NCBI RefSeq assembly: GCF_009831625.1
Contig: NZ_WUUS01000001.1
Coordinates: 62,301 to 126,300 of the forward strand
From: Halobaculum saliterrae
GTDB taxonomy: Archaea; Halobacteriota; Halobacteria; Halobacteriales; Haloferacaceae
Direction: 5' to 3'
DNA: 64,000 nucleotides
In this document: piece by piece, positions 1 to 64,000 of the stretch
Layout of the letters: every line of letters begins with the position of its first letter
Numbering within the stretch: the first letter of the stretch is position 1
Notes under the pieces: generated by a model
What the model was told of the DNA's origin: nothing
Seen by the model: only the letters and a program-made list of their open reading frames with translations
Databases searched by the model: none
Translations under genes and position numbers: made by a program

Positions 1-480
1 GTATGATGCCATCCGCCACATCCAGTGCGTACACATGCCTGTCATCACTCCCGACGTAGACCGTGCCGTCAGCCACCGCTGGTGATGATCTCACCCTGGA
101 ACCGGTTTCGAACTGCCACCGTTGGGTGCCATCCGCCACATCCAGCGCGTACACATGCTCGTCATCACTCCCGACGTAGACCCTGCCGTCAGCCACTGCC
201 GGCGATGATCTCACTCCGTCATCGGTTTCGAACCGCCACCGTTGGGTGCCATTGGCGGCGTCCAGCGCGTACACATGCCCGTCATCACTCCCGACGTAGA
301 CCGTGCCGTCAGCCACTGCCGGCGATGATCTCACCCGGGAATCGGTTTCGAACTGCCACCGTTGGGTGCCATCCGCCACATCCAGCGCGTACACATGCTC
401 GTCATCACTCCCGACGTAGACCCTGCCGTCAGCCACTGCCGGCGATGATCTCACCCTGGAATCGGTTTCGAACTGCCACC
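1..480. repeat. Tandem 120-bp repeats coding propeller blades
   Basis: Four units in exact 120-bp register start at 1, 121, 241 and 361. They are nearly identical at the DNA level, differing at scattered positions such as atgctcgtc/atgcccgtc. Each unit encodes one 40-residue blade of the minus-strand gene. Such DNA identity points to recent duplication or gene conversion. The array probably continues left of the window. Confidence 0.9.
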
Positions 481-1081
481 GTATAGTGCCACGCTGTGGG
501 CCAGTCGCGGTAGGGTGGTGGCCGGTCCGGCGTGGACCGCCACCGAGCATCGACCATGTCCCTGCAGTCTTCACCTCTTCTGAGTCTTCGTTCGACTCCG
601 CCCATCGGTAAACTTCCTCAACACTCACCGTCACAAGGTCTTGATCCCCAAGCGACTCTGAAAGCGATTGCTGCATCTCCCGTAGTCGGTCGCGATCGAC
701 TGGAAGCGCTCCGATGTCGGAGAGATCTGCAGTCAAGAACGATATAGTGGACGAGAACCCTAATTGGTTCAGCAGGTTGGCAGACTGCTGGTCGAACATA
801 GCCTCTAGTGAGGGGACAGGCTTGAATTCGGCTGTTGCGTCCACTTCGTCAATGAGGTATGACCGCTGTGTGTCAGGAGATGCGTTGATCAGGTTTCGCT
901 CGATCGATGGATATCGTTCGCTCCCAAGAAGTAAGCCAGCATGGTCGGTCAACGGTGACCCCCTGGCCAGTGGGTCCGCCCATGAGATAGTGAGGTAAAC
1001 AAAATCTCCTGGTTGGAGTGTTGTCGAATCGATATTTTCCTCGTCAAATGCTTCTTTTTGCGCCGATGGGTTGGGTACCAT
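1..1081 (-). CDS. PQQ-type beta-propeller repeat protein with unrecognised N-terminal domain (partial)
   Basis: The minus strand is open from an ATG at 1081 to the window edge, so the C-terminus is missing. About 190 N-terminal residues match no family I know. A linker with W-S-M-L-G-G-G-P-R-R-T-G-H follows, the usual lead-in of haloarchaeal PQQ/WD-like propellers. Then come four 40-residue blades (480 back to 1), each RW(Q/R)FET..VRSSPAVADG.VYVGSDD.HVYALD. Such repeats form secreted or intracellular propellers that bind ligands or proteins. A GTG at 1111 is in frame and would add ten residues. No signal peptide or membrane segment is visible. It borders the restriction island, so a sensor or scaffold role there is possible but is inference. 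Confidence 0.8.
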   Translation of the reverse strand, partial: MVPNPSAQKEAFDEENIDSTTLQPGDFVYLTISWADPLARGSPLTDHAGLLLGSERYPSIERNLINASPDTQRSYLIDEVDATAEFKPVPSLEAMFDQQSANLLNQLGFSSTISFLTADLSDIGALPVDRDRLREMQQSLSESLGDQDLVTVSVEEVYRWAESNEDSEEVKTAGTWSMLGGGPRRTGHHPTATGPQRGTIRWQFETDSRVRSSPAVADGRVYVGSDDEHVYALDVADGTQRWQFETDSRVRSSPAVADGTVYVGSDDGHVYALDAANGTQRWRFETDDGVRSSPAVADGRVYVGSDDEHVYALDVADGTQRWQFETGSRVRSSPAVADGTVYVGSDDRHVYALDVADGII

Positions 1082-1111
1082 CAATCTCGCTCTAGGGAGA
1101 ACTGAGATCAC

Positions 1112-1435
1112 AAAAGTATTACGAGAATGGAATATCGGATTCCCATAGCAATGAAGCAAAAATTATTAAATGTGTGTGTCAGAGTCGTACGGACCTCAGT
1201 ATTAGTAGACTTCAGTACGATACTCTACCGGAGTTCCTGACCGGGTATATAGGAAGGAATCCAACTTAGCAGCCAAACAGTCTATCGGAGAATTATCAAA
1301 TATTCGAGTAAACACACCAGTTCCTGTCTTGGCTAGTCTGTACCTTCGCATGTTAGTTGTGAAACTACTTGTCATTTCTTCCGCAGTGCCACCTCATACC
1401 TCTGTATCTATCGACCTACCAAATCGAGACGAGTC
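1112..1435. other. Intergenic region between propeller gene and RHH gene
   Basis: This stretch is AT-rich and has no convincing ORF on either strand. A TATA-like TTTAATAAT (minus strand, about 1163-1170) could drive the propeller gene with a leader of 50-80 nt. I see no RNA gene or clear stem-loop. Confidence 0.4.
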
Positions 1436-1699
1436 TCACCGCCACCGACTTTCGATACTCGTCCGGTAGTATAGCCCGAGAACGTCAGTGTTCGCGATAT
1501 CTTGGATCGTCCGCGGGTCGTAGTCCTCCCTCGCGTCCTCGACGTTCCGGGCCGACTGGACGAGGTGGGTAAGCGCCGCGTCGATCACGTCGGACCGCGG
1601 CGGATCGTCACCGTCGCCGGACGCGACGATCCCGGCCGCTTGGTCCAGTAGTCGTTTCCGTTCGTCCGAGAGGCGTAGGGTGGTTCGTTCGGTCCCCAT
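1436..1699 (-). CDS. Ribbon-helix-helix (CopG/Arc-like) DNA-binding protein
   Basis: An 87-aa protein whose first 50 residues fit a ribbon-helix-helix fold. The strand ERTTLRLSDERKRLLD is followed by two helices, and SDVIDAALTHLVQS is typical of the second. The tail carries YDPRTIQDIANTDVLGLYYRTS, which I associate with a haloarchaea-specific RHH family (possibly DUF7386, from memory). RHH proteins act as dimers on short palindromes and often control their own promoters. A GGAGGT lies at 1712-1717 and two TATA-like boxes at 1721-1729 and 1787-1794. The repeated TGTATG/GTATGCAC motifs upstream are plausible operators. The gene points away from the nuclease operon, so control of both sides is inference. 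Confidence 0.8.
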   Translation of the reverse strand: MGTERTTLRLSDERKRLLDQAAGIVASGDGDDPPRSDVIDAALTHLVQSARNVEDAREDYDPRTIQDIANTDVLGLYYRTSIESRWR

Positions 1700-1847
1700 A
1701 TCCGGCGGCTGACCTCCCCTCTTTATAATCGTATGTATGAGCGGAGTCCGGATCGCGTGGATCTGGAGTTACTGGAGGGGTCGCGCATTATATACCCCCG
1801 TCCGCACGGCCGGCCGGAGCTGCGGAGTCGACGCGATCGGCCGGTCG

Positions 1848-1907
1848 GATGTATGCACGAGGACCCCCGCGCGGCGGGGGTGTGCATACGCTCGGTGTGC
1901 ATACATC
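1848..1907. repeat. Nested inverted repeats built on GTATGCAC
   Basis: GATGTATGCAC (1848-1858) is exactly mirrored by GTGCATACATC (1897-1907). A third half-site, GTGCATAC, lies at 1882-1889. Inside, ACCCCCGC and GCGGGGGT also pair. A related TGTATG occurs at 1734-1739 over the RHH-gene promoter. The cluster could be operators for the RHH protein or a structured leader. Confidence 0.7.
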
Positions 1908-2034
1908 GAGGATCCCCGTGACATTGGCGCGCGACCCCACGGAGTCGGGCTGAGGTGTGTGAGGAGACGTGTGAGAAAAGGAAGATACGGAGGATTCCAC
2001 AGTTCGTGTCGTTAGAACACGTATTGATAGGTAC

Positions 2035-2042
2035 ATTAATTA
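2035..2042 (+). promoter_or_regulatory. Putative TATA box of the OLD/GHKL operon
   Basis: ATTAATTA sits about 40 bp before the ATG at 2081, so the predicted start site leaves a leader of 10-20 nt. No Shine-Dalgarno motif is seen before the ATG. Confidence 0.4.
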
Positions 2043-2080
2043 CGGGACAGGTTATCTGATATTCACACTCAATTTCACCA

Positions 2081-3973
2081 ATGGATCTCATTTCACTGGA
2101 TATTCAAGGATACAAGTCGATAAGGGAGAACCAATCGATAGACATTGACAATTTCACCGTATTGTTCGGGGGAAACAATGTCGGCAAGTCTAGCGTTATC
2201 GATGCACTCAAAGACTACCGAGAAGTGTTCCCGGTCGCGAACCAGGTTGACTCAGGATGGGCCCACTCACTGAATACTAATAAGGAATTACAGGGTGAGA
2301 TCAGGTTCAATTTGGAGTTTCTACTCGAAAGTCACGAACACGAGAAGTTCCTTGATGCCGTAAACGAGGAGACTGAAGTCAGAGACCGTGATGTGGATCG
2401 TTGGAAGCAATCGGACGACTTCCGTAAGGTTACTCACGAGCTCGTTCTTCGATCAGGCCAGAATCCTAGAGGAAACCTGCAGGGAACATCCGTCTTCTCT
2501 GCTGAAGTAGGGGATACTGAGGTTGACATTCGAAGGGGGGGCCTCTCGAACAATGACGCAAAGTATCTGAATTTTAATAAGATCGATGTGGAAGATCTTG
2601 ATGAAGATCAGCCGGAATATCACTCCAAACGACGCGCATTCGGTCCTTTGCTCGAAATACTCGAGGATTCAATGAGTTCATGGACCTTCATCGAAGCGTT
2701 CAGAGAGCCCACCGATCGGTTGGAAGCGAGACGCCAAGAGTCGCTTCGAGGTGATGGAAATAATCTGACCCAGGTATTGTTGACTCTCTCCGGCGAAGGG
2801 AGCGACGAATTTGAGCGTGTGTCAAATGAATACGAGAACATCATGTCCGGAGTGGAGGGGATTCGGGCTAAACTCCCCACCGACGACAAGACCACAGTCG
2901 TCGTTGACGAATATGCGTACGACACTGCTTTCGAGCTATCAGAAATTTCTGCCGGCTCAAAAGAAATACTCACGCTTATCACCCAGATTATTCTTGCGCA
3001 GCGTGATGCTGATCTCCTACTGGTAGAAGAACCAGAATTGCACCTCCATCCGGGAGCTGAGCGCAAGATACTCGATCTTATTCGGAGGGTGATTGATCAA
3101 TCATCGCAGAATCTCCAGGCAGTCGTGTCTACTCATTCAAATATATTCGTCCACCACTTAGATATTGATAATATATATCGGGTGGAACGAGACGGCAATA
3201 CAGATATTACAAAGACGGCATCAAGTTCGGTTGGAGCCGACCTACGTGACCTTGGCTACGAGTACGCCGGAATGTTCCAGTCAGAAGGGGTCGTTGTCGT
3301 GGAGGGACTCACCGATCGAGTGGCTCTTAAGACAATCGGACGTCGATGTGGGTTTGACTTCGATGAGTACAACATCGGTGTTCTTGAGATGGGGTCTGGG
3401 TCCCAACTGGTGAAGCACTCTCGCCCGGTCGTCCGACTATTCAGGATGTTCAATATTCCGTACATGTTCATCTGCGATTCAGATATTGGTGAGGCACTAA
3501 AGAAAGATAACGAAGATACACCCCCAAGTACTCCTAATGCGATCGAGGGCCGCCTCGTCGGCCACCTGAATGGAGACAGTTCACGTCAGGACGAGTGGGG
3601 GAATGAACCGAACGAGAGAGTCCATGCGTGGAGAAATGAAGAGTTAGAGCACTACATCCTCCAAGACGAGGCAGCACTTGCGGACAATTTTCATCCACTC
3701 AATGAAGAGAAGGTATGCGAAATCCTCGAAGAGGCTCGAGAGGCTGATGATTCTCCGGATGATCAACTCAAAGCCATCTGTGACGAAGGGCGCCAAGACC
3801 TAGGAGACACGACCGAAACAATGGTAAAAAAGGCCGATGTTCAGGACATCTCTGAAAGAATCGACCTAGAAAGTATTCCAGACGAGTTTTTCGATGTGTT
3901 GGGACAGGTTGCGGGACTGGTCGATGCGGACCACATCATTAGGGAGGAGCGTCCCGATGGGGGGGCTGAGTGA
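2081..3973 (+). CDS. OLD-family ATP-dependent nuclease (AAA ATPase + TOPRIM)
   Basis: A 630-aa protein with an SMC/ABC-like ATPase in front of a TOPRIM nuclease domain, the OLD arrangement. Walker A is GGNNVGKSS (30-38), an ABC-type signature SAGSKE is at 290-295, and Walker B LLLVEEPELHLHP is at about 312-324, with the family's PELHLHP. TOPRIM begins with VVVEGLTDR (405-413; Glu408, Asp412) and has DSD at 466-468, the expected metal ligands. OLD proteins are DNA nucleases. GajA of Gabija is a defence example, but no UvrD-like GajB partner is present here. The stop overlaps the next gene (GTGA/TGATG), so the two are translationally coupled. Composition is more AT-rich than the core genes downstream, consistent with transfer. 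Confidence 0.88.
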   Translation: MDLISLDIQGYKSIRENQSIDIDNFTVLFGGNNVGKSSVIDALKDYREVFPVANQVDSGWAHSLNTNKELQGEIRFNLEFLLESHEHEKFLDAVNEETEVRDRDVDRWKQSDDFRKVTHELVLRSGQNPRGNLQGTSVFSAEVGDTEVDIRRGGLSNNDAKYLNFNKIDVEDLDEDQPEYHSKRRAFGPLLEILEDSMSSWTFIEAFREPTDRLEARRQESLRGDGNNLTQVLLTLSGEGSDEFERVSNEYENIMSGVEGIRAKLPTDDKTTVVVDEYAYDTAFELSEISAGSKEILTLITQIILAQRDADLLLVEEPELHLHPGAERKILDLIRRVIDQSSQNLQAVVSTHSNIFVHHLDIDNIYRVERDGNTDITKTASSSVGADLRDLGYEYAGMFQSEGVVVVEGLTDRVALKTIGRRCGFDFDEYNIGVLEMGSGSQLVKHSRPVVRLFRMFNIPYMFICDSDIGEALKKDNEDTPPSTPNAIEGRLVGHLNGDSSRQDEWGNEPNERVHAWRNEELEHYILQDEAALADNFHPLNEEKVCEILEEAREADDSPDDQLKAICDEGRQDLGDTTETMVKKADVQDISERIDLESIPDEFFDVLGQVAGLVDADHIIREERPDGGAE

Positions 3974-5919
3974 TGTCCGAGGACTCGTCTACCGATCTGG
4001 CAATGCGGTTCGACCTGAATGTACTCAAGCACCTCGGGCTCCGAATGTACACCAATCTCCCCGCTGTTGTCTCAGAGTACGTCGCCAATGCCTGGGACGC
4101 TTGGGCGACTGAGGTCTCAATCGAAATGCCACAGGACGAATCGATGTCTCCCGACTATCAGATCGTTGTTGAAGATGATGGGCAAGGGATGACCAGACAG
4201 GAGGTCAACAATGAGTTCCTTGTTGTCGGCCGCAACCGTCGGTCCGACGAGGACAAGGATTACGTCGAGCGAGATGACGGCAGCCGCCGAAAAGTGATGG
4301 GAAGGAAAGGCATCGGGAAACTCGCTGGTTTCGGAGTTGCGGATATCGTCCGAATCAGGACGGTCAAAGATGGTGAATTCGTCGAGTTCGTGCTTGACTA
4401 CGGTGAAATGCAGAACCAGGCAAAACAAGGAGAGGATACCACAACCACGTATCACCCGAAAATTGTCGACGAAGGCGTGACAAACGAGGACAGCGGAACA
4501 CGAGTTGTTCTGACCGAATTCGACCGCACTCAACGTCCGGTCGCTCGATACGTGCGAGAGCGACTCGCTAGGAAGTTCAGCGTCATTGGAGATGAGTTCG
4601 TAGTCCGAATAAACGAGGACGAAGTCACCGGTGACGAACGGAACCTGAAAGATCGGTGTGAGTTTAAGACAACCTTCGATGACGAGACGATCAACGACGA
4701 GGGACATCAAATATCGGGATGGATAGGTACACTCCCGAAGCCAACACCGGACGATATTGAGGGTGGTGTGGCTGTGATGGCACGGGGGAAGATCGCCCAG
4801 AAGCCGATCACATTCGGTGTGGCCGAAGGAGGGACCCGGGGACAGATGGCACTCCAATACCTCGTCGGCGAAATCCATGCCGACTTCCTCGACGATGAGG
4901 AGGACCTGATCGCCACTCACCGCAGCGAAGTGATGTGGAACAAGTATCCGGCCAATTCACTCCAAGAATTCATCGTAGCGGAGATCAAAGATATCTGTTC
5001 GCAGTGGCCGAAAAGACGTCGCGAAGAACAGATGGAAGAGCTTCGTTCTGAAGAGTCCTACAACAAGCACATAGATCCCTTAGACGATCGGGAGCGTGAG
5101 ATCGCGGACGACTTCCTTGCAGAGTTGGCCGAGAAGGGTGATTACGAGGATGACACACTGGACGACATGGCTGCGTACGTCTCGAGTGGAGTCCAACAAC
5201 GTTCTTTTCAGGAACTTCTCCGAGAGATCGAATCGTCTGATATTTCGAACACCGACAAACTGGTTAAGTTGTTCGACCAGTACGAGGTCCTCGACGCGAT
5301 GAACTCCCTCCGAATCGTCCGTGGCCGGTTCCAAGCCATCCAAAAGTTCGAGGAGCTCATAGAAGAGAGCGACTCGAATCTCCAAGATCTCCACGGGTTC
5401 GTGAGTGACAACCCGTGGTTGATCGACCCGAGGTGGGACTACCTCGACGAAGAACTCGACATTCGAGAAGAGATTAAGCGGAATTATCCTAACGTCGATC
5501 GTGAGAGTCGGGTAGGGTTCATTAGTCTCGGAGACGCGGACACAATTCGATTGGTCGATATCCGCCAGACAGATCACACCATCGACAAGAACGATCTCGA
5601 CGAGTTCAAGGATTATGTTGACTTCCTCCGTTCTATCCAAAACATGGACCCCGTCAACGGACGTGATATCGAAGGGTACATAGTCGCACAAGGGAGTGAG
5701 GAGACGCGTCAAGTAAACCAAGAGATTCGGCGGATGAAGATGGATGACATGCGACTCCGAACGTACGGTGACATCAAAGAGATTGCTCGTCGGTCACATC
5801 AGGCGTTCATCGATGTCTTCGAACGGAAGGCCAAGCGCACAGAGAGTCAGATGCTACAATCGTATCTCTCCGAGTCCGAACAGAGTGGCCTACACGATTT
5901 CGTCACCGGGCAGATTTAG
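3973..5919 (+). CDS. GHKL (Hsp90/MutL/MORC-like) ATPase, probable restriction-system component
   Basis: A 648-aa protein starting at the ATG inside the TGATG overlap with the OLD gene; a GTG three bases earlier is the alternative. The N-terminus is a Bergerat-fold ATPase: N-box EYVANAWDA (Glu35, Asn39), EDDGQGM (67-73) and GRKGIGKLA (110-118). The middle is charged and probably helical. The C-terminal 180 residues contain DNPWLIDPRWDYL and a strand LVDIRQTD (about 527-534), recalling the layout of PD-(D/E)XK nuclease domains but with D-x-R where E-x-K is expected. GHKL ATPases occur in predicted R-M systems beside C5 methylases, and some are catalogued as BbrUII/HgiDII-type restriction proteins (from memory). 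With the OLD partner and the convergent methylase this looks like an ATP-driven restriction or defence locus. Confidence 0.82.
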   Translation: MSEDSSTDLAMRFDLNVLKHLGLRMYTNLPAVVSEYVANAWDAWATEVSIEMPQDESMSPDYQIVVEDDGQGMTRQEVNNEFLVVGRNRRSDEDKDYVERDDGSRRKVMGRKGIGKLAGFGVADIVRIRTVKDGEFVEFVLDYGEMQNQAKQGEDTTTTYHPKIVDEGVTNEDSGTRVVLTEFDRTQRPVARYVRERLARKFSVIGDEFVVRINEDEVTGDERNLKDRCEFKTTFDDETINDEGHQISGWIGTLPKPTPDDIEGGVAVMARGKIAQKPITFGVAEGGTRGQMALQYLVGEIHADFLDDEEDLIATHRSEVMWNKYPANSLQEFIVAEIKDICSQWPKRRREEQMEELRSEESYNKHIDPLDDREREIADDFLAELAEKGDYEDDTLDDMAAYVSSGVQQRSFQELLREIESSDISNTDKLVKLFDQYEVLDAMNSLRIVRGRFQAIQKFEELIEESDSNLQDLHGFVSDNPWLIDPRWDYLDEELDIREEIKRNYPNVDRESRVGFISLGDADTIRLVDIRQTDHTIDKNDLDEFKDYVDFLRSIQNMDPVNGRDIEGYIVAQGSEETRQVNQEIRRMKMDDMRLRTYGDIKEIARRSHQAFIDVFERKAKRTESQMLQSYLSESEQSGLHDFVTGQI

Positions 5920-7165
5920 ATTCTGCGTGTAACATCGAAGGGAACGATTCCACGAGGGTTGTCGCAACCGCTCGAATCAACTGTGGCGGGACAGCGTTAC
6001 CGATTACTCGCTCTGCTTTTTCATTGATCGACGGGAGCGAGAATGACTCCGGAAATCCCATGAGGAGTGCGGCTTCCCGGAAGGTAATCGCACGGTTCTC
6101 CCGTGGGTGAGTGAATCGTCCACTACTGACATTTGTGCAGCGTGTAGTAAGAGTTGGCGCTGGTTCATCCGCTGCCATGATCCCGTAGGCCGATGCTGCC
6201 CCAGTACTCAGATCTTGGTGACAATCCTTGATCTTATCCTCGTCGTCCGTTCCTCTCAGGTCTTTCCAGCTACCACCGTGTTTCCTGATCGCTTGGATCA
6301 TTTGTACCGTACTATCATGGTGGCGGCGGGATCGGTGGGCAGGATCGTCTGGGAACCCATCGATTCCTGTCTGAGCATGACCAAGCTCCAGATCTTCTTT
6401 AAGATCGTCGCGGTTGATTCGCTCGTCAACCGTCACCCAGTCTTCTCTGTCTGTCGCAGCAATCGTGGGGTTCGCGTGTGTGGGGTCGGGGAGTGTGACC
6501 GAATCATCATCGACACCGTACACGAACGCACCGATGCTCCGACGTCGGCGTTGTGGAACGCCATAGTCTGCAGCATTCAGCACAGATAGTTCGCGTCCGT
6601 ACCCACCTCGCCTCGAGTCATCCCGGTTGATTTCACCCATTCGACGGAGTAACCAGTCAACGTATGCTGTAGGAACATCGTCACCAGCATTGACGATATT
6701 ACTCACGTTCTCGAAAAGGACAAGCGGGGGAACCTCTTCTTCGACGAATTCAACGAATGCACGAAGCAATTCGTCTTTCGGCTCCCCATCCGGCCATGGA
6801 TCTGTGTCCCGGAGTGCACTGAAGTTCTGGCAGGGTGGACACCCACAGATGAGGTCTATTTCCCCCGTCTCAATACCGAAGTGGTCACGTATATCTGCGA
6901 ACGTAACAGTTGGAATGGAATCGGCGGTATCGTAACCCGTGTAGTCCCGACTGAGGTCAGCTCGAAGTGGCTCATTGAACGTGACCTCGCCGGAAAAATC
7001 GAGCGAATTCGAACCACAGAGATTCTCTGAATACACGTCGAGTGCCGATTCATCGGCGTCAACCGCCCCGACGACTTCGAATCCGGCCTGAAGGAGCCCC
7101 ATACTCGCTCCACCGGCCCCACAGAATAGATCCACAGCCTTCGGTTTAGCATCACTCGTCCCCAT
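5903..7165 (-). CDS. DNA (cytosine-5-)-methyltransferase
   Basis: A complete 420-aa C5 methylase. It transfers methyl from S-adenosylmethionine to C5 of cytosine in a specific DNA site. Motif I is DLFCGAGG (12-19). Motif IV GCPPCQNFS carries the catalytic Cys112. Motif VI is ENV (152-154), motif VIII QRRRR (205-209) and motif X GNAVPP (389-394). The stretch between VIII and X is a full-size target-recognition region, so the enzyme is probably active. It converges on the GHKL gene and overlaps its end by 17 bp, which fits a modification partner for the OLD/GHKL pair. A weak TATA-like CTTTTGTGG lies about 28 bp upstream. The recognition site cannot be read from sequence; GTCGAC is one guess if the HgiDII link holds. 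Confidence 0.93.
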   Translation of the reverse strand: MGTSDAKPKAVDLFCGAGGASMGLLQAGFEVVGAVDADESALDVYSENLCGSNSLDFSGEVTFNEPLRADLSRDYTGYDTADSIPTVTFADIRDHFGIETGEIDLICGCPPCQNFSALRDTDPWPDGEPKDELLRAFVEFVEEEVPPLVLFENVSNIVNAGDDVPTAYVDWLLRRMGEINRDDSRRGGYGRELSVLNAADYGVPQRRRRSIGAFVYGVDDDSVTLPDPTHANPTIAATDREDWVTVDERINRDDLKEDLELGHAQTGIDGFPDDPAHRSRRHHDSTVQMIQAIRKHGGSWKDLRGTDDEDKIKDCHQDLSTGAASAYGIMAADEPAPTLTTRCTNVSSGRFTHPRENRAITFREAALLMGFPESFSLPSINEKAERVIGNAVPPQLIRAVATTLVESFPSMLHAESKSAR

Positions 7166-7420
7166 ATACTATACAGTCACATCTGAATCCACAAAAGTCC
7201 GACGTCCTATTATCTGGTACTGACAGAGAGTCAACTTTTTTCGACGAGGTACAGTCAATGAGGATTCAATTCGATAAGCATCTACTCCCATCTGTTACAG
7301 GTGAAGTCTAACATGGATCAACTACACTTCCACCGGATAACCCCACCCGCATCCGGGTGCCTCTACTTACACTCTGCCCTTGGCTCGCTTCTAATACCGA
7401 ACGGCGTTGGTAACGAGTTG

Positions 7421-7777
7421 ATGTCAAAGTCGACTCCGAAACATAGCCTCTTTACCCACGTCAAAGAGAAACTTGCGTGGATAATCGCCGAACACCGCTC
7501 TCCCAGTGAAGCGATCACCCTCACTCGCCACCTCACGGACGCTGACGAAGGCCGATACGAACTGCTCGGGTTGGTCAACAACTGTGAGATCGCGCTCTAC
7601 TGGGACTACTTCTGGAACCACGTCGTCGCCGTGAACTTCGACGAAAGCGGCGTCGACGATCTCGCCCGGGATGTCCCCGAAGATATCCGCTACGCCGGTC
7701 GGAAAGTGTACTTCGAGGATGTCGACCTCGACGACTGGAACTGGGTCCACCCACGGCACCAATGGCGCGCGGAGTGA
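7421..7777 (+). CDS. Hypothetical protein upstream of Orc1/Cdc6-like gene
   Basis: A 118-aa protein of no family I recognise, rich in aromatic and acidic residues, with EIALYWDYFWNHVVAVNF in the middle and DDWNWVHPRHQW near the end. I chose the ATG at 7421 because a TATA-like TTCTAATACC lies about 28 bp before it. An in-frame ATG at 7301 would add 40 residues that look non-coding. It has no signal peptide or membrane segment. The 3' end overlaps the next gene by 16 nt, so both are probably co-expressed. The pairing with an AAA+ ATPase could mean a replication or defence accessory, but the sequence gives no direct clue. Confidence 0.6.
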   Translation: MSKSTPKHSLFTHVKEKLAWIIAEHRSPSEAITLTRHLTDADEGRYELLGLVNNCEIALYWDYFWNHVVAVNFDESGVDDLARDVPEDIRYAGRKVYFEDVDLDDWNWVHPRHQWRAE

Positions 7778-8781
7778 CCGCGTCGGTCCCGCGGGTCCTG
7801 GAACTCGACCGCGTCCCCGAACGGATGCCACATCGGGACGCCGCGCTCGGCCAGCTGGCGAACGCCCTCGACCCGCTCCGGTCGGACCGGCCGGCGTATC
7901 CGATCTGCATCTCCGGACCGACCGGTGCGGGAAAGACGGCCCTCTCGCGATTCGCCGTCACAGAACTTCGTCGGGAGACCGCGGTGAACACCGCTCATGT
8001 CGACTGTCTGCGGACACGCTCGCGTGCCGCTATCCTTGAAGAGGCATTAGTCGACGCCGACTTGAAGACGCGTTCATCGCCGAAAGCGAACGCCGCGTCG
8101 TCGTACCTCGCGCAAATAGAGGACGCCGACTCGCCGATCGTGCTGACCCTTGACGAGGCGGAACACATCGAGGACGAACACCTACCGCACGTCCTCTTTG
8201 AGACAGATGGCGTGACGCCGATCTTCGTCGTCCACGAGTACGAGCGATTCGCAGCGCGCTTAGACTCCGCGACCGCCTCGCGGCTCCGCACCGGCCCTCA
8301 TATCGAACTTGATCGGTACAGCCAACGCGAACTGGTCGATATCCTCCAGGCGCGCGTTGACGCTGGCGATCTCTCCGGGATCACGGGCGGGACGCTGGAG
8401 GTGATCGCGGACACCGCCGCCGGGAACGCGCGGGAAGCGATATCGATCCTCCGAGAGGCCTACGTCGAGGGTGAGGCCCGCGACGAACGAGTCACGCCGG
8501 CGTTGATCGGCGACGTCCGCGAACCGGCGATGGAGTCGATCCGGCGGTACAATGTGGAGCGACTGGACACGCCGCATCGACTGTTGAAGCACATGATCGA
8601 CGACGCGGGCAAGATTAGGGCGGGCGACCTCGCGGACCTCTTCGAGGTGGAGTACCCGGATGCGGACGGTCGCGACCGCCGCCGGTATTTGAACGTTCTC
8701 GTGCGGTACGGGTGTATCCGGAAACAGGGGAGCGGAAGGGGGACGCGGTATCTTTCGATCAGTGGTAGCGAAGATGCTTAG
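7762..8781 (+). CDS. Orc1/Cdc6-like AAA+ ATPase
   Basis: A 339-aa protein. Its layout fits the Orc1/Cdc6 family: short N-terminus, AAA+ module and C-terminal winged helix. Walker A is GPTGAGKT (52-59), and Walker B IVLTLDEAEHI (about 126-136) carries the Asp-Glu pair. ISILREAYVEGEA and the tail RRRYLNVLVRYGCIRKQGSGRGTRYL resemble the lid and the winged helix. These proteins bind replication origins and load MCM; haloarchaea carry many divergent copies on plasmids and integrated elements. It is shorter than chromosomal Orc1 proteins. I found no perfect origin-recognition box nearby, though an iteron-like array lies 1.1 kb downstream. A non-replicative ATPase role is also possible. Confidence 0.75.
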   Translation: MARGVTASVPRVLELDRVPERMPHRDAALGQLANALDPLRSDRPAYPICISGPTGAGKTALSRFAVTELRRETAVNTAHVDCLRTRSRAAILEEALVDADLKTRSSPKANAASSYLAQIEDADSPIVLTLDEAEHIEDEHLPHVLFETDGVTPIFVVHEYERFAARLDSATASRLRTGPHIELDRYSQRELVDILQARVDAGDLSGITGGTLEVIADTAAGNAREAISILREAYVEGEARDERVTPALIGDVREPAMESIRRYNVERLDTPHRLLKHMIDDAGKIRAGDLADLFEVEYPDADGRDRRRYLNVLVRYGCIRKQGSGRGTRYLSISGSEDA

Positions 8782-8830
8782 TTGAGGATAGATACCGCAT
8801 GACGGGTACAGAAAGTGTGAGAGTCGGCGG

Positions 8831-9736
8831 TTATTCGAATCCGTGCAACTTTCGATGTTCTCGAAGGAAGAGTTCTCCTGGAGACTTATTTGCCTCACTA
8901 GGGACCTCAATGTTCTTCCCTTCGAATTCCAAAACCTCGTCTGGGGTTGCAATCTCCTCCGAATCTCCAACAATCACTTCGTAATCGTCAGAAATTGCAA
9001 ACCACCCCACATCGAACGCCCAGTGGTGTAGTTTACACAGACCAATTCCATTCGACGCGACATCTCTTCCTCCCTTACTCTTCGGGTAGATATGAGCTGC
9101 TTCAATTTCCGGATTACCGATTGGTGACCGTCGCTCCGAACCGCAGATCGCACACGAGTAATCATATGCCGACCGGACTTTCCGCTTGAAAGCCGCCGAG
9201 CGTTTGAGTTGAGAAGAATCCTCTCGCTCAGGTTTCTCGATCAGTGGCTCCTCTGAGTCTTCCTTGACCTCGGTTGCAGCGGCGAGATACTCATCCCAAG
9301 TGGCTAAGCCCAGCTTTTGGAGGTCGAATTTGTATTTCATTCTGTCCTCCGACAATTCGTTTTCGTATCTTGCGTCGGTGACTTCCACTAATCCCTCATA
9401 CTCGTATTCGTCGAGGCCGTCTTCACTCGTGAATAGGTAAATCGGAATCTCTTCGTGTTCTGCCTCGACCATCGCACGGTTGGCATTCGTGAGCATTTGG
9501 TCGCCTTTCTCAGGCTCGCCTTCGCCGTCGTAGGTGAGTTCCGTTTCCGAGGTAAATTCGTCTTTGTAGATAGCGCCCTCATTTGCATTTATAATCACAT
9601 ACCGACCAGCCGAGGGATTTCGATAGGTGATTCCCTTGAATTGGTATCCGAATTTGGTGTCGAACACCGATTCGACCTCTTCTTGAGTAAGGACTTCACC
9701 AATCGCCAGATCCCTGATAGGGCCTCTGGAACTCAT
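8831..9736 (-). CDS. SRA-HNH type IV restriction endonuclease (ScoMcrA-like)
   Basis: A 301-aa protein with two parts. Residues 10-120 look like the SRA-type base-flipping domain of ScoMcrA proteins: GYQFKGITYRN, YVIINANEGAIYKDEF and LTYDGEGEPEKGDQ then N-x-A. Residues 190-245 form an HNH nuclease: C195-x2-C198, AAHIYPKSKGGRD (His215), NGIGLC (Cys234) and HHWAFD (His237/His238). Enzymes of this build cut DNA carrying modified bases such as 5-methylcytosine or phosphorothioate. The gene is monocistronic and faces the integrase block. It sits in the same island as a C5 methylase, so its specificity must spare the self-mark. Confidence 0.85.
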   Translation of the reverse strand: MSSRGPIRDLAIGEVLTQEEVESVFDTKFGYQFKGITYRNPSAGRYVIINANEGAIYKDEFTSETELTYDGEGEPEKGDQMLTNANRAMVEAEHEEIPIYLFTSEDGLDEYEYEGLVEVTDARYENELSEDRMKYKFDLQKLGLATWDEYLAAATEVKEDSEEPLIEKPEREDSSQLKRSAAFKRKVRSAYDYSCAICGSERRSPIGNPEIEAAHIYPKSKGGRDVASNGIGLCKLHHWAFDVGWFAISDDYEVIVGDSEEIATPDEVLEFEGKNIEVPSEANKSPGELFLREHRKLHGFE

Positions 9737-10026
9737 TGTAGTCGTGAAAATCGGCTTAGGAATAGTAGTTCTGATGCCGCTGTTTCTGCTCTAAGGTAGC
9801 TACGTCGGCGGTGGAGGGTCGAAGTTGCTCGTATGGGCTCCTTGATTTGAGTTGCCGGAAGTAGCGAAATTCAAAATATCCGTGTCCGGAAGTGCCGCAA
9901 ATTTGGGATATTTGTCCGGAAGTGGACCGGTGGGTCCGTTACGTATGGTGATTCTGTTCTCATCTCGTTGAAAATAGACGGCTTCTCTCACCAATTCAAA
10001 CCCGAAACGCCACTCCGAACGGCTGG
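9737..10026. other. Intergenic region with iteron-like repeats
   Basis: No convincing gene. It is AT-rich between about 9860 and 9915 and carries the CCGGAAGT repeats reported separately. A GGACC/GGTCC pair lies at 9924-9937. It is a possible control or replication site of the integrated element. Confidence 0.45.
9855..9923. repeat. Three CCGGAAGT direct repeats at 30-31 bp spacing
   Basis: CCGGAAGT occurs at 9855-9862, 9886-9893 and 9916-9923. Similar AT-rich spacers lie between them (AAATTC...ATATC and AAATTTG...ATATTTG), so the unit is a diverged tandem repeat of about 30 bp. The spacing is near three helical turns, as in iterons bound by replication or partition proteins. Confidence 0.65.
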
Positions 10027-10278
10027 ATGTCGACGAGAGATCGCGTCCTGTCCCCGCAGGACACCGACGACGATGGGTTAGAGATCCGGTTCAGCATCGA
10101 CGAAGAGGCGTATCGGTCCGACGAGGTCGGGCTGACGCTCCGGCGTGGGAACGACCGCGAACGGTTCCGCGTGACCGACGAGGACGAAGCGATCTACGAG
10201 AGTGCCGGCGGTGTACCGACGTGGTGTGAAGCGACGATCCGCCGGCTGGGACTGCACCTCGACGTGATCACGGAGTGA
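10027..10278 (+). CDS. Small acidic hypothetical protein
   Basis: An 83-aa acidic protein. The segment LEIRFSIDEEAYRSDEVGLTLRRG could form a beta-rich fold, followed by a helix around PTWCEATIRRLGLHLDV. I recognise no family. It has no signal peptide or membrane segment. It lies on the plus strand facing the convergent winged-helix pair (10295-10665), with 16 bp between stops. Small proteins of this kind are common in haloarchaeal integrated elements. Its composition matches the integrase cassette better than the AT-rich SRA-HNH gene before it. Confidence 0.6.
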   Translation: MSTRDRVLSPQDTDDDGLEIRFSIDEEAYRSDEVGLTLRRGNDRERFRVTDEDEAIYESAGGVPTWCEATIRRLGLHLDVITE

Positions 10279-10294
10279 GTCAGATGCTCGCGAC

Positions 10295-10390
10295 TCAGTG
10301 CCAGAAGAGGACCAGCGCCAGCAGCGCGAACGTCCCGCCGAACACGAGGGCGATGAACAGCTTGGCAGAGAGTGGGTACCCGTATCTCAT
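10295..10390 (-). CDS. 31-aa single-span membrane peptide coupled to the winged-helix gene
   Basis: This mini-gene encodes 31 residues starting MRYGYPLSAKLFIALVFGG and ending LVLFWH. Almost all of it is one hydrophobic helix after a short basic or aromatic head, so a single-pass membrane peptide is expected. Its ATG overlaps the stop of the upstream winged-helix gene (ATGA), which argues strongly for real translation by coupling. Membrane micro-proteins beside phage-repressor-like genes suggest immunity, holin-like or toxin roles, but none can be assigned from sequence. Confidence 0.65.
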   Translation of the reverse strand: MRYGYPLSAKLFIALVFGGTFALLALVLFWH

Positions 10391-10665
10391 TCCTCGTCGT
10401 CTTCAAGATCGGAAGCATCGAGTTCATCGTCGAGCCAGAGGTGCCCCTTCTGACTTACCTCGTAATATCCAGAGTCTGCCTTCCTCAACAGCCCGTGTTC
10501 TTCCAGTGTGTTCAGCCGGAGACGGACTGTCGAGTACCCAATGTCGTGTCCATGGCGATTCAAGTTCACGTACACGGACTTCGGCGGAAGCTCAAGATCG
10601 TGCTCAGATAGGAACTCAAGCACGACGGAGTCGTTCAACGACATCCAATCCGGCCGGGGTCGCAT
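10387..10665 (-). CDS. Winged-helix transcription regulator (PhiH1 repressor-like)
   Basis: A 92-aa protein starting MRPRPDWMSLNDS, the usual opening of haloarchaeal PhiH1-repressor-type winged helices. The recognition part is around SVYVNLNRHGHDIGYSTVRLRLNTLEEHGLLRK, followed by the wing SGYYEVSQKGHLWL. The tail is acidic. I chose the ATG at 10665 because a TATA-like TAATAAA (10692-10698, minus strand) lies about 30 bp before it; an earlier in-frame ATG falls inside that box. It likely represses genes of the integrated element, perhaps its own operon with the 31-aa membrane peptide. Confidence 0.8.
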   Translation of the reverse strand: MRPRPDWMSLNDSVVLEFLSEHDLELPPKSVYVNLNRHGHDIGYSTVRLRLNTLEEHGLLRKADSGYYEVSQKGHLWLDDELDASDLEDDEE

Positions 10666-10691
10666 TCGGCTACTACAGCCAGTTCTGTCCA

Positions 10692-10698
10692 TTTATTA
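10692..10698 (-). promoter_or_regulatory. TATA box of the winged-helix operon
   Basis: TTTATTA on the plus strand reads TAATAAA on the minus strand, about 30 bp before the ATG at 10665. This fits a leaderless mRNA and decides between the two possible starts. Confidence 0.6.
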
Positions 10699-10751
10699 CC
10701 GGAGGTTCGGGGGGCTCGGTGGCATATGTTCGATATTTCAATAGCAGATAT

Positions 10752-10893
10752 GTGCTAAGAGTTAAGCACCCTCTGTTCTCACAGGGTTGTAACGAAGGCA
10801 CTTCGCGGACCCGTCGCTCCCCGATGGGTCCCTACTCGCAGAAGTTTGCGGACCCGGCGCTTGGGACGCCGGCCCGCGCGGGCCTTCGTGAAG
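10752..10893. repeat. Cluster of short hairpins and repeats before the zinc-finger/integrase operon
   Basis: In about 140 bp there are GTGCT/AGCAC arms (10752-10769), a CGAAG-gca-CTTCG hairpin (10793-10805), GCGGACCCG as a direct repeat (10805-10813 and 10848-10856), a perfect 14-bp palindrome GGCCCGCGCGGGCC (10871-10884), and CTTC-gt-GAAG (10884-10893). No ORF needs this DNA. It may be a recombination or regulatory site. Confidence 0.5.
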
Positions 10894-10907
10894 TAGGCAC
10901 GAAAGCC

Positions 10908-11153
10908 ATGTACGACGACGCTACGGGGGGCCATGAAACCCCCGAACGAGATGACGCACCGCTGTTCCTGAGAACCAACTGTCCCAACTGTGGACGCCCG
11001 CTTGCGGACCACGGACTGACAACGGCCGGTCCCGGACGGACGCGGCTCGCGCCGTGTGGCTACGACGTGGCTGGTGTGACGCTTCGCGAGGTCGCGTTCG
11101 TCCTCGACGGTGGCGCGCGCCGGGCCGCAGCCGACGGAGGTGAGACGGCGTGA
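10908..11153 (+). CDS. Small zinc-finger protein of the integrase operon
   Basis: An 81-aa protein beginning at ATG 10908. It has a CPNCGRPLADHG motif (C-x2-C) and a later single Cys in APCGYD that could complete a zinc site. The C-terminal half, VTLREVAFVLDGGARRAAAD, is probably helical. I know no family name. Its stop overlaps the next start (GTGA), so it is the first gene of a coupled three-gene unit with a zinc-ribbon protein and the integrase. An accessory DNA-binding role in the element is likely but unproven. Confidence 0.65.
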   Translation: MYDDATGGHETPERDDAPLFLRTNCPNCGRPLADHGLTTAGPGRTRLAPCGYDVAGVTLREVAFVLDGGARRAAADGGETA

Positions 11154-11695
11154 GCGACATGGACGTTACCGCGCCCGTCGACTACGTGTGTCGCGTCTGC
11201 GGCCACGAACAGACGGTCCGCGTCTACCCGGTCGTTCGTGAGGGCGGCGCGACGCTGGACGTCCAGTCCCGTCACCGCCTCGTGCAAGCCGGGTGTCCGG
11301 AGTGCGACCGACGGCGGACGCACGTCGCGGCCGCGGCGTTGGTGGACCGATGCGACGGTGTCGTGACCGACGGGGGCCGCGAGACATCTCTGGACGTGGA
11401 GCGGTACACGGTCGGCCGCGCCGCGTCGATCGCCTACGGCCCGCTGGGGTCGGATCCGGAGCCGTGGACCCTCCGGTTCGAGACGGAGGGCGGCGAGCGC
11501 GTCGTCGTTCGGTTGGACAGGGACGCCATGTACGAACTCTGGACGGAGGTCCGGGGCGTCCCATGGCCGACGGTCCACCGCCACCCGGAGCGTCGCGAGC
11601 GCGACGAACTCGTTCGCGAGATCGTGGAGCGGGCGAACGTCGCGGGCGAGTCGGAACTGCGCGAGGCGCTGGACGCGCTGGGGGGACGAGAGTGA
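11150..11695 (+). CDS. Zinc-ribbon hypothetical protein of the integrase operon
   Basis: A 181-aa protein with a GTG start overlapping the previous stop. The N-terminus carries two zinc knuckles, CRVCG and CPECD, about 34 residues apart, forming a zinc ribbon. The middle is beta-rich (DVERYTVGRAASIAYGPLG, PWTLRFET). The C-terminus, ERRERDELVREIVERANVAG, is helical. I recognise no named family. It overlaps the integrase start by four bases (GTGA), so the order zinc finger, zinc ribbon, integrase is a single translationally coupled unit. It may direct the recombinase or be cargo of the element. Confidence 0.72.
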   Translation: MSDMDVTAPVDYVCRVCGHEQTVRVYPVVREGGATLDVQSRHRLVQAGCPECDRRRTHVAAAALVDRCDGVVTDGGRETSLDVERYTVGRAASIAYGPLGSDPEPWTLRFETEGGERVVVRLDRDAMYELWTEVRGVPWPTVHRHPERRERDELVREIVERANVAGESELREALDALGGRE

Positions 11696-12735
11696 GCTTC
11701 GAGACCGAGCACGGCAACCGCGAGGATCTCCGGCCGATCACGCCGAGGCAGGCGATGGAGGAATGGCTGGACGTGATCGAGGCGGACACGTCGGGGAGTA
11801 CGGCCGACTCGTACCGGCGGCGTGTCCGGCAGTTCATCCAGTGGCTCGAATCGCGGGGCGTGTTGAATCTGAACGTCGTTGACGGTCGCGATATCAAGGC
11901 GTACCGCGACCACCGGGCGAACTCGTTGAACAACACTTCGATGAAGAACGAGCTGCGGACAGTCCGGCAGTTCATGAGCTACGGGGTCGCGCTCGAAGCG
12001 GTCGAGCCGGCACTCGTCGAGAAGTTCTCGGCGCACATTCCGTCGCTCACGAAGGGTGAGGAGTCGAGTGACTTGATGATCAGCCGGGAGCGCGCCCACG
12101 CGATCCTCGATCACCTCGACAGGTTCCGGTACGCGACCCGGGACCACGCGATATTCATCACGATGTGGGATACCGGAGCGCGGATCTCCGGGCTCCGCGC
12201 GCTCGACCTCGGTGACTTCGATGCGGAGGACGGGACGGTTCGGTTCGTCAGTCGTGAGCAGTCCAAAACGCGGTTGAAGAACGGCGTCACGGGAGAGCGG
12301 CTGAACCTACTCGACGAGAAGACCGTCGAGGTACTCCGCGATTACGTTCGTGAGCACCGGAACGATCAGGAGGATGAGTTCGGCCGCTCACCGTTGTTCA
12401 CGACGAGATTTGGTCGGCCGACGTCGTCGACGTTCCGGCGGACTTCGTACAACCTTACACACCCGTGTTTCCGCGGTGGCTGTCCGCACGACAAGAACCC
12501 GGACACCTGTCAGTACCGCGAACACGGCCACGAGAGCAAGTGTCCGTCGGCGCTGAGTCCGCATCCGATCCGGACGGGCCGGATCACGGATCTTCGGAAC
12601 CGCGGTGTGCGGATTCCGAAGGTGGCCGCGCGGGTCGATGCGCTACCGGACACGATCAGAGCGTACTACGACAAACCGAATCTCGGCGAGGAACTCGACC
12701 GCCGTCGAGATGAAATTGCGGAAGCAGGACTATGA
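11692..12735 (+). CDS. Tyrosine recombinase / phage-type integrase
   Basis: A 347-aa XerC/D-like site-specific recombinase with a GTG start in the GTGA overlap. Residues 10-110 form the SAM-like core-binding domain (DSYRRRVRQFIQWLESRG). The catalytic domain has the first Arg in DTGARISGLRALDL, a Lys candidate in the SREQSKTRLK hairpin, the H-x-x-R box in SPHPIRTGRIT and the nucleophile Tyr in RAYYDKPN. A Cys/His-rich insert (FRGGCPH...C...HESKCPS) is common in haloarchaeal integrases. It would integrate or excise this element. No tRNA gene lies in the window, so the att site is unknown. Confidence 0.92.
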   Translation: MSFETEHGNREDLRPITPRQAMEEWLDVIEADTSGSTADSYRRRVRQFIQWLESRGVLNLNVVDGRDIKAYRDHRANSLNNTSMKNELRTVRQFMSYGVALEAVEPALVEKFSAHIPSLTKGEESSDLMISRERAHAILDHLDRFRYATRDHAIFITMWDTGARISGLRALDLGDFDAEDGTVRFVSREQSKTRLKNGVTGERLNLLDEKTVEVLRDYVREHRNDQEDEFGRSPLFTTRFGRPTSSTFRRTSYNLTHPCFRGGCPHDKNPDTCQYREHGHESKCPSALSPHPIRTGRITDLRNRGVRIPKVAARVDALPDTIRAYYDKPNLGEELDRRRDEIAEAGL

Positions 12736-12818
12736 GCAATTCACCAGTTTCAGGCGTTGACGCAGGGGGTATTGCACTCGAAGGCAAGGGGTTCGCCGCT
12801 CGGCGGTCCCACTTCTCA

Positions 12819-12856
12819 CACTGCCGTCTTCCGATGATCGACAAATGACGGCAGTG
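12819..12856. repeat. 10-bp perfect inverted repeat
   Basis: CACTGCCGTC (12819-12828) and GACGGCAGTG (12847-12856) are exact reverse complements around an 18-nt loop. They start 83 bp after the integrase stop. They could be a transcription end, an attachment-site arm or an operator. Confidence 0.65.
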
Positions 12857-13012
12857 ATTCTCCAGTATCGGGTGCGGTACCCCTATCCTCGAAATGACTC
12901 TCCTGGAGAGAAATACCTCTCGTCGAACAGCAGTTTCAATACATCTCGAAGACGTAAAATACGTCTATAACCTCCAGAAACGTTGGTATCTATTACGATA
13001 ATTTGAACACTA

Positions 13013-13020
13013 CATATATA
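13013..13020 (+). promoter_or_regulatory. TATA box of the pilin gene
   Basis: CATATATA lies about 75 bp before the pilin ATG at 13095. The predicted start site gives a leader of about 50 nt, long for haloarchaea and possibly regulatory. Confidence 0.5.
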
Positions 13021-13094
13021 GCTGTAGGTGACCAGATTACATCCATCACAGGGAGATAGGGAGCACCGAACGCTCGCTGTGTACGAGAGAAACC

Positions 13095-13499
13095 ATGGAC
13101 ATCAAGAACCTATTCGACGACGACCGCGCCGTTTCCCCCGTTATCGGGGTCATCCTGATGGTCGCTATCACAGTGATCCTCGCGGCGGTTATCGGGTCGT
13201 TCGTCCTCGGCCTGGGGAACAGCGTGCAACAGACCGCGCCGAACGCGAACTTCCAGTTCGACTACAACAGTTCGGCGTCCCCGGTGGAGGTGACCGCGAC
13301 TCACAGCGGCGGGGACACGATTCCCGACAGTGACACGCTGACCCTCAACACGACGACGGACAGCGCCACGTTCACCGGCCAGGTTAGTGCCGGGAGTTCG
13401 GCGACAGCAAACTACACCAGCGGCGACTCGGTTCGCGTGATTTGGACCTCGGAGACCGGAGAAACCTCACAGACGCTTGCCGAGGAGACTGCCCCGTAG
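13095..13499 (+). CDS. Type IV pilin-like protein (DUF1628 family)
   Basis: A 134-aa archaeal pilin. The N-terminus MDIKNLFDDDRAVSPVIG carries the class III signal: a short charged leader, then AVSPVIGVILMVAITVILAA as the hydrophobic assembly helix, cut by PibD before the SPVIG segment. The rest is Ser/Thr-rich and beta-rich with N-x-S/T sites for N-glycosylation, and the length is typical. It stands alone with no pilB/pilC beside it, as is usual for scattered adhesion pilins. It lies between the integrase and the GmrSD-like gene; whether it belongs to the element is unclear. Confidence 0.88.
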   Translation: MDIKNLFDDDRAVSPVIGVILMVAITVILAAVIGSFVLGLGNSVQQTAPNANFQFDYNSSASPVEVTATHSGGDTIPDSDTLTLNTTTDSATFTGQVSAGSSATANYTSGDSVRVIWTSETGETSQTLAEETAP

Positions 13500-13666
13500 A
13501 ACTGGACCGTCGACTTCGTCGATCTTATTCACCGTCGTATTAGAGAACAGAGAGACGTGTTCGTGAGTGGTACGTCACCGTTGGGTCTCTGAACGGACCG
13601 AGAAGCCGAAAGCCCGGAGCCGGCCGTCGGCAGATTCATACTCGGGCACCGACTGGTAGGAGTCCG

Positions 13667-16180
13667 ATGCCAAGCTTCGACGTGTCCTTCGGCACGCACC
13701 TCTTCGAGTTCGAGGAGGACGCCGGGGACGGAGTCATCAGGGGCTGGGACTGGGTCCAGCGCTCGGTCTGGAAGAACATCGACTTCGACCGGGCGATGCT
13801 GCTCGACCTGCTCGACAGCGGGACGCTCGAGATACCCGAGTACCAGCGGGGCTACGCGTGGGAGGAACAGCAGTGGGAGGACCTGTGGGTCGAGCTGGAG
13901 CCCGCGTTCGCGGAGTCGATCGCACGAAACGACCTGACAGAGGTGTTCTTCGGGTCGGTGTTCACCGCCGACGTCGACAACCGGACGGCCGAGGTCATCG
14001 ACGGCCAACAACGCATCACCACGGTGTCGCTCGTTCTCAAGATCATCCAGGAGCTCCTCGGCGACCTCGACGGGATCGACCCCGGGACCGAGGACGACAT
14101 CGCGTCGGTCGCGACCCGCCAGGAGACGCTCATCGAGACCCTGTTCCTGGAGAATCCGGGGTCGACGAACCCGCGAACGAAGCTCACCCTCAACGACCAC
14201 AACAACGAGTTCTATCAGGCGCTGATGGGGGACACGGCGGACAGGCTGTCGTACATCACCGACCGGGAGAGCGTCCACGGGAACCGCAAGCGGAACGCGA
14301 TCACGATCAGGCAGTACGCGAAGCGCTTCCGGATCGGGGACGACGAGTGGGAGGACATCGAGAACGACAACCGCTCGTTCGACGACTCCAACGACCGGCT
14401 GATCGAGGCGTACGACTACTTCCGAAGCAGGATCGAGCGGGAGATCGCCGAGACGTACGACGACGACGCCTCGCGGGCGCGCGCACTCATCAACCTGAAG
14501 GAGTACCTCCTTCACGCGTTCGTTGTCGGGCACTTCCACGTCTCCCAAGGGCATCCGTCGCTGCTGATGGACATCTTCCAGATCCTCAACGACCGCGGGA
14601 TGGATCTCAATCAGGTCGACATCATCAGAGCGCGGATCGTGGCGCGGCTGCGCGAGGACGCGAAGCCGGCGATCGAGGCGGAGAACCTCCAGCGGTGGAA
14701 GGACATCGTCGACCTGTTCGACGGGGACTACGGCGACGTGAGCGACTTCCTCGTCGACACCATCTCGATCGTCGACGAGCGCGTCGACGGTCGGTCGGAG
14801 GTGTCCGATCACCTGCTGGAGGCGTTCGTGCTCGATCCCCGCGAGGACCAGACGCTGGAGAGCCAGCTGAAGACGCTCGCCAGCACCGAGGAGTTCCTCA
14901 AGACGCTGGAGCGGTACAGCACGTACTACCACAACATCGTCTACCCGTACGACGACGGACTGTACTTGGAGGACGACCGACGCCAGCGGACGTGTAACGA
15001 CATCCTCCAGCGACTCCAGTCGCTTCGGACCAGCCAGTGGCGACCGCTCGTGTTGGCGGCGTACGCCGTCGCGCGGGAGAGCGACGCGACCGACCGGGCG
15101 GAGTCGGTGCTCCTCCGGACGATGCGGGCGGTGGAGAACGTCACCTTCCGACAGGTGCTCTCCAGCATCAACCCCAACCGGCTGGAGGGTATCTACGCCG
15201 ACGTCGCTCACCGGTTCACCCGGGAGGACGACGTGCTCGACGTGAACGTCGAGGCGGAGCTGTACACCGAGTTCGAGAGCGTCTACCCCGGCGTCGTCGG
15301 GACCTCGTTCGTCGAGACGCTGGTGGAGACGTCGTCGGTGAACACCAGATACGCGAAGGCGCTGCTGTGGAAGCTCACCGACGAACACACCGAGACCGAC
15401 GCGATGTGGCGACGGTCGCTCAACATCAGCGAGGTGCACCTGGAGCACGTCTTCCCGCAGTCCCCGTTCCTCGACAACATCGGATCGTTCGACCGGTACT
15501 ACTGGTTCGAACGGTTCTTCGACGCGGACGACCCCGAGGATCCGCTCGCCGAGACGATCGCGGGGATCGTCGACGCCGGCGACGACGAGCTCCTGATGGA
15601 CATCTGTGAGGAGTACTACATCTCAGATCTGGGGAACCTCGGCCTCCTGTGGAACCAAGACAACGTGACCGGACAGAACCACCCGCTGTCCCGGAAGCTC
15701 CCGGTGTACCAGCGTTCCGACTTCGACGAGGCGGTCGTCAACGAGTTCTTCGGCGCGGATCGGTTCAGCGAGGTGGCGGCCACCACCCTCCATCGCTGGG
15801 TGGAGCTCAACGCCGCGCGGGGGACGACCGAGAACTGGGAGTCGCGGGCGGACGCGCTCGGGCTGTCGTGTGCCGACGGGGACGAGTTCGCCGCCGAGGT
15901 CGAACGCGAGCTGGCTGCGCTCGAGGAGACCGAGTCCTTCGGGGAGGCCGTCGACGAGTACGACCGGTACTGGACGCGGGAGGCGCTCGCGACGCGGAAG
16001 GCGGAGCTGGTCGAGCTGGCGCTGGAGTCGCTCGCGTTCCGCTACGAGGACGCCGACGGCGAGCGCGTCGCCGAGTTCGCCGAGTGGGACCGCGACCAGC
16101 TCGAGACGGCCGTCCGCGACGAGATGGACTCACGGGCGCGCGTGATCGTCGCCGAGAACGACGGGTACCGCGACGACTGA
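13667..16180 (+). CDS. GmrSD-like DUF262/DUF1524 protein (type IV restriction)
   Basis: An 837-aa single-chain GmrSD homologue. The N-terminal DUF262 (GmrS-like, ParB/Srx fold) shows IPEYQRGYAW (56-65) and IDGQQRITT (111-119), the nucleotide-binding and core motifs. The long middle is helical. The DUF1524 HNH part (GmrD-like) has HLEHVFPQ (591-598) and DLGNLGLL with following Asn (about 654-663). About 170 charged helical residues follow. GmrSD enzymes cut glucosylated hydroxymethylcytosine phage DNA with NTP, and other family members have other modified-DNA targets. No partner gene is present. Composition is GC-rich like the core, so it may be older here than the AT-rich island before it. 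Confidence 0.87.
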   Translation: MPSFDVSFGTHLFEFEEDAGDGVIRGWDWVQRSVWKNIDFDRAMLLDLLDSGTLEIPEYQRGYAWEEQQWEDLWVELEPAFAESIARNDLTEVFFGSVFTADVDNRTAEVIDGQQRITTVSLVLKIIQELLGDLDGIDPGTEDDIASVATRQETLIETLFLENPGSTNPRTKLTLNDHNNEFYQALMGDTADRLSYITDRESVHGNRKRNAITIRQYAKRFRIGDDEWEDIENDNRSFDDSNDRLIEAYDYFRSRIEREIAETYDDDASRARALINLKEYLLHAFVVGHFHVSQGHPSLLMDIFQILNDRGMDLNQVDIIRARIVARLREDAKPAIEAENLQRWKDIVDLFDGDYGDVSDFLVDTISIVDERVDGRSEVSDHLLEAFVLDPREDQTLESQLKTLASTEEFLKTLERYSTYYHNIVYPYDDGLYLEDDRRQRTCNDILQRLQSLRTSQWRPLVLAAYAVARESDATDRAESVLLRTMRAVENVTFRQVLSSINPNRLEGIYADVAHRFTREDDVLDVNVEAELYTEFESVYPGVVGTSFVETLVETSSVNTRYAKALLWKLTDEHTETDAMWRRSLNISEVHLEHVFPQSPFLDNIGSFDRYYWFERFFDADDPEDPLAETIAGIVDAGDDELLMDICEEYYISDLGNLGLLWNQDNVTGQNHPLSRKLPVYQRSDFDEAVVNEFFGADRFSEVAATTLHRWVELNAARGTTENWESRADALGLSCADGDEFAAEVERELAALEETESFGEAVDEYDRYWTREALATRKAELVELALESLAFRYEDADGERVAEFAEWDRDQLETAVRDEMDSRARVIVAENDGYRDD

Positions 16181-16218
16181 ACCCCCGATCCCGGCGGACG
16201 GAGCGGTCCGCCGGACAG

Positions 16219-16224
16219 TTTATC
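16219..16224 (+). promoter_or_regulatory. TATA box of the UbiA-lycopene cyclase gene
   Basis: TTTATC lies about 27 bp before ATG 16248. This supports that ATG as a leaderless start and argues against an earlier TTG at 16233. Confidence 0.55.
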
Positions 16225-16247
16225 CGGGTTACTTGCTAACATACACT

Positions 16248-17468
16248 ATGGCCATCGCCCGCCACGGGCGCGGCCCGACGGCCGTCGCGCGTGCCTACGC
16301 CTCACAGGTCCACCCGGTGTTCATGCTCCCGCCGGTAGCGACGGCGCTGTTCGGGGCGGCGCTGGCGGGCGCGTTCGACCCGGCGTTGGCGCTCGTTCAC
16401 GCCGGCACGGCCTTCTTCGCGGTCTACACCGCCCACGTGAAGGACGGCTACGTCGACTTTCACCGCCGCGGCGAGGACGACGATCACCCGATGACGGAAC
16501 GCGGCTGTCGTCTCGGCCTCGCGGGTGCGACCGTCGGCTTCCTCGCGTCCCTCGCCGGCGTGGCCGTCCTTGCGGAGCCGACGGCCGCACCCCTCGCGGT
16601 CGCGGTCGCCGCGCCGACGTGGGCGATCGGCTACCTCCACGCCCCGCAGTTCGACACCAACCCAGTCACGACGACGCTGGGCTATCCCGTCGGCGTCGGG
16701 CTGTGCCTGCTGGGCGGCTACGCGGCACAGACCGGGACGCTCGCGCGGCGGCCGGTCGCGGTGGCGGGGGTGCTCGTCGTCACGCTCGCGGGCGTGAAGG
16801 TGATCGACGACGCCCAGGACTACGGCTACGACCGCTCGATCGGCAAGCGGACCGTCGCCGTCGCACTGGGACCGTCGCGCGCCCGCTCCCTCGCGGTCGC
16901 GGCCCTCGGCGTCGGACTGTTCGCGGTCGTCCCGCTGGCGATCACGGGGGTACTGCCGCCGAGCGCGCCCGTCGCGAGCCTCGCGTTCGGCGCCGTCGCC
17001 GCCGTCGCCGTCCGTCGCGATCCGGAGACGGCGACGATGCTGCTCGTGCGCGGCGCGTACCTCTTCCTCGCGGGCCTGCTGGTCGCCGTGTTCTTCCGCC
17101 CGCTGGCGGGCGTCCCGCTCCCGAACGTCACCGTGCTCGGACCGTACACCTACCTCGCGACGGAGGCCGTCTTCGGCGCCGTCGCGCTCGCGCTGTTGGT
17201 CCGTCGGGGACGGGACGCGCTGTGGCGCGCCGGCCGGACGGTCGCGGCGCTATATCCCGTCGCGTACGTCTGGGACTGGTACACGCTGGAGGTGGGCGTG
17301 TTCTCGATCCCGATGCGGACCGGGGTCGAGCTCGTCGGGATCCCGATCGAGGAGCACGTATTCATGATCGTCGTGCCGGCGCTGGTGCTCGGCATCCACG
17401 AGACGTTGCACCCGCGGGAGGACGGCGACGAGGCGACCGAGTCGGGGGCCGGGACCGAACGGCTGTAG
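16248..17468 (+). CDS. UbiA prenyltransferase fused to a lycopene cyclase (CrtYcd-type) domain
   Basis: A 406-aa polytopic membrane protein. Residues 10-285 are a UbiA-type prenyltransferase with both Asp-rich motifs: KDGYVDFHRRGEDDDHPM (first) and KVIDDAQDYGYDRSIGKRT (second). Residues about 295-390 match one lycopene cyclase repeat: YVWDWYTLEVGVFS and GIPIEEHVFMIVV, with the hallmark P-I-E-E. UbiA relatives elongate lycopene in bacterioruberin synthesis, and CrtYc/CrtYd repeats cyclise lycopene to beta-carotene, the retinal precursor. Cyclase repeats normally act in pairs; one fused to a prenyltransferase is unusual. Carotenoid or isoprenoid modification in the cell membrane is likely; the exact substrate is inference. 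Confidence 0.82.
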   Translation: MAIARHGRGPTAVARAYASQVHPVFMLPPVATALFGAALAGAFDPALALVHAGTAFFAVYTAHVKDGYVDFHRRGEDDDHPMTERGCRLGLAGATVGFLASLAGVAVLAEPTAAPLAVAVAAPTWAIGYLHAPQFDTNPVTTTLGYPVGVGLCLLGGYAAQTGTLARRPVAVAGVLVVTLAGVKVIDDAQDYGYDRSIGKRTVAVALGPSRARSLAVAALGVGLFAVVPLAITGVLPPSAPVASLAFGAVAAVAVRRDPETATMLLVRGAYLFLAGLLVAVFFRPLAGVPLPNVTVLGPYTYLATEAVFGAVALALLVRRGRDALWRAGRTVAALYPVAYVWDWYTLEVGVFSIPMRTGVELVGIPIEEHVFMIVVPALVLGIHETLHPREDGDEATESGAGTERL

Positions 17469-17516
17469 CGGCGTCGATCCGGCTCGGTCGTCCGCCGGCG
17501 ATCGGTTCCCGCCGGC

Positions 17517-18389
17517 TCACTCGTCGGCGACCGACTCCCGTCGCGTCCCCGTCACCGTCACGAGCAGCGGGAGGTCGTGGTCCTCGAAGCGCCAGCGCCC
17601 CTCGCCGTCCTCGACCATCGCCTCGGACCGTCGGATCGGCGAGAACGGCTGTTCGTTGACGGACCGGAGGTCGATCCCGGCGTCGACGAGCGCCGTCAGG
17701 ATCTCCCCCAGCCCGTGGGTCCATTTGTGGGTGTCGCCGTCGGGCACCGGGTCGTCGGTCGAGAAGTACGGGTGTTCCACCGAGATTTCGCCGGCGGCGC
17801 CACCTCCCAGATCGTCCGAGAGGGCGGTCGCGATCGGGTGGTGTTCCGCGAGGTGGAACGTCCCGCCCGGCGCCAGCGACTCGGCGACGACCTCGGCCCA
17901 CCGGTCCAGGTCGGGCAGCCAACAGAGCACGCCGAAGTTGCTGACGACGGTGTCGTACCCGCCGTCGGGCGGTTCGGGGATCGCCTCGGGGAGGTCGTAC
18001 ACGTTCGCTCGGACGAACGTCGCGTCGTCCGCGAGGCCGGCCGCCGCCGCGAGTTCCCGAGCGACTCGGACGCTCTCGGCGGAGATGTCCACCCCGGTCA
18101 CCGTCGCCCCCATCCGCGCCCACGACAACGTTCGGGTGCCGATCGAGCACTGCAGGTCCAGCAGGCTGTCGCCGGTCGCGTCGCCCACCTCCCGGCGCTG
18201 GACCGGAAGCAGCGCCGACTCGCCGTCGAGGAACGCCTCGATCTCGGCCGTGCCGTCGGCGACCGACACCGGCTCGACCATCTCCTCCCAGTGCTCGCGG
18301 TTCGCCTCGAACCGCGCCGACAGGTCCGCGGTCGAGACGCCGTCGCTGCCGGGCCCGCTGTCGCTCGTCTCGTCGCCGCCGTCGCTCAT
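17517..18389 (-). CDS. Class I SAM-dependent methyltransferase
   Basis: A 290-aa Rossmann-type methyltransferase. Motif I is degenerate: LLDLQCSIGTRTLSWARMGA has Q-C-S-I-G where E-x-G-x-G is usual. GVDISAESV and VSNFGVLCWLPDL follow as motifs II and IV, and ESLAPGGTFHLAEHHP is the typical post-core strand. The C-terminal LVTVTGTRR closes the sheet. The N-terminal 25 residues are acidic and disordered. Its substrate cannot be told; relatives act on small molecules or quinones. It runs the same way as ilvD, 96 bp downstream of it. Confidence 0.85.
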   Translation of the reverse strand: MSDGGDETSDSGPGSDGVSTADLSARFEANREHWEEMVEPVSVADGTAEIEAFLDGESALLPVQRREVGDATGDSLLDLQCSIGTRTLSWARMGATVTGVDISAESVRVARELAAAAGLADDATFVRANVYDLPEAIPEPPDGGYDTVVSNFGVLCWLPDLDRWAEVVAESLAPGGTFHLAEHHPIATALSDDLGGGAAGEISVEHPYFSTDDPVPDGDTHKWTHGLGEILTALVDAGIDLRSVNEQPFSPIRRSEAMVEDGEGRWRFEDHDLPLLVTVTGTRRESVADE

Positions 18390-18485
18390 ACCGCGGGAAT
18401 GTCGCCGGCATGGTACTTGGGCGTTCCGCGAACGGCGCTGCCGTCGGTGTACCCGGACGCCGGCCGGACTCGCCGAGTCGCCGAC

Positions 18486-20291
18486 TCAGTCCCGCTTCGC
18501 CTTCGGGTTCGTGACGGCGCCGTTGGCCGCGCTGCCGAAGTCGCGGGCGAACTTCGCGAACACGCCGCCGGCGTACTGCGGCTCCGGTGCCTCGTACGCG
18601 TCGGCCCGCGCATCCAGTTCCCCGTCGCTCAGATCGACCGACAGCTCCCGCTCGGGGATGTCCACGGTCACCGTGTCCCCGTCCTCGACGAGGCCGATCG
18701 GGCCGCCCTCGACGGCCTCGGGGGCGACGTGGCCGACCATCGGGCCGCGCGTCGCGCCCGAGAACCGGCCGTCCGTCAGGAGGGCCACGTCGTCCTCGTG
18801 GCCCGCGCCGACGACGGCGGCGGTGACGCCGAGCATCTCGCGCATGCCGGGCCCCCCGCGGGGCCCCTCGTTGCGGATGACGATCACGTCGCCCGACTCG
18901 ATCTCGCCGGACTGAACGTACTCCATGGCGTCCTCCTCGGCCTCGAACACGCGGGCTGGGCCCTCGTGGTGGAACGCGTCGTCGCCGGTGACCTTCAGGA
19001 CTGCCCCGTCGGGCGCGAGGTTCCCCGTCAGGACCTTGATGGCGCCCTCCTCGCTGTACGGCTCGTCCACCGTGTAGAGGAAATCCGCCTCGATGTCGTC
19101 GTCCGCGGGGAGGTGTCCCTCCGATTCGAGGCGGGCGATCTCCTCGGCCATCGTCCGGCCCGTCACGGTCATCGCGTCGCCGTGCATGTAGCCGCCCTCG
19201 ATCAGGCGACGGACCACGACCGGGACGCCCCCGACCTCGTCGAGGTCCTGCATGACGCGCGTGCCGCCGGGCTGGAGGTTCGCGATCTTCGGCGTGCGCC
19301 GGGAGATCTCGTCGAACTCCGTGATGTCCAACTCGATGTCCGCCTCCGCCGCCAGCGCGAGCAGGTGGAGCACGGCGTTCGTCGACCCACCCATCGCCAC
19401 CTGTATCGCGATCGCGTTCTCGAACGACTCCTTGCTCAGGATGTCGGAGGGACGGCGGTCCTGCTCGACGCACTCCAGCGCGAGTTCGCCCGCGCGCCGG
19501 GCGGTGTCGTATCGCTCCTCGGACTCGGCCATCGGCGACGCCGAGCCCAGCGGCGCCATCCCCAGCGCCTCCGAGATGGACGCCATCGTGTTCGCGGTGA
19601 ACATCCCGCCACAGGAGCCCGCGCCGGGGCAGGCGTGACGCTCCATCTCGTCGAGTTCGTCGGCGCTCATGTCGCCCTCGGCGTAGGTACCGACGCCCTC
19701 GAAGACGTTCTGGACGGTGATGTCCCGGCCGCCGTGCTCGCCGGGCCTGATCGACCCGCCGTACAGGAACACGGAGGGGAGGTCCGTCCGGATCGACGCC
19801 ATCAGCATGCCGGGGAGGTTCTTGTCGCAGCCGGCGATCGTCACCAGCGCGTCCATCCGCTCCCCGAACGAGACCAGCTCGACGGAGTCGGCGATCACCT
19901 CCCGGGAGACGAGGCTCGCCTTCATCCCCTCGGTTCCCATCGAGATGGCGTCGGAGATGGTGACCGTCCCGAACTCGATGGGCATCCCCTCGGCGTCCTC
20001 GATCCCCTCGCGGGCGGCGTCGGCCACGTCGTCGAGGTGGACGTTGCACGGGGTGATGTCGGCGGCGGGGTTGGGGATGCCGACCATCGGGGAGGAGAGG
20101 TCCTGGTCGTCGTAGCCCATGGCCCGGAACATCGCGCGGTGCGGGGCGCGCTCGGCGCCCGCCGTCACCTCGCGACTGCGGAGGGACTCGTCCTTCTCGC
20201 CGGCGAACGTGTCGGCGTCGCCCGTGTCGTCGCCGGCCGCACCGTCGGCGTCGCCGTCGCGGGTCGCCTCCGGCGGTTCCTGCTTGCTCAT
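18486..20291 (-). CDS. ilvD: Dihydroxy-acid dehydratase
   Basis: A 601-aa IlvD/Edd-family enzyme. It dehydrates 2,3-dihydroxy-isovalerate and 2,3-dihydroxy-3-methylvalerate to the 2-oxo acids of valine and isoleucine synthesis. The Fe-S cluster cysteines are present: Cys82 (TPCNVH), Cys155 ([11 protein letters not shown]) and Cys227 in [16 protein letters not shown]. The end has the conserved [19 protein letters not shown]. An acidic extension of about 40 residues precedes the usual family start. A TATA-like TTTATCAGG (minus strand, about 20310-20318) lies some 25 bp upstream, so the chosen ATG fits a leaderless message. It is monocistronic here with no other ilv genes nearby. Confidence 0.95.
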
Positions 20292-20549
20292 ACCACGGAG
20301 TCGGCGTCCGCCCTGATAAACTGCCGCACACGAACAGATGTTGCTGTCGGCCCCGAACGTGATCGGGTTCCGTCGTCGTCGCGGCGAGGGGGAGCGACGG
20401 ACGGCCCTCGATCGCGCGACAGGATCGGGGCACGGGCGTTATTCTTAAATTCGATACGTCAGTGAGAACGAATAGTAGTCCGGACCGCGCCGCGATGTAT
20501 CCCCTCGGGGAGAGGGACGACTGCGGCCGGTCGGCGAGTCGAATCCACA

Positions 20550-22382
20550 ATGTCAGTCGTCACCTACGCCGTTCCGTTCCTGGTGCTCGGGGGCGCCGCG
20601 TCCGTTGCCGTGCTCCTGTTCGTGCTGTGGCGACGCCCGGTCACCCTCGGCGGGCCCGAGGTCGTCGGCTTTCTCGGGCTTGCGGTGGGCGCGACGATGT
20701 GGTCGTGGTCGTACGCGCTCCAACTGCGGGCGTCGACGCTCCCCGAGATCCTCGCGTACAACAACCTCCTGTGGCTGGGGACGGGGATCGTCGGCGCGTC
20801 GTGGCCGATCTTCGCGTTCGCGGTCGCCGGCGACGATCACTGGCTCACGCGGCGGCGGATCCCGATCGTCTCGGGCGTCCCGCTCGCGTTCGCCCTGCTC
20901 GCGGTCTCGAACCCCGCACACGAACTGATCTACACCGACGTCGCCCTGACGACCGGCGAGGTCGTCCGGTCGACGGTGACGCCGGGGATCGGGTTCGGGG
21001 CCTTCCTCCTGTGGTCGTTCACGGTGGACATGTACGTCCTCTGGCGGCTCGCTCGCAGCGTCCGTCGCTCGAACGGGATCACGCGGTCGCGTCGGCTCGC
21101 GGTGTTCGGGGCCGGACTCCTGCCGATGATCGCCGGAATCGTGAGCATCGTCGCACTCAGCAGTGGGGGCCCGCCGATCGACTTCACGCCGGCGTTGTTC
21201 TCGGTGACGACGATCCTCACCGGCGTCGCGATCACCCGGTACCGGCTCCTCGACTCCATCGCCGTCGCGCAGGACCACATCGTCACCCACCTCTCGGATC
21301 CCGTCGTGGTCGTCGACGGCGACGAGACGATCCGCGCGAGGAACACGGCGGCCGCTCGACTGTTCGGCGGCGACGACCCGATCGGCCGACCGGTCGACGA
21401 AACGTTCGGCGATCAGCCGACACTCGTCGAGGCGATCCGGACGCGGCCGTCGACGGGGACGAGGACCGTCACCGTGACGGTCGAGTCCGAGGACGACGCC
21501 GGGAACCCGGGGGAGGGGAGCGCTCGGCGGGACGCCACCGTCGACCGGGGGTCGGATGGCGAGCCCCGCACCGACCCGGATCCGACGACCGTTCCCCGGA
21601 CCTTCGAGGTCTCCGTCGGGTCGCTCGATCGGACCGACGCGACGGTGCTCGTGTTCAGGGACGTCACGGAGCGGCTGGCGGCCGAGCGACGCGCCGAGGT
21701 GCTCAACCGCGTCCTGCGGCACGACCTCCGGAACGACATCTCGGTGATCGACGGCTACCTGCGGCTCCTCGAGGAGGAGATCGGCGACTCGGGGTCGGAC
21801 GCCACGAGGGAGGCGTTGAACGTGCTGTCGAGGCGGACCGACGGGATGCTCTCGGTCGTCGAGCAGGCCGCGCTCGCCGAGACGCTCGCCGACGGGCGTC
21901 CGGAGTTCAGACGGTTCGATCTGACCGACCTGGTCCGCGACCGCATCGATCAGGTCCGCACCGAACACCCGGAGGTGCGACTCGAGACGTCGCTTCCGGA
22001 CGACACGGTGTCGGTCTCGGCCGTCGGGGTGTTCCCCTCGGTGGTCGACAACCTGATCGAGAACGCGATCGAGCACGCCGACGACGAGCGGTCCCGACTC
22101 GCCGTGGATCTCGACGTCGATCCGGCGACCTCGACCGTCGAGCTCCGGATCGAGGACGACGGCCCCGGGATCCCGCCCGACGATCTGGCGGTCCTCGTCG
22201 GCACCGAGTCGTCGCCGGAGAAGGCGAGCGGGCTCGGGCTGTGGCTGATCAATCGGATAACGACGATCTCGGGCGGCTCCGTCGACGCGACCGATCGGGA
22301 CGGCGGCGGGACGACCGTCTCGGTGACGCTCCCGCTCGCGGAGGCCGAGTCGCCGGCGGCGGCGGCGGCGCCGACCGCCTGA
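20550..22382 (+). CDS. Membrane sensor histidine kinase (7TM + PAS + HK)
   Basis: A 610-aa protein. Residues 1-230 hold about seven membrane helices of the histidine-kinase N-terminal 7TM type (ATMWSWSYALQL, RRSRRLAVFGAGLLP). A PAS-like domain follows at about 240-365 (LSDPVVVVDGDETIRARN ... VLVFRDVTER). The dimerisation helix carries LRHDLRN with His391. The ATPase has DNLIENAIEHAD (N-box), IEDDGPGIP and GLGLWLI. It should phosphorylate a response regulator, but none is adjacent. A TATA-like TTCTTAAATT lies about 100 bp upstream. The signal is unknown. Confidence 0.88.
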   Translation: MSVVTYAVPFLVLGGAASVAVLLFVLWRRPVTLGGPEVVGFLGLAVGATMWSWSYALQLRASTLPEILAYNNLLWLGTGIVGASWPIFAFAVAGDDHWLTRRRIPIVSGVPLAFALLAVSNPAHELIYTDVALTTGEVVRSTVTPGIGFGAFLLWSFTVDMYVLWRLARSVRRSNGITRSRRLAVFGAGLLPMIAGIVSIVALSSGGPPIDFTPALFSVTTILTGVAITRYRLLDSIAVAQDHIVTHLSDPVVVVDGDETIRARNTAAARLFGGDDPIGRPVDETFGDQPTLVEAIRTRPSTGTRTVTVTVESEDDAGNPGEGSARRDATVDRGSDGEPRTDPDPTTVPRTFEVSVGSLDRTDATVLVFRDVTERLAAERRAEVLNRVLRHDLRNDISVIDGYLRLLEEEIGDSGSDATREALNVLSRRTDGMLSVVEQAALAETLADGRPEFRRFDLTDLVRDRIDQVRTEHPEVRLETSLPDDTVSVSAVGVFPSVVDNLIENAIEHADDERSRLAVDLDVDPATSTVELRIEDDGPGIPPDDLAVLVGTESSPEKASGLGLWLINRITTISGGSVDATDRDGGGTTVSVTLPLAEAESPAAAAAPTA

Positions 22383-22463
22383 CGGGTCGACGGCAACCCG
22401 GGATCCGGTCGGTTGTGAACGTCGGCCGACTCCACGTCGGGGACCCACACGGAACGGTCGTGC

Positions 22464-23360
22464 TCACGCGTCGCCGACGCCGCTCGCCGGGTCCGGAGTT
22501 CCGGATCCGAACTCGATCCCCGACCCGGACCCCGCTCCGGAGTTCACCGTGTCGCCGTGCTCCAGAAGGCGGCGGATCTCGGCCGTGACGAACGCGGGCT
22601 GGTCGAGGGTCGACGCGTGTCCCACGTCGGGCACCTCCAGAACGGTCGCGTCGCGGATCAGCGCCCCGAGCGCCGCCGACTGTCGGCGGACGAATCCGGC
22701 GTCGTGCTCGCCGTACAACACGAGCGTCGGCGCCTCGATCGACGAGAGATCGACGCGGGTCCGGTCGAACGACGCCAGCGCGCGGATCACCTTCGCGAAC
22801 TCCGCGGTCGACATCGCCGGCCCCGTCTCCCGGATCGCCTCGATCCGGTCGTAGTCGCCGCCGATCCCCGCTTCGGCGCGTTCCCGGAGCCACACCATCG
22901 CCCGCTCGACGCGTTCGTAGCCCACCACCCGTGCCGGCGGGATCGTCAGCCGGAGCGACGCGCGCTGGAGGCGCTCCCCGAGCGTGAGCGGGACGGGGCC
23001 GAACGTGTCCGCGAGCACGAGCGCCGAGAGCCCGTCCGGGTACCGCGCGGCGTACGTCATCGCGACGCACCCGCCCATCGACAGCCCGCAGACGACGGGA
23101 CGATCGAGGTCGAGCGCGTCGATCAACGCCGCCAGATCCTCCGCGAACAGGCCGATACTGTATGCCTCCCGGTCGGAGCCGCCCGTCCGCCCGTGGCCGC
23201 GCACGTCGTAGGCGACGACGGTGTACTCGTCCGCGAGCGCGTCGAGCTGCGGCGCCCATTGCGTGTGGTCGACGATCGCGCCGTGGACGAACACGACGGG
23301 CGGGCCGTCGCCGCGGCGTTCGTAGTACGTCTCGACGTCGTTCGTCTCCACCGTGGGCAT
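22464..23360 (-). CDS. Alpha/beta-fold hydrolase
   Basis: A 298-aa hydrolase of the haloperoxidase/lipase-like group. The oxyanion motif is VVFVHGAIVDHTQWAPQ, the nucleophile elbow is GLSMGG with the catalytic Ser, APTLVLYGEHDAG supplies the acid, and VPDVGHAST the His. DVRGHGRTG is the conserved strand after beta 4. Residues after about 270 are a Gly/Ser-rich tail of no clear function. The protein is cytoplasmic. The substrate, an ester, lactone or enol-lactone, cannot be predicted. It sits alone between convergent and co-directional genes. Confidence 0.88.
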   Translation of the reverse strand: MPTVETNDVETYYERRGDGPPVVFVHGAIVDHTQWAPQLDALADEYTVVAYDVRGHGRTGGSDREAYSIGLFAEDLAALIDALDLDRPVVCGLSMGGCVAMTYAARYPDGLSALVLADTFGPVPLTLGERLQRASLRLTIPPARVVGYERVERAMVWLRERAEAGIGGDYDRIEAIRETGPAMSTAEFAKVIRALASFDRTRVDLSSIEAPTLVLYGEHDAGFVRRQSAALGALIRDATVLEVPDVGHASTLDQPAFVTAEIRRLLEHGDTVNSGAGSGSGIEFGSGTPDPASGVGDA

Positions 23361-23468
23361 ACCCGATCGGTACGCGCCGGACGAGGATAGCGGTTGCTCG
23401 GTCTCCAGCGGCGCACGAAAAACGGAAACCCGCGGTCGCGGTCGGTCGGCGCCGAGGTCAGTCTCGGC

Positions 23469-26400
23469 TCAGCACTCGGACCAGCCGCACGACTCGCAGG
23501 TCTTGCAGCCCTCCGAGTAGTACAGCGTCATGCTGCCGCAGTCGGGACACTCGGGCGACTCGCCGTTGGCGATGAGCTCGTCGACCGCGTCCGACTGTGC
23601 TTCCACGTCGCCCGCGTCCTCCGGACCGGGCGCCGTCGCGTCCGCGGGCGCTCCGGAGTCCGAGACCCCACCCCCGACGGCGGTGCCGCCGTCGGACTCG
23701 GGCGTCGCGGCGTCGGTCGGGGCGCCCCCACCGACCTCGTCGAGGCTCGTCTGCTCGGGGTACCCCTTCTCGACCTCGTCGTCGAGGTAGCGGCGCATCG
23801 CCGTGCCGATCGCGTCCGGGATGGACTGGATCTGCTCGCCCTTGTCCCAGGCGATCTTGGGACTCCGGGTGCCCTGCAGCTCGTCGACGATCTCCCGGGG
23901 GTCGACCCCCGAGCGCAGCGCCGTCGAGATGACCTTCGCCAGCGACTCCGTGAAGGAGTTGGTGAAGCCGCCGGAGTGGCCGATGTTGGCGAACAGCTCG
24001 AACGGCTCGCCCGACTCGGGGTCCTCGTTGATGGTGATGTACATCTTCCCGTAGCCGGTCTCGATGAGCTGGGTGACCCCGCGCAGCGAGTCCGGCCGGG
24101 CGCGCTTCTCGGTGTAGTCGATGTGAACCGTCCGCTCGTCCGCGGCCTTCAGCAGTTCGGAGACCTCCTCGTCGAGGGCGGCCTGCACGTCCTCGTTGTC
24201 GAGGAACGCCTCGAGGCCGCCGAACACCTCCGAGATCTGCTCGACGAGCGCCTCGGCGGCCTCGCTCTCGTCGGCGAACTCCGTGTTGTCGGCGCGGGTG
24301 GTGAGCACCTGCTTCGAGCGGGTGCCGTCGCGGTAGTAGGTGACGCCCTTGCCGCCGTGCTCGTAGATGTACTCGAAGACCTCCTGTGCGTCCTCGAGCG
24401 TCGAGTCGTTGGGCGCGTTCACCGTCTTCGAGATGGCCGAGTCCACGCCCGTCTGGCAGGCGACCTGCACGCCGGCGTGGTCCTTCGCGGTGAGGTCGCC
24501 CGTGACGACGAACAGCTCGCCGATGGCGTCCGGCACCGTCTCCAGGCCGTCGACGCCGTCGAACTCGTTGGTCGCCATCTGCTCCTGGGCCTCCTCCTTC
24601 ACGGCGTCGACGTCGATGTCGTTCGCCTCCAGCGTGCGCAGGAAGTAGTCGTCGAACTCGACGAGCATCTCGTCGCCCTGCACGTCGTCGGAGACGTTCT
24701 TGTAGTAGGCGACGTTGTAGATGGGCTCGCAGCCGCCGGTGGTGTTACCCACCATCGACGTGGTGCCCGTCGGCGCGATCGTCGTCGTGTTGTGGTTGCG
24801 GATCGGGTAGCCGTCCTCCCAGTCGTGGGGGTCCTCGCCGACGTACTGCTCGAACCAGTCGGCGTAGCGGACGGGGTCGGCGTACTTCGAGTCCTCCCAG
24901 TCGTTGAAGCTACCGCGCTCCTCCGCCAGGTCGTGGCTGGCGGCCTTCGACCCGTGGTTGATGTGGGTCATCAGCTCCTCGGCGATCAGGTTGCCCGTCT
25001 CGGAGCCGTAGCGGACGCCGAGCTGGATGTACAGCTGCGCCAGCCCCATGACGCCGAGGCCGATCTTGCGCATGTCGCGGACCTTCTCCTCGATCTTCGG
25101 TACCGGGAAGTCCGACATGGTGACGACGTTCTCGAGGAAGCGCGTCCCCATCTCGATGCGGTAGTCGAACTCCTCCCAGTCGATCGCCTCCTCGAGGAAC
25201 GCCTCGACGGCCGCGGACTCGGTGTCGTACTCGTCGCCGTGCTCCTCGGCCCACACCCGCCAGTCGGGCGCGTCGAGGTCCGCGAGCGTGGAGAGGTTGA
25301 TGTGTCCGAGGTTGCACGCCTCGTACTCCTCCAGCGGCTGCTCGCCGCAGGGGTTCGTCGCGAGGATGCGGTGGTCAGGGTGCTCCTCCACGTCGAAGCT
25401 GTGGAGCTTGTTGATGCGTTCGAGGTAGACGACGCCCGGCTCGCCGTTCTCGTGGGCGCCCTCGACGATCTGGTCCCAGATCTCCTCGGCGGGCACCGAC
25501 AGCACCTCGCCGACCTCGACGTACTCCCCGAGGCCGAACATGTCGTACAGCTCCTTCGTCTCGGGGGTGGCGACGTGGGGCTCCTCCGTGCGCGGGTTGG
25601 TGAAGGTGAACTCCTCGCCGGCGTCGAGCGCGTCCATGAAGTCGTCGGTGACGCCGACGGAGATGTTGAAGTTCGAGAGGTGGCCCTCGACGGCGTTGCG
25701 GAGGTGCTTGGGCACCTTGCCGTCGTCGTCGATGAGCTCGCGGGCCTCCTCCAGCGCGTCCGCGAACGACGTGTGCGTGAAGTCGTCGGGGTCGTTGAGC
25801 CGGAGCGTGTTCGCGAGGCTCACGTCCTTGTTCTTCGCGTGGAGGAACTGGATCACGTCGGGGTGCGAGACGCGCATGACGCCCATCTGGGCGCCGCGAC
25901 GCGCGCCGCCCTGCGCGATCGTCTCGCACATCTGGTCGAACGTTCGCATGAACGTGATCGGCCCGGAGGCGATCCCGCCGGTCGAGCCGACCGCGTCGCC
26001 GTACGGCCGGAGCCGCCAGAAGGCGTACCCCATCCCGCCGCCGGACTGGAACACCTGCGCGGCCTCCTTGGCCGTCTGGTGGATGTCGTCGATGTCGTCC
26101 TCGGGGGAGTCGACGAAGCAGGCGGACAGCTGCTGGAGCTCGTCGCCGGCGTTCATCAGCGTCGGCGAGTTCGGCATGAACGAGAGCCGCTCCATCAGCT
26201 CCTGGAACTCGTCGGCCGTCTCCTCGACGTGCTGGCGGACGTCGTCGGGAAGCTCGGGGACGACCGTCTCGTAGGCGAACTTGTTGACGTTGTAGACGGT
26301 CAGCTCGGTCTCGGCGTCCTCGTCGTCGGCCGTGACCCCGGCACCGAATACTTCCTCGGCGAGCTCGTCGCGGCGCGGGTGATCGGGCTTGATCTGGTCG

Positions 26401-26642
26401 GGCGTGACCGTGACGGGCTCGTCGGCCCCGAAGACGGCCTCCGCGAGCGCGACGTTGTGACCGACGCGCTCGAACAGTTCCTCCTGCGTCTCGTCGGGGT
26501 TTCCGTCCGCGTCCTTGCGGAGGTAGCGGGCGGGCAGGATGTTGTCGTAGGCGTTGGACGTGAGTCGCTCTCGCAGCGTGTCCCCCTCGGTTCGTTTGAT
26601 CGGCAGTTCGAGTTCGTCGGCGTCGAGATCGGCGCGACTCAT
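23469..26642 (-). CDS. nrdJ: Adenosylcobalamin-dependent ribonucleotide reductase (class II)
   Basis: A 1057-aa class II reductase making deoxyribonucleotides with B12. The catalytic core shows SACFVDSPEDD (active-site Cys), NPCGEQPLEEYEACNLGH (the N-x-C-x-E radical site and the second redox Cys) and APTGTTSMVGNTTGG. The C-terminal part has a low-complexity Gly/Asp/Ala linker and a Cys-rich end, ECPDCGSMTLYYSEGCKTC, likely a zinc ribbon carrying the redox cysteines. The family length is about 900-1050, so it is complete, with no intein. The ATG overlaps the stop of a 23-codon ORF (ATGA), so translation may be coupled to it. Confidence 0.95.
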   Translation of the reverse strand: MSRADLDADELELPIKRTEGDTLRERLTSNAYDNILPARYLRKDADGNPDETQEELFERVGHNVALAEAVFGADEPVTVTPDQIKPDHPRRDELAEEVFGAGVTADDEDAETELTVYNVNKFAYETVVPELPDDVRQHVEETADEFQELMERLSFMPNSPTLMNAGDELQQLSACFVDSPEDDIDDIHQTAKEAAQVFQSGGGMGYAFWRLRPYGDAVGSTGGIASGPITFMRTFDQMCETIAQGGARRGAQMGVMRVSHPDVIQFLHAKNKDVSLANTLRLNDPDDFTHTSFADALEEARELIDDDGKVPKHLRNAVEGHLSNFNISVGVTDDFMDALDAGEEFTFTNPRTEEPHVATPETKELYDMFGLGEYVEVGEVLSVPAEEIWDQIVEGAHENGEPGVVYLERINKLHSFDVEEHPDHRILATNPCGEQPLEEYEACNLGHINLSTLADLDAPDWRVWAEEHGDEYDTESAAVEAFLEEAIDWEEFDYRIEMGTRFLENVVTMSDFPVPKIEEKVRDMRKIGLGVMGLAQLYIQLGVRYGSETGNLIAEELMTHINHGSKAASHDLAEERGSFNDWEDSKYADPVRYADWFEQYVGEDPHDWEDGYPIRNHNTTTIAPTGTTSMVGNTTGGCEPIYNVAYYKNVSDDVQGDEMLVEFDDYFLRTLEANDIDVDAVKEEAQEQMATNEFDGVDGLETVPDAIGELFVVTGDLTAKDHAGVQVACQTGVDSAISKTVNAPNDSTLEDAQEVFEYIYEHGGKGVTYYRDGTRSKQVLTTRADNTEFADESEAAEALVEQISEVFGGLEAFLDNEDVQAALDEEVSELLKAADERTVHIDYTEKRARPDSLRGVTQLIETGYGKMYITINEDPESGEPFELFANIGHSGGFTNSFTESLAKVISTALRSGVDPREIVDELQGTRSPKIAWDKGEQIQSIPDAIGTAMRRYLDDEVEKGYPEQTSLDEVGGGAPTDAATPESDGGTAVGGGVSDSGAPADATAPGPEDAGDVEAQSDAVDELIANGESPECPDCGSMTLYYSEGCKTCESCGWSEC

Positions 26643-26710
26643 TCGTCGCGCTCCCCCCGTTTCTCGCCGACAGATCGGCAGACGTCGGTGTGGATATCGT
26701 GGCGTTCCAT
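26639..26710 (-). CDS. 23-aa upstream ORF coupled to nrdJ
   Basis: A short ORF begins at ATG 26710 with MERHDIHTDVCR and ends in RGERDE; its TGA overlaps the nrdJ ATG (ATGA). A TATA-like TTTATGA (minus strand, 26748-26754) places the RNA start about 15 nt before this ATG, so this is the first start codon on the message. It may serve as a translational entry or leader peptide for nrdJ. No known domain; one Cys and two His are present. Confidence 0.5.
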   Translation of the reverse strand: MERHDIHTDVCRSVGEKRGERDE

Positions 26711-26734
26711 TGTGGGTTCGGACGGACGTTCTGT

Positions 26735-26769
26735 ACCGGACCCACGCTCATAAACGGCGTGGGTTCCGG
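26735..26769. promoter_or_regulatory. Palindromic operator over the nrdJ promoter
   Basis: ACCCACGC (26740-26747) and GCGTGGGT (26757-26764) are exact inverted repeats around tcataaacg, which holds the minus-strand TATA box. Outside them ACCGG (26735-26739) pairs with CCGGT (26766-26770 region) after one extra base. A dimeric regulator bound here would block the TATA box. Confidence 0.55.
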
Positions 26770-26770
26770 T

Positions 26771-27159
26771 AGAGTTGTGTTAACTCAAACGAGCTTGACA
26801 TAGGCGCGGCTTACGGTATGAGTCCAAGCCCGTCTGATCGGGTCCGTATGGGCGTTGTACGAGCGTCGGTATAAGGATGTTCAGAGCGGAGTGAAAGTGG
26901 TCAACGATCGGAACGATCAGGAGATCGGGAGACGCGAGTCGAGGCAGACGAGGGACCGGAGTCGAACGCGTGATCGACGGGGGTCGAAGGCGCGATCATT
27001 TCGTCACACCCCCGTATCCGTGGCCGCTCGTGAACCGATCGCCGCGGCGTTCGACGGCGTCGACCGGTTCGAGTCGTCGCCCAGTCTCCCGAAACACGTG
27101 TCATTCACGTGGGGGAAAGGGATACCACAGTCGGATGTGTAGGCGAGGTCGTGACCGCA
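26771..27159. other. Intergenic region upstream of a small membrane-protein gene
   Basis: No supported gene; an ORF of 95 codons at 26855 has no domain-like composition. Two CACGTG palindromes lie 11 bp apart at 27095-27100 and 27106-27111, one helical turn, just before the gene at 27160. No RNA gene seen. Confidence 0.45.
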
Positions 27160-27369
27160 ATGAGCACCCTCGCGTTCGCCGCCTCCGCCGCACTGCTTCA
27201 GCTTCCCGGACCGCTCGACTCGACGCTCGGGACCGTCTTCCTCGCGCTGGTCGGGTTTCTGGTCGTCCTGCTCGTCGGTCGAGTCGTCCTCAGTATCGCC
27301 TGGCGGCTGGCGCTGATCGCGGCGTTCGCCGTCGGGGTGTTCCTCTTCGTGACGACGTTCCTGTTGTGA
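27160..27369 (+). CDS. Small two-span membrane protein
   Basis: A 69-aa protein starting MSTLAFAASAALLQLPG. Two hydrophobic helices are clear: TVFLALVGFLVVLLVGRVVL and ALIAAFAVGVFLFVTTFLL. Similar short proteins are widespread and unnamed in haloarchaea. A GTG nine bases earlier is an alternative start. It precedes the GAF-histidine kinase gene on the same strand by about 120 bp. No function can be assigned; the location is the cell membrane. Confidence 0.7.
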   Translation: MSTLAFAASAALLQLPGPLDSTLGTVFLALVGFLVVLLVGRVVLSIAWRLALIAAFAVGVFLFVTTFLL

Positions 27370-27490
27370 CCGGCCAGCCGACCGCCTGACCGCCGCCAGC
27401 AGCTCCTCGCTCGGGAGCCGCGTCCACACTCGTGTCCGTCGAACGGAAGGAGGGGACGTGCTTATCCGTGTGACCCGCCTGAAGGCCGTA

Positions 27491-29107
27491 ATGGCCAACC
27501 GATCGGAGGTCGCCGATGGCGACCCGGACCTCCGTGCGCTGCGTCGCGTCGGCCGGCGGATGGCACGCGCCGACGACGTCGACGCCGTCGCCGAGGCGTT
27601 CGTCGATACCTGTGTGGAGGAGCTGGGCATCACGCTCGCCGCCGTCCGCGTGTACGATCCCCGGCGGGACGCGCTCCACGTCATCGCCGCCGCGTCGGAC
27701 GCGACCCCGTATCTCGACGGGTGGGACGACCACCGCCGCGGCGACGACCGGAGCCCGGCGTGGCGCGCGTACACGACAGGAAACAGGGAGTACGTCGAGC
27801 GCCCCCTGTCGGAAACGGACGCCGATCCCGTCTCGAACGCGCTGTATCTCCCACTCGGAACGCACGGCGTCGCCGCGGTGGCGACCTTGGACGATCGCGG
27901 CTTCGACGATCGGACCGAGTCGCTCCTCGGAACCCTCGTCTCCGATGCGACCGCCGCGCTCGACGCCGCCGCCGACCGACGCGGGCTTCGTGGGCTCCAC
28001 GACGCGACACGGGCGATGCAGGCGGCGGACGATCCCGAGGCGATCGCCGGCGTCGTGGTCGACGCCACCGAGTCCGTGCTGGGTATCCCCTACAGCGGCG
28101 TCCGTCTGTGCGACGACGACGGGATCCCGCTGGCTGCGGTGTCGGACGCCGCGGCGCGGGACATCGGCGTGGGCGGGGACGCGGACGGCGAGCGACGCGC
28201 GCGCGAGGCGTTCGAGCGCGGCGAGCCGGTGGTGTTCGACGAGATCGACGACACGGTGACCGCCGAGGCGGCACCCGCGTTTTCGGAGGCCGCGGTGTAC
28301 CCGCTGGGCGATCACGGGACCTTCGCCGTCGCGCTCCCCGAGGGGATGCCGCTCGACGGCCGGCGAAGAGAGCTCGCACGGGTGCTCGCGGACAACGCGA
28401 CCGCCGCGCTCGACCGGGCGGAGCGGTCCGACCGCCTGCGAGAGCAGGCGTCGACCATCGCCGCGCAGGACGAGCGGCTGGAGGAGTTCGCGAACGTCGT
28501 CTCACACGACCTCCGGAACCCCCTCAACGTCGCACAGGGCCGCCTCCGGATGGCACGCGAGCGCACCGAGGACACGGCGGTCGCGGAGGACCTCGAGACC
28601 GTCGGCGACGCGCTCGACCGGATGGACGCGATCGTCGAGGACGCCCGCGGACTCGCGGTCGGCGAGACGGCCGACGACGCCCGGGAGCTGTCGGTCGCCA
28701 CCGCCGCCGAGCGTGCGTGGGGCGCCGTCGAGACCGGCGACGCCGAGTTGATCGTCGAGGTGACCGGGACCGTCGAGGCGGACCCGGGACTGCTCGCGCA
28801 GCTGTTCGAGAACGTCTTCCGCAACGCGGTGGAACACGCGGGCGAGGCGCCGCGCGTGCTCGTGAGCGACGCCGACACCGAGGGTGATCCGGACGTGGAC
28901 GGGGGTCGCGGCTTCGCGATCGAGGACGACGGCCCGGGCGTGCCCGAGGACGAGCGGGGCGCGGTGTTCCGCGTCGGCTACTCCGGCCGCGACGGCACCG
29001 GACTCGGCCTCGGGATCGTCGCGCGCGTCGCCGAGGCCCACGGGTGGAGCGTCCGCATCGAGGACGGTGACCGCCTCGGGGGCGCCCGGTTCGTCGTCGA
29101 GCCGTAG
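27491..29107 (+). CDS. GAF-domain sensor histidine kinase
   Basis: A 538-aa soluble kinase with no membrane helix. Residues about 25-165 and 175-310 are two GAF-like sensor domains ([36 protein letters not shown]). A coiled stretch leads to HisKA with [18 protein letters not shown] (His339). The ATPase has [21 protein letters not shown] and GTGLGLGIV. It fits the common haloarchaeal GAF-HK layout. A cytoplasmic redox, light or small-molecule signal is likely but not identifiable. No response regulator is adjacent. Confidence 0.9.
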
Positions 29108-29193
29108 CTCGTCCCCTCGCCCGCCCGCGTGTCGGCGGTCGCGGACGACACGCAAGCGGTAAGCCCCCGGCGCGAGCACGACCGACACGACAG

Positions 29194-29808
29194 ATGCTCC
29201 TCACGCTGGAAGGGCTCGACGGGAGCGGGAAGACCACCGCCTGGGAGGCCCTCAGACACGCCTATCCCGACGCGACGTTCACCCGCGAGCCGACCGACTC
29301 GTGGTACGGAGACGCCGTCTACCGGTCGCTCGGCGAGGACGACGCCGACCCGCTGGCCGAGCTGTTCCTCTACGTCGCCGACCACGCGGATCACCTCTCG
29401 CGGGTGGTCCGGCCGGCGCTGGCCGACGGCGATCTGGTGGTCTCCGACCGCTACACCGACTCGCGGTACGCCTATCAGGCCGCCAGCCTGGCGGACACCG
29501 ACCTCCAGCGGCCGCTCGAATACATCCGCGGCATCCACGGCGCCTTCACCCGCGAGCCGGACGCGACGATCTACCTCGACGTCGACCCGGAGACTGCGGC
29601 CGCACGCGCCGGCGCGACCGACAAGTTCGAGCGCGCCTCGTTCCTCGCGGAGGTGCAGTCGAACTACGAGCGCCTGATCGACGCCGAGCCCGAGCGGTTC
29701 GTCCGCGTCGACGCCGCCCGCTCGCCCGAGGAGGTCCTCGACGCCGTGGAGGACGCCGTCGAACGGCTCGTCGAGGCACACGGCGACGGCGACAGCGACG
29801 ACGGCTGA
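29194..29808 (+). CDS. tmk: Thymidylate kinase
   Basis: A 204-aa dTMP kinase. It converts dTMP to dTDP with ATP in DNA precursor synthesis. The P-loop GLDGSGKTT is at 7-15, [15 protein letters not shown] matches the substrate region, and [12 protein letters not shown] carries the conserved [19 protein letters not shown] and [19 protein letters not shown] give the later conserved strands and lid. It ends with an acidic tail. The length is typical. It follows the GAF kinase by 86 bp on the same strand. Confidence 0.92.
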
Positions 29809-29867
29809 GACCACGGGAGCCGGACTCGCACCCGCTCGTTTTTGTCGGACCGGTCCGTGGTTCGGAC

Positions 29868-30746
29868 ATGTCGCGTCGCGACCGCGATCCGGTCGTCGGA
29901 CGGCGCGAAGCCGCCGCCCTCCTGCTCGCGCTCCTCCTCGTGCTCGCCGGCTGTGCGGACGCGGTCGGCTCCGGCGACGACGCCGGCGGCCGGACGGTGA
30001 ACCCCGCGCTCGCGGACACGCCGACGGCGACGCCGACGCCGCCGGGCGGGTTCCCGGCCGGCGTCGATCGCGGCGGCGTGACCGTCGAGCGCGTCGTCGA
30101 CGCCCACCGCACGGCGCTGGCGAACGGCTCGTGGACCGTCACGTTCACGCGAACCGTCGCCGGGCCGAACGGCACGGTCGAGCGGAGTCGCGCGCGAACG
30201 CTGGTGAACGGCTCGCGGACCCTCTCGACGTTCGAACGCGTCCGCGGCGACGACCGCCTCGGGTCGGCCCACTGGAGCAACGCGACCGCCGGCGCGAGTC
30301 GACGGACGGACTGGGAGGGTGCCGTCAGTCTGGAGGGGCGGCCGGGGGATCCGGGGACCCCGACGGGGGTCGATCCGACGGGCGGCGCCTGGCTGTACGC
30401 GGCGTTCCTCGACACCGATCCCGAGTACGCGGGCACCGAGTCGACCGACGGCGGGACCGTGACCGTGCTTCGGGGGAAGGCAGGTCGGATCGAGCGGGCC
30501 GGACTCCCCGATCGAACGTCGGTCCGACTCCGTGCACGTATCGGCGCCGACGGCGTGGTCCGGTCGCTGACGCTCCGATACGAGGTGTTCCTCGGCGACG
30601 ACCCCGGCGTCGTCAGGATCGAGATCCGGACGACTGCGGTCGGCTCGACGACCGTCCCCCGTCCCGAGTGGGTCGATCGCGCGCTGGCGAACGCGAGCGC
30701 CGAGGCGGGTGGACGCGGCGAGGCCGTCGACGAGACTGCCGAGTGA
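29868..30746 (+). CDS. Haloarchaeal lipoprotein (copy 1 of tandem pair)
   Basis: A 292-aa exported lipoprotein. The signal peptide ends in the lipobox LVLAGC, with Cys as the lipid anchor. A Thr/Pro-rich spacer (GRTVNPALADTPTATPTP) precedes a folded part of about 220 residues, with several N-G-T/S or N-x-S glycosylation sites and the segment RTALANGSWTVTFTRTVAGPNG. It aligns by eye with the next gene. The role at the cell surface is unknown. Confidence 0.82.
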   Translation: MSRRDRDPVVGRREAAALLLALLLVLAGCADAVGSGDDAGGRTVNPALADTPTATPTPPGGFPAGVDRGGVTVERVVDAHRTALANGSWTVTFTRTVAGPNGTVERSRARTLVNGSRTLSTFERVRGDDRLGSAHWSNATAGASRRTDWEGAVSLEGRPGDPGTPTGVDPTGGAWLYAAFLDTDPEYAGTESTDGGTVTVLRGKAGRIERAGLPDRTSVRLRARIGADGVVRSLTLRYEVFLGDDPGVVRIEIRTTAVGSTTVPRPEWVDRALANASAEAGGRGEAVDETAE

Positions 30747-30834
30747 CGCCGGGCGTCGGCCGCACCGAGCGCCCGTCGCATCCCCGACCGCCGGCACCAT
30801 CCGAACTTATTCATCGCGGGCCCGTGGCGGCGGT

Positions 30835-31698
30835 ATGCGACACGCCGCGGGCACGGTCGCGCTCGCCCTCCTCGTCCTCCTCGCAGGCTGCGGCGCCGGG
30901 GGCGGCGGCGACGGCGGCCGGACCGTGAACCCCGCGCTCGCGAGCACGCCGACCGCGTCACCGACGCCGACGCCCGAGCCGGGCTACCCGCCCGGCGTCT
31001 CGGCCGACGCCGTCGACGTGACGACGCTCGCGGCGAGTCACGACCGGGCGCTTCGCGACGTGAACTCGACCGTCCGGTTCCGGCGGACCGTCGTCGCGGC
31101 GAACGGGACCGTGCTGTCGACGCGCCACAGCGTCGTCGAGCGGGCGGGCGTCCGGCTCGGGGCGAGCTACGTCCGGAACGGAAGCGTGCCGGGGGAGGAG
31201 GGGCCGCCGATCCGCGCGTTCGCGTTCTGGACGAACCGCAGCGTCACCGCGCTGCGAACGGTCGGCGACGACGGCGGAGTCAGCTATCGGGCGGTCCCGG
31301 GTCAGCCGCCGACGGTCGCGAACGCCGACGACAGCGGGGAGGAGCAGGTTCGCTCCGCGTTCGAGGGGACGACCCCGCGGGTCGCCGACACCGTCGCCGT
31401 CGCCGGGGAGCGACTGTTCGTGGTCGTCGCCGAACACGACCGGCTCGACCGGGACGGAAACCGGGTGGAGGAGTTCAACGCCACGGCGTACGTCACCGAC
31501 GACGGCATCGTCCGCGGATACGAGGTGCGCTACACCGCGACGTACGGGTCCGGGAACGAGTCGGTCACCGCGACCGTCGTCGAGCGCTTCCGCGTGACGA
31601 CCGGCGACACCGACGCGGCGCCGCCGGCGTGGGTCGACGAGGCCCTCGAGGCGGGCGCGGAGGGGGAGACGAGAACGGAGAACGAGAGTACGCCCTGA
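30835..31698 (+). CDS. Haloarchaeal lipoprotein (copy 2 of tandem pair)
   Basis: A 287-aa lipoprotein with signal peptide and lipobox LLAGC. The spacer GRTVNPALASTPTASPTP is nearly the same as in the preceding gene, as is the folded part with HDRALRDVNSTVRFRRTVVAANGT. The pair arose by tandem duplication and then diverged. Many N-x-S/T sites suggest surface glycosylation. A TATA-like ACTTATTC lies about 30 bp before the ATG, so it can be transcribed separately. Function unknown. Confidence 0.82.
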   Translation: MRHAAGTVALALLVLLAGCGAGGGGDGGRTVNPALASTPTASPTPTPEPGYPPGVSADAVDVTTLAASHDRALRDVNSTVRFRRTVVAANGTVLSTRHSVVERAGVRLGASYVRNGSVPGEEGPPIRAFAFWTNRSVTALRTVGDDGGVSYRAVPGQPPTVANADDSGEEQVRSAFEGTTPRVADTVAVAGERLFVVVAEHDRLDRDGNRVEEFNATAYVTDDGIVRGYEVRYTATYGSGNESVTATVVERFRVTTGDTDAAPPAWVDEALEAGAEGETRTENESTP

Positions 31699-31777
31699 AC
31701 GGGAGCGGGAGAACCACCGGTGATGGACCAGTTACTCCGCGGGAACTCGGCCAGCTACTCCGCAGGTGACCAGCCGG

Positions 31778-32095
31778 CTACTCCGCCGCCGGGAGGTCGT
31801 ACTCCTCGGGCGGCGGGACGTACAGCAGGTCGATGGTGAACCCGAGCGCGAGCGGAACCCCCACGAAGACCGCGAGGAACAGGCCGGCGGCCCCCTCGAA
31901 CAGCGGGGACTGGATCACGACGCCCTGGATCAGCCCGAGCACGAGCAGGACGACCGGCGAGACGAGCATCGTGTACGTCACCCAGCCCCACTGCGTCTTC
32001 AGCCGGATCCGGAAGAAGCGCGAGAGCACCGCGACGACGAGCGTGTTCACCGCGAGCGCGACGACGGTGAGCACGAGCGCGAGCGCAGAGACCAT
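31778..32095 (-). CDS. Three-span membrane protein, unknown
   Basis: A 105-aa protein starting MVSALALVLTVVALAVNTLV. Three hydrophobic helices are visible: residues 3-22, about 42-61 and 70-92. A basic loop RFFRIRLKTQWGWVTY lies between the first two, and a PPPEEYDLPAAE tail follows the last. It looks like a conserved small haloarchaeal membrane protein, but I cannot name the family. It is divergent from the E1-alpha gene, sharing about 115 bp of promoter region. Confidence 0.75.
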   Translation of the reverse strand: MVSALALVLTVVALAVNTLVVAVLSRFFRIRLKTQWGWVTYTMLVSPVVLLVLGLIQGVVIQSPLFEGAAGLFLAVFVGVPLALGFTIDLLYVPPPEEYDLPAAE

Positions 32096-32178
32096 ACCCC
32101 GCCTTGGGGTCGGGCGCTCTTTGGCCTGTCGGGCCGGCGAGTCGCCGGCGGGCGAGCGAGCCGCCGCCGTCCCGCCGC

Positions 32179-32186
32179 AATTTATG
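32179..32186 (+). promoter_or_regulatory. TATA box of the E1-alpha gene
   Basis: AATTTATG lies about 28 bp before ATG 32211, the spacing expected for a leaderless start. Confidence 0.55.
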
Positions 32187-32210
32187 CCGGATGCCGCGGC
32201 AGGTGGTGCC

Positions 32211-33272
32211 ATGAGCGACGACGTGACGCGGATCGTCGGGGAACGCGACCTGGACGAGACGCGCTTCGACGCCGAGGACGCCCGCGCCGCCCTGCGCGAC
32301 ATCGTCCGCACCCGCCGGTTCGACGAGCGCGCGCTCGCCCTCCAGCGGCGCGGATGGATGAGCGGCTACCCGCCGTTCGAGGGGCAGGAGGCCGCGCAGG
32401 TCGGCGCCGCCCACGCGATGCGCGAGGAAGACCACCTCTTCCCGACCTACCGCTCGAACGCCCTCCAGATCGCCCGCGGCGTCCCGATGAGCGACATCCT
32501 CCTGTTCCGACGCGGGTTCCCGGAGTACCACTCCGACCACGACGTCCCCGTCTTCCCGCAGGCGGTGCCCATCGCCAGCCAGCTCCCGCACGCCGCCGGC
32601 GCGGGGATGGCGGCGAACTACGCGGACGAGGACTGGGCCAGTCTGGTCTGCTTCGGCGACGGCGCGACCTCGGAGGGCGACTTCCACGAGGGGCTGAACT
32701 TCGCGGGCGTGTTCGACGCCCCGACCGTGTTCTTCTGTGAGAACAACGGGTGGGCCATCTCGCTGCCCCGGGATCGCCAGACCGCCAGCGAGTCGATCGC
32801 GGTCAAGGCCGACGCCTACGGCATCGAGGGCGTCCGGGTCGACGGCAACGACCCGCTCGCGACGCGGGCGGTCGTCGAGGACGCGCTGGAGCGCGCCCGC
32901 GACGGCGACCCGGTGCTCGTGGAGGCGCTGACGTACCGTCGGGGCGCCCACACGACCGCCGACGACCCGAGCCAGTACCGCGACGGCGACCCGGACCTGC
33001 CCGAGTGGCGCGTTCGCGACCCGCTCGATCGCTTCGGCGAGTGGTGTCGCGAACAGGGGGTCGCCGACGACGAGTTCCTCGAGGCGGTCACCGACGAGGC
33101 GAACGACGAACTCGCCGACGCCGTCGAGACCGCCGAGGCGGTGCCGCGACCGGAGCCGGAGGAGATGTTCGACTCGCTGTCCGAGGACCTCCCCGCGGAC
33201 GTGCGCCGACAGCGCGAGGCGGCGAGCTCGTTCGCGGAGGAGCACCCCGAGGCGTACGAGCTGGACCGGTAG
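32211..33272 (+). CDS. Thiamine diphosphate-dependent 2-oxoacid dehydrogenase E1 alpha subunit
   Basis: A 353-aa E1-alpha subunit of the pyruvate/branched-chain 2-oxoacid dehydrogenase type. The ThDP-binding motif starts at GDGATSEGDFHEGLNFAG and ends at ENNGWAIS. PFEGQEAAQVGAAHAM and FPTYRSNALQIARG match the family, and RRGAHTTADDPSQYR is the phosphorylation-loop region. E1 alpha decarboxylates the oxo acid together with E1 beta and passes the acyl group to E2. No E1 beta, E2 or E3 gene is nearby, so it must pair with subunits coded elsewhere or be an orphan paralogue. Confidence 0.92.
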   Translation: MSDDVTRIVGERDLDETRFDAEDARAALRDIVRTRRFDERALALQRRGWMSGYPPFEGQEAAQVGAAHAMREEDHLFPTYRSNALQIARGVPMSDILLFRRGFPEYHSDHDVPVFPQAVPIASQLPHAAGAGMAANYADEDWASLVCFGDGATSEGDFHEGLNFAGVFDAPTVFFCENNGWAISLPRDRQTASESIAVKADAYGIEGVRVDGNDPLATRAVVEDALERARDGDPVLVEALTYRRGAHTTADDPSQYRDGDPDLPEWRVRDPLDRFGEWCREQGVADDEFLEAVTDEANDELADAVETAEAVPRPEPEEMFDSLSEDLPADVRRQREAASSFAEEHPEAYELDR

Positions 33273-33362
33273 CCCGCGTCTCCAGCTCGGGGGGCTCGCC
33301 ACTCACCGGGTGCCCGCGGCGTTCGCTCGCCGGCCGGACCGTCCCGGCTGCGGCCCCGTCGG

Positions 33363-33599
33363 CTACTCCGTCATCGACACGTACGTCCGCGTGTCGGTGA
33401 CGCCGTCGACGCCGCGGACCGCGTCGGCGACGGTGTCGAGCACGGTGTACATGTCGGGCGCGTCGACCTCCGCGACCACGTCGAAGTCGCCGGCGACGAC
33501 GTGCGCCTCGGTCACGGTCTCGATCCCGGAGACCGCGTCGGCGACGCCGGACGTGTCCGCGTCCCCGCCCACCTTCACCATCACGAACGCGTGAACCAT
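33363..33599 (-). CDS. Stand-alone Lrp/AsnC ligand-binding (RAM) domain protein
   Basis: A 78-aa protein starting MVHAFVMVKVGGDAD, made of one alpha/beta RAM domain: TEAHVVAGDFDVVAEVDAPD, then VRGVDGVTDTRTYVSM. It has no DNA-binding part. Such domains form rings and bind small effectors such as amino acids. It is divergent from trkA across 83 bp, and a close paralogue lies on the other side of trkA. A link to K+ transport regulation is likely by context. Upstream codons exist but the ATG at 33599 fits the domain start. Confidence 0.85.
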   Translation of the reverse strand: MVHAFVMVKVGGDADTSGVADAVSGIETVTEAHVVAGDFDVVAEVDAPDMYTVLDTVADAVRGVDGVTDTRTYVSMTE

Positions 33600-33682
33600 A
33601 TCCGTGTGAACATGTACCACAGTAAAAAGCGTTCCTGCGAGCCGGAGATAGCGTTATGTTCTCGCGTGGTAATTGGTAGCAC

Positions 33683-34387
33683 ATGCGTTTCATTGTCATC
33701 GGATCGGGCCGTGTCGGACTTCGCACGGCTCGGGTGCTCCGGGAGGAGGGCCACGATGTGACGATCGTCGAGCGCGACGCCGACCGGGCCGATCGGGCCA
33801 GCGCGGACGGCTTCAGCGTCGTCGAGGGCGACGGCTCCCACGAGGACGTGCTGGCGAAGGCGGCCGTCGACCGCGCCGACGCCGTCGGGGCGCTGACGGG
33901 GGATCTGAACACGAACTTCGCGGCGTGCATGATCGCGAAGCACCACGGCTGCCGCACCGTCATGCGCATCGACGAGGACTACCGCGAGGAGATCTACCAG
34001 AAGTACGCCGACGAGGTCGACGAGATCATCTACCCCGAGCGGCTGGGCGCCATCGGCGCGAAGAACGCGCTGCTGGGCGGCAACATCCGGGCCATCGCCG
34101 ACATCGCGGAACACCTCCAGGTGCTGCTGTTCACGATCACCGAGCGGTCGCCGATGCGGGGGTACACGCTGTCGGAGGTCGAGTTACCCGCGAACGCGCG
34201 GCTGCTGGCGTTCGGCAAGCGCGGCGAGTCGATGGGGATCCCGCTGCCCGACAACTCGCTGGAGTTGGGCGATCGGGTCGCCGTCCTCGCGGACTTCGGC
34301 GTGCTCGACGACGTCCGGCAACTGCTGGTCGGCGACGACGCCGGCGAGACGCTCGCCTCGGCCGCGAGCGCGGGGGGTGATGCCTGA
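33683..34387 (+). CDS. trkA: TrkA-type K+ transport regulatory protein (KTN/RCK)
   Basis: A 234-aa protein. The TrkA-N Rossmann domain begins MRFIVIGSGRVGLRTARVL with G-x-G-x-x-G, and IVERDADRADRA places the acidic residue that binds the ribose of NAD. The TrkA-C part follows from about residue 145 (GYTLSEVELPANARLLAF ... LELGDRVAVLADFG). It gates Trk/Ktr K+ channels on the inner membrane face in response to nucleotides. No channel gene is adjacent. It abuts the next RAM-domain gene with no spacer, so the two are one operon. Confidence 0.9.
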   Translation: MRFIVIGSGRVGLRTARVLREEGHDVTIVERDADRADRASADGFSVVEGDGSHEDVLAKAAVDRADAVGALTGDLNTNFAACMIAKHHGCRTVMRIDEDYREEIYQKYADEVDEIIYPERLGAIGAKNALLGGNIRAIADIAEHLQVLLFTITERSPMRGYTLSEVELPANARLLAFGKRGESMGIPLPDNSLELGDRVAVLADFGVLDDVRQLLVGDDAGETLASAASAGGDA

Positions 34388-34618
34388 ATGGTTGTCGCGT
34401 ACGTGATGGTGAAGGCCGCCTCCGGCGACGCCGACCGCATCCGCGGGGCGATCCGCGAGCTCGACGGCGTCGTCGAGGCACACATCGTCGCCGGCGACAT
34501 GGACTTCGTCGTGAAGGTCGACGTGGACGAGCCGGCCGACGTGAAACGCGTCGCCGCCGACGGGATCCAGGACATCGCCGGCGTGGAGGACACCCGGACG
34601 TACATCGCGATGGGCTGA
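34388..34618 (+). CDS. Stand-alone Lrp/AsnC ligand-binding (RAM) domain protein, second copy
   Basis: A 76-aa RAM domain, MVVAYVMVKAASGDADRI with VEAHIVAGDMDFVVKVDVDE and VEDTRTYIAMG. It starts at the base right after the trkA stop, so it is co-translated with it. It is clearly paralogous to the protein on the other side of trkA (shared V-M-V-K, E-A-H-x-V-A-G-D, D-T-R-T-Y). Known RAM proteins bind effectors as multimers. A partnership with TrkA is inferred from position. Confidence 0.87.
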   Translation: MVVAYVMVKAASGDADRIRGAIRELDGVVEAHIVAGDMDFVVKVDVDEPADVKRVAADGIQDIAGVEDTRTYIAMG

Positions 34619-34672
34619 TCGTCGAAAGTCGACCCGACGACCGCCTCGCCCCCGAACCGTCTCGGAATCGCC

Positions 34673-35197
34673 TCAGAACACGCCGTCGCCCTCGTCGCCG
34701 CCGGCCGCACGCGCGCTGCTGATGAGTCCCGTCACCGGCTCGCCGTACTCGTACCCCGGGATCACGCCCTGCACGTACGTCCCCTCGACGAAGTCGACGA
34801 CGGCGACCGCGTCGTTCAGCCCGCGACGCTCGTTCACGTCCCGGATCGACTCCGTGACCGTCACCTCGTCCCCGTCGCGCTCGACGGTCGGATCGAGATC
34901 GTGGCCGGCGGCGGTCACGTCGCCGACGGCCGCGATCCGGCGCTCGAAGGTGTCGAGCCAGCCGTCCTCGACCACGTCCGCGACCTCGTCCTCGGCGACG
35001 GCCGAGAGGGTCGGCACGGAGACCGACACGTCGAACTCGATCCGACCGTCGTCCGCCTCGGCGACGGCGATCGCGGCGTCGAACGGGGTGGAGGTGACCG
35101 CGAGCGTGCCGTCCGGGCCGTCGTCGCTGACGGCGTCGTGATCGCGGGCGGCACGGCGGACGCGTCCTGGGAGGGCGGAGTCGTCGGTGTCGCTCAT
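34673..35197 (-). CDS. Conserved haloarchaeal protein (possibly DUF5813)
   Basis: A 174-aa acidic soluble protein starting MSDTDDSALPGRVRRAARDH. A repeated alpha/beta pattern is visible: LAVTSTPFDAAIAVAEA, IEFDVSVSVPTLSAVAEDEV, then VVEDGWLDTFERRI. The end is YVQGVIPGYEYGEPVTGLIS. I believe this is the haloarchaeal DUF5813 family, but that is from memory. No catalytic motif is evident. It is convergent with the trkA operon and divergent from the ATP-grasp gene. Confidence 0.7.
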   Translation of the reverse strand: MSDTDDSALPGRVRRAARDHDAVSDDGPDGTLAVTSTPFDAAIAVAEADDGRIEFDVSVSVPTLSAVAEDEVADVVEDGWLDTFERRIAAVGDVTAAGHDLDPTVERDGDEVTVTESIRDVNERRGLNDAVAVVDFVEGTYVQGVIPGYEYGEPVTGLISSARAAGGDEGDGVF

Positions 35198-35311
35198 GCC
35201 CGTTCGGAGGGACGGCCGTCGGATAAGCGACGCGCTCGCGGCGTCGAACCGGCGCCGCCGCGTCGGCATCGGCACGTCGGAGCCGCCACGCCGGTCCCGC
35301 CCGGCCCCGTC

Positions 35312-35350
35312 GTCGGCGCCGGCAGTCGGCGCCGGCAGTCGGCGCCGGCG
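35312..35350. repeat. Three tandem 13-bp GTCGGCGCCGGCA units
   Basis: Units start at 35312, 35325 and 35338; the last has G instead of A at its end. Each contains the palindrome GGCGCC. They end 38 bp before the ATP-grasp ATG (35389), next to a CTTTAG TATA-like box at about 35360. Confidence 0.7.
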
Positions 35351-35388
35351 AACGGGAGCCTTTAGCCCGCCCAGTCGAAGCCGCGGGC

Positions 35389-36642
35389 ATGGCCGACACG
35401 TTCCACGACACCGACGCGCTCGTCGCGGCGCTGGCGGACGCCGACTTCGACCGCCCGCCCGCACTCGTCGCCAACGCACACATCACCGGGGTGAGCGTCG
35501 CCCGCGCGCTCTCGGCGCACGACGTGCCCGTGATCGTGCTGGATCGCACCGACTCCGGGCTCGCGCCGCCCTCCGAGGCGGTGGACCACGCCGGGCAGGT
35601 CACCTACCCGCTGGACGACGCCGACGGCTTCCGCGCGGACGTCGAGCGGATCGCCGACGCCCTCGATCACGAGCCGGTCGCGTTCGCCTGCATGGACGAG
35701 TGGGTGCGCGGGTTCGCCGAGACGGAGCCCGCGGGCGTCCGCCTCCCGTTCTCGGATCTGGCGGGCGTCGAGCGCGTGCTCGACAAGTCGAACCTCTACG
35801 CGCTGTGTGAGGAGTTGGGCGTGCCGTACCCCGAGACGTACGAGGTGGGCGAGCACGGTATCGAGGCGGTCGTCGAGGCGCTCTCGTTCCCGTTCGTCGT
35901 CAAACCCGCACACAAGCGGAAGTTCGAGGAGGCGTTCGGGACGAACGTCATCGAGGTGGCCGACCGCGAGGAGTTCGCGGACGTGGTCGCCGAGGCCGAG
36001 GAGCACGGCGCGACGGTGCTCGCTCAGGAGAAGGTGAACACGGAGGCGGGCCGCGACACCTCGCTCGCGAGCTACATGCCGCCGGAGTCCGCCGACCGCG
36101 ACCCCCTCGCCGTCGTCGGCAACGCCGCCGTTCGGTTCCCCGCGTTCGGCACCTCCTGTCTCGTCGAGCGCGTCGAGGAGCCCGCCGTCCGCGAGCACGC
36201 CCTCGCGGTGCTGGAGGAGACGGGATACCACGGCATCAGCGAGTCCGAGTTCGTGTACGACGCCGACCGGGGGGAGTACGTGCTGCTCGACGTGAACACG
36301 CGCCCGTGGAAGTGGATCTCGATGCCCGTCGCCGCCGGCGCGAACCTCCCGATGGCCGCCTACGCCGACGCCGTCGACGACGCGGAGTACGAGGCCGAAG
36401 CGGCGGTCGACGGCCCGCGGGACGCGCGCTGGACGTACCTCCCGGACTACGTTCAGCGGTGTCTCACCGACGAGGCGTTCTGGGACGTGCTCTCCGACGA
36501 CGACTGGGCGAGCCTGTTCTCGGGCGACTTCGAGCGCGAGGGTGACCTGACGACCGGACTGTACCGCCCGAGCGACCCGGCGCCCGCGGTGAAGTACCTC
36601 ACCGGCGAGTTCACCGACCGCGAGTACTACTGTTCCTGCTGA
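35389..36642 (+). CDS. ATP-grasp carboxylate-amine ligase family protein
   Basis: A 417-aa ATP-grasp protein. The N-terminal pre-grasp domain opens ALVANAHITGVSVARALS. The ATP-grasp core has VLDKSNLYALCEELGVPYPE, then FPFVVKPAHKRKFEEAFG (ATP-binding Lys), VLAQEKVNTEAG, and the metal-binding strand SESEFVYD...YVLLDVNTRPWKW (Glu and Asn). These enzymes join a carboxylate to an amine through an acyl-phosphate. Relatives occur in polysaccharide or peptide tailoring, and the substrate here is unknown. A C-terminal YYCSC end is unusual. A stem-loop terminator follows. Confidence 0.83.
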   Translation: MADTFHDTDALVAALADADFDRPPALVANAHITGVSVARALSAHDVPVIVLDRTDSGLAPPSEAVDHAGQVTYPLDDADGFRADVERIADALDHEPVAFACMDEWVRGFAETEPAGVRLPFSDLAGVERVLDKSNLYALCEELGVPYPETYEVGEHGIEAVVEALSFPFVVKPAHKRKFEEAFGTNVIEVADREEFADVVAEAEEHGATVLAQEKVNTEAGRDTSLASYMPPESADRDPLAVVGNAAVRFPAFGTSCLVERVEEPAVREHALAVLEETGYHGISESEFVYDADRGEYVLLDVNTRPWKWISMPVAAGANLPMAAYADAVDDAEYEAEAAVDGPRDARWTYLPDYVQRCLTDEAFWDVLSDDDWASLFSGDFEREGDLTTGLYRPSDPAPAVKYLTGEFTDREYYCSC

Positions 36643-36662
36643 GGCGTCGGTGTGAGGAACGG

Positions 36663-36690
36663 GTCGGGTTCGAAAGCGATCGAGCCCGAC
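36663..36690 (+). terminator. Stem-loop terminator after the ATP-grasp gene
   Basis: GTCGGGTTCG (36663-36672) and CGAGCCCGAC (36681-36690) pair with one mismatch around an 8-nt loop, 20 bp after the stop. A T-rich run (attccatttctttc) follows. This looks like a transcription end for the plus strand. Confidence 0.5.
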
Positions 36691-36784
36691 ATTCCATTTC
36701 TTTCAGGTATTCGGGTCGAAAACGCTGACAGGAAGGACTTGCGGACCGAATAACAGGTAGCCGAGAAAGCATCAGCTATGCCAT

Positions 36785-37141
36785 TCATTCGCTCAGAGAA
36801 TCGATCAGTTCTAGCACCTCTTCCTTCGAGTATGGTTTGATCAAGTATTCATCTGCGCCCGCTTCAATTGCTCGTTCAATCGATTGTTCGGACCTACGAG
36901 CAGTACTGATAATAACTTTGATGCTCGGATCGATAGATTTGATCTGTTTCGTCGCCTGAAGGCCGTCCTTCACGGGCATATTGAGATCCATTATGACAAT
37001 GTCGGGGTTGTAGACGCTGGCAAACCACACCGCTTCATCCCCATCCTTCGCGCATCTGACCGAGATACGGGAGTCATTCAACAACCGCTGTATCAGACTC
37101 CGATGTACGGAATCGTCTTCTGCGAGAAGGATGTTTATCAT
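36785..37141 (-). CDS. Single-domain response regulator (CheY-like)
   Basis: A 118-aa receiver domain only. The acidic pair is EDD in MINILLAEDDSVH, the phospho-acceptor Asp is in DIVIMDLNMPVKDG, the Thr/Ser site is VIISTA and the Lys is LIKPYSKEEV, so it is complete. No output domain. An ATG at 37174 in frame would add 11 residues; a TATA-like GATATAGT at 37204-37211 fits either. The gene and its flanks (about 36700-37220) are clearly more AT-rich than their neighbours, a sign of recent gain. No kinase is adjacent. Confidence 0.88.
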   Translation of the reverse strand: MINILLAEDDSVHRSLIQRLLNDSRISVRCAKDGDEAVWFASVYNPDIVIMDLNMPVKDGLQATKQIKSIDPSIKVIISTARRSEQSIERAIEAGADEYLIKPYSKEEVLELIDSLSE

Positions 37142-37301
37142 ACTATCATTAGTGGGGCTGCTCGACAGTAGCACCGAGTTGGTACTAATCGATTAGGTTT
37201 TCGACTATATCTATCAAACGCTGGGGTCCGCCGTCTGCGCTTCGATCCCGCCGTGTGAACTCGCCGCGACGCTCGCGATGCATCACGCCGGGGGCGACCC
37301 G

Positions 37302-38207
37302 TCAGATCAGTCGCAGTCGCGCCGTCCAGAACTCCGCGAACGCCTCCTCCAGCGCCGCCTCCGGCTTCCCGGTCGCGTCGCTCGCCGCGGTGTGGTCGGC
37401 GTACTCCGCCAGCCGCTTCACCACGCCGCGCTCGCCCACCAACACCACCCGATCCAGATCCGCGGGCAGTTCCGCCAGCGCCTCGCGGCACTCGTCGAGG
37501 TGCTCGTCGATCTGCTCCTCCCGCAGGCGCTCGTAGCGCGCCTGCGAGAAGCCGCCCTTGTCGTGCTCGTCCATCACGTCCGTCCGGACCGTCCGCAGTT
37601 CGACGCGCTCGTCGCCCTCGTACACCCCCAGCCCGAACGTGTCCGAGCGGAGGAGCCCGAACGCGAACCGGCCCGTCGGCCGGAACCAGGCGTCATCGAC
37701 CCGGAAGGAGTCCGTCCACTCGCAGAACGGCTCGGGGTCGAGCGCCGGCGAGAGCGCACACGACACCAGCCCCGCGTCGTCGGCGTACACCAGCGTCGGC
37801 GCGGCCCGCCGCACGAGCGACGCGCGGTCGCCGAGCGCCCCCTCGACGGGGTCGGGCACGTCGCCGTCGTCGGCGACGAACGCCGAGAGCGCGCCCTCCG
37901 GCTCGGTTTCGAGGCTCCGGAGCCGCGCGAGCACCTCGTCGCGGCGGCCGGGGCGAAGCGTCTCGACGCGGCGGAAGTCGACGGACCGCTCGGCGTCCTC
38001 GGCGGCCGCGCGCTCCAGCCGGTCCTCCAGCTCCGTCACCCGCGTCTCCAGTTCGTTGACGCGCTTCTCGGCCGCCTGGCGCTTGCGTGCGGCCTCGCCG
38101 CGGCGCCGCTCCTCGGCCTCCATGCGCGCGACCGCGTCGTCGCGCTCCCCCTCCAACTCGGCGATGCGCTCCTTGAGGCGCCTCCTGCCGAGGAGTCGAT
38201 CGATCAT
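37302..38207 (-). CDS. Vms1/Ankzf1-like tRNA-release (eRF1-fold) protein
   Basis: A 301-aa protein starting MIDRLLGRRRLKERIAELEG. Residues 8-75 are a coiled coil. The rest is an eRF1/Vms1 release-factor-like domain: LVYADDAGLVSCALSP, FGLGVYEGDERVELRTVRTDV, then DEHDKGGFSQARYERLR, where GGFSQ replaces the eRF1 G-G-Q loop, and DRVVLVGERGVVKRLAEY. Vms1-type proteins release nascent chains from stalled 60S/50S peptidyl-tRNA; archaeal versions are expected to act in ribosome rescue. The assignment rests on motif memory. Confidence 0.72.
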   Translation of the reverse strand: MIDRLLGRRRLKERIAELEGERDDAVARMEAEERRRGEAARKRQAAEKRVNELETRVTELEDRLERAAAEDAERSVDFRRVETLRPGRRDEVLARLRSLETEPEGALSAFVADDGDVPDPVEGALGDRASLVRRAAPTLVYADDAGLVSCALSPALDPEPFCEWTDSFRVDDAWFRPTGRFAFGLLRSDTFGLGVYEGDERVELRTVRTDVMDEHDKGGFSQARYERLREEQIDEHLDECREALAELPADLDRVVLVGERGVVKRLAEYADHTAASDATGKPEAALEEAFAEFWTARLRLI

Positions 38208-38292
38208 ACGCGGGACGGCGCACGCCCGAGGCAAAAACGGTGCGGGGATCGGCCGGCGCCGCGATCGGCCGGCGACGCGGATCCGTGGTCGA

Positions 38293-38667
38293 TCAGGCGT
38301 ACTCCGCGGGGTCGCCGGTGTTCCCCTCCCACCCGGTGAACTGCATCAGGTCGCGGGCGCGTTCGGCGTTGGCGAGGAACACCTCGCTGCGGCCCGGCAG
38401 CCGGAACTCGAGGTCCTCGGGAACCGCGTCCTCGGGGAGCGCGAGCGTTCCGGAGGGGACGTCCTCGTCGCCGACCACCGAGAAGTGCTTGGTCCCGACC
38501 TTCATCACGAGCGGGTTGTCGAGGCGGGTGATCCCCTCCTCGTCGCCGTACAACTGCTCGTTCACGTGCTCGTGGTCCGCCCGCTTGATCGCCGCCGCCC
38601 CGTCGCTTCCGTCGGGCTGCACGTACATTTCGCCCAGGTAGTAGCCGTGTGAGAACCGTTCGAACAT
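38293..38667 (-). CDS. Conserved haloarchaeal protein (probably DUF5802)
   Basis: A 124-aa soluble protein opening MFERFSHGYYLGEMYVQPD, then ADHEHVNEQLYGDEEGITRLD and LVMKVGTKHFSVVGDEDVP. I recall this pattern as the haloarchaeal DUF5802 family. No catalytic or metal motif stands out. An upstream ATG three codons earlier is less likely. The stretch GGREV...ANAERARDLMQF could be a closing helix. The promoter AT-patch TCTTAACATG lies about 35 bp upstream. Function unknown. Confidence 0.72.
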   Translation of the reverse strand: MFERFSHGYYLGEMYVQPDGSDGAAAIKRADHEHVNEQLYGDEEGITRLDNPLVMKVGTKHFSVVGDEDVPSGTLALPEDAVPEDLEFRLPGRSEVFLANAERARDLMQFTGWEGNTGDPAEYA

Positions 38668-38909
38668 GCGGTACACCTGCTACGCGACCGCCCACCATGT
38701 TAAGAGTTAGCACGAGCCGTTAAGTCGGACCGCATTCCGAGGGGTCCCGATTCTCGTTCCGCGAAAATCGGGCGGGATACGGGCGTCCCGATCCGATCGG
38801 ATCCACTCAGGTCCAGTTCGACCCAGTCCGATCCGTCCCGGTCCGCTGGGAAGCCCGAGGCACGAGCCGACACCGACGCCTTGAGGGACGCCCGCCCGAA
38901 CCCTCCGGT

Positions 38910-39716
38910 ATGTCCGACTTCCAGCGGTTCGGTCTCGGAACGTACCAGCTCACCGGCCCACAGTGCGTCGAGAGCGTCGCGACCGCCGTCGAGGCGGGCT
39001 ACGACGCGATCGACACCGCGCAGGGCTATCAGAACGAGGCGCTCGTCCGGGAGGGGATCGAGGCCGCCGGGCGCGACCCCGAGGACCTCTTCGTCGCGAC
39101 GAAGCTCAAGACGGACAACCTGAGCTACGACGACGCCTACGACACCGCCCACGAGTCCGCCGCGCGTCTCGGCGTCGACTCCATCGACCTGCTGTACGTC
39201 CACTGGCCGATCAACAGCTACGACGCCCCAGAGACGGCCCGCGCGCTGAACGACCTCGTCGCCGAGGGGACCGTCGAACGCGTCGGCCTCTCGAACTTCC
39301 GCCCCGACCAGTTGGACGAGGCACGCGAGCACCTCGACGTGGACGTCTTCGCCCACCAGGTCGAGTGCCACCCGAAGCTCCAGCAGGAGGAACTGCGGGA
39401 GTACGCCCGCGATGACGGCCACTGGCTCGTCGCCTACTGTCCGATCGCACGCAACCAGGTCGCCGACATCGACGAGATCGTCGAGATCGCCGGGGCCCAC
39501 GACGCCACGCCCGCGCAGGTGTCGATCGCGTGGCTGCTCGCCCACGACGAGCTCGCGGCCATCCCGAAGGCGACCAGCGAGGAGCACATCCGCGACAACC
39601 TCGCGGCGACGGAGCTAGAGTTGACCGACGAGGAGGTCGCGACCATCGACGACCTCGATGAGGAGCACCGCATCGTCGACTTCGACGATGCGCCCTGGAA
39701 TCAGGTCGAGGCCTGA
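38910..39716 (+). CDS. Aldo/keto reductase
   Basis: A 268-aa NAD(P)H-dependent reductase with a TIM-barrel fold. The catalytic tetrad is in place: Asp in YDAIDTAQ, Tyr in GYQNEALV, Lys in VATKLKTDN and His in LLYVHWPI. GLSNFRPDQLDEA and AIPKATSEEHIRDNL are the signature and cofactor-binding stretches. It would reduce small aldehydes or ketones, possibly methylglyoxal or 2,5-diketogluconate-like substrates. Complete and monocistronic. Confidence 0.92.
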   Translation: MSDFQRFGLGTYQLTGPQCVESVATAVEAGYDAIDTAQGYQNEALVREGIEAAGRDPEDLFVATKLKTDNLSYDDAYDTAHESAARLGVDSIDLLYVHWPINSYDAPETARALNDLVAEGTVERVGLSNFRPDQLDEAREHLDVDVFAHQVECHPKLQQEELREYARDDGHWLVAYCPIARNQVADIDEIVEIAGAHDATPAQVSIAWLLAHDELAAIPKATSEEHIRDNLAATELELTDEEVATIDDLDEEHRIVDFDDAPWNQVEA

Positions 39717-39857
39717 ACGGTCGCTCGGTCGCGCTCGTCGATCCGCGCTCGCCGGCTTCCGTTCGTCGTCAGGATACGGCCGGGTCCCAACCGTGCTTTA
39801 CTTTCACTCCGGACAAGGCCGATAGTTAACTTCGAACGGCGCCACCGTTCGGACACG

Positions 39858-40097
39858 ATGCGACGACCCCCCGAGGAGGACGACGCACGGGCCGAGCCGG
39901 TCGGCCCGGCGTCCCGACAGGTGTTGGCGGTCGCTGTGGTGTTCGCGGCGCTCGGCGGCGCGCTCGTCCGGTTCGCGACCGTCGAACCGTCGCCGGGCGT
40001 CGTCTGGGCGGCGCTGTCGGTGGTCGTCGTCGCCGCGGCGGTCGCGCTGTTCGGCGGCGACGCGGTGCGCACGGCGCTCGGCGTGTTGGAGCGATGA
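39858..40097 (+). CDS. Small two-span membrane protein
   Basis: A 79-aa protein, MRRPPEEDDARAEP then two hydrophobic helices, VLAVAVVFAALGGALVRFA and VVWAALSVVVVAAAVALFGG. An arginine-rich or acidic head precedes them. No family known to me. It converges on ppc, whose stop is 38 bp beyond. A TATA-like AGTTAACT (about 39823-39830) lies upstream. Confidence 0.65.
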   Translation: MRRPPEEDDARAEPVGPASRQVLAVAVVFAALGGALVRFATVEPSPGVVWAALSVVVVAAAVALFGGDAVRTALGVLER

Positions 40098-40134
40098 ACG
40101 GATCGAACCGTGGATTCGGAGCCGCCCCTACCGT

Positions 40135-42834
40135 CTATCCCGTGTTCTTCATGCCCGCCGCGATCCCCTTCACCGTGAGCCGGAGCGCCCGCTCCTCGGC
40201 GTCGGTGAGGTGGGTACGCGAGAGCAGGTCCACCTGCAGGAGGTTCAGCGGGTCGACGTACGGGTTGCGTCGCTGGAGGCTCTCCGAGAGCCATTCGCGG
40301 CGGATCAGGTCGTCGTGGCCGGTTATCTCCCGAACCAACTCGACGGCGCGCTCGTACTCGGCCTCGATCCGCGGGAAGAACTCCTCGCGGAGGTGCTCGG
40401 GCGCGAGGTCGGCGTACTCGGCGGCGATCTCCAGCTCCGTGCGCGCCAGCGACAGCGCGACGTGATCGATCGTCGTCCGGAAGAACGGCCACTCCTCGTA
40501 CATCTCCCGGAGCGTTTCGATGTCGCCGCCGTTCGAGAGGTACGCGTCCAGCCCCGAGGCCGACGAGTACCAGCCGGGGAGGATCGCGCGGCTCTGGGTC
40601 CACGAGAACACCCACGGGATCGCGCGGAGGTCCTCGACGGTGCGCTCGCCCGATCGGGAGGCCGGCCGCGAGCCCATGTTGAGGTCCTCGATGACGGTGA
40701 TCGGCGTCGCGGTCTCGAAGAACTCGACGAAGCCGTCGGTCTCCAGCAGGTCCTGATACGCCTCGCGGGCGCCCTCGCCGGCGGCGTCCATCGCCGCCTC
40801 CCACTCCTCGTGGACCTCCTGTGCGTTCCCCTGAAGCGCGCGGAGACGGGCGCGGACCTGCGCGTCGAGCATCTGTTCCAGTTCGCGCTCGGCGACGCGT
40901 GGGTTGGCGAACTTCTCGGCGATGGCCTCGCCCTGCTCGGTGAACTTGATCTCGCCGGTCGCCGTCTCGGGCGGCAGCGCGAGCATCGCCTCGTTCATCG
41001 GGCCGCCGCCGCGGGAGATGGAGCCGCCCCGGCCGTGGAACAGCCGCAGCTCCACGCCGAGTTCGTCGGCGACCTCCGCGAGCCGCCGGGCGTTCCGATG
41101 GAGGTCCCACGCGGCCGCCAGCGGGCCGTTCTCCTTGTTGGAGTCGGAGTACCCGAGCATCACCTCCTGCACGTCGCCGCGGGCCGACAGCGCCGCGCCG
41201 TAGGCGTCGTTGTTCACGAGCGTCCCGAGGATGTCGCGGGCGTTCGCCAGCGCCGACGCCGTCTCCAACAGCGGAACCACGTCGAGCCCGCAGTGATCGG
41301 GCAGGTCGACGACGCCCGACAGGTCCGCGAGGTACAGCACCTCCAGCACGTGGGAGGGCTCCTCGGTCATCGAGATGCAGTAGGCGTCGATGGCCTCCTC
41401 CCCGTACTCGCGGTGCCACTCGGCCAGCGCCCGGAAGCGCTCGCAGACGCGCTCGCTCGTCTCCGAGAGGTCGTCGCCGCCGTCGGTGTCGAGGCTCCCG
41501 ACCGAGTCGCCGACGACGGACTCGGTGAGCGTCTCGACGCGCTCGGCCTCGTCCATCTCGTGGTAGTCGATGCCCTCGCGGGCGAGCACGTCCCCGACCG
41601 CCTCCGTGTGGTTCTCGCGGTGGTCGCGCAGGTCGAGCGCCGCGAGCGAGAAGCCGAACGTCTCCACCCGGCGCACGAGCGGGTCGATCCGCTCCTCGGC
41701 GGTGGTGTGGTGACCGTTCGCCCGCAGGTCCTCCGCGAGCGCCCGCAGCGACTCGGCGAACGCCTCGGCGTCGTCGTAGCCGCCGGGGCGGAGGTCGTCG
41801 ACCCGCTCGACGCGGGCGCGGATGGTCGTCGCGGCGCGGCGGTACGGCTCCGCGGGGTAGCGCTCGTCGGCCTCCTCGGCGACGCCCGGCACCGCCTCGC
41901 GGTCGGCGGCGACGCGCTCGCGGAACGCGGCGGTGTGGGTGAGGCGGTCGCCCTCGTGGCTGAGCGCGCCGTTCACGTCCGCAAGCGCGTCGAGATAGCG
42001 GTCGAGCACCGCCCCGCGCTGGGCGTCGAGCGTCTCGGTCGTCACCTCGGGCGTGACGAAGGGGTTGCCGTCGCGGTCGGAGCCGGCCCACGACCGGAAG
42101 TCGAGGGTGCTGCTCGCGTCGGCGGCGTCGAGTTCGGAATGGGCCTCCGTGACGCGCTCCGCGAGGGCGGCCTCGGCCTCGGCGGCCACGTCGAACAGCG
42201 TGTTCTCCAGATACCAGCGCACGTCGCGCGCCTCGTCGGTCGGGGTGGGACGCCGCGGGCGGACCTGCCGGGTCGACCACAGCGTCTCGACCTCCGACTC
42301 GAGATCGCGGTCCAGGCCGTCGAACTCGCCGTCGGTGAGGCGGCGCTCGTCCAGATCGCGGAGGATCTCCGCGATCCGCCGGAGCTTCGCCTTGACCGTC
42401 TTGCGGCGCGCCTCCGTCGGGTGGGCGGTGAACGTCGGGACGACACGGACGTCGTCCAGCACTTGACGGGCGGTGTCGGCGTCGACCTCGGCGAGCGCCT
42501 CGGCGGTCCGGTCGAGCCCGTCGCCGAGATCGCCCTCGTCGCGTCCCCGACGGACCGCCCGGACTCGCTCGCGCTCCTCGGCGACGTTCACCAGTTCGAA
42601 GTACGCCGCGTACGCCCGGGCGACCGTCCGCTTCGTCTCCGGATCCAGCCCCGAAAGGCGCTCTCGGACCGGATCTCGGGACGCAGCGTCGCCGCTGCGG
42701 TAGTCGATGGAGTCGCGGCGGACCTCCTCGACGGCGTCGAACGCGTCCCTCGACGTCTGCCGCTCGAGCACCTCGCCGAGCAGCGCGGCCAGCTCGCGGA
42801 TGTCGCGACCGACATCCCGCGCATCGAATGACAT
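40135..42834 (-). CDS. ppc: Phosphoenolpyruvate carboxylase
   Basis: An 899-aa bacterial-type PEP carboxylase, making oxaloacetate from PEP and bicarbonate to refill the citric acid cycle. The catalytic His is in PTFTAHPTEARRK, and the glycine loop in LFHGRGGSISRGGGP. SWAGSDRDGNPFVTPEV, MLGYSDSNKENGP and LNMGSRPASR are family signatures, and the protein ends in the usual K-N-T-G. The length is normal. It is divergent from the Rieske gene across a 440-bp region with a strong hairpin. Confidence 0.96.
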   Translation of the reverse strand: MSFDARDVGRDIRELAALLGEVLERQTSRDAFDAVEEVRRDSIDYRSGDAASRDPVRERLSGLDPETKRTVARAYAAYFELVNVAEERERVRAVRRGRDEGDLGDGLDRTAEALAEVDADTARQVLDDVRVVPTFTAHPTEARRKTVKAKLRRIAEILRDLDERRLTDGEFDGLDRDLESEVETLWSTRQVRPRRPTPTDEARDVRWYLENTLFDVAAEAEAALAERVTEAHSELDAADASSTLDFRSWAGSDRDGNPFVTPEVTTETLDAQRGAVLDRYLDALADVNGALSHEGDRLTHTAAFRERVAADREAVPGVAEEADERYPAEPYRRAATTIRARVERVDDLRPGGYDDAEAFAESLRALAEDLRANGHHTTAEERIDPLVRRVETFGFSLAALDLRDHRENHTEAVGDVLAREGIDYHEMDEAERVETLTESVVGDSVGSLDTDGGDDLSETSERVCERFRALAEWHREYGEEAIDAYCISMTEEPSHVLEVLYLADLSGVVDLPDHCGLDVVPLLETASALANARDILGTLVNNDAYGAALSARGDVQEVMLGYSDSNKENGPLAAAWDLHRNARRLAEVADELGVELRLFHGRGGSISRGGGPMNEAMLALPPETATGEIKFTEQGEAIAEKFANPRVAERELEQMLDAQVRARLRALQGNAQEVHEEWEAAMDAAGEGAREAYQDLLETDGFVEFFETATPITVIEDLNMGSRPASRSGERTVEDLRAIPWVFSWTQSRAILPGWYSSASGLDAYLSNGGDIETLREMYEEWPFFRTTIDHVALSLARTELEIAAEYADLAPEHLREEFFPRIEAEYERAVELVREITGHDDLIRREWLSESLQRRNPYVDPLNLLQVDLLSRTHLTDAEERALRLTVKGIAAGMKNTG

Positions 42835-43274
42835 ACACCCTCATGCACGGGGCGATGAACAACCCTCCCGATAGGGGGCAATATTGCGAGAAGTTCCTTC
42901 ACGATCGAGTAAATTGGCCGCCTCGACGCGGCCGACGCGCCGCTCGTCGGCGAACGAATCGAGGGTCCCGCCGGGCGTGGCTGTGGCGCCCGGCGGGACG
43001 TGGACACGGAACCGGCGACCCAGTCGGCGTGACGCGGCCGCCGGCGGATCCATGAGTCCGACGCGACAAGTATCCCGCTATGAGCGGTATAGAGCGCTCC
43101 CGACTGCTCCGTGTGCGTCGGTTCGGAGGCGAGGACGCCGGTACGGGTGCGGACCCGAGTCCGCGGCGGCTCGTCGGGGAGCTGATCCGGCGATCGCACG
43201 GAACAGAATCGACGGCAGACGGCTGGGTTCGCCCTTTCGTCAGGCTTTTGCGTGGCGCCTTCCGAGAGGGAGCT
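42835..43274. other. Divergent intergenic region between ppc and Rieske gene
   Basis: No supported gene, though plus-strand codons run open into the Rieske gene from 43080. It holds a perfect 13-bp hairpin at 42965-42999 and a palindrome over an ATG-like centre at 43071-43091. Confidence 0.5.
42965..42999. repeat. Perfect 13-bp GC-rich stem-loop
   Basis: GTCCCGCCGGGCG (42965-42977) pairs exactly with CGCCCGGCGGGAC (42987-42999) around a 9-nt loop. It lies about 130 bp from the ppc start and 276 bp from the Rieske start. As RNA it would be very stable. Confidence 0.75.
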
Positions 43275-44165
43275 ATGAGCGCAGACGACGACAAGTACCC
43301 AGGCGAGTCGGGCCGTCGCCGGTTCGTCAAGGGCGTCGTGGGCGGAGCGGCCCTCGCTGGCGTCGGGGCCACCGGGTCGGCCGCCGTTAACAGCCTCACC
43401 ACCTCCCCGGGGGCCGGCGGGGGGGCGACCGAGGCGATGGCCATCGAGAACACCGCGGGTCCGGCGCCCCGCGGCATGCCGCAGGTCCCGATCGAGATCC
43501 AGAGCGACGGGACGATCAAGGGGGTCTGGCCGGAGGTGACCCAGCAGACGGTGCAGGGGCGGACCATCGACGTCGCCGAGATGGAACTCGGCGGCAAGAC
43601 GTACTCCTCGGAGTGGTACCAGTTCTGCGGGGTCGAGACCTACGAGGGCATCCAGCCGAGCTACGAGTCTGACAACGTGTTCTACATCGGCGAGTCGCCC
43701 GGCTTCGAGTGGCAGAGCGAGTTCGACGCGGGCACCGCCATGAACATCGACATGTTCGAGAACTACGAGACGTGGGGCAACGGCGTCGGCGTCGACGGCC
43801 TCGGCAAGCCCGGGACCGGGAACTGGCGCTCGCAGGACACCGAGGACACGATCCCGATAAACGTCCTCCGCTCGCCGGTCATCGAGCAGCTCGCCGCCAA
43901 CGGCGAGGCGCAGGCCCCCGACCAGGACGAGCCGTACACGGTCACGGACGACGTGCAGACGTGGCTTCAGGCGTCGACCTCCCAGGGCGTGATGGCCTGG
44001 CTCAACAAGTGTACCCACTTCTGTTGCGTCCCCGGGTTCAAGGCGGAGGGCGGCGCGAAGTTCAACGCGTCCAACGAGGTGTACTGTCCGTGTCACCAGT
44101 CGGTCTACGAGCCGTTCAGCATCGTCCCGACGCTGTTCACCGCGCGACCCCGCCCGGACGGATAG
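43275..44165 (+). CDS. Tat-exported Rieske [2Fe-2S] protein
   Basis: A 296-aa Rieske protein. The signal GRRRFVKGVVGGAALAGVG has the twin arginines, so it is exported folded by Tat and membrane-anchored. The cluster ligands are C246-T-H248 and C271-P-C-H274, with Cys251 and Cys273 placed for the disulfide. A long insert between residues 60 and 230 is typical of haloarchaeal versions. It takes part in quinol oxidation with a cytochrome b or a terminal reductase; no cytochrome b gene is adjacent. I used the ATG that gives a proper Tat signal. Confidence 0.9.
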   Translation: MSADDDKYPGESGRRRFVKGVVGGAALAGVGATGSAAVNSLTTSPGAGGGATEAMAIENTAGPAPRGMPQVPIEIQSDGTIKGVWPEVTQQTVQGRTIDVAEMELGGKTYSSEWYQFCGVETYEGIQPSYESDNVFYIGESPGFEWQSEFDAGTAMNIDMFENYETWGNGVGVDGLGKPGTGNWRSQDTEDTIPINVLRSPVIEQLAANGEAQAPDQDEPYTVTDDVQTWLQASTSQGVMAWLNKCTHFCCVPGFKAEGGAKFNASNEVYCPCHQSVYEPFSIVPTLFTARPRPDG

Positions 44166-44291
44166 ACCCGTTCGTTGCCCGCGCCGGTTCGGTCCCCGAC
44201 GCGACCGTCCCTCCGACCCGCCTCCGCGACCACGCACCACCTCGACCGATCCCACCGACGGTTTTTCGGTTCGCTCCACCACTCGACAGTC

Positions 44292-44669
44292 ATGAGCGAG
44301 GACTCCGACGATCCGACCGACCGAACCGACGACGGGACCGACGGGTCGCCCGCGGCGGCGACGACGAACGACGACGCCGCCTTCGAGCGGGAGTTGGCGA
44401 GGGCGCGGGCGCTGCTCGACGACGCCGACGACGACGAGATCACCGCGGTCCACGTCGGCGTTGTCCGCGGCGACCGGGTGAACTCGACGGCCGCCCGCCG
44501 CGGCGAGGGCGAACGGGCGGGACTGGAGACGCTGACGCTGCTGGCGTCGCACCTCCGTACCGTCGCCGACGAGGCCGGCGTCGACCACGACGTCGTCGCC
44601 GCCGACGCCGCCCGCCTCGCCGGCGAGGTCGAGACGCTTCCGCCGGACCGCCCGGACGCCGACGAGTAG
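44292..44669 (+). CDS. Conserved acidic haloarchaeal hypothetical protein
   Basis: A 125-aa protein with an acidic disordered head of about 28 residues (MSEDSDDPTDRTDD) and a compact part: ARALLDDADDDEITAVHVGVVRGDRVN, then LETLTLLASHLRTVADEAG and VVAADAARLAGEV. The pattern is alpha-beta-alpha. No catalytic motif or family name comes to mind. It precedes the trp operon on the same strand by 153 bp but has a separate promoter region between. Confidence 0.65.
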   Translation: MSEDSDDPTDRTDDGTDGSPAAATTNDDAAFERELARARALLDDADDDEITAVHVGVVRGDRVNSTAARRGEGERAGLETLTLLASHLRTVADEAGVDHDVVAADAARLAGEVETLPPDRPDADE

Positions 44670-44763
44670 CGCGGTCGCGGCGCCGACGCCCCGACCGTCC
44701 CCGGAGCACCACGACGGGGAGCGACCGCCACGTCGACACCCCGCCGGCGTCGCCCGCGACAGC

Positions 44764-44797
44764 CTTATTGCGATGCACACTTTCGTACATCGTACGA
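44764..44797 (+). promoter_or_regulatory. trp operon promoter and palindromic operator candidate
   Basis: A TATA-like CTTATTG (44764-44770) is followed about 25 bp on by TCGTAC-atc-GTACGA (44783-44797), a perfect 6-bp inverted repeat over the expected RNA start. trpD begins at 44823. A dimeric repressor, such as a TrpY- or Lrp-like protein, could act here. Confidence 0.5.
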
Positions 44798-44822
44798 CCA
44801 ACACCGACAACGGTGATTTACA

Positions 44823-45821
44823 ATGAGTATACAGGACCACATCGAGCGCGTGACCGAGGGGGGAGACCTGACCGTCGAGGAGGCGCGTGAGGCGTCGACG
44901 GCGGTGTTCGAGGGGGCGACCGAGGCGCAGATCGGCGCGTTGCTCGCGGCGCTTCGCGCGAAGGGCGAGACCGAGGCGGAGATCGCCGGGTTCGCGCAGG
45001 GGATGCGCGAGGCCGCCCGGACGATCGACCCCGACCGGGAACCGCTCGTCGACACCTGCGGCACCGGCGGCGACGATCACGACACGATCAACGTCTCGAC
45101 CACGTCGGCGATCGTCGCCGCCGGCGCGGGCGTCACCGTCGCCAAGCACGGTAACTACTCCGTGTCATCGTCGTCGGGCTCCGCGGACGTGCTTGAGGTG
45201 GCGGGCGTCGACGTCGACGCCGAGCCGCCGGCGGTGGAGGCCGCCATCGAGCGCGACGGCATCGGCTTCATGCTCGCGACGGTGTTCCACCCCGCGATGA
45301 AGGCCGTCATCGGCCCGCGACAGGAGCTGGGCATGCGCACGATCTTCAACGTCCTCGGCCCGCTCACCAACCCGGCGGGCGCCGACGCGCAGGTCTTGGG
45401 AGTGTACGATCCGGACCTCGTGCCCGTGATCGCCGAGTCGCTCACACACATGGACGTGGAGCGCGCGCTGGTCGTCCACGGCGACGGGATGGACGAGATC
45501 GCTCTCCACGGGCCGACGACCGTTGCCGAGGTCGACAGCGGCGAGGTCACCGAGTTCACGCTCACGCCCGACGACCTCGGGCTCGACTCGGCGCCCGTCG
45601 CCGACATCGCCGGCGGCACGCCCGAGGAGAACGCCGAGGACCTGACGGGGATCGTCCGCGGCGACGTGACCGGCCCGAAGCGCGACGTGATCCTCGCGAA
45701 CGCGGGCGCCGCGATCTACGTCGCCGGCCTCGCCGAGTCGATCGAGGAGGGCGTCGCCGTCGCCGCGAACGCGATCGACGAGGGCGACGCCGCGGAGACC
45801 TTCGAGGCGCTGCGGGGCTGA
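44823..45821 (+). CDS. trpD: Anthranilate phosphoribosyltransferase
   Basis: A 332-aa enzyme joining anthranilate to PRPP in tryptophan synthesis. PRPP-binding DTCGTGGDDHDTINVST and the anthranilate pocket AKHGNYSVSS are intact. FNVLGPLTNPAGADAQ is the conserved second pocket, and MDEIALHGPTTVAE follows. It is first in the operon and shares the last base of its stop with the ATG of trpF. Confidence 0.96.
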   Translation: MSIQDHIERVTEGGDLTVEEAREASTAVFEGATEAQIGALLAALRAKGETEAEIAGFAQGMREAARTIDPDREPLVDTCGTGGDDHDTINVSTTSAIVAAGAGVTVAKHGNYSVSSSSGSADVLEVAGVDVDAEPPAVEAAIERDGIGFMLATVFHPAMKAVIGPRQELGMRTIFNVLGPLTNPAGADAQVLGVYDPDLVPVIAESLTHMDVERALVVHGDGMDEIALHGPTTVAEVDSGEVTEFTLTPDDLGLDSAPVADIAGGTPEENAEDLTGIVRGDVTGPKRDVILANAGAAIYVAGLAESIEEGVAVAANAIDEGDAAETFEALRG

Positions 45822-46480
45822 TGGTCCGCGTGAAGATCTGCGGCGTCACCAACGGCGCCGACCTCCGCGCGGTCGCCGACGCCGGCGCCGACGCGGCCGG
45901 CGTCATCTCCGAGGTGTCGGTCGACACGCCGCGCGAGGTCGACCTCGCGCAGGCGGCGGAGCTGACCTCGACGGCGCCGCCGTTCCTCACGACGGTGCTC
46001 GTGACGATGCCCGAGACGCCCGAGGACGCCGTCGACGCCGTTCGAACCGTGACGCCGGACGTGGTCCAACTCCACGGGGAGTTCTCGCCGGACGAGATCG
46101 GCTACATCCGCGCGGAGACGGAGACGAAGGTGGTCACGGTCGTCGACTACGACGAGCCCGAACGGGCGCGGGAGCTCGACGAGGCCGCCGACGCGCTGCT
46201 GGTCGACTCCACCGGCGACGACGGCGGCGGCGGCACCGGGGAGACGGGCGACTGGAAGGCGGCCGCGGAACTGCGTCGCGACCTCGTCTCGCCCGTCGTC
46301 CTCGCCGGGGGGCTGACCCCCGAGAACGTCGCCGAGGCGGCCGCGACCGTCGAGCCGTTCGCCGTGGACGTGGCGAGCGGCGTCGAGCGCTCGCCCGGCG
46401 CGAAGGACCACGCCGCCGTCTCGCGGTTCGTGCGCAACGCCGGGCGCGCGCTCGGCGAGGCCGAGGAGGTGTACGAGTGA
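45821..46480 (+). CDS. trpF: Phosphoribosylanthranilate isomerase
   Basis: A 219-aa TIM-barrel isomerase of tryptophan synthesis (Amadori rearrangement to CdRP). MVRVKICGVTN carries the catalytic Cys of the K-I-C-G motif, VVQLHGEFSPDEI is the central strand, LAGGLTPENV and VDVASGVERSPGAKD the phosphate-binding end with the catalytic Asp. It overlaps trpD by one base and trpE by four (GTGA). Confidence 0.95.
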   Translation: MVRVKICGVTNGADLRAVADAGADAAGVISEVSVDTPREVDLAQAAELTSTAPPFLTTVLVTMPETPEDAVDAVRTVTPDVVQLHGEFSPDEIGYIRAETETKVVTVVDYDEPERARELDEAADALLVDSTGDDGGGGTGETGDWKAAAELRRDLVSPVVLAGGLTPENVAEAAATVEPFAVDVASGVERSPGAKDHAAVSRFVRNAGRALGEAEEVYE

Positions 46481-48273
46481 CCCGCGAGGGCGGCGGCTCC
46501 CCGCTCTCGCGCTCGCGCGAGGCGTTCGTCGACCTCGTCGACGGCGCCGACGGCCCGGGTGTGGTCCACGCGACCGCCGAGTTGGACATCAACGTGGAGC
46601 CGCTGACCGCGTACGCCGCGCTCGCGGACCGGTCGGACCACTCGTTCCTGCTTGAGAGCGCCGAGAAGGTCGCATCCAGCGACCCCGACGGCGCGTTCGC
46701 GCCGAGTTCGCGCGGTCGCGGCGGGACCCGAAGCGACGCCGGCGACGCGGGGGGCGACGACGGCGACGCGAAACGCGACGGCGGCGGCGACGGCACCGCC
46801 GATCGCCACGCGCGCTACTCGTTCGTCGGCTACGACCCCGAGGCGGTGATCGCGGTCGACCCGGACGGCACGGACGTCGAACGGTTGGGACCGGCCGCCG
46901 ACTACGTCGACGTGCGCGGGCCCGACACCGGCGACGCCGTCGACCGCGTCCGTGGCGCCCTCCCGGACGTGGAGCGCGTGGGGTTCCCCGACAACGACCG
47001 GCAGACGCTCGACGGCGGCCTCGTGGGCTTTCTCGCGTACGACGCGGTGTACGACCTCTGGCTGGAGGAGGTCGGCGTCGACCGCCCCGACCCCGTGGTG
47101 CCGGACGCCGAGTTCGTGCTCACGACGCGGACGCTCGCGTTCGACGACCGCGAGGGGAGCGTCTCGCTGGTGTTCACCCCGATCGTCGGCCCCGACGACG
47201 ACCCCGGCGCGGTGTACGACCGTCTGGCCGACGAGGCCGCCGACGTGGCAGCGACGCTGCGGGACGCCGACCCGCCCGAGGCGGGCAGCGTCCGCGTCGA
47301 CCGCGAGACCGCCGGCCCCCGCGAGGAGTACGAGGACGCCGTCCGCGAGACGAAGGAGGCCGTCCTCGACGGCGAGGTGTACCAGGGCGTCGTCTCCCGG
47401 ACGCGGACGCTTTCGGGCGAGGTCGACGACCTCGGCCTGTACGAGTCGCTGCGGGCGGTGAACCCGTCGCCGTACATGTACCTGCTGCGCCACGGCGACC
47501 GCTCGGTGATCGGTGCCTCCCCGGAGACGCTCGTCTCCGTCGACGGCGACCGCGTCGTCTCCAACCCCATCGCGGGGACGATCCGCCGCGGCGCCTCGCC
47601 CGTCGAGGACCGCCGATTGGCGGGCGAACTGCTCGCGGACGGGAAGGAGCGCGCCGAGCACACCATGCTCGTCGACCTGGCGCGCAACGACGTGCGCCGG
47701 GTGAGCGGGGCCGGCAGCGTCCGCGTCGAGGAGTTCATGAACGTGCTGAAGTACAGTCACGTCCAGCACATCGAGTCGACGGTGACCGGGAGGCTCGCGA
47801 GCGACGCGGACGCCTTCGACGCGACGCGGGCGACGTTCCCCGCGGGCACCCTCACCGGAGCGCCGAAGGTGCGCGCGATGGAGATCATCGACGATCTGGA
47901 GTCGGAGCCACGAGGGGTGTACGGCGGCGGCGTCGGCTACTACTCGTGGACGGGGGACGCCGACTTCGCGATCGTGATCCGGACGGCGACTGTGGAGCAC
48001 GGAGTGGCGCATCGCGCCACCCGGAGCGGGGAGGGAACCGACCCGCGGAGCACCGACGAGTTGACGGTCCGCGCCGGCGCCGGCGTCGTCGCCGACTCCG
48101 ATCCCGCCGCCGAGTACGAGGAGACCGAACAGAAGATGGCCGGCGTGCTCGACGCCGTCGACCGGATCCGGGTCGACGGAGGCGCTCCGGAGGGCTCGGA
48201 CGTCTCCCCGGACTGCTCCGATCCCGCCCCGGACGACCCGGACGCCGCCGACGCGCCGGAGGTGGAGGAGTGA
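46477..48273 (+). CDS. trpE: Anthranilate synthase component I
   Basis: A 598-aa chorismate-using enzyme. With TrpG it makes anthranilate. PIAGTIRRG, EHTMLVDLARND, VMNVLKYSHVQHIES-like text and FPAGTLTGAPKVRAMEI are the catalytic signatures. A Gly/Asp/Arg-rich insert of about 40 residues at 70-110 and an acidic tail of about 35 residues are extra to the core and look disordered. The GTG start overlaps trpF, and its stop overlaps trpG (GTGA). Confidence 0.96.
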   Translation: MTREGGGSPLSRSREAFVDLVDGADGPGVVHATAELDINVEPLTAYAALADRSDHSFLLESAEKVASSDPDGAFAPSSRGRGGTRSDAGDAGGDDGDAKRDGGGDGTADRHARYSFVGYDPEAVIAVDPDGTDVERLGPAADYVDVRGPDTGDAVDRVRGALPDVERVGFPDNDRQTLDGGLVGFLAYDAVYDLWLEEVGVDRPDPVVPDAEFVLTTRTLAFDDREGSVSLVFTPIVGPDDDPGAVYDRLADEAADVAATLRDADPPEAGSVRVDRETAGPREEYEDAVRETKEAVLDGEVYQGVVSRTRTLSGEVDDLGLYESLRAVNPSPYMYLLRHGDRSVIGASPETLVSVDGDRVVSNPIAGTIRRGASPVEDRRLAGELLADGKERAEHTMLVDLARNDVRRVSGAGSVRVEEFMNVLKYSHVQHIESTVTGRLASDADAFDATRATFPAGTLTGAPKVRAMEIIDDLESEPRGVYGGGVGYYSWTGDADFAIVIRTATVEHGVAHRATRSGEGTDPRSTDELTVRAGAGVVADSDPAAEYEETEQKMAGVLDAVDRIRVDGGAPEGSDVSPDCSDPAPDDPDAADAPEVEE

Positions 48274-48908
48274 ACGTCACCGTCGTCGACAACTACGACT
48301 CGTTCACGTACAACCTCGTGGAGTACGTCTCCGACCTGCGGATCGGCGGCGAGTCGCCGGACATCTCGGTGCTGAAGAACGCCGCGACGCTGGAGGCGGT
48401 CCGCGACACTGACCCCGACGCGCTGCTCATCTCGCCGGGGCCGGGCCACCCGAGGAACGACCGCGACGTGGGCGTGACGATGCCGGTACTCCGGGAGCTG
48501 TCTCCCGAAGTTCCCACGCTCGGCGTCTGTCTCGGACTGGAGGCGGCCGTCTACGAGTACGGCGGCGCCGTGGGCCACGCGCCCGAGCCGATCCACGGGA
48601 AGGCGTTCCCCGTCGACCACGACGGGGAGGGCGTGTTCGCCGGACTGGAGCAGGGCTTCCGGGCGGGTCGCTACCACTCGCTGATCGCCACCGAGGTCCC
48701 AGACTGCTTCGCCGTCACGGCGACGACCGACCACGCCGTCTCCGGGTCACACGCGGAGGGACGCCGGACCGAGTCCGGCGAAAGCGAGGAGTTGGTGATG
48801 GGCGTGCGCCACCGCGAGCACCCCATCGAGGCGGTGCAGTTCCACCCCGAGTCGGTGCTGACGGCGGTCGGCCACGACGTGATCGAGAACTTCCTTCGCG
48901 GCGTCTGA
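48270..48908 (+). CDS. trpG: Anthranilate synthase component II (glutamine amidotransferase)
   Basis: A 212-aa class I glutamine amidotransferase feeding ammonia to TrpE. VVDNYDSFTYNLVEY opens the fold, SPGPGHP follows, GVCLGLEAAVY has the nucleophile Cys, and AVQFHPESVLT the catalytic His and Glu. The GTG start lies in the GTGA overlap with trpE. A short acidic insert at about residue 155-170 is not in most homologues. It ends the trpDFEG operon. Confidence 0.95.
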   Translation: MNVTVVDNYDSFTYNLVEYVSDLRIGGESPDISVLKNAATLEAVRDTDPDALLISPGPGHPRNDRDVGVTMPVLRELSPEVPTLGVCLGLEAAVYEYGGAVGHAPEPIHGKAFPVDHDGEGVFAGLEQGFRAGRYHSLIATEVPDCFAVTATTDHAVSGSHAEGRRTESGESEELVMGVRHREHPIEAVQFHPESVLTAVGHDVIENFLRGV

Positions 48909-49036
48909 ATCGACGCCGCTCGCCGCCCCCGCCCGCGGCGACGCCGGCACGATAGGTCCTCGACCGCGTTCGTACCTCCAAACCCGAATATGTTCATAGA
49001 GCGCCCCTCGACGCCCATTTCGGCCACTTTCGGCCC

Positions 49037-49070
49037 GCCTAAAGATCGGATCGTTTTAGTTGTTTTAGGC
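49037..49070. promoter_or_regulatory. GCCTAAA / TTTAGGC inverted repeat before the cupredoxin gene
   Basis: GCCTAAA (49037-49043) and TTTAGGC (49064-49070) are exact inverted repeats, with a further TTTTAG at 49054-49059. They end 13 bp before ATG 49084 and cover the expected promoter and RNA start. A metal- or redox-responsive regulator is a guess from the gene's content. Confidence 0.45.
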
Positions 49071-49083
49071 CAGCCGAATCCAT

Positions 49084-51567
49084 ATGGCGCCGAACAGACG
49101 GCAGGTGTTGGCGGCGAGCGCGGCCGCACTCGCGGGCGGGCTCGCGGGCTGTGGTGCACAGGGCGAGACGCAGTCGAACACGACCGGCGAGGCGGGGACG
49201 GACGACGACACGACCGCGACCCCGGACGACGGATCGGACGCGGCGGCGTCGATCGACGTGGAGGCGGCGGTCGCCGCGGAGTGGAACGCGATGCGGGCGC
49301 GAGTGTGGGACGCCTACGCGCTCGGCGTCGCGGGCGCTCCCGGCGCCGGCGCGGCGGTCGCACAGTCGGTGTTCGCCCGCTTCGAGCGGTCCTCGGGCGA
49401 GTACGGCGCCCACGAGATGCTGGAGTCGACCGACGAGGCCGCCTACGAGGAGTTCGAGGAGGCGCTCGGCGAACTCCGTACGGCGGGGCTCGGTGCGGGA
49501 AACGTCGAGCGCGCCCGCGAGGAGGCCGTCATCGCCGACGAGCAGCTCGCGTCCGCACAGCGCGCGCTCGTCGGGGAACCGCTGGCGAACGCGCTCGACG
49601 CCCAACTGTTCGGCGTCGCCGCCGCCGACGCCGGGATGCTCGCCGCGGCGGGCGACAGTGAGGGCGCGACCACCGTCGCCGAGGACGTGCTCGTCCGGTT
49701 CGAGGAAGCCCCCGCCCACGGGGCACTGGAGTCCGCCGACGGCGACTCTTACGAGGCGTTTGAGGGCGCCTTGGAGGCCGCTGCCGGGGCGAGCGACGCC
49801 GACACCGTGAGCGAGGAGGCGACAGCCGCGCTGGAGGCCGCGCTGGCGGGCAGCTATGCGGTCGCCGGCGTCGAGCACGCCGCGGGCGCGGGCCACATGG
49901 CCGCGCTCCAGGCGCGCGGCTGGGACGCCGCGGCGCTGGCCGGCGCGGCCGGCCCGTCGACGGGGTACGCTCACGCCGCCTCGCTGACGCTGTACCGCGC
50001 ACGAGCCTACGACGCACACTGGCTCGCGGCGCGCGGCGAGACGGACACGGCCGCGACGATGGCCGGCGACGTCTTCGCACACTTCGAGGGCGCGCGGGCC
50101 CACGAGGCGCTGGAGGAGGCCGACGCCGAGGCGTACGAGGGGTTCGAGGCGGGCCTGTCGGACCTTCGCGCCGCAATCGAGGACGGGAACTCGGCGGGCG
50201 TCGACGAGGCGGTCGCCGCGGTCGACGAGCACCTCGTGGCCGGGATCGAGGCGCTGGCGGGCGAGTACTCGGCGCTGCTCGAGGCGGGCTTCTTCCGCGC
50301 GCGCTTCGGAGACGCGCTGGAGCTGTACGAACGGGGTGAGAGCGACGCCGCCGCGAGTCTCGCGCAGTCGCTGTTCGGGCGGTTCGAGGCGAACGAGCTC
50401 GACCTCCACGAGTCGGTCGAGGAGACGAGCGAGGAGCTGTACGCCGACTTCGAGGAGGAGCACCTGAGCGGACTGGTCACGGCGTTCGAGGACGCCGACG
50501 ACGACGGCGTCGACACGCACTACGAGGGCGTGCAGTCGACGCTGCTCTCCTTCGCGGAGCAGGCCGGCTCCGTGACGACGGTGAGCGGCGTCGAGGGGGG
50601 GTACATGGCCGCCCGCGGCTTCGACGCCGCCGCGGTCGACGCACTCGGAGACGACAACCGCGCACAGTCGATCGCACGGGGTGCCTTCGAGCACTTCGAG
50701 GCGGGCGCGGGCGGATTCCACGAGGCCGTCGAGGAGGCCGACGCGGAGACGTACGAGGCGTTCGAGGCCGCGCTCGGGGCGATCGCGACGGCCGCCGGGA
50801 ACGGCGGGGACGTCTACCCGGAGAGCACGACGTTCAACGGGGAGGCGCTTTCGGCGATCTACGCCGTCGTCGGCGCCGGGGGCGGGGGTACCACGGAGGC
50901 CCCCGCGAGCGTTCTGCAGTCGACGTTCGCGCACTTCGAGAAGGCGCGCGTCCACGAACTGATCGAGGATGCCGACCACACTGCCTACGCGACGTTCGAG
51001 GCGCAGTTGGAGGCGGCCATCACGGCCGCGAGCGAGGGCGGCGACGTGGCGGCGGCGGTCGAGTCGTACGCGGACGCGACGCTGTGGACGCAGTTCGCGC
51101 TGGTCGACGCTGTCGAGGAGCTCCCGATCTCGCTTCGGCTGCCCGGCACGACGGGCGACGGCGGGGGCGGCGAGGGCGACTCGGGGGGCGGGTCGGACCT
51201 CTCGGGCGGACCCGACGTGGTCGAGGGCGTCCCCGAGGACGCCGACCACGTCGTCGACATGACCGCCGTCGCGTTCGATCCGGAGGAGCTCACCGTCTCG
51301 GCGGGCGACACGGTCGCGTTCGCCCATCGGGCGGGCGAACCGCACAACGTGGTCGCGTACGAGGACGAGATCCCGGGCGAGGCGGAGTACTGGTCCTCCG
51401 GCGGCTTCGACTCGGAATCGGCCGCACGCGAGGGCTGGGAGCACGGCGAGGGTGCCGTACAGTCCGGGCAGTCGTACGTTCACACGTTCGAGACGACCGG
51501 CGAGCACGGCTACTTCTGTACGCCCCACGAGGCCGCGGGGATGGTCGCCACGATCGTCGTGGAGTAG
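49084..51567 (+). CDS. Tat lipoprotein with six HExxE modules and C-terminal cupredoxin (DUF5059-like)
   Basis: An 827-aa exported protein. NRRQVLAASAAALAGGLAGC is a Tat signal with a lipobox. Six modules follow at about 97-126, 205-232, 331-358, 431-458, 535-562 and 615-642. Each reads F-x-x-F-E, then H-E-x-x-E, then Y-x-x-F-E; only the second module has H-G-x-x-E. The C-terminus (about 715-827) is a cupredoxin with type 1 copper ligands His754, Cys812, His815 and Met820. I think the repeats are DUF5059. The layout recalls EfeO-type iron proteins, which join a cupredoxin to a helical metal-binding part; an iron-handling or electron-transfer role at the cell surface is inference. Confidence 0.85.
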   Translation: MAPNRRQVLAASAAALAGGLAGCGAQGETQSNTTGEAGTDDDTTATPDDGSDAAASIDVEAAVAAEWNAMRARVWDAYALGVAGAPGAGAAVAQSVFARFERSSGEYGAHEMLESTDEAAYEEFEEALGELRTAGLGAGNVERAREEAVIADEQLASAQRALVGEPLANALDAQLFGVAAADAGMLAAAGDSEGATTVAEDVLVRFEEAPAHGALESADGDSYEAFEGALEAAAGASDADTVSEEATAALEAALAGSYAVAGVEHAAGAGHMAALQARGWDAAALAGAAGPSTGYAHAASLTLYRARAYDAHWLAARGETDTAATMAGDVFAHFEGARAHEALEEADAEAYEGFEAGLSDLRAAIEDGNSAGVDEAVAAVDEHLVAGIEALAGEYSALLEAGFFRARFGDALELYERGESDAAASLAQSLFGRFEANELDLHESVEETSEELYADFEEEHLSGLVTAFEDADDDGVDTHYEGVQSTLLSFAEQAGSVTTVSGVEGGYMAARGFDAAAVDALGDDNRAQSIARGAFEHFEAGAGGFHEAVEEADAETYEAFEAALGAIATAAGNGGDVYPESTTFNGEALSAIYAVVGAGGGGTTEAPASVLQSTFAHFEKARVHELIEDADHTAYATFEAQLEAAITAASEGGDVAAAVESYADATLWTQFALVDAVEELPISLRLPGTTGDGGGGEGDSGGGSDLSGGPDVVEGVPEDADHVVDMTAVAFDPEELTVSAGDTVAFAHRAGEPHNVVAYEDEIPGEAEYWSSGGFDSESAAREGWEHGEGAVQSGQSYVHTFETTGEHGYFCTPHEAAGMVATIVVE

Positions 51568-51620
51568 TCGCCACGTCGACACCCCAAGACCTATTCTGAA
51601 CGGCGGGGGACTCCCGGTAG

Positions 51621-52922
51621 ATGGTCCCCGACCTCCCCTCCCTGAGCAGGCGCGCCGTCCTCGCGGGCGCCGGGTTCACACTCGCCGGCGCGACCCTCGG
51701 CGTCGGCGCCGTCGCCCCGACCGCCCTCCCGGACCCCGTAACCGATCAGGCGTCGAAGTGGCTTCCCGACCCGACCGACCACCGCTGGCATCCGCCGGTG
51801 AGCGAGGCACACGCCCGCGACGCCGTCGAACGGCTGGCCGCCGAGGTCGAGCGCGGCCGGGACCTGTGGGACGAACTCGACACCGACGATCGGTTCACGG
51901 GGGACGGCGGCTGGCTGGAGGACGCCCGTCGGCACCTCCGCGAGGGACGCTACCGCGAGGCCACGTTCTACGCCACCGGCGGGATGCAGTTCGCCGCCGA
52001 GGACGTGGGGGTCGCGCTCGCGCGCCTCGATCGGCCGGAGGCCGATCCCGAACACCTCGCCGAGCGCGGCGCGGCGATCCGCGAGCGCGCGGACCGCGTC
52101 CTCGACGGGATCGACGGGTACCCCGTCGTCGATCCCGGCCGCGACCTCGGCTGGTACCACGATATCGAGCGACGGGTCCGACTCGTCCGGCTGGACGCCC
52201 ACGAGCGCGATCCCGACCGCGACCGGGCGTACGACGCCCGCGACGTCGGGTCGATCCACGCCGGCAACCGACAGGCCGCCCAGCGCGTCCGCGACGCCGA
52301 ACACTACCGCGAGCAACTCCGGGAACTCGTCGACGACGACAGCGGCGGCGACGGGGGCGAACCGTGGGCGGACCGCATCGAACGGCTCGACGAGGGGTTC
52401 CGCGGGGCGATCGCGGAGTTCCCGAGTCGGGAGGACGTGCGCGCAGAGATCGAGTCGATCGAGGAGGAACGCGGTCCCGGTCCGTACTACACCGCCCGCT
52501 GGAAGCTCTCGATGTGGTGTTACGACACCGACTACCTCGTCGCCGACTGGGACGAGGGGCTCGCGCTCGTGAACGCCGTCGAGGCCGCGCAGGCGCTCGC
52601 TCAGCGGCGCGCCCACGACCGCGCGGTCGACGCGCTGGTGATCGATCCGGACGACCGCGGCTTCGACTCGGGACACGTCGTCCGCGAGAAACGCGCGGCG
52701 ATGAGGCGGTTCCGGCGGGTCGTCGGCGAGTCGCCGGCGCCGTTGCTGTCGATCCTGACCGAACGGGCCGGCGAGGACATCGACGTGGCGGAGGTGGGCT
52801 TCGCCGGGAGCTACGAGCGACCGATCTGGCGCGACCGCGTCGACGCCTACTGCTATGCGCTGATCGCTCGGATGAAGCTGAAGGAGTATCCGCGGGTGTA
52901 CGAGCGGTTCGTCTCGGCGTGA
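51621..52922 (+). CDS. Tat-exported haloarchaeal protein of unknown function
   Basis: A 433-aa protein. LSRRAVLAGAGFTLAGATLG is a Tat signal, with no lipobox Cys. The mature part is helical and rich in Glu/Arg: AVERLAAEVERGRDLWDELD, LEDARRHLREGRYREATFY and DIERRVRLVRLDAHERD. A region NAVEAAQALAQRRAHDRAVDAL and the YERPIWRDRVDAYCYALI end look folded. I know no family name. It starts 54 bp after the cupredoxin lipoprotein and could be co-transcribed with it. Confidence 0.75.
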   Translation: MVPDLPSLSRRAVLAGAGFTLAGATLGVGAVAPTALPDPVTDQASKWLPDPTDHRWHPPVSEAHARDAVERLAAEVERGRDLWDELDTDDRFTGDGGWLEDARRHLREGRYREATFYATGGMQFAAEDVGVALARLDRPEADPEHLAERGAAIRERADRVLDGIDGYPVVDPGRDLGWYHDIERRVRLVRLDAHERDPDRDRAYDARDVGSIHAGNRQAAQRVRDAEHYREQLRELVDDDSGGDGGEPWADRIERLDEGFRGAIAEFPSREDVRAEIESIEEERGPGPYYTARWKLSMWCYDTDYLVADWDEGLALVNAVEAAQALAQRRAHDRAVDALVIDPDDRGFDSGHVVREKRAAMRRFRRVVGESPAPLLSILTERAGEDIDVAEVGFAGSYERPIWRDRVDAYCYALIARMKLKEYPRVYERFVSA

Positions 52923-53014
52923 CCGTTCGAAGCCGCGCGTTACGTGCCGACGTACTCGCTCCGGCGGGCGTTCCCCTCGGATTGATTAGTGTCTGTGCAA
53001 AGGGGCGATACCGT

Positions 53015-54274
53015 ATGCAAGACCGGATCGCCGAGGTCCAACAGACCATCGTCGCGTCCTCGGCGCCGTCGAGCGTGTTCGGGGATCTCTCGTGGAAGCG
53101 CCGACGCGAGGTGTTCTTCACGCTGCCGGAGACCGCCAAGGAGCGACTGGTGGCGGACATGGGTCGGAAACAGCTCAGGACGTTCGTCCGGCGACTCGAC
53201 CCCGACGAGGCGACGGACGTTCTCGGGTACGCCGACGAGGACCTCCGCGAGGCCGTGATAGCCGACCTCGACGCCGACCGACGCGACAAGATCGAGTTCC
53301 TGCTGTCCTTCGATCCCGAGAGCGCGGCCGGGCTGATGGATCTCGATTACGTCACGGTCGGTGCCGACCGGCACCTCTCTCAGGCGGCCGAACGGGTCCA
53401 GCGCTTCGAGGAGCGGACCGACAGGGTGCCGACGATCCTGGTCACCGACGACGAGCGACTCCTCGGTGAACTCCCGGGGGCCGCCCTCTCCCTGGCCGAC
53501 AGTGGTGCAGAGAGCGTCACCGACCACGTCAGGGAGATCCCGCAGGTCCGGTACGACCGCGACGACTCGGAGGTACTGGACGTGTTCAGGGAGAACCGCC
53601 AACGGACCGTCGCCGTCCTGAACGAGGAAGACGACGTTCTCGGCGTGATCCACGCCGACGACCTCCTGACGGTGATCGAGGAGAACGCCGGCGAGACGCT
53701 CTACGAGTTCACCGGCGTCGCAGAGGAGGAAAGCGCCCTCGACGGGCCGGGTGCGAAGGTCCGGAACCGCTACAAGTGGCTCATCGTCAACCTCGGGACG
53801 GCGTTTCTGGCCGCGGCGGTGGTCGGGCTCTTCGAGTCGACCATCGCCAGTATCGCCGTGCTGGCGGCGTACATGCCCGTCGTCGCCGGGATGGGCGGAA
53901 ACGCCGGGACGCAGGCGATGGCGGTCACCGTTCGCGGGATCTCGTTGGGACAGGTGTCCCTCTCGACCGGGAGACGCGTCATCACGAACGAGGTCATCGC
54001 GGGGGCCGTCAACGGGATCATCACGGGGGCACTCGTCGCCGTCATCGCGATCGCGTTCTCGCTGGCCGAGTTCGGCGTGTTGCTCGGCGCCGTCATCGGC
54101 GTGTCGATGGTCGCCAACCTCGTCATCGCGGGCTTCTTCGGGGCGATCGTTCCGCTCGTGCTGGATCGCTTCGGTCAGGACCCCGCGACCTCCGCGACGA
54201 TCTTCATCACGACCGCCACGGACGTCCTGGGGTTCTTCGTGTTCCTCGGCCTGGCCCGATCTGTCCTGCTGTGA
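53015..54274 (+). CDS. MgtE-family Mg2+ transporter
   Basis: A 419-aa transporter. The N-terminal domain (FTLPETAKERLVADM, LRTFVRRLDPDEATDVLGY) and FDPESAAGLMDLDYVTVG lead into a CBS pair (PTILVTDDERLLGELPG; RTVAVLNEEDDVLGVIHADD). Five membrane helices follow with MPVVAGMGGNAGTQAMAV, the hallmark G-G-N-A-G. It imports Mg2+ or a similar ion across the cell membrane, gated by Mg2+ at the CBS domain. Length and motifs are complete. I chose the ATG at 53015, which starts MQDRIAEVQQT. Confidence 0.93.
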   Translation: MQDRIAEVQQTIVASSAPSSVFGDLSWKRRREVFFTLPETAKERLVADMGRKQLRTFVRRLDPDEATDVLGYADEDLREAVIADLDADRRDKIEFLLSFDPESAAGLMDLDYVTVGADRHLSQAAERVQRFEERTDRVPTILVTDDERLLGELPGAALSLADSGAESVTDHVREIPQVRYDRDDSEVLDVFRENRQRTVAVLNEEDDVLGVIHADDLLTVIEENAGETLYEFTGVAEEESALDGPGAKVRNRYKWLIVNLGTAFLAAAVVGLFESTIASIAVLAAYMPVVAGMGGNAGTQAMAVTVRGISLGQVSLSTGRRVITNEVIAGAVNGIITGALVAVIAIAFSLAEFGVLLGAVIGVSMVANLVIAGFFGAIVPLVLDRFGQDPATSATIFITTATDVLGFFVFLGLARSVLL

Positions 54275-54382
54275 CCCCGTATCGAACGCGGGGGCGAGCG
54301 GCCCGTGATCGAGTACCGCGTCGAGTTCGGGGTCGGCCGCCCGCGTAGCCGTTCGGCGGTCTCCGTCGGGGCTCCTCGCGAT

Positions 54383-54934
54383 CTAGCGGTCGACGGTGAC
54401 GCCCTCGATCTTCACGTCCTCGCGGGGCTCGTCGTTGCGGCCGGTCGGCAGCGAGCCGATCTCCTCGACCACGTCCATCCCGTCGACGACCTTCCCGAAG
54501 ACGGCGTGCTTGCCGTCGAGGTGGGGCTGGGCCGCCAGCGTGATGAAGAACTGCGAGCCGTTCGTGTTCGGGCCGGAGTTGGCCATCGAGAGGACGCCGG
54601 GGCCGTCGTGGGTGAGGTCGTCGTGGAACTCGTCGTCGAACTCGTAGCCGGGGCCGCCGCGGCCCGTGCCGGTCGGGTCGCCGCCCTGGATCATGAAGTC
54701 GGAGATGACCCGGTGGAAGACGACGCCCTCGAACAGCGAGTCGCCGCGGATCTCGCCGGTCTCGGGGTCCTCCCACGTCGCCGTTCCGACGGCCGGCTCC
54801 TCGCCGGCCGCGGGGTCGTGCTCCGCGAGGTTGAGGAAGTTCTCGACCGTCCGGGGCGCGCGATCGGCGTACAGTTCGATCTCGATGTCGCCGTGGGTCG
54901 TGTGCAGCGTGACGTGCGGCAGGTCGTCGCTCAT
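54383..54934 (-). CDS. Peptidyl-prolyl cis-trans isomerase (cyclophilin)
   Basis: A 183-aa cyclophilin that speeds proline isomerisation in folding. [22 protein letters not shown] contains the catalytic Arg and the G-G-D-P site, and [14 protein letters not shown] and [14 protein letters not shown] complete the pocket. An insert [16 protein letters not shown] after residue 50 is typical of haloarchaeal cyclophilins. No signal peptide, so it is cytoplasmic. Start chosen at [11 protein letters not shown], three codons after an earlier ATG. Confidence 0.95.
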
Positions 54935-55084
54935 ACCATCCACCAGACCGCCGAGGGGGGAAAGTCGTTCGACTTCGGCGTCGGCGGTCGGCGCTGGATC
55001 CGTTCGCCGGCCGGCACTCCGATCGGCGGCGGTCCGTGCGGCCGCGGGCCACAGCTACAAGCCGCCGGCCGCGGAAGTCCCCCC

Positions 55085-56089
55085 ATGGCCGACCACGAAG
55101 CCGAGCGCGTCACGCTCGCGCGCCTCCCGTCGGGCGTCGCCGTCGAGACGACCGTCCACACGTACACCCCCGAGGACGACCCCGTCGGCGACGACGCGCC
55201 GACCGTCTACGTGCAGGCGGCCCAGCACGGCCGGGAGATCAACGGCGCCGCGGTGTGTCGCCAGCTCCACGACGACCTCGTCGCCGCCGACCTCTCGGGG
55301 GTCGTCCACGTCGTCCCGGTCGCGGACCCGCTCACGTTCGACACCGTCTCCTACACCACGCCGGAGGCGTACGACTCGGTGAACCCGAACATGAACCGCT
55401 GCTGGCCCGGCGACGCCGACGGCACCCTCCACGAGCGCATGGCCGCGACGCTGTGGGAGTACGCCGGCGACGCGGACTTCATCGTCGACCTCCACACCGG
55501 AAGCCGGGACATGCTCACGCACACGGTCTATCTCCGCGGCGACGCCGAGTGTCGCGCTCTCGCGGAGGCGTTCGGCACGGACCTCCTGCTGGCGGAGACC
55601 GCGGGCGAGGACGCCGACGAGGAGTGGGCCAGTCGCAACTTCGGGGGGAAGCTCCGCGTCGCGGCGACCCGTGAGGGGATCCCGAGCGTCACGCCCGAAC
55701 TCGCGCACAACAAGGAGCTCGTCGACGACGCGATCGAGACCGGCGTCGACGGCACGAAGCGTGCGCTTCGACACGCCGGGGCGCTGGCCGACGGCAGCGA
55801 CGTGCCGGCGTGGGACGGAACCCGCGCTCGCAACCATCTCGGTCGCGTGACCGCTGACGCGTCCGGGCTGTTCCGCGCGGCCGCCGACCTCGCGATCGGC
55901 GACGAGATCGTCGAGGGGCGATACGTCGGCGAGGTGTACGACCCGACGACCTACGAGGTGCTGCAGGAGGCGACCGCCGACCGCTCGGGCGTCGTCTACT
56001 CGGTCGCCCGCGAGGCGACCGTCACCGCGGGCCAGACGCTCGTGGGGATCGCGATCCGACTCGACGACGAGGAGCGGGACGTCGAGTGA
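55085..56089 (+). CDS. Succinylglutamate desuccinylase/aspartoacylase-type zinc deacylase
   Basis: A 334-aa zinc hydrolase of the M14-like AstE/AspA group. VYVQAAQHGREINGA holds the first zinc His and Glu, NPNMNRCWPG the substrate loop and FIVDLHTGSRDM the second His. TPELAHNKELVDDAIETGV carries the Glu. A C-terminal beta-barrel (RNHLGRVTADASGLFRAA ... GEVYDPTTYEVLQEA) is also typical. It removes an acyl group from an amino acid; the exact substrate is not clear. Confidence 0.88.
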   Translation: MADHEAERVTLARLPSGVAVETTVHTYTPEDDPVGDDAPTVYVQAAQHGREINGAAVCRQLHDDLVAADLSGVVHVVPVADPLTFDTVSYTTPEAYDSVNPNMNRCWPGDADGTLHERMAATLWEYAGDADFIVDLHTGSRDMLTHTVYLRGDAECRALAEAFGTDLLLAETAGEDADEEWASRNFGGKLRVAATREGIPSVTPELAHNKELVDDAIETGVDGTKRALRHAGALADGSDVPAWDGTRARNHLGRVTADASGLFRAAADLAIGDEIVEGRYVGEVYDPTTYEVLQEATADRSGVVYSVAREATVTAGQTLVGIAIRLDDEERDVE

Positions 56090-56138
56090 GACGCGGCTGG
56101 CGGTCGAAGCGATCCGAACGCCGTCGCCGACGGGCGAC

Positions 56139-56663
56139 TCACCCGCCGACGGCGACGGGTGACGAGTCGTCGTCGCCGCGCCGGAGGAGGACGACCGTGA
56201 ACCCGCCGGCGGCGACGCCGAGCAGCGTCATGTAGCCGAGGAAGCCGACGTACCACTCCACGCCCAGCAGGCCCGGCGTCCAGCCGATGAGCGCCGGCAG
56301 CGACGCGCCGGCCGCCTGCGTGACGAGCGCGACGACGAGCGCGACCATCCAGCCGCCGATCAGGAGGCGACACACCTCCCGCCACGGCGCCACGGACGCG
56401 CCCTTCGCGAGCAGGCCGCCGACGCCGACCGGGACGTACAGGAACGCGAACCCGAGCGCGAGCGGGAGCGTGGCGGCGTCCGGCGGCAGGCCGAAGCCCG
56501 CGCCGACGCCGGTGAAGATCGCGACCAGCGCCAGCATCGCGCCGAGCGCGCGGTCGTGGCCGATCAGCCTGCCGAGGACGTACGTCGACAGCGCGAGCAG
56601 GACGACCACGGCGCTGGCCGCGAGGAAGAACAGCTGGTACAGGCTCGCAGATCCCACGGACAC
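56139..56663 (-). CDS. Five-span membrane protein, unknown
   Basis: A 174-aa polytopic protein with a GTG start: VSVGSASLYQLFFLAASAVVV. About five hydrophobic helices run to the end: STYVLGRLIGH..., LGAMLALVAIFTGVGAGFG, LPLALGFAFLYVPVGVGGLL, LIGGWMVALVVALVTQAAG and VEWYVGFLGYMTLLGVAAGG. A TATA-like CTTTTGTAC (minus strand, about 56683-56691) lies 25 bp before this GTG and supports it over longer ORFs. Family unknown to me. Confidence 0.7.
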   Translation of the reverse strand: MSVGSASLYQLFFLAASAVVVLLALSTYVLGRLIGHDRALGAMLALVAIFTGVGAGFGLPPDAATLPLALGFAFLYVPVGVGGLLAKGASVAPWREVCRLLIGGWMVALVVALVTQAAGASLPALIGWTPGLLGVEWYVGFLGYMTLLGVAAGGFTVVLLRRGDDDSSPVAVGG

Positions 56664-56794
56664 GCGTGTCCGAGTGCGGGCGCGGTACAAAAGCGTGACC
56701 CGTCGCGTCTCAGCCGTGAGAACCGACGAGCGACGGTCGACGGCGGCGAGCGAGCGCGCGAACCGAGCGAGCGCGACCGCGCTCATTTCGTGGA

Positions 56795-56858
56795 CGGAGC
56801 GGCACAGGACCGCTCCGTCGCCCTTCCGCGGTTGCGCTCACTTCGTTCGCGCAACCGC
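56795..56858. repeat. Two consecutive stem-loops between a membrane-protein gene and trpD2-like gene
   Basis: CGGAGCGG/CCGCTCCG (56795-56802 and 56810-56817) form an 8-bp stem. GCGGTTGCGC/GCGCAACCGC (56828-56837 and 56849-56858) form a 10-bp stem with an 11-nt loop. They lie just after the stop (56864) of the minus-strand gene, so they may end its transcript or shield its 3' end. Confidence 0.7.
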
Positions 56859-56863
56859 GCACC

Positions 56864-57958
56864 TCAGAACGCGCGGAGGTCCTCGAGCACCGCCGCGGCG
56901 GAGCCGTCGTCGATGGCGGCCCGAGCCGCCTCCAGCCCCTCGTCGATGCTGTCGACGTCGTCGCGCGCGTAGATCCGGAAGGCGGCGTTGAGCGCGACCG
57001 CGTCCGCCCAGTGGTCGTCGCGCTCGCCCGTGACGACCGCCTCGGTGAGCGTCGCGGAGTCGACGGCCACGTCGTCGACCTCCAGGTCCGCCTCCTCGAA
57101 GTCCATGCCGTACTCGGCCGTCTCGATCTCGAAGTCGGTGAACGAGTCGCTCTCGCTGCCGCCCTCGCCGGCGTTCCACTCGGCTACCTTGGTGTAGCCG
57201 GGGCGGATGTCGTCGTACCCCTCCATCCCCTGGAACATGATGACGCGGTCGAGGTCGTGGAAGTCGCTCTCGACGAACGTGTCGACGACCTTCTTCGCGA
57301 ACGCGAGGTGGTAGAACGAGCCGAGGTGCGTCGAGGCGCCCGCGGGGTTGGCGAGCGTCTCGATCGTGTTGACGAACGACCGCACGCCCATCATGTCGCG
57401 ACGCTCCCACAGGTCGTCGATCGCGGGGTTGAACGCCGGCTGGTAGTAGAAGCCGAAGCCGGTCTCGTCGACCATCTCGGCGGAGTCGCGGGGAGTCAGC
57501 TCGGTCGCGATCCCCAGCTCGTCGAGGACGTGCTTGTAGGCGTCCTGCTTCTGGGTGGGCACGCGGTCGCCCGAGTGGACGACGACGGGCGTGCCGGCGC
57601 CGGCGGCGACGATCCCCGCGGCGGCGCCGAGGATCGCCGTCTCGCCCTTGCCGTCGTAGTTGGCGCCGCAGTCGACGGGGTCGACCTCGGGCTCGGCGTA
57701 CTCGACGCGCGAGCACATCTCGTCGACGTACGCGGCCAGTTCCTCCGAGTTGTTGCGCTTCCAGCGATTGGCCAGCCAGAACGCCCCCAGCGTCGTGTGG
57801 TCGGGCTCGCCCGCGAAGATGCGGCGCATCGCCTCGGTCGCCTGCGCGCGGGTCATGTCGTCTGCGGACTTCGGGCCGGAGCCACAGACCTCGGTCATCA
57901 GCCGCTTGAGCGGCCACTCGCCGAACGTCTCGTCCTCCTCGGTGGTCGCCTTCTCCAT
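56864..57958 (-). CDS. Anthranilate phosphoribosyltransferase-like protein (TrpD2/YbiB group)
   Basis: A 364-aa member of the glycosyltransferase family 3. MEKATTEEDETFGEWPLKRL opens the helical domain (DMTRAQATEAMRRIFAGEPD). The PRPP region, NYDGKGETAILGAAAGIVAAG and VVHSGDRVPTQKQDAYKHV, lacks the catalytic G-T-G-G-D of true TrpD. A real trpD lies 12 kb upstream, so this is the TrpD2-type paralogue. Some such proteins bind nucleic acids rather than catalyse. It is divergent from the siroheme decarboxylase gene. Confidence 0.85.
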   Translation of the reverse strand: MEKATTEEDETFGEWPLKRLMTEVCGSGPKSADDMTRAQATEAMRRIFAGEPDHTTLGAFWLANRWKRNNSEELAAYVDEMCSRVEYAEPEVDPVDCGANYDGKGETAILGAAAGIVAAGAGTPVVVHSGDRVPTQKQDAYKHVLDELGIATELTPRDSAEMVDETGFGFYYQPAFNPAIDDLWERRDMMGVRSFVNTIETLANPAGASTHLGSFYHLAFAKKVVDTFVESDFHDLDRVIMFQGMEGYDDIRPGYTKVAEWNAGEGGSESDSFTDFEIETAEYGMDFEEADLEVDDVAVDSATLTEAVVTGERDDHWADAVALNAAFRIYARDDVDSIDEGLEAARAAIDDGSAAAVLEDLRAF

Positions 57959-58064
57959 ACCGGATCCGACGGGCGTTCGCCGCAAAAACCACCCGGTTGC
58001 CCGAAGGCCCCACGGGACGGCCGCGAGCGAAACCGGTAGGTGCCGCCGGTCCCTACGACGGCCA

Positions 58065-59141
58065 ATGAGTGGCGCCGAGGGCGATGGCGCGGATGCGGAC
58101 GCGAACACGAGCCCGGTCGACGACTGGCGCGCCGGCCTCGACGACGTCGACGCGCGACTGATCGACGACTACCAGAGCGGCTTCCCGGTCGAGGAGCGAC
58201 CGTTCCGCGCCGTCGCCGCCGACCTCGGGATCGGCGAGGACGAGGCGCTCGAGCGGGTGACACGCCTGCGCGATCGCGGCGTGTTCCGGCGGTTCGGCGC
58301 GGTGCTCAACCCACCGGTCGTCGGCTCGTCGACGCTGGCGGCCGTCTCGGCGCCCGAGGGCCGCTTCGAGGAGGTCGCAGAGGTGATCAACGGCTACCGA
58401 CAGGTGAACCACAACTACCGCCGCGACCACGAGTGGAACCAGTGGTTCGTCGTCACCGCCGCCAGCCGCGAGACGCGAGACCGGATCCTCGCGGAGATCG
58501 AGGAACGGACCGGCTGCGAGGTGCTGAACCTCCCGATGCTGACCGACTACTACATCGACCTGGAGTTCCCGGTCTGGAACGACGACGCGTTCGCGCGGGA
58601 ATCGCTGGAGTCGACGGACGCCGGGGCGACCCGGATCTCCGAGAACGCGACCGGCGACCTCTCGGAGCTGGATCGGGCGCTCCTCGTGGAGATCCAGGAC
58701 GGCTTCCCGCTGTCGGCGACGCCGTACCGCGACGTGGCCGAGGCCGTCGACGCCGACGTGTCGGACGTGCTCGCGGCGATCGAGCGCCTGCTGGCGGACG
58801 GCTGTATCAAGCGGATCGGCTGCGTCGTCAACCACATCGTCACCGGCTTCCGGAACAACTGCATGGTCGTGTGGAACGTGCCCGGCGACCGGCTGGACGA
58901 ACTGGGTGAGTCCGTGGGCGAACTCCCGTACGTGACGCTCTGTTACCACCGGCCGCGCCGGCCCGAACAGGACTGGGGGTACAACCTCTTCACGATGGTT
59001 CACGGGCGCGAGGCCGACGCCGTCGACGCCAAGATCGACGAACTCGCCACGGAGCATCTCCCCTTCGACCACGAGCGGCTCTACTCGACGGCGACGCTGA
59101 AGCAGACGGGCGCGCAGTACGAGGAACTGGTCGGGGAGTAG
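58065..59141 (+). CDS. Siroheme decarboxylase, fused AhbA-AhbB type
   Basis: A 358-aa protein of two Lrp/AsnC-like halves. Each has a winged helix (RLIDDYQSGFPVEERPFRAVA and RALLVEIQDGFPLSATPYRDVA) and a RAM-like domain. The second half of each carries the Ahb signature: VNHNYRRDHEWNQWFVVT and LCYHRPRRPEQDWGYNLFT. AhbA/AhbB decarboxylate siroheme to didecarboxysiroheme in the archaeal heme route. The two subunits are separate in some organisms and joined here. The gene may also be annotated as an AsnC regulator, which would be misleading. Confidence 0.85.
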   Translation: MSGAEGDGADADANTSPVDDWRAGLDDVDARLIDDYQSGFPVEERPFRAVAADLGIGEDEALERVTRLRDRGVFRRFGAVLNPPVVGSSTLAAVSAPEGRFEEVAEVINGYRQVNHNYRRDHEWNQWFVVTAASRETRDRILAEIEERTGCEVLNLPMLTDYYIDLEFPVWNDDAFARESLESTDAGATRISENATGDLSELDRALLVEIQDGFPLSATPYRDVAEAVDADVSDVLAAIERLLADGCIKRIGCVVNHIVTGFRNNCMVVWNVPGDRLDELGESVGELPYVTLCYHRPRRPEQDWGYNLFTMVHGREADAVDAKIDELATEHLPFDHERLYSTATLKQTGAQYEELVGE

Positions 59142-59159
59142 TCGGGGACGGCGAGCCCG

Positions 59160-60215
59160 TTACCGTTCCGCCGCACCCGTCCCTGCGCGGTCGATCCCTT
59201 CGAGGTCGATCCGGCCCTCGGGCATCGGCACGCCCTCGAACGGGTCCGCGTCGTCCGCGAGCAGCAGGCTGCCGTCCAGGTCCGCGTAGTCGAGCAGCGG
59301 CCCGAGGTGACAGCCGGCGGCGATCGCGGCGTTCGACTCGACCATGCAGCCGAGCATCACCTCCAAGCCGTGCGCTCGGGCCGCGTGGACCATCCGCTTC
59401 GCCTCCAGCAGGCCGCCGCACTTCATCAGCTTCAGGTTCGCGATGTCGCAGCGGTCCGCGATACGCGGGATGTCCGCCAGCGTGACGCACGACTCGTCCG
59501 CGGCGATCGGCAGGACCGAGCGTTCGAAGGCGTCCCGCAGCCCCGCCGGGTCGCTCGCGGGGATCGGCTGTTCGATGAACTCGACGCCCAGGTCCGCCAG
59601 CCATTCGCTCTTGCGGGCGGTCTCGCGGGGCGTCCACGCCTCGTTGGCGTCGACGCGGAGGGTGGCGTCGGGCGCCTCCTCGCGGACCGCCTCCACGACC
59701 TCGCGGTCGCGGTCGGTGCCGAGTTTCAGCTTGAGGGTCGAGTAGCCCGCCTCGACGGCGGCCGCCGTCTTCTCCCGCATGGTCTCGGTGTCGTCGATCC
59801 CGATGGTGTAGGAGGTGTCCGGCGCGTCTCCCGGATCCAGCCCCCACAGTCGGTAGAGGGGGACGCCGAGTCGTTTCGCCGCCAGATCGTGGACCGCGAT
59901 GCTCACCGCACAGCGGGCGGCGGGGTTGTCGGCGACGACCGCCTCCATGCGCTCCTCGATCTCCGCGATGGCGTGCGGGTCGCCGACGGTCTCGACCTCG
60001 GCGAGGAGATCCGGCAGTACCGCGACGACCGTGTCGGCGGTCTCGCCGTAGTGGGCGGAGGGTGCGGCGGCGCCGACGCCGGTCATGCCGCCCTCGTCCT
60101 CGACGCGGACGATCACGTTCTCGGCGGCGACGGTGGTCCCCCGAGAGATGGTGAAGTCGTGTTCCAGCGGGAGCGAGACGCGCTCGAAGGCGGTCGAGAG
60201 CGAGGAGGACGACAT
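59160..60215 (-). CDS. Enolase-superfamily epimerase/racemase (DgcA or dipeptide epimerase)
   Basis: A 351-aa muconate-lactonizing/mandelate racemase-type enzyme. TLKLKLG gives the K-x-K base pair, RVDANEAW, FIEQPIP and AADESC the three metal acids, and KCGG and GCMVES the second side. Groups with this build include L-Ala-D/L-Glu epimerases and DgcA, which inverts N-acetyl-D-glutamate. The start overlaps the stop of the DUF1611 gene (TGATG), so both are co-translated. The pairing favours DgcA. Confidence 0.85.
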   Translation of the reverse strand: MSSSSLSTAFERVSLPLEHDFTISRGTTVAAENVIVRVEDEGGMTGVGAAAPSAHYGETADTVVAVLPDLLAEVETVGDPHAIAEIEERMEAVVADNPAARCAVSIAVHDLAAKRLGVPLYRLWGLDPGDAPDTSYTIGIDDTETMREKTAAAVEAGYSTLKLKLGTDRDREVVEAVREEAPDATLRVDANEAWTPRETARKSEWLADLGVEFIEQPIPASDPAGLRDAFERSVLPIAADESCVTLADIPRIADRCDIANLKLMKCGGLLEAKRMVHAARAHGLEVMLGCMVESNAAIAAGCHLGPLLDYADLDGSLLLADDADPFEGVPMPEGRIDLEGIDRAGTGAAER

Positions 60216-61237
60216 CACCGGATCGCCTCCACGACCTCGTCGGCCCCGAAGCGGATGAGGTCTGTCGCGGGCGCGTCGACCTCGTCGGCGAACTCCTCGA
60301 CCGCCTCACGGGCCTCGTCGTCATCGTCGATGTCCGCGGTGTTGAGCGCGCCGGCGACGACCTCGGTCTCGTGGACGGGCGCCGCGAGCGACTCGTAGAG
60401 GTCGACGTACTCCTCGATCGGCGGGAGCGCGGTGTCCTCGTAGCCGTGGATCGCCTCGCGACCGGCGGCGTGACACAGGACCAGCTTGTCCGCCATCGCG
60501 CCGTGGAGGATGCCGCAGGTGACCGCCGAGTACGCCGGGTGGACGATGGTCCCCTGCCCCTCGACGACGAGCAGGTCGTGCTCGTCGCCCTTCTCGAGGA
60601 TCATCTCCTCGACGGCGCCGGCCGTGAAGTCCGAGACCACGCGGTCGACGGGGTTGCCCCATCCCTCGATCATGATCCCGGTCTGGCCCGTGGGGATCGC
60701 ACAGGCGTCGATCCCCGCATCGCGGGCGGCCTCGACGATCTCCATGGTCGCGGTCATCTTCCCCACCGAGCAGTCGGTGCCGACCGTGAGGACCACGTCG
60801 GCGCTCACCTCGTCCGAGCGTCCCTGTGCGACGGTGAGATCGTCGTGGGGCTTGCGCACGTCCCGGAGGTCGACGCCGTGTTCGGCGGCGAGTTCGGCGA
60901 ACTCCTCGTCGTCGTTCAGGAAGTAGTGGAGGCCGGAGATCACGTCGCATCCGGCCTCGATCGCCCCACGCACGTCGGGACGCCACGACTCGTCGAAGCC
61001 GCCGCCGATGGGCGCGATCCCGACGATCAACGCGTCCACGTCGCCGGGGACGTCGGCGAACGACTCGACGATCGGCGCGTCGGGCACGTCCGGCAGGTGG
61101 TCGGCGACGCGCTCGCCGGGGCGGTCGCGGTCGAGCACCGCGGCGACCTCGTAGTCGGCGTACCGGAGCACGCCGTTGGCGGTCTTGGATCTGTCGGGGA
61201 ACTTCTCGTGGGCGAGGACGGCGATGCGGTCGGTCAT
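60215..61237 (-). CDS. DUF1611 P-loop protein (DgcN-like D-glutamate N-acetyltransferase)
   Basis: A 340-aa protein of the DUF1611 family. MTDRIAVLAHEKFPDRSKTA opens a Rossmann-like half, and VLTVGTDCSVGKMTATMEIV is the P-loop-like stretch of the second half, with IPTGQTGIMIEGWG and LLVVEGQGTIVHPAYSAVT following. DgcN, from the same family, acetylates D-glutamate with acetyl-CoA before DgcA epimerises it. A TATA-like ATTTATC (minus strand, 61262-61268) lies 25-30 bp before this ATG. The pathway role is inferred from the pair. Confidence 0.83.
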   Translation of the reverse strand: MTDRIAVLAHEKFPDRSKTANGVLRYADYEVAAVLDRDRPGERVADHLPDVPDAPIVESFADVPGDVDALIVGIAPIGGGFDESWRPDVRGAIEAGCDVISGLHYFLNDDEEFAELAAEHGVDLRDVRKPHDDLTVAQGRSDEVSADVVLTVGTDCSVGKMTATMEIVEAARDAGIDACAIPTGQTGIMIEGWGNPVDRVVSDFTAGAVEEMILEKGDEHDLLVVEGQGTIVHPAYSAVTCGILHGAMADKLVLCHAAGREAIHGYEDTALPPIEEYVDLYESLAAPVHETEVVAGALNTADIDDDDEAREAVEEFADEVDAPATDLIRFGADEVVEAIR

Positions 61238-61725
61238 GGTGGAGCGTGAGCGGCCGCGGGTGATAAATCGGACCCACGCGGTCGGATCGGCCGGATACTG
61301 TGGATGAGCCGTATCCATCGGTGAGAACGGGTCAGCGGCGGCGACAGGCGCGGTGGCGACCGCGAAAGCCCCCGCGGCTATCGACTCGCGCGACTCGCTT
61401 CACTCGTTCCCTGTGTTCTCGTTCACTTCGTTCGCGGGAAATTCGTCGATAGCCGTGGTCCCGTTCAGTCCCACCCTGCGGGCGGACGGGCTGAGAATCA
61501 GCGCAGTCCGCATGGTGTGCACGATCCGCGGTGGCGCGCGCCGCCGCGACTTCCGTTCGCGGCGGACGCGCGCGAGTGACGAGCGAAGCGACCGCACCGC
61601 CCGCAGCAGCCCGGGGGCTTTCGAGGTCGTCTCAACGGTGGGAACGGGGATGTGAGTGAACGGTTCGCGATCGGTTGGTTTCAGCCGTGGCTCAATGACT
61701 TGCCCGTCAGAACGAGCCTGCGAAC
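61238..61725. other. Intergenic region with a 261-bp inverted-repeat element
   Basis: It carries the DUF1611-gene promoter and, further out, the element at 61363-61623. A 100-codon plus-strand ORF inside has no protein-like composition, so I do not call a gene. Confidence 0.5.
61363..61623. repeat. 261-bp element with 12-bp terminal inverted repeats
   Basis: CGAAAGCCCCCG (61363-61374) and CGGGGGCTTTCG (61612-61623) are exact inverted repeats. The inside is rich in short CG-repeats such as actcgcttcactcg and cgcggcggacgcg. I recall similar cgaaagcccccg ends as dispersed intergenic elements in haloarchaea, but could not check. Confidence 0.6.
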
Positions 61726-61995
61726 TTAGCGGTGTGATTCGATTCTGACACGCGGCTTTCCGCTCTCATCGGCAGTGATCGTAACCGTCGTTGAATCCGC
61801 CTCAAACTGGAGGGTCGTCTTGAGATTTCGTTTGTTGAACAGCCCGTCGAGTGCGTCCGTGTTGATGTCATCGCTGATGAGCCACTTTTGAGCGAGGACA
61901 TCCTCATTGTGAGCCTCTGCGACCGCTGTGACGACTGCTGTGCTGAGCAGTTCATTCTCGTCTGGCTCGTAGTAGAACGCGTGTTGATTGCTCAT
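61726..61995 (-). CDS. HalOD1 (halobacterial output domain 1) protein
   Basis: An 89-aa protein made of one HalOD1 domain: LLSTAVVTAVAEAHNEDV, DDINTDALDGLFNKRN, then LQFEADSTTVTITADESG. The start MSNQHAFYYEPDENE is 14 codons inside a longer ORF and has a TATA-like GGTAATAAC about 35 bp upstream. HalOD1 domains occur alone or with receivers and may bind proteins in signalling. The gene is AT-richer than the neighbours. Confidence 0.83.
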   Translation of the reverse strand: MSNQHAFYYEPDENELLSTAVVTAVAEAHNEDVLAQKWLISDDINTDALDGLFNKRNLKTTLQFEADSTTVTITADESGKPRVRIESHR

Positions 61996-62441
61996 GTGTA
62001 TAATGTGGACAGTCAACACGAAACACGTTATTACCAATTAGCACAGTTTGGTGCATGCCTTTGCCAGTTCAGCGCGTCCCACAGGAGGCGAGACCGGAGA
62101 ACGCAGTGATCAGTATATTCGTGGCGGACACGCCAGATTCAACTCGAAGATGGACAACACGGAGCTGAGTTTGTACTGGCTGCATTCTTTGCATTCGTCC
62201 CGAGTTTGGGCTTCTGACTGAGGAGGACGAGTATCAGAGACTATCACGTGCCCTGAGGGTGATGGGCTTCATAGAGGGGATGAGGAGAGTTGCGGGTTGT
62301 GGATGCTCGGGAAGTGTAGTCGGGGGGTGGACCCCCTCCCTCCCTGAATATCCATTCCCCGACTTCGGAACAGTTGTCGGGAGAAACCACGCCTCCCCTC
62401 ACCGGAAATAGTGGGAAGGTCTTCTGCGTGTCTGTGCCGTG
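61996..62441. other. AT-richer intergenic region with possible gene remnants
   Basis: No supported gene. A 37-codon ORF opens at about 62055, and an open plus-strand frame from about 62166 to 62413 has some protein-like text (LLTEEDEYQRLSRALRVMG) but no good start. These could be pieces of a decayed gene. Confidence 0.35.
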
Positions 62442-62735
62442 CTACTGTCGACGATGGGATCGACCTTCCGATCGTTCTACGCCTCGTGGCGAGGCGGGCC
62501 CTCCGGCGGAGGTGTCCGTGTCCGTCGAAGATTGCGCTGTGGAGTCCGTCGTCAGATCGTATGCGAGCGTACGGATGGCTTCGTTGTGTTTTTCCTTCAC
62601 TTGAGCGATCGCGTGCGGGTGAGTCTCCAGTTGATCGTACTCCTCGCAGTCGATAGCGTGTCCGCGCTGCCGTTCGTACTCATCGCGAACCAGTAAGAGA
62701 AGTTCGTGGAGATGGACGAGTTCTATCTTTCTCAT
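62442..62735 (-). CDS. UPF0058 family protein
   Basis: A 97-aa protein whose first 70 residues match the archaeal UPF0058 family: MRKIELVHLHELLLLVRDEY, then EYDQLETHPHAIAQVKEKHN and IRTLAYDL. This is a small helical domain of unknown function, sometimes thought to bind metal through its His residues. The 30-residue tail is Ser/Thr/Arg-rich and not part of the family. An upstream ATG nine codons earlier is less likely. Confidence 0.82.
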   Translation of the reverse strand: MRKIELVHLHELLLLVRDEYERQRGHAIDCEEYDQLETHPHAIAQVKEKHNEAIRTLAYDLTTDSTAQSSTDTDTSAGGPASPRGVERSEGRSHRRQ

Positions 62736-63186
62736 GTGTTGGAACCCATTCGCTGCTCGCAACTTGATCTGGTTCCCACAGATCGCTCCGTCCCCGTAGA
62801 ACGGTCGTCGCTCCCTTTGTTATTCTCCACTCCTCAAAGCTGGGGGTCAGCTTACTGACAGGGTGTAAGGGCGTACCCGATCCGACCGATCTCCAAGCAC
62901 CCGCACACATCAGCGAAAAAAGAACTGCTTACTCACCGAGCAACTGGTGGCCCAGAGCGATCCGTACGTACAGACCATCGCGTACTGTGCTCTGGATCGG
63001 CCGATTCACGGAGCGGTCAACGAGGTATATTGAACCGTTCTATGACACCCTCGTGAGAACGGAACCGACGCCATCGGTATCGACGTCACCAGCAACACCG
63101 TCGGCGACACCACTCACTGATCCGAGTAGGGGCACGCCCGGCCGACTCCACCCCGTTTACCACCCCACGACCACACACACGGATCA
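62736..63186. other. Intergenic region before the monooxygenase gene
   Basis: No convincing gene. A TATA-like GGTATATTG at 63022-63030 lies about 160 bp before ATG 63187. A 10-bp palindrome ATCGGCCGAT lies at 62996-63005. Confidence 0.4.
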
Positions 63187-64000
63187 ATGAGCGACGGTAT
63201 CCACCTCAACCTCTTCACGATGAACTCCGTGGAGCACGTCTCTCCGGGATCGTGGACACACCCGGCGGACCGCTCCGCCGAGTACAGAGACAGGGAGTAC
63301 TGGACGGACGTAGCGAGAACCGCCGAACGCGGCGGCTTCGCTGCGGTGTTCTTCGCCGACGTGCGCGGTATCTACGACGTGTACGGCGGCGACCGCGAGA
63401 CCGCCATCGAGCACGCGGTGCAGACCCCCTCGAACGACCCCGGCTACCTCGTGCCCGCGATGGCCGAGGTGACCGACTCGCTCGGGTTCGCGGTCACGAA
63501 GTCGACCACCTACACCCACCCGTACCAGCTCGCGCGGGAGTTCTCGACGCTGGATCACCTCACCGACGGCCGGGTCGCGTTCAACGTCGTCACCTCCTAC
63601 CTGGAGTCGGCGGCGGCGAACCTCGGCCTCGACGAGCGCATGGACAAGGAAACGCGGTACGACCGCGCCGACGAGTTCATGGACGTCTGTTACGCGCTGT
63701 GGGAGGACTCGTGGGACGACGACGCGGTCGTCCGCGATCGCGAGTCGGGCGTCTTCAGCGACCCGGCGAAGGTCCACGAGATCGACCACGAGGGCGAGTT
63801 CTTCGACGTGCCCGGACCCCACGGCTGTGAGCCGTCGCCGCAGCGCAGTCCCGTGATCTTCCAGGCGGGCTCCTCCGACCGCGGGCGCGACTTCGCCGCC
63901 GCCAACGCGGAGGCGGTGTTCTGTTCGCAGCCCACCGAGCACGGCGTCCGCGAGTACATGGAGGACCTGCGCGAGCGTGCCGCCGACCTCGGCAGGGATC
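63187..64000 (+). CDS. Flavin-dependent monooxygenase, NtaA/SnaA/DszA type (partial)
   Basis: The first 271 residues of a luciferase-like FMN-dependent monooxygenase; the gene runs past the window. MSDGIHLNLFTMNSVEH, FAAVFFADVRGIYDVYGG, TYTHPYQLAREFSTLDHLTDGR and VAFNVVTSYLESAAANLGLD are signatures of the NtaA/SnaA/DszA branch, which uses reduced FMN and oxygen on nitrilotriacetate, sulfur heterocycles or dialkyl sulfides. SPVIFQAGSSDRGRDFAA is the conserved C-terminal part. The flavin reductase partner is not visible. Substrate unknown. Confidence 0.9.
   Translation, partial: MSDGIHLNLFTMNSVEHVSPGSWTHPADRSAEYRDREYWTDVARTAERGGFAAVFFADVRGIYDVYGGDRETAIEHAVQTPSNDPGYLVPAMAEVTDSLGFAVTKSTTYTHPYQLAREFSTLDHLTDGRVAFNVVTSYLESAAANLGLDERMDKETRYDRADEFMDVCYALWEDSWDDDAVVRDRESGVFSDPAKVHEIDHEGEFFDVPGPHGCEPSPQRSPVIFQAGSSDRGRDFAAANAEAVFCSQPTEHGVREYMEDLRERAADLGRD

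Follow-up and report, generated by a model that had tools for sequence, protein, structure and literature searches.

What might be the function of an operon in which the gene for an OLD-family nuclease runs into that for a GHKL ATPase, with a C5-cytosine DNA methyltransferase gene converging on the pair? The three genes lie in a stretch of 64,000 nucleotides from Halobaculum saliterrae (the window), and a preliminary description had taken them for a three-part restriction-modification (R-M)-like system, in which the TOPRIM nuclease replaces a helicase/nuclease partner. The arrangement of the genes was read correctly. The OLD and GHKL genes share one base (TGATG) if the latter begins at ATG 3973, its best start; GTG 3970 is also possible, and gives a GTGA overlap. 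The methyltransferase gene is complete and overlaps the end of the GHKL gene by 17 bp, and all the genes are intact at the positions first given, in agreement with Pfam. The features are collected in Table 1.

Table 1. Features of the OLD-GHKL-methyltransferase locus, its surroundings and related loci (positions are those of the window unless another locus is named).
Feature	Position	Strand	Details
OLD-family ABC ATPase/TOPRIM nuclease gene, P0001	2081-3973	+	630 aa, intact
OLD TOPRIM/helical-domain catalytic residues	3302-3649	+	E408, D412, D466-S-D468, E523
GHKL ATPase restriction protein gene, P0002, BbrUII/HgiDII / paraMORC3 type	3973-5919	+	648 aa, intact
Putative C-terminal Shedu-like PD-(D/E)xK domain of P0002	5380-5772	+	about residues 470-600; motif degenerate
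Lost catalytic positions of P0002	5515-5565	+	G515 for D, D529 for E and R531 for K of active relatives
C5-cytosine DNA methyltransferase gene, P0003	5903-7165	-	420 aa, intact, all main motifs
SRA-HNH protein gene	8831-9736	-	SAD_SRA 4e-8, HNH_2 5e-12
Orc1/Cdc6-like genes	7762-8781; L026 5856-6842; L032 7175-8155; L052 4427-5413; L029 6495-7385; L069 9683-10693; L075 11012-11983		
Bacterial orc1/cdc6 match	L098 10356-11483		Planctomycetota genome G484; TIGR02928 E 7e-40
GmrSD-like (DUF262) protein	13667-16180		GmrSD_N E 9e-32
Tandem near-identical units	1-480		left edge; units of about 120 bp
Druantia/DISARM-like locus	L068 1028-15707		genome G050

OLD nucleases occur in Gabija, retrons and PARIS-like systems, and also as single genes. 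P0001 has the N-terminal ABC ATPase and the C-terminal TOPRIM domain with E and DxD that characterize the family, as judged from Pfam (AAA_15, 2e-24; AAA_21; OLD-like_TOPRIM, 1e-9), from its residues and from an alignment with XccOLD, which also supports the TOPRIM residues. The ATPase motifs can be read in the translation (Walker A GGNNVGKSS, signature ISAGSKE, Walker B LLVEEPE, H-loop STHS), and the acidic residues of the C-terminal part align with the two-metal site motifs of Class 2 OLD nucleases (PMC6755086); K583 is the candidate equivalent of Bp OLD K562. Both Walker motifs, the signature, the H-loop and E408, D412, D466, D468 and E523 (P0001 numbering) are kept in all three of the OLD proteins that are partnered with a GHKL protein.

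On sequence grounds, P0002 is not an orphan ATPase: it belongs with the BbrUII/HgiDII-type proteins, in which a GHKL ATPase is combined with a Shedu-like PD-(D/E)xK nuclease and which are usually encoded beside a C5 methyltransferase. The NCBIfam profile NF050001 (BbrUII/HgiDII) matches residues 10-621 along profile positions 2-650 (E 4.7e-103), with a score of 345.9 bits that does not reach the curated cut-off of 550 bits; judged by this profile, P0002 is a clear homologue that lies outside the equivalog. It also matches Pfam HATPase_c_3 and, with E 2e-46, the PADLOC model REase_II (Type II REase). Eight GHKL residues (E35, N39, D68, G70, G72, G113, G115 and K116) are invariant in 25 relatives. 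Foldseek gave MORC2, MORC3 and Hsp90 at E values of about 1e-12 to 1e-11, and a PDB sequence search gave Hsp90 fragments and nothing else.

Proteins of this kind have been described before. M.HgiDII is an m5C methyltransferase that modifies GTCGAC (PMC5867850); paraMORC3 was given by Iyer et al. 2008 as a GHKL protein with an RE-fold C-terminal domain (PMC2292703); and VcSduA, a GHKL-Shedu protein, is anti-phage, its defence being abolished by either E27A in the GHKL domain or K557A in the nuclease (PMC12137116). The sole match to P0002 in a phage search was a homologue in a P2-like phage, annotated as ParaMORC3 and encoded beside a Dcm gene. Because of BbrUII/HgiDII, paraMORC3, VcSduA and this phage homologue, GHKL plus C5 methyltransferase has to be regarded as an R-M type that is already known. 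The pairing of GHKL ATPase and methylase to which the preliminary description drew attention is thus real, but the type to which it belongs had been missed.

P0002 appears to depart from that type at its C-terminus. Among 36 homologues, whose sources include haloarchaea, plasmids, viral contigs and Planctomycetota, 25 have a recognisable D...(D/E)xK motif there, and among the C-terminal domains of 26 relatives Pfam finds SduA_C nine times, HSDR_N six times and NucS_C twice. The OLD-partnered proteins (P0002 and those of loci L026 and L027) read G, D and R at the three catalytic positions, and the Mrr-partnered proteins of L028 and L052 read K, E, M or K, E, L; the Pfam nuclease families gave no match to the C-terminal domains of these five. 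The alignment of the motif is unambiguous, since across the domain P0002 has 44% identity with the protein of L054, which reads D, E, K (‘RRIDF...VVEIK’, against ‘SRVGF...LVDIR’ in P0002). A confident AlphaFold2 model of the domain (pLDDT 85) has an alpha/beta core, for which the best Foldseek match was MspJI (E 5e-3), with low TM-scores; Card1, Cap4 and Nt.BspD6I were further weak PD-(D/E)xK matches, and APOBECs were among the top ones. Because these matches are weak and mixed with APOBECs, the fold assignment is based mainly on the motif and Pfam. A search with the profile of the C-terminal part gave weak matches alone, including Shedu, NucS and nuclease domains of the UvrD type. The cis PD-(D/E)xK active site of P0002 has apparently been lost, with the OLD protein of the same operon as its replacement. 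The earlier idea of a replacing TOPRIM nuclease survives as regards a nuclease acting in trans; what is replaced appears to be the GHKL protein's own nuclease.

We consider it fairly probable that the locus is an HgiDII/paraMORC3 (GHKL-Shedu)-type R-M system whose nuclease has moved to another gene, the OLD protein supplying cleavage in trans. The methyltransferase would mark host sites with m5C, and a dimer of the GHKL protein would sense and clamp unmodified target DNA in an ATP-dependent manner, its dead nuclease domain perhaps acting as a platform that binds DNA or a partner. The GHKL protein would then recruit or license the OLD protein, which would cut the DNA, in a hand-over resembling that of MutL acting through MutH. 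A three-part, R-M-like set with the OLD nuclease as trans effector, as first suggested, is supported, and the OLD-GHKL pair recurs.

How often, then, does this pair recur? Among 391 Halobacteria genomes, 24 had a match to the GHKL protein at 1e-10, with identity above 60% in two genomes (G079 and G252) alone, which also hold the two best OLD matches in the class. The closest relatives of P0002 that were found are 74% and 67% identical to it, and both show the same motif decay and are encoded in an OLD-GHKL operon that has a C5 methyltransferase gene not far away. The OLD gene is directly upstream of the GHKL gene in the window, L026 and L027, an adjacency beyond chance. Only one further member, of the Mrr type, came from another draw of 392 genomes that overlapped the first; a genome-wide scan based on the GHKL alignment yielded four loci of the clade in haloarchaea, two of them in genomes that had been met before, and two distant fragments from bacteria. 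No pair of OLD and HgiDII-type GHKL genes was found outside Halobacteria in the genome, plasmid and viral collections searched, nor any OLD-GHKL pair among the plasmid records examined; the OLD alignment gave one weak match to viral contigs. The variant is rare, and is known here from Halobacteria alone, at three loci. Rare co-occurrence had been named in the preliminary description as an argument against a system; the trio is indeed rare, but it is consistent among the nearest relatives.

P0003 matches Pfam DNA_methylase (2e-46), with PCQ, ENV, QRR and GN motifs in its translation. It is 57-64% identical to the methyltransferases of three loci with HgiDII-type GHKLs (L030, L031 and L032) and of L026, and has a 53% identical relative in a DISARM-like locus on pHTIA. 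Since this places its nearest relatives both next to other GHKLs of the HgiDII type and in a DISARM-like setting, methyltransferases are exchanged between systems. Across the three OLD-GHKL loci the methyltransferase is less constant than the pair itself: G079 has a P0003-like enzyme (60%), with an IS-like gene in between, and that of G252 (L027) is of another subfamily and is split by a frameshift. It could be argued from this inconstancy, as the main rival explanation has it, that OLD and GHKL form a phage-triggered abortive-infection pair, the methyltransferase protecting the host indirectly or being a chance neighbour. Several OLD systems (Retron-Eco8, PARIS) do work by abortive infection, the methyltransferase gene is convergent and not co-transcribed, the enzymes of L026 and L027 are of different subfamilies, and an unrelated GHKL gene follows the OLD gene in the Druantia-like locus L068. 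However, nearly all of the archaeal, bacterial and viral loci examined have a C5 methyltransferase gene adjoining the HgiDII-type GHKL gene, and in none of the three OLD-GHKL loci is such a gene more than about 2 kb away; we regard this explanation as unlikely.

Cleavage by a partner in trans, the reading preferred here, is consistent with what is seen elsewhere in the clade. In L052 and L053, the gene that stands upstream in the place of OLD encodes a nuclease of the Mrr type (Mrr_cat E 2e-25 and 4e-23) with an intact D...QxK motif. The GHKL protein of L083/L099 is without a C-terminal domain; its gene is followed after 2 bp by an HNH gene, with DISARM drmA and drmB adjoining. A maximum likelihood tree of the N-terminal part only has the form ((Mrr: L028, L052),(L054 intact,(L027,(L026,P0002) OLD))), with supports of at least 97; L054 is placed between the OLD and Mrr groups at 100/97, and an AU test rejected the OLD- and Mrr-partnered proteins as one clade (p-AU 0.0105). 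Because the intact L054 stands between the groups and the joint clade is rejected, two losses of the cis nuclease are likelier than one. There appears to have been an active ancestor, with two independent losses, each accompanied by a different trans nuclease, although the key member L054, which has an intact motif, neither an OLD nor an Mrr partner and no methyltransferase gene within 10 kb of it, comes from a MAG and carries a frameshift. The motif is dead or absent in all six proteins with a partner nuclease, as against 5 of the 30 without one (Fisher p 2e-4, kinship ignored); a sign test cannot reach significance, since the phylogenetically independent comparisons are three only.

Alternatively, the locus might be a decayed HgiDII-type R-M system, upstream of which a Class 1-like OLD gene that is independent of it lies by chance. 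The nuclease motif is dead, standalone OLD genes are frequent in haloarchaea, and dead motifs are also found with no adjacent OLD, Mrr or HNH gene, in L034, L035, L036 and L088. Such decay is nevertheless improbable, given that the OLD-GHKL order, with overlap or near-overlap, is kept in three genera at 54% and 44% OLD identity, that the GHKL ATPase motifs and full reading frames are clearly under constraint, and that in the sister lineage an Mrr gene stands where the OLD gene does here, upstream of the GHKL gene. It should be added that a MutY-like glycosylase gene is immediately downstream of the dead-motif GHKL genes of L034-L036; its product may be a trans partner of a further kind, or may serve mismatch repair of deaminated m5C. 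Least probable of all is that the altered C-terminal domain still cuts through a non-canonical site, the OLD protein merely helping, for example by degrading cut DNA: D529 and R531 are conservative changes, other PD-(D/E)xK enzymes tolerate unusual residues and L029 has D for E in an otherwise intact-looking motif, but in each of the three OLD-partnered proteins glycine stands for the metal-binding aspartate, and the equivalent of the catalytic lysine is essential in VcSduA (PMC12137116).

A wider view can be put forward tentatively. The OLD protein may represent an undescribed class, so far haloarchaeal, which acts as the sequence- and m5C-gated effector of a GHKL restriction enzyme without a nuclease of its own; the cutting module would be exchangeable (cis Shedu-like, trans OLD, trans Mrr or trans HNH), with at least two independent swaps, and the combination of GHKL and TOPRIM would be a functional parallel to type II topoisomerases. 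What licenses cutting by OLD proteins is mostly unclear, and if it were tied here to the methyltransferase and the GHKL clamp, this would be an OLD nuclease that tells self from non-self by a defined rule. A comparison, within a single clade, of members paired with OLD, paired with Mrr or cutting by themselves amounts to a natural experiment on how GHKL ATPases, the relatives of MutL, MORC and Hsp90, hand DNA to a nuclease. That a GHKL protein hands DNA over to a separate nuclease, in company with a methylase, is a principle proposed by Iyer et al. 2008 (PMC2292703), and it is directly testable with these loci. The R-M type and this principle are already known; neither an OLD/TOPRIM enzyme in that role nor a recurrent cis-to-trans swap of nucleases in one clade was found in the literature searched.

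Some features of the neighbourhood are of interest in their own right. The SRA-HNH protein is about 30% identical to counterparts encoded next to the C5 methyltransferase in L052 and L053, both of them Mrr-GHKL loci; it was considered as a fourth component and left out, because it has no match in L026 or L027. Many HgiDII-type GHKL loci have a gene for an Orc1/Cdc6-like AAA ATPase no more than a few kb away, and two standalone OLD genes have one as a neighbour. In bacteria Orc1/Cdc6 is unusual; the Planctomycetota example is separated by about 0.9 kb from a pair of C5 methyltransferase and GHKL genes. L068 is a separate case of OLD beside GHKL, and comprises a DrmMI-type adenine methylase, a REase-like gene, OLD, the unrelated GHKL and a DruE-like helicase. 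The same island of the window encodes the GmrSD-like protein, possibly a modification-dependent restriction enzyme, and tandem repeats lie at the left edge.

The trio corresponds to no named system in the libraries or papers searched, as had been claimed, and can be compared with several. Gabija (GajA OLD plus GajB UvrD-like helicase), to which it had been likened, also has an OLD ABC ATPase/TOPRIM protein with a second ATPase in the operon, but here the OLD protein is paired with a GHKL protein, and there is a methyltransferase besides. Membership was rejected because there is no GajB-like gene: the downstream gene is the GHKL gene, no helicase was found among the seven neighbouring proteins scanned, and there is no sign of descent from Gabija. 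PARIS has separate AriA (AAA) and AriB (TOPRIM) genes, whereas P0001 unites AAA and TOPRIM in one protein; the DrmA helicase and DrmB of DISARM were not found among the scanned neighbours of the trio. OLD classes 1-5 share domain architecture and catalytic residues with P0001, and clade U8 is confined to Halobacteriales, the order of its host, but none of the described classes has a GHKL/methyltransferase partner (PMC12796447). The GHKL/MORC R-M operons of Iyer et al. 2008 likewise combine a GHKL ATPase, a separate endonuclease and a methylase; they contain helicases, HKD, HNH, EcoRII-like, Vsr and RE-fold enzymes are among the nucleases named, and a search of the text showed no OLD partner (PMC2292703). 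With paraMORC3 and the GHKL-Shedu proteins (PMC12137116, PMC2292703), P0002 shares the N-terminal GHKL ATPase, the S5-like middle domain and, putatively, the C-terminal Shedu-like domain, but its nuclease residues are missing and a separate nuclease gene is present, whereas VcSduA is reported as a single-gene defence (PMC12137116). Finally, the locus resembles BbrUII/HgiDII Type II R-M in its full-length match to the GHKL restriction protein and its adjacent C5 methyltransferase, and differs from it in the score below the cut-off, the loss of the PD-(D/E)xK motif (G515, D529, R531) and the extra OLD gene in the operon.
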